From Oxalobacter paraformigenes (GTDB taxonomy: Bacteria; Pseudomonadota; Gammaproteobacteria; Burkholderiales; Burkholderiaceae_D): a DNA stretch of 64,000 bases. The translations under genes were made by a program, and so were the position numbers. Below, piece by piece: positions 1 to 64,000 of the stretch. A model generated the notes under the pieces. The model was not told where the DNA came from and ran no database searches. It saw nothing but the letters and a program-made list of their open reading frames with translations. Position 1 is the stretch's first letter, and every line of letters begins with the position of its first letter. The stretch is taken from positions 317,889-381,888 of the forward strand of contig NZ_KI392031.1 in assembly GCF_000158475.2 (NCBI RefSeq), written 5' to 3'.

Positions 1-21
1 TCTTTTTTAGGGGTACTTTCT

Positions 22-474
22 TTATTGGGCAACGATTCTGGCGCGTTTGCCGTACAGGATCATGACTTTCTGGCCAACGGCATAGGCGGGAGACGGGCCC
101 TGAACCAGAGTGAGGGTTTCACCGCTGTCGGTCTTGACGACGTATTCGATGCCGGTCTGGTTCGTGACGCCTTTTTCGATGGCCGAACCGGCCAGCGCCC
201 CGATAACCGCGCCCCCGATCGCGCCCAGCGCATGCATGCGGTCGTTGCCGCCAATGGCGGAACCGGCCACACCGCCGGCGACAGCACCGGTCAATCCGCC
301 GACTTTGTTGGTTCCTTCCACGTTGACCGGACGGGCGCTGACGATCACACCGGGAACGCTGCGGGTAACGCTTCCGACAGAATCGACCGAATAGGTATCG
401 GGGCTTATATTGGTTGTGCAGGCGGCCATTAAAAGCGCCATAATCAGGACTGCGCCGCATTGGAATTTTTTCAT
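22..474 (-). CDS. glycine-zipper outer-membrane lipoprotein (SlyB-like)
   Basis: Predicted 150-residue lipoprotein. A basic, hydrophobic signal peptide ends in the lipobox LMAAC, with Cys19 as the lipidation site; there is no Asp at +2, which favours the outer membrane. Residues about 60-105 are two glycine/alanine-rich zipper helices (for example GGLTGAVAGGVAGSAIGG), the signature of the SlyB / Rickettsia 17 kDa antigen glycine-zipper family. The remainder is a small beta-rich C-terminal domain ending in RARIVAQ. A good ribosome site (AAAGG) lies 7 bases before the ATG. Family members sit in the outer membrane and affect envelope integrity; a precise role cannot be read here. It stands alone, pointing out of the window. 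Confidence 0.85.
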   Translation of the reverse strand: MKKFQCGAVLIMALLMAACTTNISPDTYSVDSVGSVTRSVPGVIVSARPVNVEGTNKVGGLTGAVAGGVAGSAIGGNDRMHALGAIGGAVIGALAGSAIEKGVTNQTGIEYVVKTDSGETLTLVQGPSPAYAVGQKVMILYGKRARIVAQ

Positions 475-805
475 TTTGCACCTTTCAGACTGTATAAATG
501 TTTTTGGTTCAGGAAAGGATAAGCGTTTTCGCTATCCGGAAATGCTTAACCGCGCTGATCGTATAGTTTGAATAATACTGTAAAAAGCGAATGAAAGCAG
601 TGGCGGCGGCACGCTTTGAAAACAGTTGTCGCTGATGCCCGACAGAGAACGCGGACCTTCCCTTTTTCGTGCCTTCAAAGAAAAATAGCGGGAACGGTCA
701 ACTTGATGTTTTATTTTAGTATAATGAAAACAGTACGTTATTCATCTTCATGACGATTCTGGCGATGAATGTTTCCGTTTCATCCTTTTTGAGAAGAGTG
801 TGCCA
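475..805. other. intergenic region between two divergent small envelope genes
   Basis: This AT-rich stretch separates the lipoprotein from the repeat protein. A perfect TATAAT at 720-725 is a plausible -10 element for the plus-strand gene, but no good -35 stands 16-18 bases upstream. No RNA gene or convincing reading frame was seen. Confidence 0.5.
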
Positions 806-1159
806 ATGTCTACGCCAACCCAGGATAAATCAGTGAATGCCGATGTGCGGCCGGTTGACCATGTTCCTGCCGGAGTCATTGACAACCCGATCGTCAATGC
901 CAATCCCATCGTCAATGCAGGCCCTATTGTCAATGCCAATCCTATCGTCAATGCAGGCAGTGCGGGCGGCGCCGGTTCCATGACAGGCAACAGCCCGATC
1001 GGCCAGCCTCCTGAAGAAGAGTTCCAGGAATACATGTCGGCAGGCTGTGCGGCAGTGGTGCCGGCCGGTGCGCGCAAGATTTACCTGATTATGGTAACCG
1101 TGACGATGCTGGTCGGGGGCGCTATCGTTTATGGTCTTTTCAAGCTGTTCGATTTGTAA
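806..1159 (+). CDS. small tail-anchored membrane protein with NPIVNA hexapeptide repeats
   Basis: A 117-residue protein of unknown function. The ATG at 806 is preferred over an in-frame GTG at 800 because the ribosome site GAGAAG (791-796) is 9 bases from the ATG but only 3 from the GTG. The N-terminal half is polar and carries four consecutive six-residue units, NPIVNA NPIVNA GPIVNA NPIVNA, encoded by near-identical 18-base units. A glycine-rich linker and an acidic segment (PPEEEFQEYMSAG) follow. The C-terminus is one hydrophobic helix (YLIMVTVTMLVGGAIVYGLF) ending three residues before the stop, so the protein is probably tail-anchored with its N-terminus in the cytoplasm. No enzyme motif is visible and I do not recognise the family. 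The gene is monocistronic. Confidence 0.65.
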   Translation: MSTPTQDKSVNADVRPVDHVPAGVIDNPIVNANPIVNAGPIVNANPIVNAGSAGGAGSMTGNSPIGQPPEEEFQEYMSAGCAAVVPAGARKIYLIMVTVTMLVGGAIVYGLFKLFDL

Positions 1160-1375
1160 CTGTTTTTTGGGCGGCGCTTGCCCGGACGGGGCTTTTGTCG
1201 TGTTTCTCCGGGTGTTCCGGGAGCGCTTGCTTTTTTCCTTCGGGGCAAAAGGATCCGGAAAACCGGTTCAGGCTGATAGTGTGGGGGGGGGTATTGTCTG
1301 TCGCCGGCAGAAAAAGCCGCGTTTTCCGGGTTCGTTTTTGCCGTGCCGCGGCTTTATGCGGGGCAGGACGCTTGA

Positions 1376-1414
1376 AAAATGAAAAATCCCGGATGATTTC
1401 GGATCATCCGGGAT
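1376..1414 (-). terminator. intrinsic terminator of tRNA-Ser
   Basis: A perfect 12-base stem (1386-1397 with 1403-1414, five-base loop) is followed on the minus strand by TTTTTCATTTTTC. It begins 7 bases past the tRNA CCA end. Confidence 0.9.
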
Positions 1415-1421
1415 GGTGCCC

Positions 1422-1515
1422 TGGCGGAGATGAAGGGATTCGAACCCTTGATACGAGTTTTGGCCCGTATGCTCCCTTAGCAGGGGAGTGCCTTCGACCT
1501 CTCGGCCACATCTCC
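1422..1515 (-). tRNA. tRNA-Ser(GCU)
   Basis: The minus strand reads GGAGATG at the 5' end, pairing with CATCTCC before G and an encoded CCA. The anticodon loop is CTGCTAA, giving anticodon GCT for the serine codons AGC and AGU. A long variable arm, typical of tRNA-Ser, precedes the T arm (GGTTCGAATCC). Full length is 94 bases including CCA. Confidence 0.96.
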
Positions 1516-1671
1516 GGACTGCTTTAAAAAATTTCAAGTGCAGCGGAATATATAATAATAGCTTTCCGCCGGCTTTCGGTCAATGGATGAGCCTGTGTTT
1601 TCGCCAATTTTCTACGGGTTGCTCCATGTGGAAAGCCGGATGTCACGTTTCTTTTTCCGGCAAGCGGATCG

Positions 1672-2028
1672 TCACGCTTGTCCAAGCGGCCGGGAAGCGC
1701 CGTTTTCTTCCGTGTTTTTCGGTTTGAACTGTTTGTCGCTGATCCGGAATTTGTCCCGGCGGTCACCCATCATTTCGCGCAGTTGCCTGATGCTCATATT
1801 GCTGACTTCCTGCATGCGTATCAGCAGGGAAGCGCCAACCGGCAATCTCCCGTGCCTGATTTTACTGATAACCGGCGGGGCGACTTCCAGCGCACGCGAT
1901 AAAGCGGCGTCGTTTTTCAGATTGAGTGCTTTTATCATGCCGGTTAAGAGGTTGTTCGGATCGTATTTGTCCGGCTTGTCGGTATGGTTTTCATATCGCT
2001 GCCTGTAGCTTCCTTGCCCGTTTTTCAT
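1672..2028 (-). CDS. small Cro/C1-type helix-turn-helix protein
   Basis: A 118-residue putative DNA-binding protein. An extended frame begins at 2055, but a consensus ribosome site AGGAGG sits immediately upstream of the ATG at 2028, so translation starts at MKNGQGSYRQ. The central segment LLTGMIKALNLKNDAALSRALEV followed by APPVISKIRHGRLPVGASLLIRM is a Cro/C1-like helix-turn-helix; the recognition helix contains PPVISKIRHGR. The tail is basic and polar. Such single-domain regulators are common in Burkholderiales as stand-alone genes; the target is unknown. It is separate from its neighbours and faces away from the Mu-type DNA-binding gene, so the two share one intergenic region. Confidence 0.75.
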   Translation of the reverse strand: MKNGQGSYRQRYENHTDKPDKYDPNNLLTGMIKALNLKNDAALSRALEVAPPVISKIRHGRLPVGASLLIRMQEVSNMSIRQLREMMGDRRDKFRISDKQFKPKNTEENGASRPLGQA

Positions 2029-2839
2029 TGGTTTCCTCCTGAAATTGTCTGTCAATAAAATTTATTTTCGACAATTTAAAAGATGTGATTTTGATAATCG
2101 TCAGGTAAAGTTGACTCTTCAGGATATTGGCCGGTCAGGCCGCTGATGTTTTTTCATGGTGGAAAGCTGAAGGGGAAAGCTGGCGGCTGGAACAGGGTGG
2201 GCAGCGGACGGCTATATCTGTTTTGCCAGGGTGGCAGAAGAAGGAAGGCGGCCGGTTTGTTGGATGTTTGTTGCGGTTCGCGCGCGTTTTCAGCAATGAA
2301 ACCGTTTTAAGGTCTTCTTTTGGAGGAAGCGCACTCCGGCAATCCGGATTTTGCCGGAGTGAATGGTTCGGTCTGCAAATTTGCCGGTGAAAAAGGGAAG
2401 TGAACCGCGTTTGCGAATTTTTCAGGGAGGCTAGGCGGCCTGTTTAAGCTGTGATAGCCTACGCAGATGCCGGAACGCAAAATTTTTGGAGATGGAAGGG
2501 AAAGAAGGAACACAACAGTAGCTTTTCAAGATATGATCTTGTTGCTTCCTGCAAAGAATAACGACTTGACCTGATCAGGTTTCAGGCCAAATATTATCAA
2601 TATGTTGTCCCCTGACAGTCAATAGACACACAGGATTGGTGAAGTGCGCCAGTAACTTTACATTCCATTGCCTTTATTTACGGAACCAAGTGTAGTGTAA
2701 GTGTATCGAAGTGTTTTGTAAAGCGTTTTTTGTTTTGTGTGTTGGCATAGGGAGACTGGTTCATTTTTCATTTTTTTGAAGCCGGTTTTTGTCTGTTTTA
2801 AGTGTTTTGTCTATTTGTCCACTAGAGATAAGTATCTTG
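2029..2839. other. long operator-rich intergenic region
   Basis: About 810 bases with no gene I can support. The left half is GC-rich and has an 11-base-stem hairpin at 2332-2361 without a T-run. The right half becomes AT-rich and holds inverted repeats at 2527-2541 (CAAGAT-ATG-ATCTTG), 2569-2580 (perfect palindrome ACCTGATCAGGT) and 2591-2603 (ATATT-ATC-AATAT). AAGTGT boxes lie at 2688, 2699, 2709 and 2800. This looks like regulatory DNA for the genes on either side, probably the plus-strand Mu-type DNA-binding gene. Confidence 0.6.
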
Positions 2840-3304
2840 ATGAAAATTTTATTTACTGCTGCCGAAATTGCGCGCATGCGTTTGCCCGGGTTGCCGACGA
2901 CGAAATCGAGTATTTTGTCCAGAGCCGCCAAGGAAGGCTGGCGCTATGAAGAACAGTATGGAATTGGCGGTATCAGGAAAGTATTTGAAATACCGGATCA
3001 TTATCTGGTGTCGGCACATGAAGACATCGCGGAAAAGGCTGCCCGGCAAAATGCCGGCAAGTACCGGGTCAAACGGATTGGTCTGGAAAAAGGAGCGGGC
3101 AATTCTGTTAACGCGGCCAAACTGGCTGCCGCAGCGCATCTTCTTGAAAAATGGGATTCGGATGAAAATATCGGAATGACGCCCGATGAAAAGGGAAAAA
3201 TGATCGCCGTGTTTTACAAGGTGCTTATGAATGGCGCCGAAACGGAAGATCTTTCCTGTTTGCTTTCAGAAATCACGAATCTGGTGAAAAGGAAAAACGG
3301 CTGA
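2840..3304 (+). CDS. Mu-type helix-turn-helix DNA-binding protein
   Basis: A 154-residue protein starting at MKILFTAAEIA; a longer frame from 2789 has no ribosome site. Residues about 5-55 match the winged-helix domain at the N-terminus of Mu-like transposases and repressors: AAEIARMRLPGLPTTKSSI, then AAKEGWRYEEQYGIGGIRKVFEIP, with the usual LPGLP, the EGW and the glycine-rich wing before a strand. The rest is helical and lacks a transposase DDE core. By family knowledge this domain binds DNA in Mu repressor, transposase and related regulators. No phage genes lie nearby, so it is either a domesticated regulator or a prophage leftover. The repeat-rich upstream region suggests autoregulation, which is inference. 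Confidence 0.7.
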   Translation: MKILFTAAEIARMRLPGLPTTKSSILSRAAKEGWRYEEQYGIGGIRKVFEIPDHYLVSAHEDIAEKAARQNAGKYRVKRIGLEKGAGNSVNAAKLAAAAHLLEKWDSDENIGMTPDEKGKMIAVFYKVLMNGAETEDLSCLLSEITNLVKRKNG

Positions 3305-3321
3305 ATGCGGCAGCTGTTTTG

Positions 3322-3371
3322 AAAGCGCTTCGATAGCCTGTTGTTTCCAGGTACTGCCGAAGCGCTTTTTT
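3322..3371 (+). terminator. intrinsic terminator after the Mu-type DNA-binding gene
   Basis: The stem AAAGCGCTTCG (3322-3332) pairs with CGAAGCGCTTT (3358-3368) across a 25-base loop that holds its own short CCTG/CAGG pairing. A run of T ends at 3371. It starts 18 bases after the stop codon. Confidence 0.8.
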
Positions 3372-3390
3372 GACGAAAAGCCGGACACGT

Positions 3391-3777
3391 TCAGTCTTTC
3401 TGTTCAATCAGTTCGATTTTATAGCCGTCCGGATCTTCAACAAACGCGATAACCGTAGTTCCCCCCTTGACCGGGCCCGGTTCCCGCGTGATTTTCCCGC
3501 CCGCTTCGCGAATGCGCTTGCAGGCGGCGACGATATCGTCTGTCGAAAGGGCGATGTGGCCGTAAGCCGTTCCCATATCGTATCCGGATACGCCGTAGTT
3601 GTAGGTGAGTTCGAGTTCGGCCTGTAAAGGATTGCTTTCGTAGCCGAGATAGGCAAGGGTGTACCGGTATTCCGGATTGTCGCTGGTTCTGATCAGTTTC
3701 ATGCCCATTACCCGGGTGTAGAAATCGATGGAACGCTGCAAATCGCCGACTCTTAACATGGTATGAAGAAAACGCAT
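3391..3777 (-). CDS. gloA: lactoylglutathione lyase (glyoxalase I)
   Basis: GloA converts the hemithioacetal of methylglyoxal and glutathione to S-lactoylglutathione in the cytosol; GloB, also in this window at about 46 kb, completes the detoxification. The 128-residue length is standard for the short bacterial form. The metal ligands fall exactly at the expected places: His5, Glu56, His74 and Glu122. The fold signature [20 protein letters not shown] is intact. A ribosome site CAGGAG lies 6 bases before the ATG. It is the last gene of the minus-strand run that begins at glyQ and follows the YgjP-like gene after an 83-base gap. Confidence 0.97.
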
Positions 3778-3860
3778 GGTCGCTCCTGTCTGTGGAAGAT
3801 AGCCTTCATTTTAAAAGAAGTCCGGATGTCGTGAAACCGGATCGTGCAGGAGATTTGTTT

Positions 3861-4748
3861 TCAATCGGTTTCAGGAAAAAGCGAGAACAGAAGCGGAGAG
3901 AGGTTCTGGAGCTGTTTGCGCGCTTTTCCATAGTCCGGACACCATGTTTTGACAATTGCCCAGAAACGCGGGCTGTGATTCATCTCGAGAAGGTGCGCCA
4001 GTTCGTGAATCACGACATAGTCGATCAGGAAGAGGTCGCAATGGATGAGCCGCCAGTTGAGCCGGATGTGCCGTTTTGCCGAACAGGATCCCCAGCGTGT
4101 GCGGGCATTGGAAAGTCCGAAAGCATCGAAGCGGACATTCATTTTCCCGGCATACCAATGCAGGCGCTCTTCGAAAATACGTGTCGCTTGCGATTTCAGC
4201 CAGTTTTTTACCTGCCCTGCAAGGGCATCCTGATGGCTTGGAAAGGCGATGTGAACATCCAGACGGTCTTTATCCAGACGGAAAACGGGATGGGGGACGC
4301 CGCTGTTTTCAAGTCGCAGAACCCGTTTTTTCCCGAGATAGGGGAAAACGGTTCCATTTTCCCAGTCGGGGGTCGCGGGCTTTGCTGTTTGCTGGCGACG
4401 GTAGAAATCGAGTTTGTCGAGTATCCATTTCCGCTTTTCGTAAAGGGCGTTTTCGATCGCGTAAAGCGCGCTTCGTCTGGGTGCGGTTATTTTCAGGCCG
4501 GATTCGTCGATCAAAAAACCGATCGTTCGACGGCCGGACCGGCGCAAGAGATAGGAAACGGTTTGTCCGTTCAGGTTGATTGTCCGCAAAACGCCTTCGT
4601 CGCGCCTTTCATGTTTCTTTTGTTTAGAGGGACGAACGTTCTTTTCAGGCGGCCTGCCAGGGGGCGCCGGTTTTTTCCTGAAGAGGGCGCCGGATACAAA
4701 ATCGAACAGGTCCGGCTGGGCGGGAAGCGGGGAGCGTTTTGCTGCCAT
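3861..4748 (-). CDS. YgjP-like M48-family metallopeptidase
   Basis: A 295-residue protein of the DUF45/YgjP group of zinc metallopeptidases. The zinc-binding motif HELAHLLEMNHSPRFW is present near the C-terminus (HExxH plus a downstream histidine), preceded by the family segments TRWGSCSAKRHIRLNWRL and DYVVIHELAH. The N-terminal third (RRSGRRTIGFLIDESGLKITAP) matches the usual beta-rich start of this family. There is no signal peptide, so it is cytosolic. The substrate is unknown for most members. Its ATG lies 9 bases beyond the plsC stop codon, which suggests co-transcription with plsC and gmhB, an arrangement common in Burkholderiales. Confidence 0.88.
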   Translation of the reverse strand: MAAKRSPLPAQPDLFDFVSGALFRKKPAPPGRPPEKNVRPSKQKKHERRDEGVLRTINLNGQTVSYLLRRSGRRTIGFLIDESGLKITAPRRSALYAIENALYEKRKWILDKLDFYRRQQTAKPATPDWENGTVFPYLGKKRVLRLENSGVPHPVFRLDKDRLDVHIAFPSHQDALAGQVKNWLKSQATRIFEERLHWYAGKMNVRFDAFGLSNARTRWGSCSAKRHIRLNWRLIHCDLFLIDYVVIHELAHLLEMNHSPRFWAIVKTWCPDYGKARKQLQNLSPLLFSLFPETD

Positions 4749-4757
4749 GGGGGCAAA

Positions 4758-5561
4758 TTACCTGTAAATGTCGGGCGATATATTGCGCATTTCGCTTTCG
4801 ATCCAGTCTTCGACTTCCTGCGTCAGATCGTCCGGTGTCCGGTTTGCCGGCGAGATGGCTTTGCCGATTGAAACGGTAATCATGCCGGGTTTTTTGATGA
4901 ATGAGCCTTTTGGCCAGCATTCGCCTGCGTTGAGGGCGATGGGCACGACTTTTGCGCCGGTTTTGATGGCCAGACGGGAACCGCCGTTATGATATTTTCC
5001 TTTTTCGCCGACAGGGATGCGTGTTCCTTCGGGAAAGATGATGATCCACTGGCCTTCCTTGAGGCGCTGGCTCCCTTTTCTGACGAGCTGGCGGAAAGCG
5101 TTGGTTCCCTGGTTACGGTCGATGGGGATCATGCGCAAAAGGCCCAGCGCCCAGCCGAAGAAAGGAATGTAAAGCAGTTCTTTTTTCAGTACGAAAGACA
5201 GGGGGCTCGGCATGTTGGCCAACAGGAAGATGGTTTCCCAGGCGGACTGGTGTTTGGAGAGCAGGATGACCGGCCCTTCAGGAAGATGCTCCATGCCTTT
5301 GATCTGGTATTGGACGCCACAGAGGGATTTGAGCAGCCAGATGGTGAATACGTTCCAGCGTGACGTGATGTAATAGCGTTTGCGATAGGGAAGCCAGCAC
5401 GTCATGAAGCAGAAACACGCCCAAAGAGGGGTGAACGTTCCCCAGATGAGGGTAAAGGAAAGAGAACGCAAAAAGAGAAAATGTCCGCCAGAAACCGATT
5501 CTTCCGGCTCATGGCGGGACGAATTGAAAAGCACGGTTTTTAAACGCGGCAAAAGATTCAC
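4758..5561 (-). CDS. plsC: 1-acyl-sn-glycerol-3-phosphate acyltransferase
   Basis: PlsC acylates lysophosphatidic acid at position 2 to form phosphatidic acid at the inner membrane. The 267-residue protein has an N-terminal hydrophobic region (LIWGTFTPLWACFCFMTCWL), the catalytic HX4D-type motif as KHQSAWE, the substrate motif FPEGTR, and a third block around VPIALNAGECWP. His in the first motif is the catalytic base; Glu replaces Asp as is usual for HQSAWE members. Translation starts at a GTG that overlaps the gmhB stop (GTGA), with AGGAAT upstream, so the two genes are translationally coupled. An N-terminal extension of about 30 residues precedes the first hydrophobic segment. Confidence 0.95.
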   Translation of the reverse strand: MNLLPRLKTVLFNSSRHEPEESVSGGHFLFLRSLSFTLIWGTFTPLWACFCFMTCWLPYRKRYYITSRWNVFTIWLLKSLCGVQYQIKGMEHLPEGPVILLSKHQSAWETIFLLANMPSPLSFVLKKELLYIPFFGWALGLLRMIPIDRNQGTNAFRQLVRKGSQRLKEGQWIIIFPEGTRIPVGEKGKYHNGGSRLAIKTGAKVVPIALNAGECWPKGSFIKKPGMITVSIGKAISPANRTPDDLTQEVEDWIESEMRNISPDIYR

Positions 5562-6142
5562 GTCGATTCCTGGGCGTTTTTATCCTTGTTTTCGGCGGTT
5601 TTCTGTTCCGGCGACAGCAGATGATCGGCGACAGCGGACAGATTCTCGAAAATGACGGTTTTGGGAGGCAGGCCTCCGTTTTCAAGGGTTTGTTTTCCTT
5701 TGCCGCTTAAAACCAGTATCGGTGTGCAACCGGCCAGAAAGGCAGCCTGCAGATCACGCAGGGAATCGCCGACGGAAGGCACTTCGTCCAGTTTCATGTC
5801 GAAACGTTCGGCAATGGTGCTGAACATGCCTTGCCGGGGTTTGCGGCAGTCGCAATTGTCGCTGGCCGTATGCGGACAAAAGAAGATGGCTTCGATCAGG
5901 CCGCCGGCAGCCTTGACGGCAGCCTGCATTTTCTGGTGGATCGCGTTTAAGGTCGTGATGTCGAAGAAGCCGCGTCCCAGTCCGGACTGGTTGGTTGCCA
6001 CGACGATGGTATATCCCGCTTTGGTCAGCCGTGCGATGGCTTCCAGTGAACCGGGGAGGGGAATCCACTCGTCCGGAGTCTTGATGAACGAATCGGAATC
6101 TTCGTTAATAACGCCATCGCGGTCGAGAATAAGAAGTTTCAT
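5558..6142 (-). CDS. gmhB: D-glycero-beta-D-manno-heptose 1,7-bisphosphate 7-phosphatase
   Basis: GmhB removes the 7-phosphate of heptose bisphosphate on the ADP-heptose route to lipopolysaccharide inner core. The 194-residue HAD-family protein has the nucleophile motif DRDGVIN near the N-terminus, ATNQSGLGRG as motif II, a zinc cluster CPHTASDNCDC followed by RKPRQGM, and GDSLRDLQAA as the acidic motif IV. Length fits the family. The polar tail (PEQKTAENKDKNAQEST) is slightly longer than usual. It lies 15 bases after glyS and overlaps plsC by four bases, the conserved betaproteobacterial order glyQ-glyS-gmhB-plsC. Confidence 0.95.
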   Translation of the reverse strand: MKLLILDRDGVINEDSDSFIKTPDEWIPLPGSLEAIARLTKAGYTIVVATNQSGLGRGFFDITTLNAIHQKMQAAVKAAGGLIEAIFFCPHTASDNCDCRKPRQGMFSTIAERFDMKLDEVPSVGDSLRDLQAAFLAGCTPILVLSGKGKQTLENGGLPPKTVIFENLSAVADHLLSPEQKTAENKDKNAQEST

Positions 6143-6157
6143 TGCGCGTTCCCGGGT

Positions 6158-8242
6158 TCAAGAAGCCAGTTTGGAGATATCTGCCACCTGATTCATCATG
6201 GCATGCAACTGCTTTAACAAGGCAATGCGGTTGTTGCGCAAACGGGTATCGTCGGTCATGACCATGACGTTGGTGAAAAACGCATCGACGTCGTCGCGCA
6301 GTTGCGCCAGTGTTTTCAGTGTACCAGTATAATCTCCCGCGGCAAATTTCCGGTCGGCTTCCGGTTTGACGACGGTCATGTCGGCAAAGAGCTTTTTCTC
6401 GCTGTCTTCAGCCAGAATGTCCGTGTGGACATCGCCCGCGTTGATGTCCGATTTTTTCAGGATGTTGGTAATGCGCTTGTTGGCGGCGGCAAGGGAGACG
6501 GATTCCGGCATGGCGGCAAAGGCGCGTACGGCTTCCAGCCTGTCGATCAGGTTGTCGAAACGATCCGGATTCTGCGCCAGAACCGCGTCGATTTCAGCCG
6601 GGGAATAACCGCGGTCGCGCAACAGGCCTCTCAAGCGTTCCATGACAAAAGCGAGCACGCCTTCCGTGGGATCGGTCATTGTGGCGTTGGTTGACAGGAT
6701 GCCGACGGCTTCGGCAAGCATTTTGCGCAGGGAGAGCGGCAGTTTTTTCTCGATCAGGATGCGCAGGATGCCTAGGGCATGGCGGCGCAGGGCGAATGGA
6801 TCCCTGTCGCCTGTCGGTTGCAATCCGATTCCCCAGATACCGGCAAGCGTTTCCAGTTTGTCGGCCAGCGCGATGGCGGTTCCGGTCGGGGTAGCCGGCA
6901 GGACGTCGCCCGCGAAGCGGGGCTGGTAATGTTCGGTACAGGCCAGCGCCACTTCTTCGTGTTCGCCATCATGGCGGGCATAGTAGGTACCCATGATGCC
7001 TTGCAGTTCGGGAAACTCACCGACCATTTCGGTCAAGAGATCGGCCTTGACGAGCCGCGCCGCACGATCGACCAGTTGGGTGTCGATGCCCATTTTTCCG
7101 GCAATGAAAACGGCCAGCAGACGGACGCGGGCCATCCGCTGGGCCAGGGTGCCCAGCTTGTTGTGGTAAACGACATTGGCAAGACCCGGGAGCCGTTCTT
7201 CCAGACGCTTTTTTTTATCCTGTTCAAAGAAAAAGCGGGCGTCTGACAGGCGCGGGCGGATGACGCGTTCATTGCCGCTGATGATGCGTTGGGGGGTATT
7301 CGTTTCCATGTTGGACACGATCAGAAAGCGCGAACGCAGACGTCCTTCAGCATCGGTTAAGGCAAAGTACTTCTGGTTGGTCTGCATGGTCAGGATCAGG
7401 CATTCCTGCGGCACTTCAAGGAAAGATTCCTCGAAATGGCATTCGTAAACGATGGGCCATTCGACCAGTGCCGTCACTTCGTCGAGCAGGGATTCCGGCA
7501 TCAGAACCTTGTCGCCTTTCGCTTTTTCGATGAGCATGGCGCGGATGCGGTCCTTGCGCGCCTGGAAACCGGGGATGATCTTGCCTCTTGTTTCCAGCGT
7601 AACGGCATAATAGTCGGCCGCCAGAATGCCGATTTCTCCCTGCGACAGGAAACGGTGACCATGCGTGGTGCGTCCGGCAGAAAGACCCAAAAGCGCGATC
7701 GGCACGACGTTTTCCCCGTGCATGGCGACGATTTCGTGGACGGGACGGACGAATTCGACGGTTTCGCCATCCGGCCGCTGATAGGTCATCATTTTCGGGA
7801 CGGGCAGTTCGTGTGCCGCTTTTTCTACCGCCTTTTGCAGGGAGGCGGCCAGCGGGATGCCGCTGGCCGTGTAGTTGTAAAAGAGACAGTCGTTTTTGCC
7901 GTCGCGAGCCACTTCCAGCGTGGATATGTCAATGTCGGGAATGTTCAGGGCCGCCAGTTTCTTTTTGAGCGGTGCGGTCGGTTTGCCGTCAGCATCCAGC
8001 GCGACGCTGACCGGCAGCACTTTCTGGCGGATGGGTTTGTCGGGCGAGACGTCGCGGACGTTGGTGATGGTGATGGCAAGGCGGCGGGGTGTCGCATAGA
8101 CGGTTTTTTTCGAGGCATCGGTCAGGAAATCGTCCTGCCGGAGGCTTTTTTCGATCGTGCCTGCAAATGAATCGGCCAGTTTGGTCAGCGCCTTGGGCGG
8201 CAGTTCTTCAGTCAACAGTTCGACAAGCAGGGTCTGGTTCAT
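6158..8242 (-). CDS. glyS: glycyl-tRNA synthetase beta subunit
   Basis: The 694-residue beta subunit of the alpha2beta2 bacterial glycyl-tRNA synthetase, which handles tRNA recognition. It begins MNQTLLVELLTEELPPKALTKL, the standard start of GlyS, and contains ATPRRLAI, the HD-like central segment YYARHDGEHEEVALA, and the DRDPFALRRHALGILRILIE block near residue 500. The C-terminal anticodon-binding helical domain (FFTNVMVMTDDTRLRNNRIALL) is complete. Full length compares well with the E. coli subunit of about 690 residues. It follows glyQ by 75 bases. A ribosome site AAAGG precedes the ATG. Confidence 0.98.
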   Translation of the reverse strand: MNQTLLVELLTEELPPKALTKLADSFAGTIEKSLRQDDFLTDASKKTVYATPRRLAITITNVRDVSPDKPIRQKVLPVSVALDADGKPTAPLKKKLAALNIPDIDISTLEVARDGKNDCLFYNYTASGIPLAASLQKAVEKAAHELPVPKMMTYQRPDGETVEFVRPVHEIVAMHGENVVPIALLGLSAGRTTHGHRFLSQGEIGILAADYYAVTLETRGKIIPGFQARKDRIRAMLIEKAKGDKVLMPESLLDEVTALVEWPIVYECHFEESFLEVPQECLILTMQTNQKYFALTDAEGRLRSRFLIVSNMETNTPQRIISGNERVIRPRLSDARFFFEQDKKKRLEERLPGLANVVYHNKLGTLAQRMARVRLLAVFIAGKMGIDTQLVDRAARLVKADLLTEMVGEFPELQGIMGTYYARHDGEHEEVALACTEHYQPRFAGDVLPATPTGTAIALADKLETLAGIWGIGLQPTGDRDPFALRRHALGILRILIEKKLPLSLRKMLAEAVGILSTNATMTDPTEGVLAFVMERLRGLLRDRGYSPAEIDAVLAQNPDRFDNLIDRLEAVRAFAAMPESVSLAAANKRITNILKKSDINAGDVHTDILAEDSEKKLFADMTVVKPEADRKFAAGDYTGTLKTLAQLRDDVDAFFTNVMVMTDDTRLRNNRIALLKQLHAMMNQVADISKLAS

Positions 8243-8317
8243 TTTTTAAGCCTTTTTCTTTCGTCGCCGGGATTGCCGTACCGGCGGGTGTTTCAAATCA
8301 GTCGCGCTGTCCGGTTG

Positions 8318-9229
8318 TCAGGCGATTTTGCGCATGTCGCCGCACATCGGGAATCCCAGCGCTTCACGCGATTCGTAGTAGGCCTGTGCGACGAGACGGG
8401 ACAGGGTACGGATGCGGCCGATATAGGCGGCGCGTTCGGTCACGGACAGGGCGCCTCGGGCGTCCAGCAGGTTGAACGTATGCGCTGCCTTGAGGATCAT
8501 TTCGTAAGCCGGCAAGGTCAGTTTTGCCTCAATAAGGCGTTTGGCTTCGGACTCGAAGTTCGTAAACAGGGTGAACAGGAAAGGGGCGTTTGCCTGTTCG
8601 AAATTGTAGGCGGACTGTTCCACTTCGTTTTGATGGTACACGTCGCCATAGGTCAGGTATTTTTTGACGCCGCGATCGACCCATTCCGTCCAGATCAGGT
8701 CGTAAACGTTTTCGACTCCCTGCAAATACATGGCAAGCCGTTCCAGTCCATAGGTGATTTCGCCGAGAATCGGTTTGCAGTCGATGCCGCCGACCTGCTG
8801 GAAGTAGGTGAACTGGGTCACTTCCATGCCGTTTAGCCAGACTTCCCAGCCCAGTCCCCAGGCGCCCAGCGTCGGGTTTTCCCAGTCGTCTTCGACGAAA
8901 CGGACATCGTTTTGTTTCAGGTCCAGTCCCAGCGCGGCCAAAGAGCCCAGATACAGGTCGAGAATGTCCTCGGGCGCCGGTTTCAGGACCACCTGAAACT
9001 GGTAGTAGTGTTGCATGCGGTTCGGGTTTTCACCGTAACGGCCGTCTTTGGGCCGGCGGGACGGTTGCACGTAGGCGGCTCTCCACGGTTCGGGGCCGAT
9101 AGCCCGCAAAAAGGTGGCGGTATGCGAGGTGCCGGCGCCGACTTCCATGTCATACGACTGGAGCAGGGCGCAACCCTTCTGGCTCCAGTATTGCTGAAGC
9201 GTGAAGATGATTTGTTGAAAAGTGATCAT
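8318..9229 (-). CDS. glyQ: glycyl-tRNA synthetase alpha subunit
   Basis: The catalytic alpha subunit of glycyl-tRNA synthetase, activating glycine with ATP. The start [12 protein letters not shown] is chosen because GlyQ proteins begin at this point and GGAAACGG lies just upstream; longer starts at 9259 (ATG) or 9280 (GTG) are possible but have no ribosome site. The chain then carries class II synthetase elements: [33 protein letters not shown] and [26 protein letters not shown]. The predicted length is 303 residues, as expected. It is the first gene of the minus-strand operon that runs through glyS, gmhB and plsC. Confidence 0.96.
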
Positions 9230-9431
9230 ATCCGTTTCCGTTGCCGCGTTTTTCGTCATCTTGCGGGAAATTTTTTGCACAGGAGGAAATTCTAGCGGTT
9301 TTATGCGTCAAGGGGAATGTTTCAGCCCTCTGGCAGGGGGGATGAACGGTACTGGCGGCCAATCGTCCGGGCAGAGCGTGCAAAAATAAGACACTGGAAA
9401 GGAAAAAGGCCAGCCGGTTTGCAAAGCGAAC

Positions 9432-9457
9432 CATGGCAGCAAACCCTTGCTGCCATG
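9432..9457 (-). terminator. hairpin downstream of fbp
   Basis: A perfect 11-base stem CATGGCAGCAA/TTGCTGCCATG with a four-base loop begins 13 bases after the fbp stop codon. There is no adjacent T-run on the minus strand, so it may stabilise the 3' end or work with Rho instead of being a classical terminator. Confidence 0.5.
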
Positions 9458-9469
9458 ATGTGTAAGGAA

Positions 9470-10483
9470 TTACCGGGTTTCCTTGTGATAGCGGGTAATG
9501 CGTTCGACTTCGTTTTTCGATCCCATGAAGACCGGCACGCGCTGGTGCAGTTTTTCTGGAATGACGTCCAGCATCGGAATCAGGCCGTTGGTGGCGGCGC
9601 CGCCGGCCTGTTCGACGATCATGGCCATCGGGTTGGCTTCATAGAGCAGCCGGATGCGGCCGCCGGCTTCGACGGTGCGCTCGTCGGCCGGATACATGAA
9701 AATGCCGCCGCGCGTCAGGATGCGATGCATGTCGGTGACCATGGAGGCGACCCATCGCATGTTGAAGTCCCGGCCGAGCGGGCCCTGTTTGCCGGCCTGC
9801 ATTTCGTCGAAATAGCGCTTGACCGGCGCAAACCATCGGCGCTGGTTGGACGTGTTGACGGCGTATTCGCTGGTGTTTTCAGGAATTTTCATATTCGGAT
9901 GGGTCAGTACCCAGGATCCCATTTCCCGATCCAGTGTAAAACCGTTGGTGCCGCGCCCCGTGGTCAATACCAAAAGGGTTTGCGGGCCATAGAGGGCGTA
10001 ACCGGCGGCGATCTGCCGGCGGCCCGGCTGCAGGAAATCGGCTTCGGTGGCGTCGGTTTTGTCTTCTGGCATGGCCAGCACTGAAAAGATGGTGCCGATG
10101 GAAACGTTGACGTCGATGTTGCTTGAACCGTCCAGCGGATCGAAAAGCAGCAGGTAATTGCCGTGCGGGTAGGTCTTGGAAATGGGGTGGATCGTTTCCA
10201 TTTCCTCGGAGGCGATAGCGGCCAGATAACCGCCCCATTCATTGGATTCCAGGAGGATTTCGTTAGAGAGCACGTCCAGTTTTTTCTGGACTTCCCCCTG
10301 TACGTTTTCCGTCTGGTTGCTGCCCAGGATATTGCCGAGCGCGCCTTTCCCTACCGAGTTGCCGATCGTTTTGCAGGCTCTGCAAACCACTTCAAGCAAC
10401 AGGCGCAATTCTTCCGGTACGGTGCCGTACCGGCGGTTTTCCTCGATCAGGTGTTGCGTCAGACTGATGCGTTTTGGTCTCAT
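9470..10483 (-). CDS. fbp: fructose-1,6-bisphosphatase class I
   Basis: This enzyme hydrolyses fructose 1,6-bisphosphate to fructose 6-phosphate, the committed reverse step of gluconeogenesis. The 337-residue protein has the class I metal-binding motif [12 protein letters not shown], with the partner glutamates in ASEEME upstream, and the substrate region [11 protein letters not shown]. Length matches betaproteobacterial Fbp. The ATG is 31 bases downstream of the pepN stop, so the two are probably co-transcribed. Confidence 0.97.
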
Positions 10484-10514
10484 GATGCGTTCTTTTCGTT
10501 ATGTTTTTACCGTT

Positions 10515-13172
10515 TCAGGCCGACAGGGTCTTGCCGATGATTTCGCGCGTGTCGCGGGACAGGGACTGTTCCGAAACGTTTCGCAGGGCCTGTTCTGCCG
10601 GTTTGCGCAAAGACGGGATGTAGCGTTTCCACTGATCCATGCATCTGGCCAGTCGCGCTGCTACCTGCGGGTTGATTCTGTCCAGTTCGATCAGGTTTTC
10701 GCTCCAGAATGTGTAACCGCTTCCGTCGGCTGCATGGAATTGTGCCATATTGTTGTGGCAAAATCCAAAGATGAGGCTGCGGGCCCGGTTCGGGTTTTTG
10801 AGGGTGAAAGCCGGGTGTTTCATGAGTTTTCTGACGGTGGCGGTGTCCGCGTTGGGGGATGTGGCCTGAAGCGAGAACCATTTGTCGATGACGAGCGCTT
10901 CGTTTTCGTATTCCCGGTAGAAATGATCCGGCAGCGCTTTCGCTTCCGGCAGTTTGTCCGTCCAGCCGGAATGAACGAGCGAGGTCAGCGCGGCCAGCCG
11001 GTCGCTCATGTTGTCGGCGGTATGGTACTGGTCGATGGCCATCCGGCCGTAAGCCGGCTTGTCCAGCAAGAGCAAATAAGAAAGCGCCAGGTTTTTCAGG
11101 GCACGTTTCCCGGCGTCCTGCGGAGTTGGACGGTATGCGCCTTCCGTCCGGTTTTCCTGCCAGGCGTTTAGCCATTCCTTTTCGAGGTTTTCAGCCAGCG
11201 TCCGGCGCATGAACTGCCGTGCGCGGTGGGTGGCGGCCGGGTCGATTTCATCCGTTTTTTCGGCAATCATCATTTCGCCCGGCAGCGTCAATGCCAGTTC
11301 CCGCAGGGCGGGATCCAGCGCGGTATCGGTCAGGACTGCCCGGAAAGCGTCGATAAAAGCGGAATCAAGCGTTAATGTCCTGTCTGCCTGCACGGCTTTG
11401 GTCAGGCTTAGGAGACGGCGCAGGGCGAGGCGCTGGCCCGCTTCCCAACGGTTGAAATGATCGCTGTCGTGAGAGAGCAGGTGCAAAAGTTCGTCATCGG
11501 ACTGTTCATATTCCAGAATGACCGGAGCGGAAAAATTGCGCAGGGCGGAGACGACCGGTTTTTCGGCCACGTCGATAAAAGTGAAAGTCTGGCTTTCTTC
11601 GGATAGTTCCAGGGTGCGGCTGTTTGGGGCTGCCTTGTCGCCTTCCATCCGCAAGGGCATATCCTTGCCGTGGCTATCGAGCAGTCCGATGGCAACCGGA
11701 ATCAGGAACGGCTGTTTTTCGGTCTGGCCTGGTGTTTGCGGGCAGGATTGGGAAAGGATGAGGGTAAGCGTCCTGTTTTTTTCGTCATAATGGCTTTGCA
11801 GTTTGACGCGAGGCGTTCCGGCCTGGCTGTACCAGCGTTCGAACTGCGACAGGTCGCGTCCGTTGGCGTCGGCCATGGCAGCGAGAAAATCGGTACAGGT
11901 GACGGCTTGTCCATCGTGGCGTTTGAAGTAAAGATCCATGCCTTTTCTGAAACCGTCGCGGCCCAGCAGGGTCTGGTACATGCGGACGACTTCCGCGCCT
12001 TTTTCGTAAACGGTGACGGTATAGAAATTGTTGATTTCCTGATAGGAGTCGGGCCGGACGGGATGGGCCATCGGGCCGGCGTCTTCCGGAAACTGCAGTT
12101 GCCGGAGGGTGCGGACGTCTTCGATGCGTTTGACGGCCCGGCCCGATTCGCTGCCGGTGCGGTCGGCGGAAAATTCCTGGTCGCGGAAAACGGTGAGGCC
12201 TTCTTTAAGCGACAGCTGGAACCAGTCGCGGCAGGTTACCCGGTTACCTGTCCAGTTGTGGAAATATTCATGGCCGACTACCGATTCGATGTTGGCGTAA
12301 TCCAGATCGGTTGCAATGCGCGGGTTGGCGAGAACGTAGCGGGTGTTGAAAATGTTCAGTCCCTTGTTTTCCATGGCGCCCATGTTGAAGTCGCTGACAG
12401 CGACGATCATGAACCGGTCGAGATCGAGTTCGAGCCCGAAACGTCTTTCATCCCAGCGGATGCTGTGTTTCAGGGATTCCATGGCGTGAGCGGTCTTGTC
12501 CAGATTGTTTTTCTCGACCCAGACCTGCAAAAGGACGTCGCGTCCGTCTGCGAGCCGGAAGGTTTCTTCACGGCAGACGAGATTGCCGGCGACCAGCGCG
12601 AAAAGATACGAGGGTTTTTTGAACGGGTCTTCCCATTTCGCATAGTGCCGTCCATTGGGAAGATCGCCTTCTTCGACAAGGTTGCCGTTGGAAAGCAGGA
12701 CGGGGTATTTTTCCCGGTCGGCACGGAGGGTGACCGTATAGGTTGCCATGACGTCGGGGCGGTCGGGAAAGTAGGTGATTTTGCGGAAGCCTTCCGCTTC
12801 GCACTGGGTAAAGAAATTGCCGTTGGACAGATACAGTCCCATCAGCGACGTGTTCTGATCCGGATGAAGCAGGGTGTCGATGACCAGCGTGACCTTGTCG
12901 GGGGCATCGGGAATGCGTAATTCGCCATTGTCTGTTGCATAGTCCGGTTTGGCCAGCACTTTGCCATTCATGGCGATTCTGACCAGTTCGAGTTCTTCTC
13001 CGTACAGGACGATATCGCGGTTTTCCGAATCGGGATTGCGGTGAAGTTCGGTTGTCGCCCTGACCTGGGTGACGGAAGGCGCCAGATCGAAGACAAGATC
13101 GATACGATCGGCAAGAAAGGAGGATGCGGTATAGTCGAGACGATAGACGGTTGCTGGATTGGAAGATGTCAT
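10515..13172 (-). CDS. pepN: aminopeptidase N (M1 zinc family)
   Basis: A cytosolic broad-specificity aminopeptidase that finishes peptide turnover. The ATG at 13172 gives 885 residues; an upstream in-frame TTG (13187) would add five. The exopeptidase motif GAMENKGLNIF and the zinc motif HEYFHNWTGNRVT, with the third ligand in LKEGLTVFRDQEF, are complete. The length and C-terminal helical domain (ending EIIGKTLSA) fit the gammaproteobacterial/betaproteobacterial PepN group. The 10-base inverted repeat at 13210-13242 sits 38-70 bases upstream of the start. fbp follows 31 bases downstream. Confidence 0.97.
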   Translation of the reverse strand: MTSSNPATVYRLDYTASSFLADRIDLVFDLAPSVTQVRATTELHRNPDSENRDIVLYGEELELVRIAMNGKVLAKPDYATDNGELRIPDAPDKVTLVIDTLLHPDQNTSLMGLYLSNGNFFTQCEAEGFRKITYFPDRPDVMATYTVTLRADREKYPVLLSNGNLVEEGDLPNGRHYAKWEDPFKKPSYLFALVAGNLVCREETFRLADGRDVLLQVWVEKNNLDKTAHAMESLKHSIRWDERRFGLELDLDRFMIVAVSDFNMGAMENKGLNIFNTRYVLANPRIATDLDYANIESVVGHEYFHNWTGNRVTCRDWFQLSLKEGLTVFRDQEFSADRTGSESGRAVKRIEDVRTLRQLQFPEDAGPMAHPVRPDSYQEINNFYTVTVYEKGAEVVRMYQTLLGRDGFRKGMDLYFKRHDGQAVTCTDFLAAMADANGRDLSQFERWYSQAGTPRVKLQSHYDEKNRTLTLILSQSCPQTPGQTEKQPFLIPVAIGLLDSHGKDMPLRMEGDKAAPNSRTLELSEESQTFTFIDVAEKPVVSALRNFSAPVILEYEQSDDELLHLLSHDSDHFNRWEAGQRLALRRLLSLTKAVQADRTLTLDSAFIDAFRAVLTDTALDPALRELALTLPGEMMIAEKTDEIDPAATHRARQFMRRTLAENLEKEWLNAWQENRTEGAYRPTPQDAGKRALKNLALSYLLLLDKPAYGRMAIDQYHTADNMSDRLAALTSLVHSGWTDKLPEAKALPDHFYREYENEALVIDKWFSLQATSPNADTATVRKLMKHPAFTLKNPNRARSLIFGFCHNNMAQFHAADGSGYTFWSENLIELDRINPQVAARLARCMDQWKRYIPSLRKPAEQALRNVSEQSLSRDTREIIGKTLSA

Positions 13173-13209
13173 TTTCTGTATTTTCAACGGTCGGTTTCCG
13201 GAAATGTTG

Positions 13210-13242
13210 GCAATCGTTTTGGTTCAACACGGAAACGATTGC
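13210..13242. repeat. inverted repeat upstream of pepN
   Basis: GCAATCGTTT (13210-13219) and AAACGATTGC (13233-13242) are perfect inverted copies separated by 13 bases. They could be an operator with half-sites 23 bases apart or a leader hairpin; there is no T-run. Confidence 0.6.
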
Positions 13243-13337
13243 AAACAGGTGCCCTCATGATTTTTACATTATCCATCAGATTGCAGCGAGATGGAAAAAT
13301 ACCCGGAAAGAAGAAAACCGGAACGGGGCGCTGTCAT

Positions 13338-13384
13338 GAAAAAAGATTCTTTTCAGGCCGCTTAAAGCGCCAAAAGAATCTTTT
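13338..13384 (-). terminator. intrinsic terminator downstream of galU
   Basis: The outer stem AAAAGATTCTTTT (13341-13353) pairs perfectly with AAAAGAATCTTTT (13372-13384), enclosing a second GC-rich helix around GCTTAAAGC. On the minus strand a run of T follows. It lies about 37 bases after the galU stop codon. Confidence 0.85.
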
Positions 13385-13420
13385 CAGGAAGGATCGGACA
13401 ATCATGGAATGTCCGGGTTG

Positions 13421-14407
13421 TCAGGCCACATTGGCAGAGCGTGTGTTTTCAGGAGGTTTGCGTTCTGTCGCCAAAACGGCAGCGCCGGAGTAGCCTTGAG
13501 CGGCAGGCGCCGTCCTGAATGCGTTTTTCCGGACATTGTCCTGGGGGCGGTTATCGAGAAATTGTCTGAATGCGACGCCGACTTCTTCATGCTTTAACGC
13601 ATACTGGACGGTTGCCTTCAGATAGCCCAGTTTGCTGCCGCAATCATAGCGAATGCCGTCAAACTGGTAGGCGAATGCAGGGTCTTCGCCGAGCAGGGAA
13701 GCGATGGCGTCCGTCAGTTGCAGTTCGCCTCCGGAACCGGGTTGCAGTTTTCGCAAATGGGAAAAGATGGCGGGAGTGAGAATGTAGCGGCCGACAACGC
13801 CCAGGTTGGACGGGGCGTTTTCCGGAGCGGGTTTTTCGACGATTTTGCTGATGGAAAGCAGATTGCCGGTCTGTTTGCCGGCGACCATGCCGTAATCCCG
13901 GCTTCGTGCGATATCGATTTTTTCGACACCGATAATACTGTGGCCGTGTTCTTCATAAAGATCGGCCATCTGGCGCATGACCGGAATGTCGGCGTCAAGC
14001 AGATCGTCTGCCAAAATGACGGCAAACGGTTCTTTTCTGACAAGCCGTTCGGCGCACAATACCGCGTGGCCCAGCCCCAGCGCTTCCGCCTGTCTGACAA
14101 AAAAACATTCCACGTTTTTGGGCTTGATGCTTTTCAGAATGTCGAGCAGGCTTTTCTTGTTTTTGGCGTACAGTTCGGTTTCGAGCTCATAAGCTTTGTC
14201 GAAGTGGTCTTCAATCGCTCTCTTGTTTCGTCCGGTGACAAATATCATTTCGGTAATGCCGGCTGCCGCCGCTTCTTCCACGGCATACTGGATAAGGGGT
14301 TTGTCGACGACAGGGAGCATTTCCTTCGGGCTGGCTTTGGTGGCGGGCAGAAAACGGGTACCGAGTCCCGCTACCGGGAAAACCGCTTTGGTGACTTTTT
14401 GTATCAT
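13421..14407 (-). CDS. galU: UTP-glucose-1-phosphate uridylyltransferase
   Basis: GalU makes UDP-glucose from UTP and glucose 1-phosphate for polysaccharide and lipopolysaccharide synthesis. The start [20 protein letters not shown] is preferred because an AGAGG ribosome site lies 9 bases upstream; a longer frame begins at 14452. Family motifs are the nucleotide-binding [19 protein letters not shown], the sugar-binding AVLCAERL region, [10 protein letters not shown] and [20 protein letters not shown]. The predicted 328 residues exceed the usual 290-300; the extra residues form a low-complexity polar C-terminal tail. The gene is monocistronic with its own terminator. Confidence 0.96.
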
Positions 14408-14868
14408 TTGAGTGTGCCTCTGACTAGTTGACAATAATGTTGAGTCCGACATGCGTGTGTTGATATAAAACCGCCAGTTCGTTTCCGGGTACCCGATATG
14501 TTTGTGGCAAGTTAATGCTGGCAGATACAGGGTGTTTTCAATCCTGTCGCCAATAAACGGTTCAGCGCGGAATCTGCCGTCTTTAGTCTTTAAAATGGCA
14601 GAAACGTTTTTAATGGCTTTTTATGCCTTGATTTTTATGGTTTTTACAGTGACAAACAATGCGGTTTCCGGTCGTTTACATGAGAGTAATAGCATGACAT
14701 CTTCAGCAAAAAGCATTTTGATGCGAAGTAAGGCAGACAGGCATAAATACGCTTTTTCCGGATGCGTTCAGTGAGGCAGGGCCTTTTTTGTTCAAGCCGG
14801 TTTAATATGAAATTTCCTTATGGAAATTTTCAGGGCGTATCGGGGGTTTGAAAAGGGAGAGGTAAAAG

Positions 14869-14937
14869 ATGGCGGGGTCCGTTATGATTGCCTGCAAGGC
14901 GGGTGGAGGAAAGAGAATGAAAAACAGACCTGTGTAA
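14869..14937 (+). CDS. possible 22-residue micro-ORF
   Basis: An ATG is preceded by an excellent ribosome site GGGAGAGG six bases away. The 22 codons encode a basic peptide beginning MAGSVMIACKAGGGKR and ending in KNRPV. The TAA stop falls in the loop of the hairpin at 14922-14948. Nothing else supports expression, and a plus transcript here would run into the 3' end of the H-NS gene. Treat as a candidate only. Confidence 0.25.
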   Translation: MAGSVMIACKAGGGKRMKNRPV

Positions 14938-14948
14938 CAGGTCTGTTT
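14917..14948 (-). terminator. intrinsic terminator of the H-NS gene
   Basis: An 11-base stem (14922-14932 with 14938-14948) and small loop are followed on the minus strand by TTTTTCATTC. It lies 60 bases beyond the stop codon. Confidence 0.8.
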
Positions 14949-15007
14949 GCCGAAAGCGGGTAAATGGTTTAACAAGGCGTTTAATGCTGTCCGGGCGATG
15001 TTATACC

Positions 15008-15298
15008 TTATTTGATAAGAAATTTTTCTTTGTTATTCGGATCAATCCACTTGGGGGCTTTACCACGGCCTGACCAGGTTTCTCCCGTTGCCGGATTCCG
15101 GTATTTGGGAGCAAGAGGCGCGCGAACCTGTCCGTTTTTCTTTTTATTGGTAAAACCGAGATCGGCAAGGGTGATTCCGTATTCCGCCATAGTCATCTTG
15201 ATTTGCGAAATGGCGTTTGACAACTCGTTTTTCCGGAGTTCTTCAGCTTCGTGCTGGAGTTGTTTTATCTGATCCTGCAATTGTTTGTAAGTGGCCAT
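15008..15298 (-). CDS. H-NS family nucleoid protein
   Basis: A 96-residue nucleoid-associated protein of the short betaproteobacterial H-NS type. The N-terminal half is a heptad-rich coiled coil (YKQLQDQIKQLQHEAEELR) for oligomerisation. The C-terminal half is the DNA-binding domain with the hallmark YRNPATGETWSGRGKAPKW. The family binds AT-rich DNA and silences horizontally acquired genes. A clear -10 was not assigned, but the upstream 280 bases are strikingly AT-rich, as expected for autoregulated H-NS genes. Several H-NS paralogues are usual in this order, so no specific gene symbol is given. Confidence 0.93.
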   Translation of the reverse strand: MATYKQLQDQIKQLQHEAEELRKNELSNAISQIKMTMAEYGITLADLGFTNKKKNGQVRAPLAPKYRNPATGETWSGRGKAPKWIDPNNKEKFLIK

Positions 15299-15578
15299 AA
15301 TGTGTCCCGATCAAATGTCAGAAAAACAGGGGAGCGGTTTTGAGCCGTTTTCCCGACTGTTTAAAAAAGTGGAACGGTTTTTGTGTTCCAATAAAACGTA
15401 TTCTATATTTACAGGGTGAATAAATAAAGGGCATTCAAATGAATTATCCGCTTAATTCGTGCTTATTTTGCATTAATCAAGAATATTTTACATTTAAACC
15501 GGTGAATCTGTGAAAGGAAAGGCAACAGATTTTCCGCCTTGAAAGAGAAAAGAGGCGGTTTAGCTGAAAATGGCTCGT

Positions 15579-16013
15579 TTATTCAGGTTCTGTTTTCCAT
15601 TGCCCGGGCGCGATAATATTGAAACCTGCTTTTTTTTTATTTTTTCGCGCCAGTTTCAACAAGGCCTTGTCTTTGGTGAAAAGATATGTCGCATGAGAAT
15701 CATAAGCGGCTTCGAGAAATTTCTGATCGTCAGGATCGCTGCAAAGGGGCAGAAAGCGATAATCCCGTTTCGGAGGATCGACCAGATGGATGAATTGATC
15801 GAATTGACGTTTCGATTGCCTTTTTTGGGTATCGCTTAAAGCCAGTTTCGGATAATCGAGAACACGACACCATTCCGCCCGGCAATCTTCGCGGGTTATG
15901 GCCATAATGGTGTTTTCATGAATGGCTTTTAAAAGAACCGCCGCAACGGGATCGTGAAAGACAAAGAGATCGAGACAGACGTTGGTATCGAAAACGGCTA
16001 ATTCGGCATTCAT
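15579..16013 (-). CDS. PIN-domain putative ribonuclease
   Basis: A 144-residue PIN-domain protein. Acidic residues expected of the Mg-dependent active site appear in order: FDTNVCLDLF near the N-terminus, EDCRAEW in the middle, and CSDPDDQKFLEAA with FTKDKALLKL near the C-terminus. This layout fits the PIN group often labelled putative toxin-antitoxin component. No partner antitoxin gene lies next to it: the 24-base gap on its 5' side leads directly to divergent yaaA, and downstream comes the AT-rich H-NS promoter region. It could therefore be a solitary PIN RNase rather than a toxin. Confidence 0.82.
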   Translation of the reverse strand: MNAELAVFDTNVCLDLFVFHDPVAAVLLKAIHENTIMAITREDCRAEWCRVLDYPKLALSDTQKRQSKRQFDQFIHLVDPPKRDYRFLPLCSDPDDQKFLEAAYDSHATYLFTKDKALLKLARKNKKKAGFNIIAPGQWKTEPE

Positions 16014-16037
16014 AGAATAAACTGATAGGATACGGTT

Positions 16038-16817
16038 ATGCTCATGATTTTATCACCCTCGAAAAGGCAGCGCTTTTCCGGCAGTCCGGTTGCCGATCCG
16101 GTTCAGGAAAACCTTTTTTCCCGGCCGGAATGGATTGCACGGGCCGGCAAGGTAGCGCAAATAATGAAATCCTGTGCGCCACATGAACTGGCGCGCATTC
16201 TGCATGCCTCGGATACGATTGCCGCTACAGAAGCGGGCCATTTCAATGAATGGAGCGTTACGGCCGCTTATCCCCAGGCCCGGCCGGCCCTTCTGACGTT
16301 CGATGGGGATGTCTATCGGGCGCTGGACGCAAAGACGTTGCCGGAAAAGGCACAGGCTTATCTGAACGGGCATTTGCGTATTTTGTCTGCGCTGTATGGC
16401 ATTTTGAAACCTTTTGACCTGATCCAGCCTTACCGGCTGGGTTTCGGGGTGAGGGCCGTCAGGCCGGATGGCGGCAGTTTGTACGATTACTGGAGAGAAC
16501 CGGTGACGGAATCCTTAAACAGGGCGCTGGAAGCGACCGGCGACAAGGTGCTGGTGAATCTGGCGTCGAGTGAGTTTGCCAGGGCGGTCGATGTGAAGGC
16601 GCTGGCCGGGAAAATGATTACGCCGGTTTTTCAGGAAATGAGGGGCGGCAACCCGCGAGTGGTCGGCCTGTACGCCAAACAGGCAAGGGGATTGATGGCG
16701 CGGTACGCCGCCGAACGCGGCGTGACCGAGGCGGAACAGTTGAAGTCGTTCGATTACGGCCATTACGTTTTTCATGCCGCTTCATCAAAAGACACGCTCT
16801 GGGTTTTCAGACGATGA
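16038..16817 (+). CDS. yaaA: peroxide stress protein YaaA
   Basis: YaaA (DUF328/UPF0246) lowers free intracellular iron during peroxide stress in E. coli and binds DNA. The 259-residue protein begins MLMILSPSKRQ, the canonical family start, and contains FDGDVYRALDAKTL, LRILSALYGILKPFDLIQPYRL and VLVNLASSEFARAV. The final segment FDYGHYVFHAASSKDTLWVFRR matches the conserved C-terminus. AGGA lies 8 bases before the ATG. It is divergent from the PIN gene with only 24 bases between start codons, so the two promoters must overlap. Confidence 0.95.
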   Translation: MLMILSPSKRQRFSGSPVADPVQENLFSRPEWIARAGKVAQIMKSCAPHELARILHASDTIAATEAGHFNEWSVTAAYPQARPALLTFDGDVYRALDAKTLPEKAQAYLNGHLRILSALYGILKPFDLIQPYRLGFGVRAVRPDGGSLYDYWREPVTESLNRALEATGDKVLVNLASSEFARAVDVKALAGKMITPVFQEMRGGNPRVVGLYAKQARGLMARYAAERGVTEAEQLKSFDYGHYVFHAASSKDTLWVFRR

Positions 16818-16848
16818 TGCCGGTGAGGAAAGGAAGGAAAATCCCTTG

Positions 16849-17238
16849 TCAGGCCTGCCGCTGCCGGATTTCGGCGAGCAAGCCTTCCATTCCCTGGCTT
16901 TCCAGCCTCAAAGCCAGTTTGCGATGTTCCCGGATAGCCTGATTCCAGGTAGGAAAACGCCAACGCGGCAGAAGCTCGTCAGGCAGTCCGAAAACCGTTG
17001 TTTCAAAAAGCTGTTTTTCGCCGGCGCCGAAGGCATGATCAATGCCGGTGAAAATGGTCGATACCAGCAAATTACCGACCTGTGTCTGTTCGACGATCCG
17101 GCTGGCAGCCGATTTCATGCCATTCATGTATTCTTCTAAAGTGCAGGGAACCGGTTTTTTGCCGTCGAGCCGGTAAAGGTGTCCTTTAAGAAGTTTGTCC
17201 GGATTGCCGGATGGGGTATCGTCGTTTATGTGACTCAT
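16849..17238 (-). CDS. conserved hypothetical protein
   Basis: A 129-residue soluble protein I do not recognise. It begins MSHINDDTPSGNPDKLLKGH and includes RLDGKKPVPCTLEEYMNGM, then a stretch VGNLLVSTIFTGIDHAFGAGEKQLFETTVFG and a tryptophan-rich block PRWRFPTWNQAIREHRKLAL. The tail is a charged helix (LESQGMEGLLAEIRQ). There is no signal peptide or membrane helix. Codon use and GC content look like the neighbours, which supports it being real, though the ribosome site is weak. It converges on yaaA and faces away from the RidA gene. Confidence 0.7.
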   Translation of the reverse strand: MSHINDDTPSGNPDKLLKGHLYRLDGKKPVPCTLEEYMNGMKSAASRIVEQTQVGNLLVSTIFTGIDHAFGAGEKQLFETTVFGLPDELLPRWRFPTWNQAIREHRKLALRLESQGMEGLLAEIRQRQA

Positions 17239-17335
17239 GGCGTTTTTCAGGGATCGAAAAGGGTAATTGTAACGGAGGATTTGTCCGCTCTGTCCGTTTT
17301 TGATGGGCGGATGGTGTGCTGCCGGCGCAAAACGT

Positions 17336-17363
17336 TTGAAAGCCTGTCCGGCTTGGCTATAAT
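17336..17363 (+). promoter_or_regulatory. sigma-70 promoter of the RidA gene
   Basis: TTGAAA at 17336-17341 and a perfect TATAAT at 17358-17363 are separated by 16 bases. Transcription would start near 17370, leaving a 50-base leader to the RidA ATG. Confidence 0.7.
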
Positions 17364-17419
17364 GGCCCGGTCGGCCAGCGACGGGTGTCCGGCCGGATCA
17401 ACCTGACAGGAAATGAAGA

Positions 17420-17878
17420 ATGTCCGTATATGAAAATCTGAAAACCTTGAATATCGAATTGCCTCCGGTTGCCAAACCGGTTGCGGCTTATGTCATGTAT
17501 GTCAAGTCCGGCAATCTTGTCTATCTGTCCGGCCACATCGCCAAAAAGGACGGCAAGCCGCTTGTTGCGCAGTTCGGCAAAAATATTTCGGTTGACGAGG
17601 GGAAACACGCGGCACGTAATACGGCAATCGACTTGCTGGCGACTTTGCAGGACGCGTGCGATGGCGATTTGAATCGCGTAAAGAAGATCGTCAAGGTTCT
17701 TTCGCTGGTGAATTCCACGAGCGAGTTCACGGAGCATCATCTCGTGACCAATGGCGCTTCCGAATTGCTGGTTGAGGTATTCGGCGAGGCAGGCCGTCAT
17801 GCGCGCTCGGCGTTTGGCGTTGCGCAGATTCCGACAGGGGCCTGTCTGGAACTGGAACTGATTGCCGAGATCGGCTGA
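17420..17878 (+). CDS. RidA family protein
   Basis: A 152-residue member of the YjgF/YER057c/UK114 family. RidA enzymes deaminate reactive enamine/imine intermediates made by PLP-dependent dehydratases; some relatives lack that activity. The chain has the family segments LVYLSGHIAKKDGKP and HHLVTNGASELLVEVFGEAG, and ends in ARSAFGVAQIPTGACLELELIAEI, with the conserved Arg and Glu of the active cleft. The version of about 150 residues is typical of the longer Burkholderiales subgroup, which differs from classical 128-residue RidA, so exact activity is uncertain. AGGA lies 8 bases before the ATG. Confidence 0.93.
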   Translation: MSVYENLKTLNIELPPVAKPVAAYVMYVKSGNLVYLSGHIAKKDGKPLVAQFGKNISVDEGKHAARNTAIDLLATLQDACDGDLNRVKKIVKVLSLVNSTSEFTEHHLVTNGASELLVEVFGEAGRHARSAFGVAQIPTGACLELELIAEIG

Positions 17879-18236
17879 AAGCGGAAGCTCCCCGGCAAGT
17901 CACCGTTTTGCGCGGAATGCCCGGGAAAGGCGCGCTGGGGAATGGCGGGGGCAACACCGTACCATCCGGTGCGGTGGCCGGCAAAGCCGGTTTTCACTCC
18001 CGGTTCAGGCGCTGTTTCGGTAACGGGAGCCGTCCTGCCGGAAAAACGGAAGCGGGGTATCCCTGTCCTGTCAGGCGGTTTGCCGGACTGGCGGTATCCG
18101 TTTTCCCGGAAAGGGTTTCTGTGTGCATCGGAGCCAGGAGCGCGTTCGGGAAGGGGAGCATGATCGAATCCGCGTTGAGTCCGGGAAACCCGGCTGATTG
18201 CGCCGCAAGGGCGAAGGGGCAGGCGGGGCGCTTTTC
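17879..18236. other. GC-rich gene-free stretch
   Basis: These 358 bases are GC-rich, rich in CCGGAAA-like words, and have open frames on both strands, but none has a ribosome site or recognisable protein. No clear terminator was seen for the RidA gene or for the minus-strand signalling gene. Confidence 0.5.
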
Positions 18237-20855
18237 TCAGCTGGCTTCCAGAAAAGGACTGATTTCCCCGGCGGACAATGACGGACTGACCAGATAGCCC
18301 TGATATTCGTCGCAACCGATTTCTTTCAGCCGCAGGGCCTGAAGGTCGGTTTCGACGCCGCCGGCCGAGACTTTCAGTCTCAGGTTTTTGGCCATGGCGA
18401 CGATGGCGCCGGCCACATCGGCGTCTTCGCTGCCGGTTCCCAGGGCATGAATGAAGACGGGATCGATCTTGATTTTCCCGATCGGCGCCTTTTTCAGATG
18501 GCTGATGCTGGAACAGCCGTTGCCGAAATTGTCCAGCACGATCCGGATTCCCATGGCGCGCAGTTCATGGAGCAGATCGGAAACGGTCTTGACGTTTTCC
18601 ATAATGCTGCCTTCGGTGATTTGCAGTTCCAGAAAATCGGGCGCGAGTCCGTTTTCTTTCAGCGCGTTGCGGATGGTGGAAAGCAGGTTTTTCTGTTTCA
18701 GCTGGATCGAGGACAGGTTGATGGAAACGGTTTTCGGAAAACCCTGATCGCGCCATTCTCCCGCCTGTTTGCAGGCTGTCCGGATAACCCACTCGCCGAT
18801 GGGGCCGATTAAGCCGGTATCTTCGGCCACGCCGAGAAAACGCGGGGGCATCAGAATGCCGAATTCGGGATGGTTCCAGCGCAGGAAAGCTTCGACACCG
18901 GTCATGTGACCGCTTTGCGTGTCAACGATCGGCTGGTATTCCAGAAAGAAACCGCTGTTTTGAAGCGCTGCCTTGAGATCGTTTTCCAGCCGGGTACGTT
19001 CAACCAGATGCAGGTTCATTTGGGCATTGAAGAACTGGTACGCGTTTCGTCCGCCTTCCTTGGCGTGATACATGGCGGTGTCGGCGTTTTTCAAAAGCGT
19101 ATCAATGTCCTTGCCGTCTTCGGGATACAGGGCAATGCCAATGGAAGGCGTGATCGACATTTCGTAATTTTCGATCTGGTAGTTTTGCGAGAGCGCGTGC
19201 ATGATGTTGTTTGCCACCAGCGCCACATCGTCCGCATTGCCGATGTCGTTTAGCAGGATGACGAATTCGTCGCCGCCCTGCCGGCTGACGGTATCGTTTT
19301 TGCGAACGCATTTGGTCAGGCGAAAAGCAACCTGTTGCAGAAGGCGGTCTCCCATAGCGTGCCCCAGCGTATCGTTGATGTGTTTGAACCTGTCCAGATC
19401 CAAAAACATGACGGCGGCGCGGCGGCGGTTGCGTTCGGCCGCTATCAGGGTTTGTCCGAGACGGTCCAGAAGAAGGATACGGTTGGGCAGGCCGGTCAGA
19501 AAATCGTGTTCGATCATGTAACGGGTATGGTCTTCCAGAAATTCGTTCTGGCTGATATCGAGCAGGGTGCCGATATAACTGATGATCCGGTCGTCCATAT
19601 CGCGGACGATTTTGACGGTCAGGTGCGTCGGTTCGATTTTTTCCTGCCGGTTTTTCTCGAATGCCGCCATTTCTTCATGGTCGGTACAGGCGATAACGTC
19701 GCAAAGCTGGCTGTAGCAGGTGGAATCAGCGATATCGGCTTGCAAATACCACGGTTTGTTTCCCATGATTTTTTCCTGCGTCAGGCCGGTCATGCGGCTG
19801 AACTGGCGATTGACGACGGTAATACGCCTGTCCTGATCGGCGATGAAGATGCCGTCGCGGTTGTTTTCGAACAGGTTGCTGGCAATCGCCAGCGCTTTTT
19901 CGGTGGTTTTGTAGGAGGTGATATCGGCGGCAATGCCTTCCAGTCTGATTTTTCCGGTGTCGTCTTCTTCAATCAGGCAGCATTTCCAGTTGATCCATGC
20001 GAAGTCGCCATTGGGCTTGTTGACGCGTATTTCGATATCGAATCCGGTTTTCCCGTTGATTGCCGAGTTGAGCGCTGTCCGGATTTTTTCCGCGCTTTCG
20101 GGATGGATCGTGTTCATGAAACCGGAAAAGGGAATGTCCGCAAAGGTGACGAAACCGAAAAGGTCGCCGCTTTTGTCTGAAAAATGAAAACGCAGGGCAT
20201 CCATTGGGGTATCCCTGGCTACGGTGGCTTTCCAGAGCCCGATGTCGGATCGTTCGATGGCCAGCTGATAAAAATGCCGTTCTTTCTCGAGCTGGTCGAT
20301 CCGGTGTTTGAATTGTTTGCGGTTTTTCGCCTCGGTCGTGATATCGACGGCCGTCAGATAAAGGCAGCGGTTTTTTTCTTCGGGCTGTCCCTTTATGCGG
20401 ATGAGTTTGCGGGTTTTTTCTGTTGTGCCGTTCCATTCCACGGGAGAAGGCCGGTTTTCAAGATGCGTCAGAAATAGCAGGAACGCGCATCGGTCCTTTG
20501 CGGGCAAATAATTGGCCAGCAGGTCTTTCGCCGGGAATTTTGAAGGGATGCCGAACAGCTCGCGGGCGGCATCGTTGATTTTCAAAATGGCGCCGGAATA
20601 ATCGGTAACGAGCTGGGCAACCGGACTTTTCGCGAAAAATCGCCTGAAGTCCGTTTTGGCGTCTGGCGAAAAAAGACGATAGTTTCCCTCGATATTGTCG
20701 GTGGCGAACAAGTCGTTGCCGGAATGGCCGTTCGTGTGGAAAAGATCGTCGTTTGCCGGCACGTTTTCATCTTTCAGGCTGAAAGAAAGGCTTTCTTTCT
20801 GTCCAAAGCCGGCTGCCGGGTTCGCCGGTTTTTCAGGATTTCCGTCTTTTCGCAT
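18237..20855 (-). CDS. PAS-GGDEF-EAL cyclic di-GMP signalling protein, EAL motif degenerate
   Basis: A soluble multidomain signalling protein. The ATG at 20855 (872 residues) is chosen because PAS homology follows shortly after; upstream starts at 20954 (ATG) and 21008 (TTG) are possible and none has a clear ribosome site. Order: three PAS modules (about 90-190, 215-345, 350-470), GGDEF (470-640) and EAL (640-870). The GGDEF motif is intact (RQGGDEFVILL, about residue 527), and RKND upstream fits the RxxD inhibitory site, so diguanylate cyclase activity is likely. The EAL domain is altered: EAF replaces EAL, and the DDFGTGYSS loop reads DNFGNGCSS, losing the second metal-binding Asp. Phosphodiesterase activity is therefore doubtful. 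It lies 164 bases downstream of parC. Confidence 0.92.
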   Translation of the reverse strand: MRKDGNPEKPANPAAGFGQKESLSFSLKDENVPANDDLFHTNGHSGNDLFATDNIEGNYRLFSPDAKTDFRRFFAKSPVAQLVTDYSGAILKINDAARELFGIPSKFPAKDLLANYLPAKDRCAFLLFLTHLENRPSPVEWNGTTEKTRKLIRIKGQPEEKNRCLYLTAVDITTEAKNRKQFKHRIDQLEKERHFYQLAIERSDIGLWKATVARDTPMDALRFHFSDKSGDLFGFVTFADIPFSGFMNTIHPESAEKIRTALNSAINGKTGFDIEIRVNKPNGDFAWINWKCCLIEEDDTGKIRLEGIAADITSYKTTEKALAIASNLFENNRDGIFIADQDRRITVVNRQFSRMTGLTQEKIMGNKPWYLQADIADSTCYSQLCDVIACTDHEEMAAFEKNRQEKIEPTHLTVKIVRDMDDRIISYIGTLLDISQNEFLEDHTRYMIEHDFLTGLPNRILLLDRLGQTLIAAERNRRRAAVMFLDLDRFKHINDTLGHAMGDRLLQQVAFRLTKCVRKNDTVSRQGGDEFVILLNDIGNADDVALVANNIMHALSQNYQIENYEMSITPSIGIALYPEDGKDIDTLLKNADTAMYHAKEGGRNAYQFFNAQMNLHLVERTRLENDLKAALQNSGFFLEYQPIVDTQSGHMTGVEAFLRWNHPEFGILMPPRFLGVAEDTGLIGPIGEWVIRTACKQAGEWRDQGFPKTVSINLSSIQLKQKNLLSTIRNALKENGLAPDFLELQITEGSIMENVKTVSDLLHELRAMGIRIVLDNFGNGCSSISHLKKAPIGKIKIDPVFIHALGTGSEDADVAGAIVAMAKNLRLKVSAGGVETDLQALRLKEIGCDEYQGYLVSPSLSAGEISPFLEAS

Positions 20856-21019
20856 AGTTCGGACCGTTAATGAGACCGTAAAAAGCTGCACGCTTTCCGC
20901 TTGTGCAGCGCCTTGTCGAAAACAAACCGCTGTCTGCAAACCCCGCCTTTTCATCAGGGGCTTGCAAAAGACGATGTATTGAATCACAAGCGGGAACGGG
21001 CCGGACAAATAAATGCAGT

Positions 21020-23338
21020 TTATTTGATGTTTTCGAGCATGACGGGCGTAAAACGCGATTCGACAGGTTTTCCCTTGCGCGCCCGTTTGCCCAGATGGGC
21101 TTCGATGGCGCCGCCGGCGATACGGACAGTATACGGGTTCCCGTTTCTGGCCTGGCAGACGACGGTACAGCCTTTTTCACTGACAGGACGCGCGGCCATG
21201 AGTTTGTCGCCTTTTTCCAGTCCCATCAGAATGACGCCCCGGCCGCCGGATAAAAGGGCGCGCAGTTCGGTCATGTCAAAAAGCAGCAGATGGCCGTTTC
21301 CGGAAAGGGCGCCGATCCATTTGTCGTCCGGAGAAATCGCCACAGGCGGCAGGAGGGTTTCGTCCTTTTCCAGACTGATGAACGATTTGCCGTTGCGGAC
21401 GCGGCTGCTCATATCCGCTACTTTTGCCGAAAAACCGTAACCGGAATCCGTGGAGATCAAAACGGTTGTATCGGGTGAACCGGCGAAGTACCGGACGATG
21501 GTTTCATCAATGCCGGTTTCGGCAAAGGTCGTGATCGGCATGCCGTCGCCGCGGCCGCCCGGCAGCGCATGGACGGCGACCGTGTATATCCGGCCTGTCG
21601 ATGAAAACGCCAGCAGGAGATCGGTGCTGCGGCATTCGTAAGCGGCCAGCAGGCTGTCTCCGGATTTGAAAGAGAGGCCGGAAAGCGTCAGGCCGTGGCC
21701 GGTTCGCTGGCGAACCCATCCGTTTTGCGAAACGATGACGGTGACCGGTTCATCGGCGATTTTCGGTTCGACGACCGCTTTTTCCGCTTCCTCGATCAGG
21801 GTGCGGCGTATATCGCCGAACTTTTTCCGGTCGGCTTCGATTTCGCGGATGACGAGCCGTTTCATCGAGGCAGGATTGTCGAGCAGGTCGTGCAGGGTTT
21901 CCTTTTCGCGGCGCAATTCGGCCAGTTCCTGTTCAATCCTGATTTTTTCCAGACGGGCCAGCTGGCGCAGGCGGATTTCCAGAATGTCGTCGGCCTGCTT
22001 TTCCGAAAGACGGAAAGTCTCGATCAGGGCGGTTTTCGGTTCGTCCGATTCACGGATGATGCGGATTACCCGGTCGATATTCAGGAGGACAGTTTCACGG
22101 CCTTCCAGTATGTGGATACGGTCGTCGACGCGTCCCAGACGCCAGCTTGTGCGGTGTCTGACCGTCACGAACCGGAATTCGATCCATTCTTTCAGGATGT
22201 CCGACAGACTCTTCTGGCGCGGCCGCCCATCAATGCCGATCATGACCAGATTGACTGGCGTATTGCATTCCAGAGACGTATGCGCCAGCAGGCTCTGCAT
22301 GAATTCGCCGGGATTAATGCGTTTGGATTTGGGTTCGAGCACCAGACGGACCGGCGCATCGCGGCTGGCTTCGTCACGGACGGCATCCAGCATGCCCAGG
22401 AATTGCTGGCGCAGGGAAATCTGCTCGGGCGACAAGGCCTTTTTGCCGTTTCGCACTTTCGGATTGGTGATTTCCTCGATTTCTTCCAGGACTTTCTGGG
22501 CGGATGTGCCGGGAGGCAGTTCGGTGACGACGGCCTGCCATTGGCCGCGCGCCAGTTCCTCGATTTTCCAGCGGGCCCGGACTTTCAGGCTGCCGCGGCC
22601 GTTCCGGTAGATTTCGGAAATGGCATGCGGCGCTGTGATGATCTGGCCGCCTCCCGGAAAATCGGGGCCCGGCAGGATTTCCATCAGTTCGTCATGCGAT
22701 ATCTTCGGATTGCGGATCAGGGCTTTGGCAGCCTCTGCCACTTCATTCAGGTTGTGCGAGGGAATTTCGGTAGCCAGCCCGACGGCGATGCCGGACGCGC
22801 CGTTCAAAAGCGTGAAAGGCAGTCTGGCGGGCAACCGTTTCGGTTCCTGCGTGGAGCCGTCGTAATTGTCCTGGAATTCAACGGTGCCCTGACCGATTTC
22901 TTCCAGCAAGAGCCGGGCGATCGGGGTCAGGCGCGCTTCCGTGTAACGCATGGCGGCCGCGCCGTCCCCGTCGCGCGAACCGAAGTTGCCGTGGCCGTCG
23001 ATCAGCGGATAGCGCAGGGAAAAATCCTGCGCCATGCGGACGAGCGCGTCATAGACGGACTGGTCGCCGTGGGGATGCAGTTTGCCGAGCACGTCGCCGA
23101 CGACGGCGGCCGATTTGCGGGGTTTGGCGTCCGGCGCGAGCCGGAGTTCGTTCATCGCATACAGGATGCGGCGCTGGACCGGTTTCTGTCCGTCGCAGAC
23201 GTCAGGCAGCGCCCGTCCTTTCACGACGGAAATGGCGTAGTCGAGGTAAGCCCGCTCGGCGAAACTGGCGAGCATCAGGGTTTCGCGCGGTTCTTCCGCC
23301 GGGGACAACTGGTCGAAAAGCGTAGGTTGGGAAGTCAT
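21020..23338 (-). CDS. parC: DNA topoisomerase IV subunit A
   Basis: ParC cuts and rejoins DNA to decatenate daughter chromosomes together with ParE. The 772-residue protein has the catalytic tyrosine in [11 protein letters not shown], the N-terminal [22 protein letters not shown], and the C-terminal beta-pinwheel ([18 protein letters not shown] and others). Betaproteobacterial ParC is often slightly longer than E. coli ParC. In the quinolone-resistance region the sequence is [17 protein letters not shown], so the position of E. coli Ser80 holds Gln. It is in the same direction as parE, 27 bases downstream, and forms a parE-parC operon. Confidence 0.96.
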
Positions 23339-23365
23339 GGTAATCGCTTCAGTAAAGGGTTTCGG

Positions 23366-25345
23366 CTAGATATCGGCTTCGGCTTCGTTTCCGTGTTCTT
23401 CCATCCAGTTGCGGCGGGCGGCAGCTTCGCCCTTGCCCATCAGCATCTGGAAGCGTTCGGTCGATTCGTCCCGGGTGAAAGCGCCGAATGTGATCGGCAG
23501 GAGGCGCCGTGTGTCGGGGTTCAGCGTGGTTTCCCATAATTGTTCCGCATTCATCTCGCCCAGCCCCTTGAACCGGGAAATGCCCAGCGCGCTGTCTTTG
23601 ACGCCTTCGCTTTTGAGTTTGTCCAAAATGCCGGCCAGTTCCATATCGTCCAAAGCATAGAGTTTCTGGATCGGTTTTCTGCCGCGGGCCGGGGCGTCGA
23701 TCCGGTAGAGCGGAGGACGGGCGACATAGATATTGCCGTTTTCGATCAGGCGCGGGAAGTGACGGAAAAACAGGGTCAAAAGCAGCACCTGAATGTGGGA
23801 GCCATCCACATCGGCATCGGAAAGAATGCAGATTTTCCCGTAACGCAAACCGGACAGATCGGGACTGTCGTTTGCGCCATGAGGATCGACGCCGACGGCA
23901 ACGGCGATATCGTGGATTTCCTGATTGGCGAAAAGCCGGTCTTTTTCGGTTTCCCAGGAATTCAGGACTTTGCCCCGCAAGGGAAGAATGGCCTGGAATT
24001 CCTTGTCGCGTCCCATTTTGGCCGAGCCGCCGGCTGAATCGCCTTCGACCAGAAACAGTTCGTTGCGGCTGATGTCGCGGGATTCGCAATCGGTCAGCTT
24101 GCCGGGCAGGACAGCGACAGCCGAGGATTTTTTCTTTTCGACCTTTTGCAGTTGCCGCATGCGGGACTGGGCCTGCCGGATAACCAGTTCGGCCAGTTTC
24201 CGGCCGTATTCGACGTTTTGGTGCAGCCACAGTTCAAAGGCGGGCCTGACGAAATGGGAGACGAGCCGCACGGCGTCGCGCGAATTCAGGCGTTCCTTGA
24301 TCTGGCCCTGGAACTGGGGATCGAGTACTTTGGCCGAGAGCACGAAGGAAACGCGGGCAAAGACGTCTTCGGGCAGCAATCGCACGCCTTTCGGCAACAG
24401 GGAATGGATGTCGGTGAAACTTCTGACCGCGTTGAACAGGCCGTCGCGCAGCCCGCTTTCGTGCGTTCCTCCTGCCGTGGTCGGAATCAGGTTGACGAAG
24501 GACTCCCGCACAAGCGGGCCGTCGGCAGTCCAGGCGACGATCCAGGCGGCGCCTTCGCCTCCGGCAAACCCTTCGTTTTCGCCATCGGCGTAATGTTCGC
24601 CCGCGAAAAGCGGAATGACGGTTTCATCGCCGCTTGCCAGTTCCAGCGCCTGACTCAGGTAGCCGCGCAGGCCGTCTTCGTATTGCCAGGTTTCGGTTTC
24701 TCCCGTTTTGGCGTTGTGCAGTTCGACATGCACACCCGGGAGCAGGATAGCCTTGGAGCGCAGCAGGTGTTTCAGTTCCGGTAGCGGAATCGTCATGGAA
24801 TCGAAGTATTTCGCATCGGGCCAGACGGTCACTTTCGTGCCGGATTTCTTTTCGCCTCGCGATAGCGGCCGGGAAGTCAGCGGTTCGGACACGTCGCCGT
24901 CGGTAAAGGCGATGTGATGAACCTGTTTTTCCCGCCAGACAGTCACTTCGATGCGTTTGGACAATGCGTTGGTGACCGAGACGCCGACACCGTGCAGGCC
25001 GCCGGAAAAAGCGTAGGCGCTCTCGCCGCCCTTGGCGAATTTGCCGCCCGCGTGCAGCCGGGTGAAAACAATTTCCACGGTGGGCACTTTTTCTTCCGGA
25101 TGCAGGCCGACGGGAATGCCGCGTCCGTCGTCCTCGACGCTGACGCTGCCGTCGGCATTTAAGCAAACCTGGATGTTTTTGCAATAGCCGCCGATCGCTT
25201 CGTCAGAAGCATTGTCGATTACTTCGGTCACGATATGCAGCGGATTTTCCGTGCGCGTGTACATGCCGGGACGCTGCCGGACAGGTTCGAGCCCTTTTAA
25301 AACCGTGATCGATTCTTCGCTGTAAATGGATTTCTTTTCTGCCAT
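23366..25345 (-). CDS. parE: DNA topoisomerase IV subunit B
   Basis: The ATPase subunit of topoisomerase IV. The ATG at 25345 (MAEKKSIYSEESITVLKGLEP) gives 659 residues, the normal size; the frame stays open upstream to a GTG at 25501 but those residues have low-complexity composition. Motifs: GHKL ATPase fold with EVIDNASDEAIGG, DDGRGIPVG and FSGGLHGVGVSVTNAL, then the TOPRIM domain with FLVEGDSAGGSAKMGRD, and the DADVDGSHI metal site. It is named parE instead of gyrB because it lacks the roughly 165-residue GyrB insertion and is followed directly by parC. Confidence 0.95.
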   Translation of the reverse strand: MAEKKSIYSEESITVLKGLEPVRQRPGMYTRTENPLHIVTEVIDNASDEAIGGYCKNIQVCLNADGSVSVEDDGRGIPVGLHPEEKVPTVEIVFTRLHAGGKFAKGGESAYAFSGGLHGVGVSVTNALSKRIEVTVWREKQVHHIAFTDGDVSEPLTSRPLSRGEKKSGTKVTVWPDAKYFDSMTIPLPELKHLLRSKAILLPGVHVELHNAKTGETETWQYEDGLRGYLSQALELASGDETVIPLFAGEHYADGENEGFAGGEGAAWIVAWTADGPLVRESFVNLIPTTAGGTHESGLRDGLFNAVRSFTDIHSLLPKGVRLLPEDVFARVSFVLSAKVLDPQFQGQIKERLNSRDAVRLVSHFVRPAFELWLHQNVEYGRKLAELVIRQAQSRMRQLQKVEKKKSSAVAVLPGKLTDCESRDISRNELFLVEGDSAGGSAKMGRDKEFQAILPLRGKVLNSWETEKDRLFANQEIHDIAVAVGVDPHGANDSPDLSGLRYGKICILSDADVDGSHIQVLLLTLFFRHFPRLIENGNIYVARPPLYRIDAPARGRKPIQKLYALDDMELAGILDKLKSEGVKDSALGISRFKGLGEMNAEQLWETTLNPDTRRLLPITFGAFTRDESTERFQMLMGKGEAAARRNWMEEHGNEAEADI

Positions 25346-25704
25346 GACTTTGGGGTTTGTAGCCTGCTTCCTTTCCGGATTTTCCATAAGGCAGACAGCC
25401 GGACTTCGCCTGTCCCCTGTGGTATCCGGGGAAGCGGGCGATGCCTGTCTGCGCCGGTGAACCCGGAGTCCGTTTTCCGGATTGTCCGCGGGCACTTTCA
25501 CCGTTTTTTATCGCGCCAGTCAATCAACGGGAAAGTGGTCCGCATGGAGAAGCCGGGAAGGAAAAACGAAAGTATAAGGCAATTTTTGAAATCGGATGGC
25601 TGTCGTGATATCGAAGACGGGGCAGTGCGGGCATGCGGCGAGAACAGGAAAAAAGACATCAAAGTCTTAGCTGTTGATATTATTGGAATTCCTGCCCGCT
25701 TGCA

Positions 25705-25733
25705 TTGCGGTTGGCGCAGATTTTATATATAAT
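25705..25733 (+). promoter_or_regulatory. promoter of the rimP-nusA-infB operon
   Basis: A perfect TATAAT at 25728-25733 follows a partial -35 TTGCGG at 25705-25710 by 17 bases. Transcription would begin near 25740, leaving about 165 bases of leader before the probable rimP start. Confidence 0.6.
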
Positions 25734-25791
25734 TGGCACTTTATTACGGTTTCGTCCATTTTTGGATGGCGAGGGGTGTTGAAATCATGAT

Positions 25792-25815
25792 ATGGGCTTT
25801 AGCCCATTTTTTTTT
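25792..25815 (+). terminator. attenuator-like intrinsic terminator in the rimP leader
   Basis: ATGGGC (25792-25797) and GCCCAT (25802-25807) form a six-base stem with a TTTA loop followed by nine T residues. It lies between the operon promoter and rimP, so it must be read through or antiterminated for expression. The leader of the nusA operon is known to be under transcription-termination control in E. coli; here that control is inferred. Confidence 0.8.
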
Positions 25816-25851
25816 CATTATGCCGCCCGGCGCTTCCATTAACGGCATGGT

Positions 25852-25877
25852 TTTTCCTTTCTTTTTTGAAAGGAAAA
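25852..25877 (+). promoter_or_regulatory. leader hairpin before rimP
   Basis: TTTTCCTTTC (25852-25861) and GAAAGGAAAA (25868-25877) form a perfect 10-base stem with a six-T loop. It ends 18 bases before the GGGAG ribosome site of rimP. A preceding inverted repeat ATGCCG/CGGCAT (25820-25848) may form a second helix. Confidence 0.6.
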
Positions 25878-25906
25878 GCGGAACGGAAATTGAACGGGAG
25901 CAGGCT

Positions 25907-26395
25907 TTGTTGCAGGAACTGGTTGAAAAGACAGTCAATGGCTGCGGGTATGATCTGGTCGATCTGGAAAGAGCGAGCGGCGGCATTTTGCGCGTTTACA
26001 TCGATTTTTTGCCTGAAGCGTCCAGCCGGGGAAACATTACGGTGGACGATTGCGAGAAAGTCAGTCGCCAGCTCTCTCATGTGCTGACGGTCGAGGATGT
26101 CGATTACGACAGGCTGGAAGTCTCGTCGCCCGGTCTCGACCGCCCGCTGAAGAAATGGCAGGATTTTGTCCGTTTTGCCGGAATGGAAGCGCATGTCAGA
26201 TTGCGCAAGCCGGTGACAGGCATGGGAAACCGGAAATCGTTTCAGGGAATTCTGTTGCCGCCCGAAGGGGATGAGCTGGCTTTGGAATTTGAGGGAAACG
26301 ACAGCGAAAGCAGTTCGGTTTTGCATTTTACGATAACAGATATAGACAAGGCACGTCTGGTGCCGCAGGTGAATTTTAGGAGCCGCAAAGCATGA
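25907..26395 (+). CDS. rimP: ribosome maturation factor RimP
   Basis: RimP assists 30S subunit assembly. The frame stays open upstream, but homology begins at the double leucine codons TTG TTG (25907-25912): [21 protein letters not shown] aligns with the usual RimP start, and GGGAG sits six bases before the first TTG. An ATG at 25847 lies inside a hairpin and lacks a ribosome site. The chosen start gives 162 residues. Family blocks [15 protein letters not shown] and [17 protein letters not shown] are present, with the C-terminal SH3-like domain after them. The gene overlaps nusA by four bases (ATGA), so the two are translationally coupled. Confidence 0.9.
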
Positions 26396-27948
26396 GTCTC
26401 GAAATTCTGCAATTGGTTGATGCGCTGGCGCGCGAAAAAAACGTCGACAAGGAAATCGTTCTGGGCGCGCTTGAGCATGCTTTGGCGCTGGCCACAAAAA
26501 AACGTTATCCGGGAGACGTCGATATCCGGGTGGCGATCGACCGCCAGTCCGGCGAGGTGGAAACGTTCCGGCGCTGGCATGTCGTGCCGGATGAAGCCGG
26601 GCTGCAACAGCCGGATCAGGAGATGCTCTTTTTTGAGGCAAAAGAGCAGTTTCCGGATATCGAAGTGGGCGATTATATCGAGGATCATGTCGAATCCGTC
26701 GATCTGGGCCGCCGCTTTGCACAGGATACGAAACAGATCGTATTGCAGCGTATCCGTGACGCGGAACGCGAACAGATTCTCCAGGATTTCCTGGATCGGG
26801 GCGATTCACTGGTCACGGGAACCGTCAAGCGGATGGAACGGGGCGACGCGATTGTCGAATCCGGCAAGGTGGAAGCCCGCTTGCCGCGCGAGCAGATGAT
26901 TCCGAAAGAAAATCTCCGGATCGGCGACCGTGTGCGCGCCTATATCCTCCGTGTCGAGCGTGGCGCGCGCGGCCCTCAGGTCATCCTGTCGCGAACCGCG
27001 CCGGAATTCATTGTCAAGCTGTTTGAGCTGGAAGTGCCTGAAATCGAGCAGGGTCTTCTGGAAATCAAGTCGGCGGCACGCGATCCCGGCGTTCGCGCCA
27101 AGATCGCCGTCTATACCGCCGACAAGCGGATCGATCCGATCGGCACCTGTGTCGGCATGCGGGGTTCGCGCGTTCAGGCCGTAACCGGCGAGCTGGGAGG
27201 CGAACGGGTCGATATCGTGCTGTGGTCGGAAGACCCGGCGCAATTCGTGATCGGGGCGCTGGCGCCTGCCAATGTGTCGTCTATTGTGGTCGATGAAGAC
27301 AAGCATGCCATGGACGTGATCGTCGATGAGGAAAATCTGGCGATCGCCATCGGCCGAAGCGGGCAGAATGTCCGTCTGGCGACCGAACTGACCGGCTGGA
27401 AGATCAATATCATGACGGCGGAGGAATCGGCGGACAAGACGGCACTGGAAAAAGCCGAATTGCAGAAACTTTTCATGGAAAAACTCGACGTCGATTCCGA
27501 AGTGGCGGACATTCTGATTGAGGAAGGGTTCACTTCGCTGGAGGAAATCGCTTACGTGCCGATCAATGAAATGCTGGATATCGAGGCGTTCGATGAAGAA
27601 ACGGTCAACGAGATCCGTCAGCGGGCCCGCGATGCCTTGATTACCGAAGCGATTGTGTCTGAAGAAGGCATGGCCGGCATGGAAGAAGCCCTGTCCGGTC
27701 TGGAAGGCATGAGCCGCAGTGTGGCGGGCAAGCTGGGGCTGGCCGGCGTCAAGACGCTGGAACGTTTTGCCGGGCTGGCGTATGACGAGTTCGGCGCCAT
27801 TCTTGCCTTGCCTGTCGAACGTGCGCGCCAGCTCCTGGAAAACGAGTTTGCCGATGTAACGGATGAAGAAATGAAACTGATCGATGCCAAATACGATGAT
27901 GAAGCGAAAGAATTGCAGGCGCGTGCCTGGAAACTGATGGAGTCCTGA
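26392..27948 (+). CDS. nusA: transcription termination/antitermination factor NusA
   Basis: NusA binds RNA polymerase and modulates pausing, termination and antitermination. The 518-residue protein has the N-terminal polymerase-binding domain ([22 protein letters not shown]), an S1 domain about 135-200 ([17 protein letters not shown]), two KH domains ([21 protein letters not shown] and [20 protein letters not shown]), and two C-terminal acidic helix-hairpin-helix repeats ([40 protein letters not shown]). This two-AR-repeat form is that of E. coli and other proteobacteria. It begins inside the end of rimP and is followed by infB after 61 bases. Confidence 0.98.
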
Positions 27949-28009
27949 CTGGACGAAAGCTTTTTTCCCTTATCGAATTTGCCGCATCTATTAGAAGAAA
28001 GAGGAATGA

Positions 28010-30949
28010 ATGGCGATTAACAATGTAGCCCAATTTGCTGCCGAACTGAATGTGCCTTCCGACATGCTATTGAAACAGTTGCGGGATGCCGGTGTGGAAA
28101 AAAATTCAGTCAACGATACGCTGAGCAAGGAAGACAAGGATAAACTGTTGAGTTATTTGCGTGGTGTGCATGGCGCTCCGGCGGGAGAGAAGCGTAAAAT
28201 TTCGTTGACGCGCAAGGAAACGAGCGAAATCAAGCAGGCCGATGCGACAGGCAAATCCAGGACGATCCAGGTCGAAGTCAGAAAAAAACGGACGTTCGTC
28301 AAACGGGATGAGCCCGCGCTCCGTTCCGAAGTGGAACAGAGAAGAGCGGTTCCCCCGGTGATCGACGAGGCGGAAAAGCAGCGCCGCGCCGAGGAAGCGC
28401 GCCGTCAGGCCGAGCTGATTGCGAGACAGGAAGCCGAGTTGCGTGAAAAACAGGCGCAACTGGCGAGGATGGAAGAAGAAAAGCAGGCCAGACTCAGGGC
28501 CGAAGAAGAAGCCCGGAACGAAGCGGAAGCATTGAAGAGGAAAGAAGCCGAACAGCGTGAAGCGGTCTTGAAGATGCAGCGTGAAGCCGAGCAGACGGAA
28601 AAGGAAAAGCAGCAGATGGCGGCTGAGGAACGGGAAGCGGCCGAAGCGTTGAAGAAAGCGGAAATGGCAAGGATGGCTGAAGAGGCGGCACGGGCTGAAA
28701 AAGCGCGGAAAGAAGCGGAAGCGGAACGGATCAGACGGGCCGAAGAGGCGGAACGCGCGAGAAAAGCCGTTGAAGACGAAGTTGCCCAGATCAAGGCGAT
28801 GATGAGCGGCGCCCGCAAAGTCGTCAAGCAGCCTGCAAAACCGGTCGCGGCTCCCGCGGCTCCCGCTTCTGCAACGGCTGACAACCGCGATGCGGCCAAG
28901 AAGGCAGCGGGTACCCTTTCCCGTCCGGCACAACAACAGACAGCCAAACCGGCCGACAAGAAGCCTGCTCCGGCTCCCGCCAAGGGCGACAAGAAATCCT
29001 CGGGCGACAAAAAGGCAGCCAAGACAGCGGGTTGGGAGGAATCCGGCAAGAAACGCGGTTCCGGACTCAAAACGCGCGGCGGCGATACGTCGGGGCGCGA
29101 TGGATGGCGCAGCAGTTTGGGCGGCTCCAAGGGACGTCGTCATGCGCAGCTTGCCGAACGGGAAAGCAATTTCCATCAGCCGACGGAGGCCATCGTTCAC
29201 GATGTGTACGTTCCGGAAACGATTACGGTGGCCGAATTGGCCCACAAGATGGCGGTGAAAGCTTCTGAAGTCATCAAGCAACTGATGAAACTGGGCCAGA
29301 TGGTCACGATCAATCAGGTGCTGGATCAGGAAACGGCCATGATTTTGGTCGAGGAAATGGGACATCGCGCCTTTGCCGCCAGGATTCAGGATGTGGAATC
29401 GCAGCTGGAAGAAATCGGCAGGAACGACAATGCCGAGCTGTTGCCGCGGGCGCCGGTCGTAACCGTCATGGGCCATGTCGATCACGGCAAGACTTCCCTT
29501 CTGGACTATATCCGGCGTACCAAAATCGCTTCCGGCGAAGCGGGCGGCATTACCCAGCATATCGGCGCCTATCACGTCAAGACCGAGCGCGGTATCGTGA
29601 CTTTCCTGGATACGCCGGGGCATGAAGCGTTTACCGCCATGCGCGCCCGTGGCGCGAAAGCGACTGACATTGTGATTCTGGTCGTCGCGGCCGACGATGG
29701 CGTCATGCCGCAGACGAAAGAAGCGATTGCCCACGCGAAAGCGGCTGGTGTGCCCATTGTCGTGGCGATCAACAAGGTGGACAAGCAGGGCGCCAACATC
29801 AACCGCGTCACGCAGGAACTGGTGGCCGAACAGGTGATGCCGGAAGAATACGGCGGCGATTCCCCGTTCGTGCCGGTTTCGGCGAAAACGGGACAGGGCA
29901 TTGATTCATTATTGGAAAACGTGCTTTTGCAGGCCGAAATCCTGGAACTGAAAGCGCCGGTCGAGGCTATGGCGAAAGGCATCGTGATCGAGGCGCGTCT
30001 GGACAAGGGGCGCGGCCCGGTCGCGACCGTTCTGGTGCAGTCCGGTACCCTGCATCGGGGCGACGTCGTTCTGGCGGGGCAGGAATTCGGTCGTGTCCGG
30101 GCCATGCTGGATGAAACCGGGAAGGCGATTTCGGAAGCCGGCCCGAGCATTCCGGTGGAAATCCAGGGCTTGACGGGCGTTCCGTCGGCCGGTGAGGAAA
30201 TCGTTGTTTTAAACGATGAACGTAAGGCGCGCGAAATCGGCCTGTTCCGTCAGGGCAAGTTCCGCGACGTCAAGCTGGCCAAACAGCAGGCGGCCAAACT
30301 GGAAAACATGTTCGACCAGATAGCCGAAGGCGAAGTGAAGACGCTGCCGCTGATCGTCAAGACCGACGTGCAGGGGTCGCAGGAAGCGCTGGCTGCCTCG
30401 CTTCTGAAGTTGTCCAATGATGAAGTCCGCGTCCAGATCGTTCATGCCGCCGTCGGCGGCATCACGGAAACGGACGTCAATCTGGCGCTCGCTTCCAAGG
30501 CCGTCATTATCGGCTTTAACACCCGGGCCGACGCGCAGGCGCGTCATCTGGCGGAAGCAAACGGCGTCGATATCCGGTACTACAATATCATTTACGATGC
30601 CATTGATGAAGTGAAGGCCGCCATGTCGGGGATGCTGGCGCCTGAAAAACGCGAGCACGCTCTGGGACTGGTCGAAATCAGACAGGTTATCATGGTCAGC
30701 CGCGTGGGGGCGATTGCAGGCTGCTTCGTGACCGAAGGGCTGGTTCGTCGCGGCTCGCCAGTGCACCTGTTGCGCGACAACGTGGTGATCTGGTCGGGTG
30801 AAATCGATTCGTTGAAACGGTTCAAGGACGATGTGAAGGAAGTGAAAGCCGGGTTCGAGTGCGGTTTGACCCTGAAGAATTACAACGATATCAAGGTCGG
30901 CGACCAGATCGAAGTGTATGAAATCCAGGAAATCGCCCGCAGCCTGTGA
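28010..30949 (+). CDS. infB: translation initiation factor IF-2
   Basis: The GTPase that brings initiator tRNA to the ribosome. The 979-residue chain has an N-terminal IF2N domain ([21 protein letters not shown]), a long charged coiled coil rich in EAE/KAE (about 120-270), an Ala-Pro-Lys low-complexity linker, a second IF2N domain and a complete GTPase core: [12 protein letters not shown] (P-loop), [12 protein letters not shown] (switch II) and NKVDKQG. Domains II-IV follow to the C-terminus ([16 protein letters not shown]). The long N-terminal region is typical of betaproteobacteria. It is the third gene of the operon. Confidence 0.98.
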
Positions 30950-31019
30950 TTTTTCATGCGCGGGATGCCGGATTTGGGGTATGGTAATGACTGTGGTTAA
31001 TTTATAAAGGGAGTGGATC

Positions 31020-31409
31020 ATGGCACGACACAGCAAATCGATTCCCGGCCGCAGCTTGCGTGTGGCTGACCAGATCCAGCGCGATCTGTCCGATATCATT
31101 TTTTCGGAACTGAAAGACCCGAATGTCGGGATGGTGACGATTACGGAAGTGAAAGTCACCCCTGATTACGCCAACGCCAGGGTTTATTTCACCATGTTGG
31201 ACGATAAGCCGGAAACGGTGAAAAAAACGCTGGACAGCCTCCAGCATGCTTCCGGTTTCATCCGGATGCAGCTGGGCAAACGGCTTCATATCCATACGCT
31301 GCCCCAGCTGGCTTTCATTTACGACAATTCCATTGCGGAAGGGGTGGCGCTGTCGCATCTGATTGATGTCGCCAATGCCGAAAGGGCAAAAGACGGGGAT
31401 GGGGTCTGA
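31020..31409 (+). CDS. rbfA: ribosome-binding factor A
   Basis: RbfA matures the 5' end of 16S rRNA within the 30S subunit. The 129-residue protein starts [20 protein letters not shown] and carries the KH-like core [23 protein letters not shown] and ARVYFTM, then [27 protein letters not shown]. All are standard RbfA blocks. A ribosome site GGGAG lies 8 bases upstream. It lies 70 bases after infB and 57 before truB in the same direction. Confidence 0.97.
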
Positions 31410-31466
31410 TGGCGTGGTGGCGGCTGGATGAGGCCGGTTTCTTTTTGATGGCGGTGTGACAGATTC

Positions 31467-32423
31467 ATGAAAAATCCGGTTCCCGCCAAAAAAAAACGGC
31501 TTGATGTGCATGGCGTGCTGCTGCTGGATAAACCGGCCGGCATCTCCAGCAACGATGCCCTGATCCGGGCCAAAAGAATCTTCAATGCGAAAAAGGCCGG
31601 TCATACCGGCACGCTCGATCCTTTCGCCACGGGCCTTCTGCCGCTCTGTTTTGGTGAAGCCACCAAGTTTTCGCAGGATTTGCTGGATGCCGACAAGACG
31701 TATGAGACGGTCGTTCATCTCGGTATCCGGACAACGACCGGCGATACGGAAGGCGAGATTGTCGAAAGAACGGATGCCGTTTCGTTCCGGACCGATGAAA
31801 TCGAGGCGGTGCTTTCGCGTTTCAGGGGCGATATCCGGCAAGTTCCTCCGATGTATTCGGCGCTGAAACGGGATGGCAAACCCCTGTATGAGTATGCACG
31901 GGCCGGTATCGAACTCGAACGGGAAGCGCGTGCCGTGACGGTTCACGAACTGACGCTTCTGGATTATTCAGCGCCCTGCCTCGCTTTGCGGGTAAGGTGC
32001 AGCAAGGGAACGTATATCCGCGCGCTGGGGGAAGATATCGGCCAGGCGCTGGGATGCGGCGCTCACCTGAAAAGCTTGCGGCGTACCCGGGTCGGTTTTC
32101 TGACGCTCGATTCGGCGGTTTCGCTCCCGGCTCTGGAAGAGGCAGGCGGGAAGACGGCCGGCGGGAATCCCCCATCGCTGGAACCGGTCGATTATCTGTT
32201 GTCTTCCTTTCCCTCGCTTGCCCTGAATGCGGTTCTGGCAAAACGTTTCCTGAACGGCCAGCGGCTTTCGCTGGCGAAGGAAAACATCGGAACAGCCGGC
32301 ATGACCGGACGTTGCCGCGTTTATGCCGAAAACGGTGTTTTCATGGGGACAGCAGAGATACGGCCCGATGGTGTTCTGGCTCCGGAACGGCTTGTTGCGC
32401 TGCCGGATGTTTTTGCAAGCTGA
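31467..32423 (+). CDS. truB: tRNA pseudouridine(55) synthase
   Basis: TruB makes the universal pseudouridine 55 in the T loop of tRNAs. The 318-residue protein has the catalytic-Asp motif GHTGTLDPFATGLLPLCFG, the pairing segment KAGHTGTLD, and the RCSKGTYIRALGEDIGQ block. A short PUA-like C-terminal domain with EPVDYLLSSFP follows. It is 57 bases after rbfA, the usual operon order in Burkholderiales. A hydrophilic 14-residue extension precedes the core. Confidence 0.97.
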   Translation: MKNPVPAKKKRLDVHGVLLLDKPAGISSNDALIRAKRIFNAKKAGHTGTLDPFATGLLPLCFGEATKFSQDLLDADKTYETVVHLGIRTTTGDTEGEIVERTDAVSFRTDEIEAVLSRFRGDIRQVPPMYSALKRDGKPLYEYARAGIELEREARAVTVHELTLLDYSAPCLALRVRCSKGTYIRALGEDIGQALGCGAHLKSLRRTRVGFLTLDSAVSLPALEEAGGKTAGGNPPSLEPVDYLLSSFPSLALNAVLAKRFLNGQRLSLAKENIGTAGMTGRCRVYAENGVFMGTAEIRPDGVLAPERLVALPDVFAS

Positions 32424-32562
32424 ATTTGGAACAGCCTTTTTGAAATACGGTTTTGCAGATGGGCGTTTGACGCTTTTTCTTTTATTTCCCAATCCCCGCT
32501 GTGGGAAAACGATCGCGTGCTAGAATACCCAGTTATCCTTTTTTTCAACTATTCGAGTTTTT

Positions 32563-34395
32563 ATGTCTGAAACCAAACGCGCTATCCGCAATGTCGCGAT
32601 TATCGCTCACGTCGATCATGGCAAAACCACGCTGGTCGATCAGTTGTTGCGTCAATCGGGAACTTTCCGTGAAAATCAGGCCGTCAGCGAACGGGTGATG
32701 GATTCCAACGATCTGGAAAAGGAGCGCGGGATTACCATTCTCGCGAAGAACTGTGCCGTGGAATACGAGGGAACGCATATCAATATTGTCGATACCCCGG
32801 GCCATGCCGATTTCGGCGGTGAAGTGGAGCGCGTCCTGTCGATGGTGGACAGTGTGCTGCTTCTGGTCGATGCGGTGGAAGGGCCGATGCCGCAAACCCG
32901 CTTCGTGACCCGCAAAGCGCTGGGGCTCGGTCTGAAACCGATTGTCGTCATCAACAAGATCGACCGGCCGGGCGCCCGGCCGGACTGGGTGATCAATGCC
33001 ACTTTCGAACTCTTTGACAAGCTGGGCGCGACCGAGGAACAGCTCGATTTTCCGGTCATTTACGCGTCGGGCCTAAACGGTTATGCCGGTCTGGACGACA
33101 GTGTCCGTTCCGGGGACATGAGGCCGCTATTCGACGCCATTTTGCAATACGTTCCGGTGCGGGACGCCGATCCCGACGGCCCGTTCCAGATGCAGATTTC
33201 CTCGCTCGATTATTCTTCTTATGTGGGCAAGATCGGGATTGGCCGGGTCAATCGCGGGCGCGTCAGGCCGCTTCAGGATGTTGTCATCATGAACGGCCCC
33301 GAATCGGCGCCCGTCAAGGCACGCGTCAATCAGGTGCTGTCTTTCAAGGGGCTGGAACGCAAGGTCATTGATGAAGCGTCTGCGGGCGATATCGTTCTGA
33401 TAAACGGGATTGAAGCGATTGATATCGGTTCGACGATATGCGATCCCGAACATCCGGAAGCGCTGCCGATGCTGACGGTGGACGAACCGACCCTGACGAT
33501 GAATTTCATGGTGAATACGTCGCCTTTTGCGGGCCGGGAAGGCAAGTTTGTCACCAGCCGCCAGTTGCGCGAACGGCTCGAACGCGAACTGAAGTCGAAT
33601 GTGGCCTTGCGGGTTGCGCCGACGGATGACGATACGGTTTTCGAGGTGTCCGGCCGTGGCGAACTGCATCTGACGATCCTGATCGAAAACATGCGGCGCG
33701 AAGGGTATGAGCTGGCCGTTTCCCGCCCGCGGGTTGTGTACAAGACGATCGACGGCATCCGGCATGAACCCTATGAAGCCTTGACCGTCGATGTGGATGA
33801 GGCCCATCAGGGCGGCGTCATGGAAGAACTGGGCCGTCGCCGCGGTGAATTGCAGGATATGCAGCCCGATTCCAAGGGACGCGTCCGGCTGGAATACAGG
33901 ATTCCCGCGCGGGGCCTGATCGGTTTCCAGAGCGAATTCATGACCCTGACGCGCGGCACGGGCATCATGAGCCACGTTTTCGACGACTATTATCCGGTCG
34001 ATGAAAACCGGCCCGATACCGGCGGCCGCAGAAACGGCGTGCTGATTTCGCAGGAAGACGGGGCAGCCGTTGCCTATGCCCTTTGGAAACTTCAGGACCG
34101 GGGGCGGATGTTCGTCAATCATAACGATCCGGTTTACGAAGGCATGATTATCGGCATTCATTCCCGCGAAAACGATATTGTCGTCAATCCGATCAAGGGA
34201 AAACAGCTGACCAATATCCGCGCTTCCGGCACAGACGAGGCGGTGCGTCTGGTGCCGCCTATCCAGATGTCGCTGGAATATGCCGTCGAATTCATCGAGG
34301 ATGACGAACTGGTGGAAATCACGCCGAAAAGCATCCGTTTGCGCAAGCGCTATCTGTCCGATATCGACCGCCGGCGCGCAAGCCGGTCTTCGTGA
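32563..34395 (+). CDS. typA: ribosome-associated GTPase BipA/TypA
   Basis: A translational GTPase related to EF-G that binds ribosomes under stress and helps 50S assembly at low temperature. The 610-residue protein has P-loop [15 protein letters not shown], switch motif [29 protein letters not shown], domain II, the domain III/V block [20 protein letters not shown] and the BipA-specific C-terminal domain with [27 protein letters not shown]. It starts 140 bases after truB, so it may have its own promoter. A hairpin with a GCAA loop (34431-34452) follows the stop. Confidence 0.97.
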
Positions 34396-34430
34396 AGTCG
34401 GGTGTTTTGGAGGGAAAGGGAAAGGAGCCG

Positions 34431-34452
34431 CAAGGCTCCTTTCCGGTTTTCC
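34431..34452 (+). terminator. probable terminator of typA
   Basis: A nine-base stem with a GCAA tetraloop begins 36 bases after the stop codon. Only three T residues end the stem, so intrinsic efficiency is uncertain. Confidence 0.55.
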
Positions 34453-35002
34453 GGCGGCCGCAAAGGGATTTCAGCGGTAATCATGCAGAAAATGGGAGGA
34501 GCCTCCGGACAGGGGCGTTCTCCGGCAGGGGCGGTGCTTTTCATTTCTGTCACGGCAACAAGCGGGTGTCTTTGTCTCTTATCGCGCAAGTTGTTTGGGA
34601 AGACAAGTCAGACCCCAGAAAGAAAAGCGCTGTCCCGTCCGGTTTTAAAGACGTGTTTGCCAGCAGTCCATGCCGCGCGGCGGGTCCTGGCCGGACAGTT
34701 TTTTTTCAGTCTGGACACTTTATGGCTTTGAACGGGCGTTTTTCGAACCGGAAGATGAAGTCAATCTCGGAAAAGTTGCGCCGGCGCGACAAAAAGGAAA
34801 AATAATTTTTGGCGTCCCTTCTGGCGGAAATGAAATGGCCGAGTTTGCTTAACTTCAATAAAACTGAAAACAAGGCCTGTATTTTTCATTTTTTTCTTGA
34901 TTTTCACCGTAAATGGCTTGAATATGATCCGGTACGCTTTCAGGCCAATGACGCAGGGCAATTTTTGTCCATTCGGGGCGCTGGCGACGAAAACTTTTTT
35001 TC

Positions 35003-35031
35003 TTGACACATTTGTGGCTCGCTTGTTTAAT
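35003..35031 (+). promoter_or_regulatory. sigma-70 promoter of the HU gene
   Basis: A perfect TTGACA at 35003-35008 is separated by 17 bases from TTTAAT at 35026-35031, five of six matches to the -10 consensus. Transcription would start near 35038, about 50 bases before the ATG. Confidence 0.85.
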
Positions 35032-35088
35032 GCATGAATTCGGGCTTGTCCCAGATGACTTTTTAATTAATAGTGGGGGGGTTGTTGC

Positions 35089-35361
35089 GTGAATAAAACT
35101 GAGCTTATCGAGTATATCGCCAAATCTGCCGACATTTCCAAGGCGGCTGCCGCTCGTTCTCTGGATGCGGTAATGGAAGCGATTACAGAAACCTTGAAGA
35201 AAGATGGCAGCGTCACGCTGGTCGGTTTCGGTACCTTCAGCGTGGGCGAACGTGCCGCCCGTTCCGGTCGCAATCCGCGTACCGGAGAAGAAATCAAAAT
35301 CAAATCCGCCAGGGTTCCCAAATTCAGGGCTGGCAAATTGTTGAAAGATGCTGTAAACTAG
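35089..35361 (+). CDS. hupB: HU family DNA-binding protein
   Basis: A 90-residue histone-like protein that bends DNA non-specifically and compacts the nucleoid. It begins [21 protein letters not shown], has the glycine hinge [21 protein letters not shown] with the conserved proline that intercalates at bends, and ends [14 protein letters not shown]. These features separate HU from IHF, whose arms differ. The gene symbol is by convention for HU-beta-like copies and is less sure than the family. A consensus promoter lies upstream; tRNA genes follow 140 bases downstream. Confidence 0.93.
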
Positions 35362-35502
35362 CTCTTCTTTCGACGGTGCAAAAAACGTCCGGTTCCGAAG
35401 AGAAATTGTTTGAAATTTTTACTGGCAATTTTTTGGAAAGTGGTTTAAACTGGCGTTCTTTAGCGACATGACAAACGTCGGGTTTGACTGGCTAGGTGAA
35501 AC

Positions 35503-35578
35503 GGGTGCTTAGCTCAGTTGGTAGAGCGGCGCCCTTACAAGGCGTAGGTCGGGAGTTCGAGGCTCTCAGCACCCACCA
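35503..35578 (+). tRNA. tRNA-Val(UAC)
   Basis: Standard cloverleaf with acceptor GGGTGCT pairing with AGCACCC, an A discriminator and encoded CCA. The anticodon loop is CTTACAA, anticodon TAC, reading GUA and GUG. The D arm has AGCTCAGTTGGTAGAGC; the T arm has GTTCGAG. Confidence 0.97.
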
Positions 35579-35603
35579 AACAGTCGGACTGGAAAAAGTT
35601 TTA

Positions 35604-35680
35604 GGAGTGGTAGTTCAGTTGGTTAGAATATCGGCCTGTCACGCCGGGGGTCGCGGGTTCGAGTCCCGTCCACTCCGCCA
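35604..35680 (+). tRNA. tRNA-Asp(GUC)
   Basis: Acceptor GGAGTGG pairs with CCACTCC, followed by G and encoded CCA. The anticodon is GTC in the loop CTGTCAC. The T arm has GGTTCGAGTCC. It lies 25 bases after tRNA-Val, probably on the same transcript. Confidence 0.97.
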
Positions 35681-35690
35681 CAAACTGGAA

Positions 35691-35720
35691 AAGGCGAACA
35701 CTGCGTTCGCCTTTTTTTTT
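35691..35720 (+). terminator. intrinsic terminator of the tRNA-Val/tRNA-Asp transcript
   Basis: The stem AAGGCGAAC/GTTCGCCTT with a five-base loop is followed by nine T residues. Confidence 0.95.
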
Positions 35721-35759
35721 ATTGATTTTTGAATCGCTTCTTGATGGGCAGAAATCGCC

Positions 35760-37703
35760 ATGCTCGATTTTATACGCAGCCATAAACGTCTGACTCAGAT
35801 CATTCTTCTGGTTTTCATTATCCCTTCCTTTATTTTTGTCGGTGTCGAAGGCTACAAGCGCTTCGGTGACGGCGATGCGGTCGCCAAGGTCAACGGCAAG
35901 GCCATTACGCAGCAGGAATGGGACAATGCGCAGCGCGAACAGGCTGAACGGTTTCGCCAGCGCGCCGCCGTGCAGGGGCAGCCTTTCGATTCCAAATGGA
36001 TCGAGTCCTCGCAGTTCAAATGGGCGGTATTGCAGAACCTGATCAACAGGCGGGTATTGCTGGCTACCCTGAACAAGGAACATCTGACGGTTCCCGAGCA
36101 GGTCGTGCTCCAGAAAATCCGGGAAATTCCCGGGTTGATCGGCCCGGACGGAAAACTGAATGAAGCCCGTTACAAGGAAGTGCTGGCGGCACAGGGCCTG
36201 AATCCGGACATGCATTTCGCCCTGATGACCCAGGATATGGCCATGCAGCAGATTGCCGCCCCGATAGAATTTTCCGCTTTCGAACCGAAGGCGGTCGTGA
36301 CACGCGTCTGGAATCTTTTCGAACAGGAACGTGATGTGCAGCGTCTGGTGTTTGACGCCGGAGCCTACCGCAACAAGGTGAGCGTCACGGAAGACGATCT
36401 GACCGCTTTCTACAGGGCCCATGAAGCGCAGTTCACGATTCCCGAACACGCCGATGTGGAAGTCGTTGTGCTCGATATGCCGACGGTGGAAAAGAACGTG
36501 AAAATCAGCGATGCCGATTTGCAGAGCTATTATGAACAGAACAGGGACCGTTTTTCGATTCCCGAAGAAAGACGGGCGCAGCATATCCTGATTGCCGTCG
36601 CCAAAAACGCTTCCGACTCGGAAAAGGCCGAAGCGAAAAAGAAGGCGGAAGAGTTGCTTGCGCAACTGAAGGCCGATCCGTCCCGTTTTGCCGAACTGGC
36701 CAAAGCCCATTCGCAGGATCCGGGTTCGGCGAGAAATGGCGGCGATCTGGGCTTTTTTACCCGCGGCAAAATGGTCAAACCGTTCAACGATGCCGTTTTC
36801 GGTATGAAGAAAGGGGAAATCAGCGATCCGGTCCAGACGGATTTCGGTTATCACCTCATCGCGGTGACCGATATCAAACCGGCTGTTGCCAAACCGCTCT
36901 CGCAGGTGAAAGACAGTGTGTTGCAGGAATTGAAACGCCAGGAGACCAGTAAAAAATTCGCTGAAATGTCGGAAACGTTTTCCAATATGGTCTATGAAAA
37001 ACCGGACAGCCTGAAACCGGTTGCCGATGCCCTGAAACTGACCGTGCATACTTTCCCGAATCTGGCACGCGATCCGGCGGTTGCCGCCAGACAGAATCCG
37101 CTTCTCGCCGACCCGAAAATACTGCAGGCGATTTTCTCGGATGACGCGGTCAAGGGAAAACACAATACGGAAGCCGTCGAGGTTTCTCCACAGGTACTGG
37201 TCGCCGCCCGTATCGCAAAACATTACCCGGCAGAGCTGACCCCGTTTGAAAAGGTCAAGTCCGTTGTGAAGGCGCAGGTAACGAACGAAAAGGCGATGGC
37301 GCTGGCCAAGGCGGCCGGTGAAGCCGAACTGGCCAGACTGAAGGAAGGCGGCGCACCGTCCGGATTTTCGCCGGGACTTCTGGTGTCGCGGCAGAAGATC
37401 ACTATGGCGGGACGCTCCGATCTGGCGCCGGTCATGAAAGCCGACGTATCGAAACTGCCGGCGTATGTCGGGGTCGAAATGGCGCCGAACGGTTACATCA
37501 TCTATCGCATCACCCGGGTCGTCACGCCGGAGAAGACCGACGGGAAACTGCGTGAAGCGATGAGCCGCCAGATGACGAATGTCATGGCGCAGCAGGATCT
37601 GGCCGCTTATATGAACTATCTGAAACAGGAAGCCAAGGTCGAGATACTGGTCAAGAGCCCGGCGGAAGAAAAGGCCGAAGCCGGTTCCGGCGCCGCCCGG
37701 TAA
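35760..37703 (+). CDS. ppiD: periplasmic folding chaperone / peptidyl-prolyl isomerase PpiD
   Basis: A 647-residue membrane-anchored chaperone that receives proteins leaving the Sec translocon. It has one N-terminal transmembrane anchor ([19 protein letters not shown]) and then a SurA-like N-terminal domain. The parvulin domain at about 260-375 includes [37 protein letters not shown] and DFGYHLIAV. The remainder is periplasmic helical. A second parvulin-like segment is not obvious, as in PpiD generally. It starts 40 bases past the tRNA terminator and is followed by the thioesterase after 19 bases. Confidence 0.95.
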
Positions 37704-37722
37704 GCGACGGGAAGGTGCAGGT

Positions 37723-38169
37723 ATGGTACAGCAGATCAGCGACAACCCGTTTTTGAAGGATCTGGGGCTGGAATTGCTCAGCATGGAAAACGGCACGGCG
37801 GAAGTCGGCATCCATTTGCAGGCGCAGCATATGAACAGCTGGCAAGTCATGCATGGCGGTATCATCATGACGCTTCTGGACGCGTGCATGGCCCGCGCGG
37901 CGCGTTCGCTGGTTCCCGAACTGACGTCGGCGGCGACAGTAGAGATGAAAACGAGTTTTTTCCAGCCGGGCGGAAAAATCAGCCAGCAGATTGTGGCGCG
38001 GGGCAGGGTACTGCACCGTTCGACGACCATGTATTATTGCGAGGGGGAAATATGGAATGGAGACGCCCTGATCGCGAAGTCGATGGGAACGTTCAAGGTT
38101 TTCCGCCGCAACGATATCGCGCGCCGGCTGAAAATGACCTCGTCGAAGCATCTGGCGGTGGGGGAATAG
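37723..38169 (+). CDS. PaaI-family hotdog thioesterase
   Basis: A 148-residue single-domain hotdog protein. The motif HGGIIMTLLDACMARAARS is the signature of the PaaI/YdiI thioesterase group, with His-Gly-Gly at the acyl-CoA site and Asp on the following helix. The second half (SAATVEMKTSFFQPG; GRVLHRSTTMYYCEGEI) completes the fold. The exact acyl-CoA substrate cannot be read. GGAAGG lies upstream of the ATG. It is 19 bases from ppiD and ends in a strong terminator, so the two form an operon. Confidence 0.93.
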   Translation: MVQQISDNPFLKDLGLELLSMENGTAEVGIHLQAQHMNSWQVMHGGIIMTLLDACMARAARSLVPELTSAATVEMKTSFFQPGGKISQQIVARGRVLHRSTTMYYCEGEIWNGDALIAKSMGTFKVFRRNDIARRLKMTSSKHLAVGE

Positions 38170-38200
38170 CCCCGTATAATCGCTTAAGACGGTAAAGATG

Positions 38201-38230
38201 AAAGAGCATGCCGCTGGCATGCTCTTTTTT
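38201..38230 (+). terminator. intrinsic terminator of the ppiD-thioesterase operon
   Basis: AAAGAGCATGCC and GGCATGCTCTTT form a 12-base stem with a GCT loop and a T-run that continues to 38231. On the minus strand the run of A before the stem would give a T-run after it, so it may also end the convergent membrane-protein gene. Confidence 0.92.
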
Positions 38231-38240
38231 TGCGCCGCGA

Positions 38241-38618
38241 TCAGTTTTCAGGATAGGGCATCGGGATATTGTCGTTCAGGTACAGAAATCCCTTGATGAG
38301 CCGGTAAGCGTACCAGACCCAGGCCAATACCCAGACCAGCATGGCAATGGGAATGCCCAGCAGGGTGAAATAGAAAATCCATCCGACGCCGCCCCAGATG
38401 AGATACCACCAGAAGGAGCGGATTTGCCAGGTGTAGTGGGTATAGACGAAGGTGTTTGCCGCTTTCGGGCGGCCCAGATAGTCCAGGATAAGGGGAATGA
38501 ACGACAGCAGCCCCAGCGTCAGGAGAAAGCAGACGGCATGGAAGAGATAAAGCCACCATGCGGCAGAGCGCAGGGTGTTGATGTAGGGGGAATGATAGAC
38601 CTCGGTATCGGTAGCCAT
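38241..38618 (-). CDS. DUF4870-like small membrane protein
   Basis: A 125-residue integral membrane protein. The start MATDTEVYHSPYINTL is fixed by AAAGGA 9 bases before the ATG; the frame is open far upstream. Three to four hydrophobic helices are visible: WWLYLFHAVCFLLTLGLLSF, WWYLIWGGVGWIFYFTLLGI and AMLVWVLAWVWYAYRLIKG. The segment PLILDYLGRPKAANTFVYTH between helices and the YLNDNIPMPYP tail are typical of the DUF4870-type proteins of Neisseria and Burkholderiales. Function is unknown. It converges with the ppiD operon. Confidence 0.85.
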   Translation of the reverse strand: MATDTEVYHSPYINTLRSAAWWLYLFHAVCFLLTLGLLSFIPLILDYLGRPKAANTFVYTHYTWQIRSFWWYLIWGGVGWIFYFTLLGIPIAMLVWVLAWVWYAYRLIKGFLYLNDNIPMPYPEN

Positions 38619-38969
38619 GATGGTTGTCCTTTCAACGTTTTTCCGAATGAGGGTTTGATCGGATTTTCCGGCGGAAGTTTTCCGCTTTGGGCAATGGGCT
38701 GATATGACGCGGGAATCGTTTGGGATGTGATCGCGCAGCCGGTACGGAAAACAGGCGTCGTGATTGGCGAGCGCACGCTGTTTGCCGCGGATGCGGGGAA
38801 GGTATGGCAGGGAGCGTTCCGGATTTGCCAGTCTGGCCGGGGGGATTTTTATCCGGACCGGCAAAAGGTTTTTTAAAGGGGCTTTTTCCGGGCGGATTGG
38901 CCGCACAGGGGGCGCAACCGGGGTACGGTTTCAGCCGCGGCGCGAACGGTTGCGGCAATGCGGCAGGGA
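38619..38969. other. GC-rich gene-free stretch
   Basis: About 350 bases between the membrane protein and the methyltransferase. Open frames exist on both strands but none has a ribosome site or recognisable homology. No promoter or terminator was assigned. Confidence 0.5.
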
Positions 38970-39815
38970 TCAGCCGTCTTTTCCGATTCCCTCATTTCCG
39001 GGATTGACGCCTTCGCGCATTTTCTGGTTGACGGAGACAGTCCGGAAAAACCGCCGGGGGCTTTTCCGGAAAGCGGGATTGATCAGATGGACGCCATGAA
39101 CCCGTTTGATGGCGCCGATCAGGTAGATGGCGCCGAGATAGGGCCACCAGCGGTTTCCCGCCTTTTCCATGAAGGCGAACCGCCTCAGCCAGCGCCGGGT
39201 ACGGCAGGGAGGGCGGTAGCAGCCGAAATAACCTCGGCTGATTTCGAAATTCAGCAGTTTCAGCCAGTCCTTCAGGCGGGAGAGGCTCAGGAATTCGGCG
39301 TGTTCAGGCAGGAAACGGTTGCCCCACAGCCTGCCGAAGTGTTGCCGGACGCCCCAAAGGCTGGCGGGATTGAAACCGCTGATAATGACCTGTCCTTCAG
39401 GGATCAGGACACGGTCCACTTCGCGCAGTATCTGGTGGGGCGAATGGGCGAACTCGAACGCGTGAGGCAATATGATCAGATCGATGGATTCGGAAGCGAA
39501 GGGCAGTTCGTCGATATCGTGGACGAGCGAAATACGGACCGGCGAATCTTCCGTCTTTTCCGGATGGCCGTTATCTGTCATTTGCCGGATTCCGGATTCA
39601 GGCATGAACGGATTGGTGTACCAGCGGTTTGTCATCCGGTTTTCTTTCAGGGCGTTGATTTCGCAGAAACCGATCTGCAAGGCGTTGTAACCGAAAATGT
39701 CCGCAGAAAGCGCCTGAAAATGTTTTTCTTCCCATTCCAGAATGTACTGGCCGACCGGGGTCATCAGCCAGTCGTGCATGGTCTGGACTTTCATTTTGGT
39801 ATGGGATTTCTTCAC
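38970..39815 (-). CDS. class I SAM-dependent methyltransferase
   Basis: A 281-residue putative methyltransferase. Translation begins at a GTG with AGGA six bases upstream. The Rossmann core is partly visible: FGYNALQIGFCEINAL near residue 45 replaces the usual glycine-rich motif I, then DELPFASESIDLIILPHAFEFAHSPHQILREVDRVLIPEGQVIIS, which is the standard motif II-III region. In Burkholderiales a protein of this type is usually found between gloB and rnhA. Here it stands alone about 5.7 kb away from them. The substrate is unknown. Confidence 0.85.
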   Translation of the reverse strand: MKKSHTKMKVQTMHDWLMTPVGQYILEWEEKHFQALSADIFGYNALQIGFCEINALKENRMTNRWYTNPFMPESGIRQMTDNGHPEKTEDSPVRISLVHDIDELPFASESIDLIILPHAFEFAHSPHQILREVDRVLIPEGQVIISGFNPASLWGVRQHFGRLWGNRFLPEHAEFLSLSRLKDWLKLLNFEISRGYFGCYRPPCRTRRWLRRFAFMEKAGNRWWPYLGAIYLIGAIKRVHGVHLINPAFRKSPRRFFRTVSVNQKMREGVNPGNEGIGKDG

Positions 39816-40146
39816 GGCTTATCCTGATTTGGGGTGTGGTCTGTCTCACGTGCTGCCGGGCTGGTTTCAAGAGGGGGCCTGACCGGGAAGCGGGAAAATA
39901 CGGGGAACGCTGCATGAGACGAATTTATTGTAATGGCTGATTGTCCTGAAGACTACCGTATTTTGTAAAAATCCTGACGAAAAAATGCGCTGTTTTGTCC
40001 GATCTTGACGCGGGCGGGATCGGGGGCAAATAAATTTTTGTGAGCCGGCATTTATAAGGTATCCTGTCATAAAGGGATTCAGTCGGGTTTTCGAAATCCT
40101 TTGCCGTTTGCGGTTCCTGTTTTGACGGAATATAAGGAGACAAAAG
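39816..40146. other. divergent promoter region of the methyltransferase and CBS genes
   Basis: A 331-base AT-rich region. TTGTGA (about 40039) and nearby TATAA-like sequences could serve the CBS gene, but no clean promoter was assigned. No gene was seen. Confidence 0.45.
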
Positions 40147-40599
40147 ATGCAGATTGGACATATTTGTTCGAATAACGTAATCACATGCAGTTCGAATACA
40201 ACGGTGCTGGAAGCGGCGCAGCTGATGCGGCGCAATCATGTCGGAACGCTGATTGTGGTTGAGGAAGTCAATGGCATGATGGTGCCGCAGGGGATCGTCA
40301 CCGACCGGGATATCGTGGTCGTGGTGCTGGCCGAGGGGCTGGATCCGAAGAGTATCAAGGTCATTGATATCATGAAGGTCGAACTGATGACCGCGGTCGA
40401 GACGGAAGACGTGTTTGAAACCGTCGAACGGATGCGTTTCAAGGGCGTGCGGCGCATTCCGATTGTGGACAAGATGGGCGGTCTGGTCGGCATTGTCAGT
40501 GTGGACGATATCTGGAAATTCCTGTCGAAGGAAATCAGTGAACTGGCTGACGTGACGACGCGCCAGCAAACCCGTGAAAAGGTGGCGCGCCGCCGCTGA
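40147..40599 (+). CDS. CBS-domain protein
   Basis: A 150-residue protein of two CBS motifs making one Bateman module (about 8-65 and 75-130). Each carries the pattern of V-TVLEAAQLMRRNHVGTLIVV and D-VFETVERMRFKGVRRIPIVD, and ends GIVTDRDIVVVVL or GIVSVDDIWKFL. Bateman modules bind adenosine nucleotides or derivatives and regulate partner domains; no partner is fused here. A basic tail RQQTREKVARRR is present. It is divergent from the methyltransferase and has its own terminator. Confidence 0.93.
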   Translation: MQIGHICSNNVITCSSNTTVLEAAQLMRRNHVGTLIVVEEVNGMMVPQGIVTDRDIVVVVLAEGLDPKSIKVIDIMKVELMTAVETEDVFETVERMRFKGVRRIPIVDKMGGLVGIVSVDDIWKFLSKEISELADVTTRQQTREKVARRR

Positions 40600-40622
40600 T
40601 CCGGGGTGGATGCAAACGGGTG

Positions 40623-40652
40623 AAAGGCTGCCCAAGGCAGCCTTTTGTTTTT
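40623..40652 (+). terminator. intrinsic terminator of the CBS gene
   Basis: AAAGGCTGCC and GGCAGCCTTT form a 10-base stem with a CAA loop, followed by TGTTTTT. It starts 24 bases past the stop codon. Confidence 0.88.
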
Positions 40653-40726
40653 GCCGGGTGGGTTGCGGAAAAATGACTCTCGGGGTTTTTCAGGCGAAAC
40701 AGGTTGCCGCCGCGCGTCGTCCGGCG

Positions 40727-42493
40727 TCAGAGAGGGGTACCGGGCAGGCGGGGGCCGGCGGCGCCATGTTTTTGCAGGAACATTTCCAGTTCTTCCGGAG
40801 GCAGCGGCGGACTGCAAAGGTATCCCTGAATCTGGTCGCAGCCTTTGGCGATCAGAAAATCAAGCTGTTCTTTTGCTGAAACGCCTTCGGCGATAACGGG
40901 CATGTTCAGGGAATGGGCCATGGCAATGGTCGATTCGACGATGGATTTCATTCCCTCGCTGTTTGCCAGACCGGCAATGAAGGAACTGTCTATTTTCAGC
41001 AGATCAATCGGCAGGGTGGACAGATAGCGGAGCGAGGAGTAGCCGGTTCCGAAATCGTCGATGGAAACCGTTACGCCCAGTTGCCGGATATCACACAGGT
41101 TGGCGCGGACTTCGTCCATGTCCTCGATCAGACTGCTTTCCGTGATTTCCAGTTCGAAAAGATGAGGTGACAGACCGGTTTCGGCGATCGTCTTTTTCAG
41201 GGATGCCGTCAGTCCGTCTGTATAGAGTTCGCGGGTCGATACATTGAAGGCGACTGGCAAGCGGACGGTGTTTTCTGTTTTCCATTTCACGAGTTGGTGG
41301 GCGATTGCTTCCAGAACGTGTTCCCCGATTTTCTCGATCAGTCCGATTTCTTCCGCAAGCGGAATGAATCTGGCCGCCGTTATGATGCCTTCGCCTGGAT
41401 GATTCCAGCGGATCAGGGCTTCCAGGCTGGCGATTTCGCCGGTTTTCAGACACAGGCGCGGCTGGTAAAACAGCGTGAATTCGTTTCTGTCCAGTGCACG
41501 CCGCAATTCGGATTCCGTTATCAGCCTTTCTTTGGGCGTGACGTTCATGTCCGGATTGAAAAAACGGACGACGCTGGAACGTTTCCGGCGGGCTTCGGCA
41601 AGAGCGATATCCGCGTGTTTTAGCAGGGTGCCGGCATCAGACGCGTCGCGCGGATACAGGCTGCCGCCGATGGAGACGGCAATCGAGAGATCGTGACCCG
41701 ACAATTGCAGGGGTTCCGTGACGGTTTTCATCAGCCGGGCGGCAATGGAAACGACATCGGCGGGTTTGCGGATTTTTTCGAGTACGACGACGAATTCGTC
41801 TCCTCCCAGCCGGACAACGGTATCGTTTTCGTGGACAGCGTGAATCAGTCTTTTGGAAACCAGCTTCAGCAAGGCGTCGCCTGCATCGTGCCCGAGGCTT
41901 TCATTGATGATTTTGAAGCGGTTGATGTTGAGTTCCAGAACAGCCAGCATTTTTCCGCCCTGACGGGTTCTTTCAAGCGCGCCGTCGAGAAAGCTGTCGA
42001 GGTAATTCCGTGTCGGCAGGGAAGTCAACGGATCGAACAGGGAAAGATGCCGGTCGGGCACGGGTTTTCCGTCCGGATCGGCGGGACGGGAAACGAGAAT
42101 GGCGTAATCGGGGAGACCGTTTTCGTCAAGGATCAGCCGGATGATGTTTTCTGTCAGGATATAGTACCCCTTTTTGTGGCGGAAGCGGATTTCCACCTGA
42201 AACCGGCGCATGGTATGCCACATGTCTTTCCAGGTATGCTGGCTGTGAAAATAGGTGTCGGGATTGATCAGGTCCTTGATGGAGGAGGGAAACGATTCCG
42301 GCGAATAACCCAGCATTCCGGCAAAATGCGGGTTGACAAAGCGTATTCTTTCGTCTTCGCCGATTTGCATGAGGCCGACGGGGAGTTTTTCCAGCAGGGC
42401 GCGGCAGGACGTTTCCGGCCGGGCCTGAGACGGAAGCGGCACGGTCTCGTTTTTGCCGGAGAAACGGCCGGAAACCGATGGGGAACTGGGCAT
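40727..42493 (-). CDS. PAS-GGDEF-EAL protein with both catalytic motifs intact
   Basis: A soluble 588-residue cyclic di-GMP enzyme. A PAS domain covers about 28-145 (LLEKLPVGLMQIGEDERIRFVN). GGDEF follows from about 150 with VRLGGDEFVVVL (near residue 229) and no RxxD inhibitory site, since the position reads HEND. The EAL domain (about 330-575) has LEALIRWNHPGEG, FELEITESSLIED, IDDFGTGYSSL and KIDSSF, so the phosphodiesterase site looks complete. A bifunctional protein is possible. It is a close paralogue of the next gene: both contain HLSLFDPLTSLP and share a near-identical EAL C-terminus (CDQIQGYLCS, PLP). Confidence 0.95.
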   Translation of the reverse strand: MPSSPSVSGRFSGKNETVPLPSQARPETSCRALLEKLPVGLMQIGEDERIRFVNPHFAGMLGYSPESFPSSIKDLINPDTYFHSQHTWKDMWHTMRRFQVEIRFRHKKGYYILTENIIRLILDENGLPDYAILVSRPADPDGKPVPDRHLSLFDPLTSLPTRNYLDSFLDGALERTRQGGKMLAVLELNINRFKIINESLGHDAGDALLKLVSKRLIHAVHENDTVVRLGGDEFVVVLEKIRKPADVVSIAARLMKTVTEPLQLSGHDLSIAVSIGGSLYPRDASDAGTLLKHADIALAEARRKRSSVVRFFNPDMNVTPKERLITESELRRALDRNEFTLFYQPRLCLKTGEIASLEALIRWNHPGEGIITAARFIPLAEEIGLIEKIGEHVLEAIAHQLVKWKTENTVRLPVAFNVSTRELYTDGLTASLKKTIAETGLSPHLFELEITESSLIEDMDEVRANLCDIRQLGVTVSIDDFGTGYSSLRYLSTLPIDLLKIDSSFIAGLANSEGMKSIVESTIAMAHSLNMPVIAEGVSAKEQLDFLIAKGCDQIQGYLCSPPLPPEELEMFLQKHGAAGPRLPGTPL

Positions 42494-42678
42494 GATACCT
42501 CTTTACGGTGAAAATGGCTGCGGAGGCCGCAGGCGAAAGCCAGGGTTTGCCGGTGCCAGTTGTTCGGCCGGTACCGGCAAACCATGTTACAGCCAGTTGT
42601 TTTTCACCGGTTTTACCTGTATCAAGGAAACGGGACGAAAACCAGGGCACCCGGGTGGCGAACGCTTTCCGGGCGAAG

Positions 42679-44880
42679 CTATTTGCTGACGGTCAGTCCA
42701 ATGTCGGCGGGCCTGAACCGCTCCATGAATTTTTCCAGTTCCGGAGCCGGCAAGGGCCGGCTGCAAAGGTATCCCTGAATCTGGTCGCATTCATGGGCGA
42801 CAAGGAACTGAAGCTGCTCCGGCGTTTCGACGCCTTCGGCAATGACCTGCATGTTGAGCGAATGGGCCAGCCGGATGGTCGTCTCGACAATGGAAGCCAC
42901 ATTGTGGTTTTGCGTGACATCGGCGATGAAGGAACTGTCGATTTTCAGATAATCGACAGGCAGGGCCGACAGGTAACTGAGCGAGGAGTAGCCTGTTCCG
43001 AAGTCGTCGATGGAGATGGCGATCCCCATGTCCCGGATTTCCTTAAGGGTATGCCTGACCCGGTCGAGGTCTTCAATCAGCTTGCTTTCGGTGATTTCCA
43101 GTTCGAAAAGCCGGGAAGCGAGTCCCGTTTCCCGCAGGATGCCGGAAAGGGCTTTTTTCAGTTTGGCCCCGTACAGTTCGGAAGAAGAAACGTTGATGGC
43201 AACGGGTATGGGCCTGTCCTGTTTTTGCCAGGCGATCAATTGGCGCGTGACATTGTCCAGTGCAAACTCCCCTATCCGGTGGATCAGTCCGATCTTTTCC
43301 GCCAGGACAATGAATTCGCTGGCGGGAAGAATGCCTTTTTTGGGATGATCCCAGCGGATCAGCGCTTCTAGACCGGCAATTTGGCCGGTTTTCAGACACA
43401 GGCGTGGCTGGTAATACATCAGGAACTCGTTTTTTTCCATCGCGCGCAAAAGATTGCTTTCCGCCAGCAACTGATCCAGTACCGTGATGTTCATGTTGCG
43501 GTTGAAAAAGCGGAGCATGTTCGAGCCGCTTCTTTTGGCGTCGGTCTTGGCGATGTCGGCATATTTCAGGAGCGTGTCGATATCGGAAGAATCCTGCGGA
43601 TAAAGACTGCAGCCGATACTGACGGAGATCGTGATATCGTGATGGCCCAGATGGATAGGCTGGGAGAGGGCGTTGAAAATGTTTCTGACAACGAGGTTCA
43701 CGTCCTCGTTTTTTCTGACGTTTTCCAAAACGATGACGAATTCGTCATTTCCCATCCGGATAACCGAGTCCGCCTTCCTAAGGGTCGTTTTCAGCCGGTT
43801 TGCGATCAGCTTGAGCAGTTCGTCACCGAACTCGTGTCCCAGACTTTCATTGACCATTTTGAAGCGGTTGACGTCCAGCAGAAGGATCGCCACATTCTTG
43901 CCGGACCGGTCGGCGCGTCGCATGGCGTTATTGATCAGGGTATCCGAATAATTGCGGTTGGGCAGTGATGTCAGCGGATCGAACAGCGACAGGTGAGGCC
44001 CGAAGGATGTGATTTCCTTGCCGGACTTTTGCGTGACGATCAGGGCGTAAGCGGGTTTGTTCCCGCTGTCGAGTTTCAGCGAAATGTCGTTTTCGGTCAG
44101 AATGTAGATGCCGTTTTTGCCTTTCAGGGCCAGTTCGATGAAAAAATGGGAGGTGTTGTGCCACAGATCCTGCCAGGAATTGGCGACTTCGGGCCGGCTT
44201 TGCACAGTGGGATGCAAAAGATCGTTGAAACGTTCGGGAAAAAAGCCGGGCGTGTAACCCAGCATCTCGCAAATGGAACGGTTGGCGTAAAGGATGCGCT
44301 TGTCCGGGGAGACTTGCATGACGCCGACAGGAACCGTATCCAGGATGGCTTTGTACGTTGCCGTATCGTTCAGGCTGGTCCGGGCGGGAGGGCTGTTTTC
44401 CTTTTGGTCCTGCCGGAAAGAACAGTAAAGGCCCGATACCGCATTTTGGGCGTTTTTGACAGGAATGCAGATAAAGTCGGCAGTTGAACCGTCGTCCGTT
44501 TCGTTGCGCAGAAGAGCCAGAGGCAGGCCGGAAGCTTTCGCTTCGGTTCCCCGCAGGGCGCATTCAACCGTTTCGGAAAGAAGAGACCATAACGGAGCGA
44601 GCAGTTTGTCCAGACTCTGGCCGGGAGAAGAGGCTCTTCTGTCTATCAGCGTATGAAAAGCCTCGTTGTACAGGCAAACCAGATCGTCGCCCCACGCAAT
44701 ACAGACAGGTTCGCCCGAATGAAGTGCGACTGACAGGAGATTTTTCAGACTGTCCGGCCATGTTGAAACCGGCCCCAGACCCGTTTCAGACCAGTCTTGA
44801 ATGCCAATCGGTTTTTCCGCAAGGCCCCCGGGTAGTGAACGGTTTTCGCATGGATTCGAAGGGTCGGTTTTCCCCGGCAT
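42679..44880 (-). CDS. PAS-GGDEF-EAL protein with a degenerate GGDEF motif
   Basis: A 733-residue paralogue of the preceding gene, begun at MPGKTDPSNPCEN, where AGGAAGGA lies upstream (a longer frame begins at 44919). The N-terminal 160 residues resemble a PAS/GAF-like sensor that the sister gene lacks (IGIQDWSETGLGPVSTWPDSL and GEPVCIAWGDDLVCLYNEAF). A PAS domain (about 175-295) precedes GGDEF and EAL. The cyclase motif is RMGNDEF instead of GGDEF (near residue 376), so cyclase activity is probably lost though the RKAD inhibitory-type site stays. The EAL site is complete: LEALIRWDHPKKG, FELEITES, IDDFGTGYSSL. It probably acts as a phosphodiesterase. The genes are in tandem with 185 bases between them. 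Confidence 0.95.
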   Translation of the reverse strand: MPGKTDPSNPCENRSLPGGLAEKPIGIQDWSETGLGPVSTWPDSLKNLLSVALHSGEPVCIAWGDDLVCLYNEAFHTLIDRRASSPGQSLDKLLAPLWSLLSETVECALRGTEAKASGLPLALLRNETDDGSTADFICIPVKNAQNAVSGLYCSFRQDQKENSPPARTSLNDTATYKAILDTVPVGVMQVSPDKRILYANRSICEMLGYTPGFFPERFNDLLHPTVQSRPEVANSWQDLWHNTSHFFIELALKGKNGIYILTENDISLKLDSGNKPAYALIVTQKSGKEITSFGPHLSLFDPLTSLPNRNYSDTLINNAMRRADRSGKNVAILLLDVNRFKMVNESLGHEFGDELLKLIANRLKTTLRKADSVIRMGNDEFVIVLENVRKNEDVNLVVRNIFNALSQPIHLGHHDITISVSIGCSLYPQDSSDIDTLLKYADIAKTDAKRSGSNMLRFFNRNMNITVLDQLLAESNLLRAMEKNEFLMYYQPRLCLKTGQIAGLEALIRWDHPKKGILPASEFIVLAEKIGLIHRIGEFALDNVTRQLIAWQKQDRPIPVAINVSSSELYGAKLKKALSGILRETGLASRLFELEITESKLIEDLDRVRHTLKEIRDMGIAISIDDFGTGYSSLSYLSALPVDYLKIDSSFIADVTQNHNVASIVETTIRLAHSLNMQVIAEGVETPEQLQFLVAHECDQIQGYLCSRPLPAPELEKFMERFRPADIGLTVSK

Positions 44881-45489
44881 GGGTGTCCTTCCTGTCTGGC
44901 AAACGTGTTGGAAAATCAATGAATTTTCAAGCGTTCCCTTTCAAATCCATTTACGGAATTATACTCTTATATTAATTGTCTTATATCCGGAGGGGCGGAG
45001 GGGAAACCGGCGAAAGTATCGAAATGACAACGAAGAATACGTCAGGCCACACTGCAAAAACCGGGAATATACCGTCTTGGCCGTAGCGTATATTTTGTGT
45101 AACACCCGGTTTTTTCACGGTATCGGAACCGGTCGTGCCTGTCCGCGCGTCAGGATGGCGGAACAATATCGGCCTGTCCCGTTCCGGCTGCAAGGGAAGA
45201 AAAACCCGGATTGCCGACCCTTTACGGAGGACGGGCGCCGGCGTAAAAACTTCCAGCCTTTTCATTTTGCAACAGGCGGATTACCGATCCCTTTATCAGG
45301 GGAGCGGTTTTGCGAAACCCGTTTGGGAAAGCGGCTGAAAGCCGGCGAAAACAGGAAACCGGCCGGTTGCGCAAGGGAAGGGAATCCTGCTGCGGTTTTA
45401 TCGCGTCCTGCCGGGGGCCTGACAGGCAAAAAAGCAAAAAGCCGGACAGACCGGCGTCCGGCTCCGGTGGCGAAAGCGCGGGAAAAGTC
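44881..45489. other. intergenic region between two minus-strand transcription units
   Basis: About 610 bases. The left end is AT-rich and has a TATAAT on the minus strand (44958-44963), a candidate -10 for the PAS-GGDEF-EAL gene without a good -35. The right end holds the gloB terminator. No gene is supported. Confidence 0.45.
45428..45463 (-). terminator. intrinsic terminator of gloB
   Basis: AGCCGGAC/GTCCGGCT form an eight-base stem with an eight-base loop followed on the minus strand by TTTTGCTTTTTTGCC. It begins 26 bases after the stop codon. Confidence 0.85.
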
Positions 45490-46287
45490 TCAGACGTAAC
45501 TGTTTTTCCATTCGCGCATGGCGGCAAAGCAATCGACCGGGTTCCGGTTTTTCAAATGGCCCAGTTCTTCAAGCCGTTTCATGACGTCTTCCCGGTTGGC
45601 CCGAAGGAAAGGATTGGTCGCCTTTTCAAGGCCGATCGTGGATGGCAGGGTCGGCCGGCCGCGATTGCGTCTGGCGAGGTCTTGCCGGGCGCGTTCGGCA
45701 ATCGCCTCGTTGCCGGGTTCGATCTCGCGGGCGAATTTCAGATTTGAAAGGGTATATTCGTGTCCGGCGAAAACCTGCACGTCGTCCGGCAGGGCAGCCA
45801 GTTTGGAAAGGGAAGCGAGCATCTGTTCCGGGGTGCCTTCAAACATCCGGCCGCAGCCTGCGCCAAACAGCATATCCCCGCAAAAGAGCCATTTTTCCTT
45901 TTTCGCGTAATAGGCGATGTGGCCTCGGGTATGGCCGGGCACGTCGAGAACAGACAGCGCCAGATTGTCCAGATCGGGCAGGGTGACGATATCGCCTTCC
46001 TGCAAGGGATGGGTAACGGATACGACCGGGTCGTAACGGGGGCCGTAAACGGGTACGTCGGCTTCCTGCAACAGACGCGCCACACCGCCGATATGGTCTT
46101 CGTGGCGATGTGTCAGTAAAATGGCGGACAGTTTCAGCGAACGTTTCTTTAGCGTCGATAAAACGGGGCCGGCTTCGCCCGGATCGACCACAACCGCCCG
46201 GGTACGGTTGTCGATCATCCAGATGTAGTTGTCGCGGAATGCGGGAATCGGGGTGACGGAAAGAGCCTGATCGGTCGGGGATGGCAT
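45490..46287 (-). CDS. gloB: hydroxyacylglutathione hydrolase (glyoxalase II)
   Basis: GloB hydrolyses S-lactoylglutathione to lactate and glutathione, completing the route begun by GloA at 3.4-3.8 kb. The 265-residue protein is a metallo-beta-lactamase fold enzyme with the zinc motif THRHEDHIGG, a further ligand histidine in DVPGHTRGHIAYY and the aspartate in FCGDMLFGAGCGRMFEG. The C-terminal substrate domain (NPFLRANREDVMKRLEEL) is complete. It is divergent from rnhA, and the 70-base gap must contain both promoters. Confidence 0.97.
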   Translation of the reverse strand: MPSPTDQALSVTPIPAFRDNYIWMIDNRTRAVVVDPGEAGPVLSTLKKRSLKLSAILLTHRHEDHIGGVARLLQEADVPVYGPRYDPVVSVTHPLQEGDIVTLPDLDNLALSVLDVPGHTRGHIAYYAKKEKWLFCGDMLFGAGCGRMFEGTPEQMLASLSKLAALPDDVQVFAGHEYTLSNLKFAREIEPGNEAIAERARQDLARRNRGRPTLPSTIGLEKATNPFLRANREDVMKRLEELGHLKNRNPVDCFAAMREWKNSYV

Positions 46288-46357
46288 GGTATCGTGTCTC
46301 CATGAGCGAAAAAAATCATTATAACCAGAGTTATGGGCGAATGTTTGAGATTGACGG

Positions 46358-46807
46358 ATGGACAGTGAAAAAATGAGTGAAGTCGAAATTTATACCGATG
46401 GCGCCTGCCGCGGCAATCCCGGGCCGGGCGGCTGGGGCGTCTGGCTGCGCGCGAACGGTCATGAAAAGGAACTGTTCGGCGGGGATGCCGATACGACCAA
46501 TAACCGGATGGAACTGACGGCGGTGATCGAAGCCTTGCGGGTTCTGAAAAGACCCTGCCGGGTCGTGCTGCATACCGACAGCCAGTATGTCCAGAAAGGC
46601 ATTACGGAATGGATCCACAAGTGGAAGGAACGCGGCTGGCGCACGTCCGACAGGAAACTGGTGAAAAATGTCGATCTGTGGATGGAACTGGACGAGGCGA
46701 CCCGGCGTCACGATATCCGGTGGCGCTGGGTGAAAGGGCATGCCGGGCATGAAGGCAATGAAAAAGCCGATCAGCTGGCCAACCGGGGGGTCGATTCGGT
46801 GCTGTAA
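46358..46807 (+). CDS. rnhA: ribonuclease HI
   Basis: RNase HI degrades the RNA strand of RNA-DNA hybrids. The 149-residue chain has the four catalytic acidic blocks in order: [35 protein letters not shown] and [15 protein letters not shown]. An ATG at 46373 ([11 protein letters not shown]) is an alternative start five codons in. The length is normal. It is divergent from gloB and is followed by a small secreted protein after 18 bases. The usual downstream dnaQ is absent. Confidence 0.97.
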
Positions 46808-46825
46808 AAAGGGGAAAGGGAAATC

Positions 46826-47080
46826 ATGTCGAAAAGAATGAAAGGGCTTTTGGTTTTGCTGGCGCTTGCCGGGTTTGCGGGACTGGCGACAGCTGGCACG
46901 CCTTCGCCGGAAGTCTATGGTTTCAGAATCGAAAAGATCAACAAGGACGACGATGCCTACCGTTACGGCAATCTGTACCTGCTGACGGGGCCGGGCGGCA
47001 AGGAACAGTACATTATCGTGCGTGACGTTTCCGGCGCGGTCGCCATTGTCAGGCGCGAACCGGCCAAAGCCGGGAAGTGA
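46826..47080 (+). CDS. small secreted protein of unknown function
   Basis: An 84-residue protein with a clear signal peptide (MSKRMKGLLVLLALAGFAGLATAG, cleavage probably after ATA). The mature part of about 60 residues is polar with KINKDDDAYRYGNLYLLTGPGGKEQYIIVRDVSGAVAIV, suggesting a small beta fold. GGGAAAGGG precedes the ATG. I do not recognise the family. It is 18 bases from rnhA and may be co-transcribed. Confidence 0.7.
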   Translation: MSKRMKGLLVLLALAGFAGLATAGTPSPEVYGFRIEKINKDDDAYRYGNLYLLTGPGGKEQYIIVRDVSGAVAIVRREPAKAGK

Positions 47081-47706
47081 ACGGAACGCTTCCACCGAAA
47101 GCCAAGGTCTGGGGAAAGCCGGAAAGTGATACAGTACAGGGCGTTTTCCGCACAAAAAAAGGGCGCTGCACCGGATGGGTGCATTTTCCCCGGAGAACGG
47201 TTTTTCCCGCGGAAAGGGGAGAAGGCGGGAGACGGGGGCGGGCCTGCCAGCGGCGGGCGGGTATTCCGTTGCCCGGACACGCTGCCCCGCTTGCCGGAAA
47301 AGGCGGTGAGCCGGATTGCCGTTTTTCTCTTGCCCTTGCCGGATGGTGGCCGTCCGCCATTGGCCCGCTTGTCCCTTTCCCCTCTCTGGCCGGAAAGCAC
47401 ACTGCGTCTGTCGCAGCGGCGCGTTTTTTCAAGTCCCGTGAAAGGCTTTGAAAAAGAAAAATCCTGAACCGTGCGCCGGTAAGGCTTTGAGCGAGACGGC
47501 CTATCGCAAAACCGTTTCCCGCTTCGCCAACCCCCGGCCTTTTTCATTTCCTTCCGGCGAGTCCGCCAATTCCGGGCCGAAACGTCCGGCCGGTCTGGCG
47601 GAAGGGAAAAGACTGCCGGGTTCAACGGTTTCCCGATTCCGCCATGAATTCCCCGCCGCGCAAGGGGCAATGAGTGAAGGGTTTTGCCGTTTTTGTCAAA
47701 AAACGT
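47081..47706. other. gene-free stretch with overlapping open frames
   Basis: About 625 GC-rich bases. A short hairpin TGCACC-GGATG-GGTGCA with four T at 47167-47187 may end the rnhA transcript. Several open frames overlap on both strands, but none shows a ribosome site, a domain or a typical composition. Confidence 0.45.
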
Positions 47707-49668
47707 TCAGGAAGCCAGCACTTTTTCCAGTTCATCCTGTTTTTCCAGCCATTCTTCCTCACAAGCGGCCAGCCGCTTCGTGCATTCGACCTGATCGGCC
47801 AGCAATTGCCGGAGTTTGTCCTTGTTGGCCTGTTCGTAAATGGCGGAATCGGCAAGCTGCCTGTCGATCGCGGTTTTTCTGTCGTTCAGTTTGCCGATTT
47901 CGGTTTCCAGCCAGCCAATCCGTTTTTCAAGCGGTTTTTTCAGGGCAGAAAGGCGTTGCCGCTCTTCGGCTTCCAGCCGTTTTTGCTCCTTGCGGTCAAG
48001 CGGTTTATCCGGTTTGTCTGATGCGCCGTCCTGTTTTTCCGCTTCGGTTTTTGCCAGCCGGGTCGCGAACAGCCAGTTCCGGTAATCGTCCAGATCGCCG
48101 TCGAATTCCCGCAGGCGGCCGTCCGAAACGATATGGAAGCGGTCGGTCGTCGCCCGCAACAGATGGCGATCGTGGGAAACGAGCAGCAGCGTGCCCTCAT
48201 ACTGGGCCAGCGCTTCGGTCAGCGCTTCGCGCATGTCCAGATCGAGATGGTTGGTCGGTTCGTCCAGAAGGAGAAGATTGGGCCGTTGCCAGACGATCAA
48301 GGCCAGCGCCAGCCGCGCTTTTTCGCCGCCGGAAAAGGGAGCGACGGGGGAAGTGGCCATATCGCCGTGAAAATGGAAACGGCCGAGAAAATTGCGCAAT
48401 TCCTGTTCACGCGTGTCGGGCGCGATTTTCATGAGGTGCCAGAGCGGCGATTCGTCGTTTCTGAGCATTTCGACCTGATGCTGGGCGAAATAGCCGATTT
48501 TCAGTCCCTTGCCGGTCGTGAAGACGCCGGAGAGTGGCGAGAGTTCGCCGGCAACCGTTTTGATGAACGTCGATTTGCCGGCGCCGTTGACGCCTAAAAG
48601 GCCGATACGCTCGCCGGTTTGCAGGGCGAATTGGATATCCGATACGATCGGGGCAGTGGAAACGGTGTCGCCGTTTTCATCCCGGTTCGTATAGCCGGCG
48701 GTTACGCCATCCATGACAAGCAGGGGATTGGGGGAGGATTCCGGCTCGAAAAAGTCGAAAGTGAATGCCGAGGCTTCCCGGAGCGGCGCGAGCGCTTCCA
48801 TTTTTTCCAGCGCCTTGATACGGCTTTGCGCCTGCCTTGCCTTGGTCGCCTTGTAGCGGAAACGGCTGATGTACGCTTCCAGATGGGCGCGGCGTTTGGC
48901 CTGCTTTTCGATCATGCCCTGCATCAGGGCCAGCTGTTCCGCGCGCTGGCGTTCGAAAGCCGAATAATTCCCGGCATAACGTTTCAGCTTGCCGTCGTCG
49001 ATATGCAGGATGACGCTGGCGATCCCGTCCAGAAAGTCGCGGTCGTGGGAAATGACGACCAATGTTCCGGCATAGCGTTTCAGCCAGTCTTCCAGCCACA
49101 AAATGGCGTCCAGATCGAGATGGTTGGTCGGTTCGTCGAGCAAGAGGAGATCGGAGGGACACATCAGCGCCTGCGCCAGATTCAGCCGCATGCGCCAGCC
49201 GCCGGAAAAGGTGGCGACGCTGCGCTTCATTTCTTCCGCGGAAAAGCCGAGGCCGACTAGGAGTTGTTCCGCACGCGATCTGACCGTATACGCTCCCGCG
49301 TCGGCCAGCGCCGTGTGCAGTTCGGCAATGCGCATGCCGGAAGCGGCATCCTGTGGTATGGCTTCAAGCCGGGCCAGTTCGGCTTCCAGTTTCCGGAGAT
49401 GCGTGTCGCCGTCGATGGCGTATTCCAGCGCCGGCCGGTCGAGCGCGGGCGTTTCCTGCGCCACATGCGAAATCCGCCATCCGGCCGGAAAGTCGATATC
49501 GCCGCCATCGGGATGCAATTCACCCAGGAGCAGCGAAAAGAGACTGGTTTTTCCGGCGCCGTTCGGGCCGACCAGTCCGACTTTCTCGCCGGGATTGACG
49601 GTGGCGTCCGCCTTGTCGAAAAGCGGCTTCGTGCCGCGCATCAGGGAAAACTGTGAAAACCGGATCAT
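47707..49668 (-). CDS. ABC-F family ATPase (YheS/Uup-like)
   Basis: A 653-residue soluble protein with two ABC ATPase domains and no membrane segments, as in ABC-F ribosome-associated factors. Walker A motifs are GPNGAGKTSLF and GVNGAGKSTF; signature motifs are FSGGWRMRLNLAQAL and FSGGEKARLALAL; Walker B regions are LLLLDEPTNHLDL in each half. A linker of about 90 residues (RQRAEQLALMQGMIEKQAKRR) matches the P-site interaction motif position, and a C-terminal coiled coil follows. Members such as EttA, YheS and Uup act on ribosomes or DNA repair; the length and order favour YheS. It overlaps prmB by four bases. Confidence 0.93.
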   Translation of the reverse strand: MIRFSQFSLMRGTKPLFDKADATVNPGEKVGLVGPNGAGKTSLFSLLLGELHPDGGDIDFPAGWRISHVAQETPALDRPALEYAIDGDTHLRKLEAELARLEAIPQDAASGMRIAELHTALADAGAYTVRSRAEQLLVGLGFSAEEMKRSVATFSGGWRMRLNLAQALMCPSDLLLLDEPTNHLDLDAILWLEDWLKRYAGTLVVISHDRDFLDGIASVILHIDDGKLKRYAGNYSAFERQRAEQLALMQGMIEKQAKRRAHLEAYISRFRYKATKARQAQSRIKALEKMEALAPLREASAFTFDFFEPESSPNPLLVMDGVTAGYTNRDENGDTVSTAPIVSDIQFALQTGERIGLLGVNGAGKSTFIKTVAGELSPLSGVFTTGKGLKIGYFAQHQVEMLRNDESPLWHLMKIAPDTREQELRNFLGRFHFHGDMATSPVAPFSGGEKARLALALIVWQRPNLLLLDEPTNHLDLDMREALTEALAQYEGTLLLVSHDRHLLRATTDRFHIVSDGRLREFDGDLDDYRNWLFATRLAKTEAEKQDGASDKPDKPLDRKEQKRLEAEERQRLSALKKPLEKRIGWLETEIGKLNDRKTAIDRQLADSAIYEQANKDKLRQLLADQVECTKRLAACEEEWLEKQDELEKVLAS

Positions 49669-50573
49669 GCTTTTTTCAGGCCTTTCAGCTGTCCGGCTGT
49701 CAGCAGGAATACCCTGTCGTCGCCGCCCGATGTCGAGAGCCAGGTCAGTTCCAGTTCGGGGAAAGCGGCCATGGCGTTTTCCGCCTCGTTGCCGATTTCG
49801 ACGATCAGAAGGCCGTCGTCGGTCAGGCGTTCGCCAGCCGTATAAACGATGCGGCGGACGATATCCATGCCGTCGAACCCGCCGGCCAGCGCCATTTGCG
49901 GCTCATGCAGGTATTCGGGAGGAAGGGTATCCATGGACGACTGGTTCACGTAGGGCGGATTGGTCACGATCAGCTGATAGCGTTTTTCCGGAATACCGTC
50001 GTACAGGTCGGCGTGATGCAACTGGATGCGGTCTTTCATGCCGTACCGGTTGATGTTCGTCTGCGCAATGCCCAGTGCGGCAGGGGAAAGTTCGACGGCA
50101 TCGACGGTGGCGTTTGCAAACCGGTCGGCCAGCATGATGGCAAGACACCCGGAACCGGTGCACAGTTCCAGAATGTCGGTAATTCCGTCCGGATCGGAGA
50201 CCCAGGGCGCGAATTGTTCGACGATCAGTTCGGCAAGAAAGGAACGCGGGATGATAACGCCGCGCTCGACGTAAAACGAATAGCCTTGCAGCCAAGCTTC
50301 ATTTGTCAGATAGGCGGCCGGTATCCGTTCGGTGACGCGCCGGTCGATAATCGTCATGACCGCTTCGGTTTCTTCGGGCAAAAGTGTCGCGTCGAGAAAC
50401 GGTTCCAGCCTGTCCAGCGGCAAGGACAGGGTATGCAGGATCAGGTAGGCCGCTTCATCGAAAGCGTTTTCGCTGCCGTGTCCGAAAAAGAGCTTTTCGC
50501 GGGTAAAACGCGTGACGGCGTAGCGCAACAGGTCGCGCACGGTGGAAAACGGATGGGCTTGCAGTGTGTTCAT
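49665..50573 (-). CDS. prmB: ribosomal protein L3 N5-glutamine methyltransferase
   Basis: PrmB methylates a glutamine of ribosomal protein L3. The start MNTLQAHPFSTVRDLLRYAV (302 residues) is chosen by homology; the frame is open upstream and the ribosome site is weak. The SAM-binding motif is LELCTGSGCLAIMLADRF and the glutamine-methyltransferase signature is VTNPPYVNQ. The N-terminal helical domain has FTREKLFFGHGSENAFDEAAYLILHTL, which marks PrmB against PrmC. It lies 283 bases after dapE and overlaps the ABC-F ATPase, a common Burkholderiales arrangement. Confidence 0.93.
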   Translation of the reverse strand: MNTLQAHPFSTVRDLLRYAVTRFTREKLFFGHGSENAFDEAAYLILHTLSLPLDRLEPFLDATLLPEETEAVMTIIDRRVTERIPAAYLTNEAWLQGYSFYVERGVIIPRSFLAELIVEQFAPWVSDPDGITDILELCTGSGCLAIMLADRFANATVDAVELSPAALGIAQTNINRYGMKDRIQLHHADLYDGIPEKRYQLIVTNPPYVNQSSMDTLPPEYLHEPQMALAGGFDGMDIVRRIVYTAGERLTDDGLLIVEIGNEAENAMAAFPELELTWLSTSGGDDRVFLLTAGQLKGLKKA

Positions 50574-50856
50574 GGCATGTTGTTCAAGAGGAAAATTTCC
50601 GGCAAAAACGGCGGTTTGCTGCGGGAAATGTCCGGATAGGGCGGAATGCCCGATATGATAGCAAAGAAATGCCCCGGAAACCGGTTTTGTCAGGAGCGGC
50701 ACGGAACCGGTGAGGCAGGCAAGCGCGTCAGAGGTCCCATGTCTTCCGGGAACAGGCAAAATCGGAGACAGGCCTGTGGTTTCCCTTCCTGAAAGGGCGC
50801 ACAACATTGCCTTCCCGAACCGGGACGATCCACCCGGGTAAGGCCGGGTCCGCGGT

Positions 50857-51984
50857 TTACAGGAAAAGGTTTTCCAGCGTTTTCCGGTAAATGGCCGTCA
50901 GCGGTTCGATATCGGCGATCAGGATGTTTTCGTCGATCTGGTGGATGCTTTCCGTAACCGGGCCGAATTCGACGACTTGCGGGCAGATGCGGGCGATGAA
51001 ACGGCCGTCGGAAGTGCCGCCTGTCGTGGACAGTTCGGGTGTGACGCCGGTTTCAGCCTTGATGGCCCGGGAAAGCGCGTCGCAGAGGGAACCGCGGGGC
51101 GTCAGAAACGGCACGCCGGAATAGTTCCAGTCGAGCCGGTATTGGAAACCATGCCTGTCCAGAATGGCATGCACCCGTTTTTTCAGGCCATCCACCGTGC
51201 TGGCGGTACAGAAGCGGAAGTTGAATTCCACGAAAAGTTCGCCGGGAATGACGTTGTTGGCTCCCGTTCCGGCGTGGATGTTCGACATTTGCCAGCTTGT
51301 CGGTTCATAGTATTCATTGCCTTCGTCCCAGACTTCGGCAGCCAGTTCAGCCAGAGCGGGCGCGGCCAGATGGATGGGGTTGGCGGCCCGTTTCGGATAG
51401 GCGATATGTCCCTGTTTGCCGAAGACGGTCAACTGGCCGCAGAGCGAGCCGCGGCGGCCGTTCTTGATCGTGTCGCCCAGCTTTTTCAGGGAACTCGGTT
51501 CGCCGACAATACAGTAATCGGGCCGGATGTCGCGTTCTTCCAGTTTTTTGACGACGATGTCGGTGCCGTCTGTTGCGATGCCTTCCTCGTCGCTGGTGAT
51601 GATGAAACCGATAGAACCCGTGTAGTCCGGATGGGCATGGATAAAATCGCGGGCGGCAACCGTCATGGCCGCGACCGGGGTTTTCATGTCGGCAGCGCCC
51701 CGTCCGTAAAGGCGTCCGTCCCGTTCGGTCGGCACGAACGGATCGGATGTCCATTTTTCGATGGGCCCGCTGGGAACCACATCGGTATGCCCGGCGAATA
51801 CCAGCAATGGCGAAGCGCTTCCGTGGCGCGCCCAAAGGTTGGTCACGCCGTTGGAGACGATCGTTTCGCATTCGAACCCGAGCGGTTCCAGTTGCGCTTT
51901 CAGCAGATTCTGGCATTCACCGTCTGCCGGGGTAACGGAGGGCTGGGCAATGAGGGCGCTGGCAAGAGCAAGGGTCGAAGTCAT
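50857..51984 (-). CDS. dapE: succinyl-diaminopimelate desuccinylase
   Basis: DapE removes succinate from N-succinyl-LL-diaminopimelate on the lysine and peptidoglycan route. This M20-family zinc enzyme (375 residues) has [25 protein letters not shown] and [12 protein letters not shown] with the catalytic Asp and Glu, and the dimerisation domain in the middle ([16 protein letters not shown]). A ribosome site AAAGGA precedes the ATG. It is 11 bases after dapD. Confidence 0.97.
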
Positions 51985-51995
51985 GGCGTTTCCTT

Positions 51996-52841
51996 TCAGT
52001 TGTCGCGTAACAGGTCGTTGATGGCGGTTTTGGCGCGGGTTTGCGCATCCACGCGCTTGACGATGACGGCACAGTATAAACTGTATTTTCCGCCGGGGTC
52101 GGGAAGATTGCCCGGCACGACAACGGAACCGGACGGAACGCGGCCGTACAGGATGCGGTCGTTTTCCCGGTCGTAAATGCGGGTGGACTGGCCGATATAG
52201 ACGCCCATCGAGATGACGCTGTTTTCCTCGACGATGACGCCCTCGACGATTTCGGAACGCGCGCCGATGAAGCAGTTGTCCTCGATGATGGTCGGATTGG
52301 CCTGCATGGGTTCCAGTACGCCCCCGATGCCGACGCCGCCGGAGAGATGGACGTGTTTGCCGATCTGTGCGCAGGAACCGACGGTGGCCCAGGTATCGAT
52401 CATCGTGCCTTCATCGACATAAGCGCCGATATTGACAAAGGAGGGCATCATGACGACGTTTTTGCCGATATAGCTGCCCAGCCGGGCAACGGCGGGAGGG
52501 ACGACGCGGAAGCCGCCTTTGGCGAAATCTTCCTGCGTGTAGCGGGCGAATTTGCTGGTGACCTTGTCGTAAAAATGCAGGGCGGGCGAACCGTCGGAAC
52601 CGACCGGCATGGAAAAGTTTTCCTGAAGCCGGAAAGACAGCAGCACCGCTTTTTTCGTCCACTGGTTGACCGTCCATTCGCCGTTTTTCTTTTCCGCCAC
52701 TCTCAAAAGGCCACAGTCGAGCTGCCGGATGACTTCGGCAATGGCGGCGCGGAGAATGGGAGAGGCGTCGCCGGCGGTAAAGCTGTCGCGGTTTTCCCAG
52801 GCGTCTTCGATGATCTGTTTGAGCTGTTCTTCCTGTGTCAT
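51996..52841 (-). CDS. dapD: tetrahydrodipicolinate N-succinyltransferase
   Basis: DapD transfers succinyl from succinyl-CoA to tetrahydrodipicolinate. The 281-residue protein has an N-terminal helical part, then a left-handed beta-helix of hexapeptide repeats ([56 protein letters not shown]). Length is as expected. A ribosome site AGAGGA precedes the ATG. It lies between dapC and dapE. Confidence 0.97.
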
Positions 52842-52869
52842 GGTGTTCCTCTTTTTCGCTGTTTTGGGG

Positions 52870-54069
52870 TTAGGAGTGTTGGCGGGCGAATTCGGCGATG
52901 CGGGCCATACCTTCCCGGCATTCTTCCGGTTCGGCGACCAGTGCGATCCGGACGCGGTTTTTTCCGGGATTTTCCCCCTGCGCCTCGCGGGCCAGATAAC
53001 TGCCGGGCAGGACGGTCACGTGATGGCTTTCATAGAGCCCGCGGGCGAATTCCGTATCGGAAAGGCCTGTTTTTTCGTGTACTTCGGCCCAGAGATAAAA
53101 ACCGGCGTCCGGCATGGCCACATTCAGCACCTGCCGGAGAACAGGCAACGCTTCACGGAATTTGCCGATATATTTCGCCCGGTTTTCCTCGACGTGCCGC
53201 TCGTCGTTCCAGGCGGCAACCGAAGCGGCCTGAACCGTTTCGCTCATGGCGGTGCCATGGTAGGTGCGGTACAGGAGAAATTTTCCGATGAGGGTTTCGT
53301 CCCCCGCCACGAAGCCGGAACGCATGCCCGGCACGTTGGAGCGCTTGGACAGGGATGAAAGCATGATGAGCCGGGGATACCCTTCGCGTCCCAGTTGATG
53401 GGCGGCTTCCAGCCCGCCCAGCGGCGGCGTGCCGAAATGGATTTCGGAATAGCACTCGTCGGAGGCGATGACGAAACCGTAGCGGTCGGACAGCTCGAAC
53501 AGTTTTTTCCATTGGGGAAGCGTCATGACCGCGCCTGTCGGGTTTGCCGGCGAACAGGTGTAGAGCAGTTTCGTTTTCGCCCAGATTTCTTGGGGCACGC
53601 TGTCGTAGTCGCAGGCGAAATTCATTTCCGGACTGGCGTTGATGAAGTAGGGTTCGGCTCCGCCCAGCAAGGCGGCGCCTTCATAAATCTGGTAAAACGG
53701 ATTGGGGCAGACGACGATGCCGTGTCCGGCCGGATCGAGGACGGTTTGCGCCAGCGCAAAGAGGGCTTCGCGCGAACCCAGTGTCGGCAGGATTTGCTTT
53801 GCCGGATCGGGAGCGGGAATGCCGTACCGTCTGGCCAGCCAGTTGGCGATCGCTTCGCGCAAGGCGATCGTTCCCAGGGTAGCCGGATATCGGGACAGGC
53901 CGGCCGGATTGTCGGCAAGGGCTTGCCGGATGAAATCGGGAGCGGGATGCCGCGGTTCGCCTATGCCGAAGTTGATGGGCGTAAAGGCCGGATTCGGGCG
54001 GACGCCGGAAAACAGCTTGCGCAGTTTTTCAAACGGGTAAGATTGCAGTCGGTCAAGTAAGGGATTCAT
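52870..54069 (-). CDS. dapC: succinyldiaminopimelate transaminase
   Basis: DapC transfers an amino group to N-succinyl-2-amino-6-ketopimelate. The 399-residue protein is a class I PLP aminotransferase with the catalytic lysine in [17 protein letters not shown], the [12 protein letters not shown]-terminal block, the aspartate of [13 protein letters not shown] and the arginine of [10 protein letters not shown] for the substrate carboxylate. It begins the dapC-dapD-dapE-prmB run and has 28 bases to dapD. Confidence 0.95.
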
Positions 54070-54564
54070 CAGTCGGACTCGGAACGTGTGGCACGGAAAG
54101 GGTTATGCTATGGAATGAGAATTATTATCGTACTTTTCCATTGTTTTGCGGTCTGTTTTTTTGTCGGGCAAGCAAATGAACGCATAAATCGTGCCATATT
54201 GGTGAATTTTCGTTCAAAACAGTGCGTTCGCTTTTCATCTGATTTTTGTCATGCCTTATCCGTTTTCATGAAGAAAATTGATGAAACCGGCAACCGGGTT
54301 TTTCCTGCGTGTTTTAATGGGCGTGCCTGAAAAGCCTTTGAAAACAGGGGATCCTGCTGGAGGAAAAGCGGTTTTTTCGGGAAGGCGGGAAACTGTTTGC
54401 GAGGCGGCCAGTCTATCCTTATGTCTTCCCTGCCCGATTCCGGCGGCGTTTCTTTTTTGTCACGGCCCGGTCATACGCTACCGCTATTCTGCACAGGTCG
54501 GAGGACAAGGCCCACAAGGCGGAGTTTTTCCGGATGTGATCAACCGTTTTGAAAAGGAATCGTC
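54070..54564. other. AT-rich region upstream of dapC and the small-gene island
   Basis: About 495 bases. The first 200 are unusually AT-rich for the window. A Fur-box-like element TGAGAAT-T-ATTATCG lies at 54116-54130. A reading frame at 54115-54330 encodes a hydrophobic N-terminus (MRIIIVLFHCFAVCFFVGQA), but there is no clear ribosome site and it overlaps the element, so it is not called. The start of the island marks a change in base composition. Confidence 0.45.
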
Positions 54565-54753
54565 ATGGAAGTCGTCATCAACAAGCGGAAGATACGCGAT
54601 ACAGTCGGTCAGATCGTGGCGGATGGCAACAAGGCCGTCAGAGATGAAGCGCGCGGCCGTATCAGCAAGCGTGTTGCCGTAACGCATCGCGTCAGGTCAA
54701 GCGGTTTCGGTTTTGCTTCTGTTGGGAATGCCGTACCGGTTGCTTGCCGATGA
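54565..54753 (+). CDS. small basic protein of unknown function
   Basis: A 62-residue protein with a good AAAGGA ribosome site. The sequence is basic and largely helical, starting MEVVINKRKIRDTVGQIVAD and continuing NKAVRDEARGRISKR; the C-terminal part is less typical. An out-of-frame segment after it (MPYRLLADEEAATRILFIPLES) raises the chance of a frameshift. Its end is followed by a terminator that is nearly the same as the one after the next small gene. I do not recognise it. Confidence 0.45.
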   Translation: MEVVINKRKIRDTVGQIVADGNKAVRDEARGRISKRVAVTHRVRSSGFGFASVGNAVPVACR

Positions 54754-55079
54754 AGAAGCGGCGACGCGGATTCTGTTTATCCCTCTTGAGAGTTTTTTCA
54801 TTTTGCCGGAAACAGGTTTTCCGGTTTTTTTTGCCCATATCGTCCGGAAACGGAAAGGAGACCGGGTTTTTTGGTTGCCGGGAAGGTCTGGCGACCCAGG
54901 CGGCCCGCGGTTTAGACAGGACAGCTTTTGACAAAACGCAAAAACAAACGGGTTTTCTTTTGATCCATTTCAGGGCAGGTGTGCCATTCACGGCGCAAAA
55001 TGGCACGTGTACATTGATTGGGTCATGCAATTTGTCGGGTACCCGAATGTGATCGTCTCTTTCAAGGAAGATTCTGATT
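54754..55079. other. spacer with terminator in the small-gene island
   Basis: A 326-base gap that holds one intrinsic terminator (54806-54832) and no supported gene. Confidence 0.5.
54806..54832 (+). terminator. intrinsic terminator, copy 1 of a repeated element
   Basis: CCGGAAA and TTTCCGG form a seven-base stem with eight T following. The upstream sequence from 54792 is identical to that of the second copy at 55337. Confidence 0.85.
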
Positions 55080-55313
55080 ATGGATGATGCAGCAAGAAAC
55101 CGGAAATTACGTCAAGCCGTTCTGTTGGCAAGCATTCCCGCCTGTCTGGCTGCCATGTTGCTTTACCGGGCGCCAATACGCGAGTTCGTTACCGCGGTTT
55201 TGACGACAGAGACGGAACAGATTGCAAGCCGGATCGACATGGTTGCCGCAGCCAGCCCGGAACGGTCTTTCCGAAACGATGTATCGAAACGATTTTTGCC
55301 TGACCTGGAGTAA
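55080..55313 (+). CDS. small single-helix membrane protein, type 1
   Basis: A 77-residue protein with one hydrophobic helix: KLRQAVLLASIPACLAAMLLYR. The N-terminus is short and charged and the C-terminal part is polar. The ribosome site AAGGAAG lies 8 bases before the ATG. The helix and the residues around it resemble those of the gene at 56700-56939, so the two are probably paralogues. Function unknown. Confidence 0.6.
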   Translation: MDDAARNRKLRQAVLLASIPACLAAMLLYRAPIREFVTAVLTTETEQIASRIDMVAAASPERSFRNDVSKRFLPDLE

Positions 55314-55755
55314 TGGTTTTTTTGCCTTTCTTAAGCGTTTTTTCATTTTGCCGGAAACCGGGTTTCCGGCTTTTTTTATCCCCGTTTTTGGGATTGCGGT
55401 ATTTTTTTCAAAGTCCGCAAGCCCCGGTTTTTTGCCTGAAGGTTTTCCGGAGAGGGCGGCCTGTTTTGGAGTCGTCGAAAAGGGCAGGGCTTGCCAGGCC
55501 AGGCAAGGGAGGGGCCTTATCGGGAGTGCCGCCGCTTGCGGGGGTAAAAGCGGAATGGACAGAAAAACGGCGCCGGACGTTTTGGAGGCAACCGGTGGCG
55601 TTTGCAGACCGCTTCTGTCCGTAAGCGGCGACGCCTTGTCTGCCTTTTGTCGCCGGTTTGGTCAGGCAGGGCAAGCTTCTTTTTTCCAATTGTAGAATAT
55701 CCGGTTTTCTTCCATAATGGGATGGACGAAGCGGACAGGGTGGGGAGAAGCGGAA
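55314..55755. other. spacer with terminator upstream of the baseplate-like pair
   Basis: A 442-base GC-rich gap. The terminator copy at 55350-55377 ends the small membrane-protein gene. A TAGAAT at 55693-55698 could be a -10 for the baseplate-like pair; no -35 was assigned. Confidence 0.45.
55350..55377 (+). terminator. intrinsic terminator, copy 2 of a repeated element
   Basis: GCCGGAAA and TTTCCGGC form an eight-base stem followed by seven T. It lies 36 bases after the small membrane-protein gene. Confidence 0.88.
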
Positions 55756-56136
55756 ATGATCTTCAACAGGGAATTTGAATTCACCTTGCCGCGCGGATTT
55801 ATCGATAGCCAGGGCAAGGTGCATAGGAAAGGCCTCATGCGGTTGGCGACGGCAGCGGATGAAGTCGTTCCGATGAGAGATTTCCGGGCGCAGCAGAATC
55901 CCGCTTATCTGCCGGTTCTTGTGCTTGCGCGCGTCATTGTCCGGCTGGGGGAACTGCCGGAAATCAATGCCGGGGTTATCGAAAATCTTTTTACTGCCGA
56001 TATGGCTTTTTTGCAGGACATGTATCGGCGGATCAACGAGATGGCCGGGGAACCTGTTGTCAATGGGGTTTGTCCCCAATGCGGATGCCATCACAGGATA
56101 CCCCTCGATTTTAACGACCTGAAAACGTTTTCATGA
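55756..56136 (+). CDS. T4 gp26-like baseplate/tail-assembly family protein
   Basis: A 126-residue soluble protein. The ATG at 55756 follows the ribosome site GGGGAGAAG; a longer frame starts at 55717 without one. The body FEFTLPRGFIDSQGKVHRKG, LMRLATAADEVVPMRD, NPAYLPVLVLARVIVRLGELPEI and LFTADMAFLQDMYRRINE fits a family found in phage-tail-like contractile injection clusters and annotated as T4-type baseplate or tail-assembly protein. A CPQCGCHH cysteine pair near the C-terminus may bind zinc. The match is from memory of family patterns, not a search. It overlaps the next gene by four bases. No sheath, tube or spike gene is in the window. Confidence 0.65.
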   Translation: MIFNREFEFTLPRGFIDSQGKVHRKGLMRLATAADEVVPMRDFRAQQNPAYLPVLVLARVIVRLGELPEINAGVIENLFTADMAFLQDMYRRINEMAGEPVVNGVCPQCGCHHRIPLDFNDLKTFS

Positions 56137-56510
56137 ACAAGGAAATGGAAAAGAGGCCGGCTGCTCCGGCGTCCGGAAAGGACGAACCGGAACGGAAGGA
56201 AACAAAAGCCATACAGGCTTCCATTGAGGTTATCCTGCATACGCGGGTTAGCGGAAGATCGTTTCAGCCTGCACTTGGATGCCGCCTTTACGATCCGGTA
56301 AACGTCTGGCTGGATGTGACTGACCGGGAACGGGCATGCGAGGAAGCGGCGGGGATAATCGGCGAATACGAGCCCAGGGCGGCAAATGTTCGCGTCGTTG
56401 TGGAAAGCGCTCAGGAAAACGGCAAACCGGATTTCCTGAAGGTTTCCTGGGTAGTGAAATCGACCGGACAATACGATGAACTGGTTGTGCCTTTTCCATT
56501 GAACAGCTAG
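56133..56510 (+). CDS. gp25-like baseplate wedge protein (lysozyme-like fold)
   Basis: A 125-residue protein. After a basic, proline-rich N-terminus of about 30 residues, the sequence IEVILHTRVSGRSFQPALGCRLYDP, then YEPRAANVRVVVE and TGQYDELVVPFPL, matches the GPW/gp25 family of baseplate wedge components, including eCIS and T6SS TssE-like members. In these systems gp25 joins sheath to baseplate. An orphan copy without sheath would be unusual. The start overlaps the preceding gene (ATGA), so the two proteins are probably made in equal amounts. Confidence 0.65.
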   Translation: MNKEMEKRPAAPASGKDEPERKETKAIQASIEVILHTRVSGRSFQPALGCRLYDPVNVWLDVTDRERACEEAAGIIGEYEPRAANVRVVVESAQENGKPDFLKVSWVVKSTGQYDELVVPFPLNS

Positions 56511-56699
56511 ATTTTCCGGAACTTTACCGGCGTCTGTCTTGTCAATACCTCTTTTTTCGCGTTTGTGTTGCGTTTTTTCCGGTGAAGCTGTCACGTCTTT
56601 TTCATATCCCGCCTGTCATCTGTTCCTGCCTGAAGGCTTTCGTCCACAAGACGCCTGTCCCGACAGGACAATGCTCCATTTTTACGAAAGGATTCGATC

Positions 56700-56939
56700 A
56701 TGAACACTATTTCCCCGAAGCTCTGCCGGGCCATGCTGTTCGGCGGTTTGCCGGCCTGCATGATCGCGATGATTCTCTTCCGGGACCCTTCAAGCGAAGA
56801 GCCGACCCATGATATGCCGGGAGGGGCCAACCGGTTCATCAGCCGGAGCCGGACTGTCAGCATGCCCTTGCCCGTTGCCGAAAGGGGGAGCCGGTATACC
56901 GGACGCCGGGTGAGAAGCCGGTCGGTGAAAACGGTTTGA
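56700..56939 (+). CDS. small single-helix membrane protein, type 2
   Basis: A 79-residue protein with AAAGGA 8 bases before the ATG. The hydrophobic helix KLCRAMLFGGLPACMIAMILFR resembles that of the gene at 55080-55313 (shared pattern KL..A.L...PAC..AM.L.R). The C-terminal part is basic and rich in arginine and serine (ISRSRTVS; RYTGRRVRSRS) and may be disordered. Function unknown. Confidence 0.6.
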   Translation: MNTISPKLCRAMLFGGLPACMIAMILFRDPSSEEPTHDMPGGANRFISRSRTVSMPLPVAERGSRYTGRRVRSRSVKTV

Positions 56940-57009
56940 CCGGGAGCGGACTTTCACCAGACATTACGGCAGGGGCATTTTATCTGCGGCAATGGAAAAG
57001 CGTTTGCCG

Positions 57010-57456
57010 TCACAGCGCCTGTTTCAGGTAAACCATATCGGTCAAGAGCACGCCTTCCTCGAAAACGGGTTCCGGATAATGGTCGGTAAAAAAACCGGCA
57101 ACCCGGTGGGAAAAAACAAAACCGCATTGTTCATAGAACCGGAGGGTTTTCGGAAAATCGCCTGTGCCGACCTGCATGACGGAAAACCGGTCGCGGTAAA
57201 CGTCCAGGACATGCCGGATCAAGGCTGTGGCGTATCCCCGGTTTCGCGCGGTTTCCTCTGTCGCCAGATTTTTCAGCTCGCACACCGTTTCGCTTTCGGC
57301 GGTCACGACGCAAACGCTTTTCAATTCGCCCGAGTCGTACAGGGCAAAAAGATCGCCGCGGTCAAGATACCGGCCGATCATGCCCTCGTCCGGGTCGGCG
57401 ATCAGGAGCAGGGGAAGAAAGCGGCGTTTGTCTTCGGCGATGCGTTCGATGCGCAT
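57010..57456 (-). CDS. GNAT family N-acetyltransferase
   Basis: A 148-residue GNAT protein. The acetyl-CoA pyrophosphate motif is visible as EETARNRGYATALIRHVL (R/QxxGxG/A type), preceded by the strand VCELKNLATEE and followed by YEQCGFVFSHRVAGFFTDHYPEP. The N-terminal segment is MRIERIAEDKRRFLPLLLIAD. The acceptor substrate is unknown. It is transcribed toward the small-gene island and apart from neighbours. Confidence 0.87.
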   Translation of the reverse strand: MRIERIAEDKRRFLPLLLIADPDEGMIGRYLDRGDLFALYDSGELKSVCVVTAESETVCELKNLATEETARNRGYATALIRHVLDVYRDRFSVMQVGTGDFPKTLRFYEQCGFVFSHRVAGFFTDHYPEPVFEEGVLLTDMVYLKQAL

Positions 57457-57922
57457 GGAGGTGTCGATAAGGTGCCGGGAAAAGATGCCCGGATGGTTAG
57501 AAGGTTCCGGACAGGATCATATACCGGATTTTCCTGAAAGCGAAGCCATGACGGATGGAAAAGCGGCTGGCTGACGGGATGGCGTACGCTGAAACGGGTA
57601 AAGGCCAGCGTGTATCGGGCTATTTTTCGCAAGCGCGGCTTGGGAGTCCCGGGCGTGCGGGGTTTTCCCTCTGGAGAGGCCGGGCCCGCTCACCCTTCCG
57701 GGATTTTGCCGGTTGACGCCGTTCGCAGGCTGGGAACCGGTCGGAAAAGAGGACAGGACATGGCGTGCCCGCTAAAACCGGAAAGGGGATTTCAGGGAAA
57801 CGCGTCCCAGACAGGCGATTGCCCGGGAACAAATGCGGCCGGACGCCTTTTTGCGGCGATTTTGAAACAGGGGAAAATGAAAAAACGGGACATTGTGTCC
57901 CGTTTTTTGAATGGCCGGATGC
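57457..57922. other. gene-free stretch between GNAT and the decarboxylase
   Basis: About 465 GC-rich bases. The decarboxylase terminator is at 57881-57908. No gene was recognised. Confidence 0.5.
57881..57908 (-). terminator. intrinsic terminator of the decarboxylase gene
   Basis: A 12-base stem AAAAACGGGACA/TGTCCCGTTTTT with a three-base loop is followed on the minus strand by TTTTC. It lies 15 bases after the stop codon. Confidence 0.9.
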
Positions 57923-60184
57923 CTAGACGCATTCCTTTTTGACGCAATCGACGAAATATTCCCATTTGCCGTTCTTTTCCTGCCGGATCAGGCCGTGGAC
58001 GTCGGTTTCAAATCCCGGGAAGCGGTCGTTGAAATCGCGGGCGAATTTCAGGTAATTGACGATCGTCCTGTTGAAGCGTTCGCCCGGAATCAGAAGCGGG
58101 ATGCCCGGCGGATAAGGGGTCAGCAAAATGGACGTGACGCGGCCTTCAAGTTCGTCGATCGGCACCCGCTCGATTTCGCGGTGGGCCATTTTGGCGTAGG
58201 CGTCCGACGGTTTCATGGCCGGGCTCATGTCGGAGAGATACATTTCGGTCGTCAGGCGGGCCACATCGTTTTCGCGGTAGAAATCGTGGATTTTCTGGCA
58301 AAGGTCGCGCAGGCCGAGCCGTTCATAGCGCGGATACGCGGCCGCGAATTCGGGCAGGATGCGCCAGATCGGCTGGTTCTTGTCGTAATCGTCCTTGAAT
58401 TGCTGGAGGGCGGTCACGAGCGTGTTCCAGCGGCCCTTGGTGATGCCGATGGTGAACATGATGAAAAAGCTGTACAGGCCGCATTTTTCGACGATGATGC
58501 CGTTTTCCGCCAGATACATCTTGACGATGGAAGCTGGAATGCCGGTTTTCTCGAATTCGCCGGCAAGCGACAGGCCGGGGGTGATGACCGTTGCCTTGAT
58601 CGGGTCAAGCATGTTGAACCCGGGGGCGATGTCGCCGAAACCGTGCCAGGTGTCTTCCGCTTTCAGTATCCAGTCTTCGCGCTGGCCGATGCCGTTTTCG
58701 GCAAAATCGTCCGGGCCCCAGACTTCGAACCACCAGTCCTTGCCCCATTCCTTTTCGATTTTTTTCATCGCGCGGCGGAAGTCCAGCGCTTCGAGAATGG
58801 ATTCCTCGACCAGCGCCGTGCCGCCCGGCGGTTCCATCATGGCGGCGGCCACGTCGCAGGACGCGATGATCGCGTACTGGGGCGAGGTGGACGTGTGCAT
58901 CAGGAAGGATTCGTTGAAAATGTTCTGGTCGAGTTTGACTTCTTCCGATTCCTTGACGAGGATTTGCGAAGCCTGCGACAGGCCGGCCAGCAGCTTGTGC
59001 GTGGACTGCGTGGAAAAAATCATCGATTGTCTGGCGGGCGGACTGTATTTGCCGATGGCATGCATGTCGCGGTAAAAATCGTGGAAAGCGGCGTGCGGCA
59101 GCCAGGCTTCGTCGAAGTGAAGCGTGTCGATTTCGCCGTCCAGCATGGTTTTGATTGTTTCGACGTTATAGACGATACCGTCGTAAGTCGATTGGGTGAT
59201 GGTCAGGATGCGCGGTTTTTTGTTCACCGCGTCCCGGGCGAACGGGTTGGCCTCGATTTTTTTCCGGATGTTTTCGGGCTCGAATTCCGCTTTCGGAATC
59301 GGGCCGATAATGCCGTAATGGTTGCGCGTGGGCATCAGGAAAACCGGAATGGCGCCGGTCATGATGATGGCGTGCAAAATCGACTTGTGGCAGTTGCGGT
59401 CAACGACGACGATATCGCCGCTGGCGATGGTGGAATGCCAGACGATCTTGTTGGACGTCGAGGTGCCGTTTGTGACGAAATAGCAGTGATCGGCATTGAA
59501 AATGCGGGCGGCGTTGCGTTCGCTCTGGGCGACCGGGCCGGTATGGTCCAGCAGTTGCCCCAGTTCCTCGACCGCGTTGCAGACGTCGGCCCGCAGCATG
59601 TTTTCACCGAAGAACTGGTGGAACATCTGGCCGATCGGTGATTTCAGGAAAGCGACGCCGCCGGAGTGGCCCGGACAGTGCCAGGAATAGGAGCCGTCCT
59701 GCGCGTAATGCATCAGGGCGCGGAAAAACGGCGGGGCCAGTCCGTCCAGATAGGTTTTCGCCTCGCGGATGATATGCCGCGCGACGAATTCCGGCGTGTC
59801 CTCGAACATGTGGATGAAGCCGTGCAACTCGCGCAACAGGTCGTTCGGGATATGCCGGGACGTGCGGGTTTCGCCATAAAGATAGATCGGGATGTCGGCG
59901 TTCTTGCTGCGGATTTCGGTCACGAAGGCGCGCAGGGGTTTCAGGGCCTCGTTGATTTCTTCTTCACTGCCTTCGCCGAATTCCTCGTCGTCGATGGACA
60001 AAACGAAAGCGGATGCGCGCGACTGCTGTTGCGCGAACTGCGAAAGGTCGCCATAGCTGGTGACGCCCAGGACTTCCATTCCTTCATCTTCCATCGCTTT
60101 GGCCAGCGCGCGGATACCCAGTCCGGAAGAATTCTCGGAACGGTAGTCTTCGTCGATGATGACGATAGGAAAGCGAAATTTCAT
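57923..60184 (-). CDS. Orn/Lys/Arg decarboxylase, probably arginine decarboxylase
   Basis: A PLP-dependent amino-acid decarboxylase of 753 residues. The ATG at 60184 follows GGAG by seven bases; an upstream TTG at 60196 is not supported. The N-terminal wing domain (about 1-130, FPIVIIDEDYRSENSSGLG) is the response-regulator-like domain of the large inducible decarboxylases. The PLP domain has the catalytic lysine in STHKLLAGLSQASQI, with TSTSNKIVWHSTI and HFDEAWLPHAAFHDFY before it. The size and the STHKLL motif favour AdiA-like arginine decarboxylase over lysine or ornithine forms, but the substrate is inferred. No antiporter gene is adjacent, so acid resistance cannot be assumed. A TATAAT on the minus strand (60283-60288) is a candidate -10. 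Confidence 0.92.
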   Translation of the reverse strand: MKFRFPIVIIDEDYRSENSSGLGIRALAKAMEDEGMEVLGVTSYGDLSQFAQQQSRASAFVLSIDDEEFGEGSEEEINEALKPLRAFVTEIRSKNADIPIYLYGETRTSRHIPNDLLRELHGFIHMFEDTPEFVARHIIREAKTYLDGLAPPFFRALMHYAQDGSYSWHCPGHSGGVAFLKSPIGQMFHQFFGENMLRADVCNAVEELGQLLDHTGPVAQSERNAARIFNADHCYFVTNGTSTSNKIVWHSTIASGDIVVVDRNCHKSILHAIIMTGAIPVFLMPTRNHYGIIGPIPKAEFEPENIRKKIEANPFARDAVNKKPRILTITQSTYDGIVYNVETIKTMLDGEIDTLHFDEAWLPHAAFHDFYRDMHAIGKYSPPARQSMIFSTQSTHKLLAGLSQASQILVKESEEVKLDQNIFNESFLMHTSTSPQYAIIASCDVAAAMMEPPGGTALVEESILEALDFRRAMKKIEKEWGKDWWFEVWGPDDFAENGIGQREDWILKAEDTWHGFGDIAPGFNMLDPIKATVITPGLSLAGEFEKTGIPASIVKMYLAENGIIVEKCGLYSFFIMFTIGITKGRWNTLVTALQQFKDDYDKNQPIWRILPEFAAAYPRYERLGLRDLCQKIHDFYRENDVARLTTEMYLSDMSPAMKPSDAYAKMAHREIERVPIDELEGRVTSILLTPYPPGIPLLIPGERFNRTIVNYLKFARDFNDRFPGFETDVHGLIRQEKNGKWEYFVDCVKKECV

Positions 60185-60871
60185 CGCAATCTCCAAGTGT
60201 GACGGTGGGAAAAGGCAGCGGGCATCCCCTTGTTCTGCCAGGTTTTTTCGGGGGGTCGGCCATGCCGGAAATTTTGTCCCGAATTATACGTTATCTGGAT
60301 TTTTTTGCATTTTTTATTCCCGTTTTCAGTGAAATGGCGGGCCAGCAAAACAACACCTTTCCGACAGGGACCGAAAGACCGGGGACGCCCAATGTCATGA
60401 GGATTGCCTGGAGGAAATTTTTTGTAAAAATCAATAAATTGGATAAGGGTATATGAATGGCCGGTTTGGCGTGGCCGGCTGTTTTCCCGCAAGGGATGGA
60501 CCCGGCAACACGGCGTTTTCATAAAGGAAGCCGTCCCGATACCGGTCGATACGGGAGTGCCGTTCCGCCCGCATGCCGGTTCGCCGGCAAAAGGGCGGCC
60601 GCTAAAGGAATGGCGGACTCATCATGCCGTATGCGGCGCTCCGTCTGGAAAGCGGGCAAAAATGCGGGGAACGCGTTTTATGAAGGTTTTCCGAAGCGGG
60701 CAAAACGTGATGGAGCCGGACTTTTTCCGGTAACGGAGAGAGGAAATGAGGATTTCCCGGGGGAATAAAGATAGGGGCGCAGATGAACTGCGCCCCTTGG
60801 GGAGTCGCGACACCGGAAACCGGGCGGGAGCCCCCTTTTCCGTGGCGTAAGCCACTGGAAACGGTCAGCGC
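60185..60871. other. intergenic region between decarboxylase and porin
   Basis: About 690 bases. It holds a candidate -10 for the decarboxylase and a nine-base-stem hairpin at 60774-60796. An open frame at 60457-60768 has no ribosome site and unusual composition, so it is not called. Confidence 0.45.
60774..60796 (-). terminator. hairpin downstream of the first porin gene
   Basis: GGGGCGCAG/CTGCGCCCC form a perfect nine-base stem with a five-base loop, 76 bases after the porin stop codon. The following minus-strand sequence TATCTTTATT is T-rich but not a pure run. Confidence 0.6.
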
Positions 60872-61969
60872 TCAGAACCGGTGGGTAATGCCGATCTGCA
60901 CGCCGGTGATGCTGTCTTCGTTATAGCCGCTGCCTCTGAAGAAATTGGAAATGGCTTCGTTTTCAAAGTCGGTGTAGGCCAGAATGCCATATAAAGACGT
61001 TCTCTTGGACAGGTCGTAGATGTAACCGAGGCCGTACTGCTTCAGATCGGCCGAGCTGTTGTCGGCCCAGTAATTTCCGCCATCTTCTGCCGGGACGCCG
61101 CGGACGTCTTTGAGCTTGACGTAATTGAACGACGCTTTCAGGGTGCCGGGGCCGATGACATAGTTCAGGCCGACGAGCCAGCTGTTCATGTCGGCTTTAA
61201 AGCCGTTGATCAGGGAAGAATCATCGGCGCCGCTATTTGATTCGCCGCCGTGACGCCAGCCTTTGTCTCTGGTTTTTTCGTAGGCGAGCGACAGTCTCAG
61301 CTTGCCCCAGCTGTAGGCGCCGCCCAGATTCCAGCGATACGAGTTGTTGGAGTCGTCCAGACGGCTCCAGTTGCCGAGCAAGGTGACCGGGCCGTTGTTG
61401 TACAGGATGGAACCGGCATAACCGTCGTTATCGGCGCCGGCCTGAACGAACGCGTTATTGGCGTCACTGCCCCGGGTATTCCGCCCCAGCGTGTAGGTGG
61501 CGCCGATCTGGAAGCCGGAAAGGTTCGGGCTGTCATAGCGCACCGTATTGGAAATGCGGCTTGAGCGCTGGGTCGAATACGGCATGTTGGCGATACTGTC
61601 GTTGTCGAACGGGTCGAGCGTGCGCAGGGTTTCAGTCGGCAGTTCATTGACGCGTCCCAAACGGACAGTGCCGAAGGGGCCGCTGATGCCGACATTGGCG
61701 CCCCCGTCCCAATCGACTTCACCCAGATTGGTGCCGTCGTTCAGATTGATCCGCTTTTCCAGCAGGAAGAGGGCCTTGTATCCGTTACCCAGGTCTTCAG
61801 TGCCTTTGAAACCGATACGGCTTTCGTGGTTGTTGCCCATTTCCACGTCAGAACCGGTTTCCTTGATGAAGCCGGTATCCACGAGACCGTAAATGGTCAC
61901 GTTGCTCTGGGCGTGCGCCGCACCGGCGAATGTCCCGGCAAGCGCGAGAGCGAATAAGGTTTTCTTCAT
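60872..61969 (-). CDS. Gram-negative porin, copy A
   Basis: A trimeric outer-membrane beta-barrel porin of the betaproteobacterial type. GGAG lies seven bases before the ATG at 61969; the frame is open further upstream. The 365-residue precursor has a signal peptide MKKTLFALALAGTFAGAAHA and starts the mature barrel at QSNVTIYGLVDTGFIKETGS. Typical barrel blocks are SRIGFKGTEDLGNGYKALFLLE, GTVRLGRVNELPTETLRTLDP and SSRISNTVRYDSPNLSGFQIG. It ends in GVQIGITHRF with the terminal Phe that signals outer-membrane insertion. The paralogue lies upstream in the same direction. Passage of small anions is likely from the family but not shown. Confidence 0.95.
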   Translation of the reverse strand: MKKTLFALALAGTFAGAAHAQSNVTIYGLVDTGFIKETGSDVEMGNNHESRIGFKGTEDLGNGYKALFLLEKRINLNDGTNLGEVDWDGGANVGISGPFGTVRLGRVNELPTETLRTLDPFDNDSIANMPYSTQRSSRISNTVRYDSPNLSGFQIGATYTLGRNTRGSDANNAFVQAGADNDGYAGSILYNNGPVTLLGNWSRLDDSNNSYRWNLGGAYSWGKLRLSLAYEKTRDKGWRHGGESNSGADDSSLINGFKADMNSWLVGLNYVIGPGTLKASFNYVKLKDVRGVPAEDGGNYWADNSSADLKQYGLGYIYDLSKRTSLYGILAYTDFENEAISNFFRGSGYNEDSITGVQIGITHRF

Positions 61970-62595
61970 TGTTTCTCCGAATGGATGTCTGAGAGCTGCC
62001 TGGCTGTTCATGAGCGTTTGCGGACACTTTTTGCGTGTTCGCGTCCTTGTCCGGTTCCCATGATCGGGGAGGTTTCAATGCCGTGTTTTGATAAAAAACG
62101 AATGAAGGGAACGTTGGGAGAGATGTGTTGTTTTTACGTCAGCCGCCGGGCCGCAAGAGACGATTTCCGGCAAGCGTCCCGATCAGGCGGATTCCTCCGC
62201 CGGTATGGCGGTGCGCCGGAAGGCAGGGGACGGGAGCGGTTTTTCGATGGCCGCTCTTTACGGGCCGGCCGGAAGGAGTCCTGTCACGACGGGCCGGGTT
62301 CGACCGGTTTTTGCGGATCAGACGGCGGGGTCAGGGGACGGCGCCGGCTGGTACCGGACGGGGCATAACGCTGCGTGTGCGGCGCCTGTTCTCCAGAAAG
62401 AAAAGAAGAGCGCTTGCCTGTAACGGGTTTTTCGTCCTTGCTTTGGGCCAGACGGGAGTATCGTCTGGCCGGAAAGCGAAAACCCGCGATAGCGGGTTTC
62501 CTCTCGCAAGGCGGTCTCGCGCTGTTTAAGGGAAGGCACGCCACATCGTACTGGCGTGCCTTCCGGGCGGCACGGTTGCCGGAGCCTTGTTCCGT
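61970..62595. other. intergenic region between the two porin genes with three hairpins
   Basis: About 625 bases. Three hairpins cluster at 62446-62564: GGCCAGACG/CGTCTGGCC, AAACCCGC/GCGGGTTT and GGAAGGCACGCCA/TGGCGTGCCTTCC. The rest is GC-rich, with the copy A promoter probably near its start; no gene is supported. Confidence 0.6.
62480..62499 (-). terminator. probable terminator of the second porin gene
   Basis: AAACCCGC-loop-GCGGGTTT reads as a stem with TTT then CGCTTT on the minus strand. It lies about 97 bases past the stop codon, after the stronger hairpin at 62531-62564, which begins 32 bases after the stop but has no T-run. Confidence 0.55.
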
Positions 62596-63651
62596 TCAGA
62601 ACTTGTGGTTGATGCCGATCTGGACGCCGGTCACGCCGTCTTCCTCAAAACTCCTGCCGCGGAAGAACTGGGCGACCGCTTCGTCTTCAAAATCGGAATA
62701 GGCGAGCTGGCCGTACAGCGTAGTGCGTTTGGACAGGCTGTAGAAATAGCCGGCGCTGTATTTCTTGACGTCGCCGGAATCGTGATCGTTCCAGTAGGCA
62801 AGGCCTGAATTTTTGACGTCCTTGACTTTCATCCAGTTAAATGACGCGCCGACACGGTGCGCTCCGGTTTTGTAATCCGCCGAAAGAATCCAGTTGTCCT
62901 GTGTGGAGCTGGAGGATTTCAGCTTGTTGCTGGAACTGCCCATTTTCCAGCCCTTGTCGTCGGTTCTTTCGTAGCCCAGACTGACCTTGACGGGACCGAA
63001 TTTGTAGGCGCCGCCAAGGCTCCAGACATGGGATTCGTTGGAATCGGACAGGCGGCTGTAGTTGGCGAGCAACAGCAGGGGGCCGTTGTCGTAGTTCAGG
63101 CCGACGGCAAAACCGTCGTTGTCGGCCTTGTTTTTGGTGACGTCGTCGTTGACATGCTGGGTATTCTGGCCGAGATAGTAACCGAGGGAGGCCCTGAAAC
63201 CGCCAAAGCTTGGCGAGTCGTAACGGGCGACGTTGCTGATACGGCTGGTGCGCTGGGTGCCTTTCATCATGCTGCCGACGCCTTCCTGATTGAACGGATC
63301 CAGACGCCGGAAGCTTTCGGTTTCGATTTCATTCATGCGGCCCAGACGGAGGGAACCGAAAGGCCCCTTGATGCCGACGTTGGAGGCGCCGTCCCATTCG
63401 GGGTCGCTTCCCTTGCCGTTCCACAGGTCAAGCCGCTGTTCCAGCTGGAAGGTGGCCGCGTAACCGCTGCCGAGGTCTTCGGTTCCGCGGAAACCGATAC
63501 GGCTGTCGTTCCATTCGCCCATTTGCAGATCGGAACCCGTTTCCTTGATGTAGCCGGTATCGACGACCCCGTAAATGGTCACGTTGGTCTGCGCATGCGC
63601 CATGCCGGCGAAAGCGGCCAGCAGGGAAAGGGCAAGCAATTGTTTTTTCAT
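62596..63651 (-). CDS. Gram-negative porin, copy B
   Basis: A paralogue of copy A, 351 residues. The signal peptide is MKKQLLALSLLAAFAGMAHA and the mature barrel begins QTNVTIYGVVDTGYIKETGS. Shared blocks with copy A are DSRIGFRGTEDLGSGYAATFQLE, SLRLGRMNEIETESFRRLDP and TSRISNVARYDSPSFGGF. The C-terminus is GVQIGINHKF. A GGAG ribosome site precedes the ATG. The two genes are about 625 bases apart in tandem, suggesting duplication with divergence in the extracellular loops. Confidence 0.95.
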   Translation of the reverse strand: MKKQLLALSLLAAFAGMAHAQTNVTIYGVVDTGYIKETGSDLQMGEWNDSRIGFRGTEDLGSGYAATFQLEQRLDLWNGKGSDPEWDGASNVGIKGPFGSLRLGRMNEIETESFRRLDPFNQEGVGSMMKGTQRTSRISNVARYDSPSFGGFRASLGYYLGQNTQHVNDDVTKNKADNDGFAVGLNYDNGPLLLLANYSRLSDSNESHVWSLGGAYKFGPVKVSLGYERTDDKGWKMGSSSNKLKSSSSTQDNWILSADYKTGAHRVGASFNWMKVKDVKNSGLAYWNDHDSGDVKKYSAGYFYSLSKRTTLYGQLAYSDFEDEAVAQFFRGRSFEEDGVTGVQIGINHKF

Positions 63652-64000
63652 GTGTCACTCCAGATAAAAATGAACGTTTCTGCGTTAAAGAGCTTGTTTT
63701 CTGTTTCGCTCACGTTCATCTAAACGGTTTCGTGTGACGGTTTTGTGACAATGGAAATGCCGGGTAAAAAGCCTTTTTTTCATGCGGAAAAAGGAGGGGA
63801 AGTGTGGCGGATTTGCATCGTTTGCCTTGTCGTGGTCTTGACAGGCGAGAAAGAGACGATGGACAGGCGCATCCGGGCGGAATGCGCTTTTCCGGAAAGG
63901 GACGCGCCTTCCCAATTGTGACGCCGTTTGGCATGCCGCCATTGACGAAAAACCGCCTTTCTAACTCGAAAATGGCGGCATAAGCGCTGCCGGGGGGTGC
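63652..64000. other. region upstream of porin copy B
   Basis: About 350 bases to the window edge. It should contain the copy B promoter; no confident promoter, operator or gene was found. Confidence 0.4.

Follow-up and report, generated by a model that had tools for sequence, protein, structure and literature searches.

A gene pair for gp26-like and gp25-like proteins

We analyzed a window of 64 kb of Oxalobacter paraformigenes DNA, positions 317889-381888 of contig 2 in a genome of 2.49 Mb. On the plus strand of this window, two open reading frames without interruption share an ATGA overlap (Table 1), a typical arrangement for translational coupling. A longer frame of the upstream gene, starting at 55717, was also considered; homologues gave no support for it, and 55756 is the correct start.

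Table 1. Features of the gene pair and its surroundings (window coordinates, except for the prophage)
Feature	Position	Strand	Basis or remark
smA, small predicted membrane protein, neighbour outside the system	55080..55313	+	G145 homologue adjoins smB without the pair
Segment missing from the smA-smB interval of relative G145	55314..56641 (approximate)	+	Gene order in L126, DNA alignment
Terminator-like hairpin between smA and the pair	55350..55377	+	Weak; such sites not above shuffle expectation
gp26-like (tail-assembly-chaperone-like) orphan gene	55756..56136	+	126 aa, C-terminal CPxC; phrog_508, full-length homology, 37/39 CIS-conserved columns, AF2 model
gp25-like (baseplate wedge / sheath initiator) orphan gene	56133..56510	+	125 aa; PF04965, fold match, nearest CIS gp25 in L063 and L045
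smB, small predicted membrane protein, neighbour outside the system	56700..56939	+	Homologues in relatives without the pair
P2-like prophage with gpV-, gpW- and gpJ-like genes and sheath	G000 (same genome) contig 2, about 1382000-1391000 (L002-L004)		

The product of the downstream gene matched Pfam GPW_gp25 (PF04965) with an E value of 6e-11 and 42.4 bits, over the curated cut-off of 27.2, and the baseplate wedge family phrog_43 (1e-6); a match to TssE was weak. Its predicted structure (pLDDT 76) matched T4 gp25 in Foldseek (E 1e-6, TM 0.73-0.76), with further fold matches to Geobacter 2ia7, TssE, a Streptomyces contractile injection system (CIS), Pvc9, Afp9 and IraD-RssB (6od1). The product of the upstream gene matched phrog_508, a tail assembly chaperone family (1.3e-6), and was mostly 55-64% identical, over residues 1-119, to gp26-like proteins of CIS clusters; matches to Mu gp41 profiles were weak. 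The CPxC that is invariant in the family is present in this protein. A fold search of the PDB with its AF2 model (pLDDT 86) returned no significant match; the best by fold overlap was YqbN (3klu; TM 0.51, probability 0.47), a phage-type protein of B. subtilis. Because the model had no significant PDB match, a tail-assembly chaperone identity is a lead, drawn from the profiles and the model. The gp26-like and gp25-like homologies and the coupled frames of the original prediction were borne out by profile searches, the predicted fold of the gp25-like product and the ATGA overlap. The two families have known roles in tail assembly: the chaperones attach to the tape-measure and tube proteins, and gp25 initiates sheath polymerization.

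Surroundings of the pair and the corresponding site in relatives

The pair lies between smA and smB, beyond which are housekeeping genes, dapC/dapD/dapE-like on one side and adiA (the name used here for the gene of a 757-residue decarboxylase-like protein) on the other. The products of smA and smB resemble each other in their N-terminal membrane segment, and the two genes, which not all members of the genus have, appear to be paralogues. At 54784-54832 and 55329-55377, smA is flanked by a 49-base direct repeat (90%) with the terminator-like hairpin. The hairpin weakly suggests that the pair may be transcribed apart from smA. A scan for promoters gave no match. Third-position GC was 0.58-0.61 in the pair versus 0.70-0.77 in its neighbours.

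The site is empty in relative G145 (96% in adiA), in which the gene order is adiA, smB, smA, dapC without the pair and homology starts again shortly before smB, at about 56642. The pair is also absent between dapC and adiA in G093 and G149. Homologues of smB were 71% identical in G049 and G145 and 43-44% identical in G093 and G149. The original prediction had assigned the pair its own small membrane-protein neighbours in a four-gene layout. We rejected such a unit, since smA and smB occur without the pair in G145, and smB without it in G093 and G149.

Apart from G049, the other 11 genomes of the genus lack the gp26-like gene. G049, which showed no gp25 match and no sheath match, carries an intact gp26-like gene upstream of smB and adiA; about 1.4 kb, with an aquaporin-like gene in it, separate this gene from smB. 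In the product of this gene (L013 9667-10011), a Cys/His-rich tail replaces the CPxC module. The gene was considered as a pseudogene and this was rejected: the TGA inside the BLAST match is its own stop codon, and the frame is intact with 114 residues.

The common position of the window and G049 genes suggests common descent; trees neither firmly supported nor rejected their grouping (p-AU 0.33 and 0.50). Synonymous sites between the two were saturated, so that selection after orphaning is inseparable from selection inside an earlier CIS; we infer that selection acted on the window gene while it was an orphan. This gene had a long branch in the trees. It grouped with those of L045 and L063 in a first tree and not in a second, and that placement was withdrawn; AU tests did not reject its grouping with G049, with the Paenibacillaceae orphans described below, or with L045 and L063. 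On whether all orphan gp26-like genes may form one clade, each of the two trees gave 4 changes.

Searches for an injection machine

Genes of injection systems are known as clusters. Using phmmer, with queries taken from the larger proteins encoded by three CIS loci, we found no CIS part other than the pair in the 64-kb window; at the G049 locus the same queries found only the gp26-like gene. The tube profile of extracellular CIS (eCIS), PF06841 (T4_gp19), had no match in the 13 genomes of the genus; the same search gave matches in the positive controls G028, G009 and G144. The only other gp25 of the genome (1383535) and its only sheath match (1389723) share a locus with gpV-, gpW- and gpJ-like genes. 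This locus, about 1 Mb from the pair, is a P2-like prophage. The clustered sheath, tube, spike and further core genes of an eCIS were not found at the pair, and no member of the genus has such a cluster; a complete tail cluster right beside the pair in relatives had been named as the sign of simple decay. The pair is an orphan in its window, as had been predicted. The idea of a cut-down machine, or of a cluster split between this site and another part of the genome, came from that earlier suggestion only, and the profile searches leave it next to no probability: there is no tube, and sheath and gp25 were not found outside the prophage.

Intact clusters are arranged differently. In G028, a member of the same family, about 5 kb separate the gp26-like gene from the gp25-like gene, within a cluster that also has sheath, tube and baseplate genes; in L063, L045 and L014 the distance is 3.8-5 kb, and the interval holds tube, LysM, hub or spike genes. 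L063 and L045, with a spacing of about 3.8 kb, have the gp25 proteins that best match that of the window. Because the genes are 3.8-5 kb apart in intact clusters, their adjacency in the window is a derived state that arose by deletion or partial import. CIS genes adjoin the gp26-like gene in 77 of the 80 loci found by a scan of named genomes, and a class-wide survey of 369 genomes showed only two others with a gp26-like gene, both with adjoining tube genes. Among 2.9 million viral contigs there were 9 relatives, so that a phage source is not favoured. A published eCIS survey counts GPW_gp25 and Phage_T4_gp19 as core domains (PMC8213781); a text search of that survey gave no hit for gp26 or for orphan loci (PMC8213781).

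Unequal conservation of the two proteins

We compared both proteins with their CIS counterparts at conserved columns, with leave-one-out controls: 39 columns conserved at 95% among 81 CIS rows for the gp26-like protein, and 29 columns conserved at 90% among 27 CIS proteins for gp25. The gp26-like protein kept 37/39 columns in the window and 35/39 in G049, and CIS members left out in turn lost 0-3. The window gp25 was changed at 15/29 positions, including the GER motif and the N-terminal FLGxGxxFP (EPR is retained), whereas 26 of the 27 CIS gp25 proteins lost 0-3; the exception, L108, also lost 15. The gp25/gp26 dN ratio was only slightly above that of controls and was set aside as main evidence.

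With losses of 15/29 versus 2/39 conserved sites, the wedge protein seems to be eroding or changing while the gp26-like protein holds steady, and it is probably the latter, rather than the wedge fold, that is retained. A domesticated use of the wedge fold, offered in the original prediction, therefore named the weaker half of the pair: gp25 has lost these sites and is absent in G049, and it is the gp26-like protein that is retained.

In a drift simulation (substitutions alone, no indels) with 0.37 neutral changes per site, the probability of staying free of stop codons was 0.06-0.08 per lineage for gp26 and about 0.03 for gp25, which makes passive survival less likely.

Standalone gp26-like genes in other bacteria

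Standalone gp26-like genes were found in L040 (Paenibacillus sp. FJAT-26967), L043 (P. lutrae) and L041 (Lachnoclostridium An131), and the three corresponding genomes (G150, G151, G152) showed no match to the PF06841 tube profile. The Lachnoclostridium gene (L041 8001-8369) has no CIS genes within 8 kb. L040 encodes the most identical homologue of the window protein (62-64%). In the Paenibacillaceae genus of L040, 5/5 genomes had one gp26-like match each; all these genes are intact, none has CIS genes next to it, and their neighbourhoods are of three kinds. Because a CIS copy would show as a second gp26-like match, G153-G155 would also lack a CIS of this kind.

The five Paenibacillaceae orphans form one clade (100/100), and all 10 pairs among them had dN/dS of 0.13-0.27 (Fisher 3e-4 to 5e-14). 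Such purifying selection argues more strongly than any other result that a gp26-like protein can function free of a machine. Around these orphans (L139-L146) are genes of small secreted proteins, or a metallophosphoesterase-like or ion-channel-like gene; no partner is constant, and no gp25 gene was seen next to other orphans. In PADLOC, no defence model matched the window gp26-like protein, and one weak match was seen in 1/43 members. No report of standalone gp26-like genes was found in the lists and abstracts of the open-licence literature.

Origin and possible role of the pair

We lean, with some confidence, to the pair being what remains of a clostridial-type eCIS, or a small piece imported from one, with the gp26-like protein as the kept part and gp25 relaxing or changing. 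An eCIS of this type, or a small piece of one, would have been acquired horizontally; the tube, hub and spike genes between the two genes would have been lost or never imported, and the rest of the machine would be gone. The window holds no other CIS remnant, so that either collapse at this site or the import of just two genes may have produced the pair.

By analogy with phage tail-assembly chaperones, the gp26-like product may be a standalone folded protein kept for binding other proteins, and we favour a chaperone- or adaptor-like role. With its small C-terminal Cys motif, it would bind another cellular protein through its binding surface; such action is the most economical assumption because the tape-measure or tube partner is absent. 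The gp25-like protein, presumably co-translated with it, would be a passenger that is relaxing or changing. We hold more tentatively the wider reading, somewhat short of probable, in which a gp26-like tail-assembly protein became a domesticated, standalone protein of the cell and selection has preserved it in Paenibacillaceae and this genus, either once the machine was lost or with no machine at all.

The alternative that survives best is plain decay, in which both genes are functionless passengers, left from a CIS that was lost or only partly imported, and are unbroken so far by chance. The erosion of half of the conserved gp25 sites, the absence of the gp26-like gene from 11 other genomes of the genus, the long terminal branches and the low third-position GC of the pair (consistent with import) all fit decay. 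However, the gp26-like gene is intact in two species at corresponding positions with just 2 and 4 changes at the 39 conserved sites, its low probability of escaping stop codons under neutrality speaks against inertness, and the independent Paenibacillaceae orphans are under purifying selection; we therefore regard decay as unlikely, if still a serious competitor.

Joint co-option as a functional pair, with the gp25 fold serving a new partner as E. coli IraD binds RssB, appears improbable. It would explain why the coupled frames are both open, why the predicted gp25 fold is kept, and why so diverged a gp25 is still free of stop codons, but it sits poorly with the lack of gp25 in G049 and at other orphans and with a loss of conserved gp25 sites far above that of nearly all CIS gp25 proteins.

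We give very little credence to action in trans on phage tails, as a helper of the P2-like prophage or as a decoy that spoils tail assembly of invading phages. Such a prophage is resident in the genome and both families work in tail assembly, but G049 keeps the gp26-like gene with neither gp25 nor sheath match, so that a contractile-prophage helper role fails there, and the window protein has no PADLOC match.

If the gp26-like protein does persist alone under purifying selection in genomes that lack the machine, this would point to a second, unrecognized job of a tail-assembly protein, and orphan gp26-like genes would offer small, testable single-gene systems. A lone gp25 or gp26 match would then also call for caution before an injection system is named.

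Comparison with known systems

IraD, an anti-adaptor with the gp25 fold, resembles the window gp25 as a case of this fold outside a tail (6od1); the likeness seen here is one of fold, not of sequence or of an RssB link. Phage tail assembly chaperones (Mu gp41, PHROG 508, YqbN 3klu) are linked to the gp26-like protein by the PHROG match, by weak matches to Mu gp41 profiles and by a loose similarity in fold to YqbN, but the window protein has no tail genes beside it, no frameshift partner was seen, and it carries an extra C-terminal Cys motif. The Paenibacillaceae orphans (L040, L043, L141-L143) differ from the window in their neighbourhoods and in having no gp25 neighbour; like the window, they have an intact gp26-like gene with no CIS beside it. 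In the clostridial eCIS of Caproicibacter fermentans (L063) and bacterium 1XD42-1 (L045), the two genes are 3.8 kb apart amid sheath, tube, hub and spike genes, whereas the window pair is adjacent and alone, and its gp25 has lost motifs that are conserved there; both proteins are nonetheless homologous to those of these systems over their full length, including the CPxC of the gp26-like protein.
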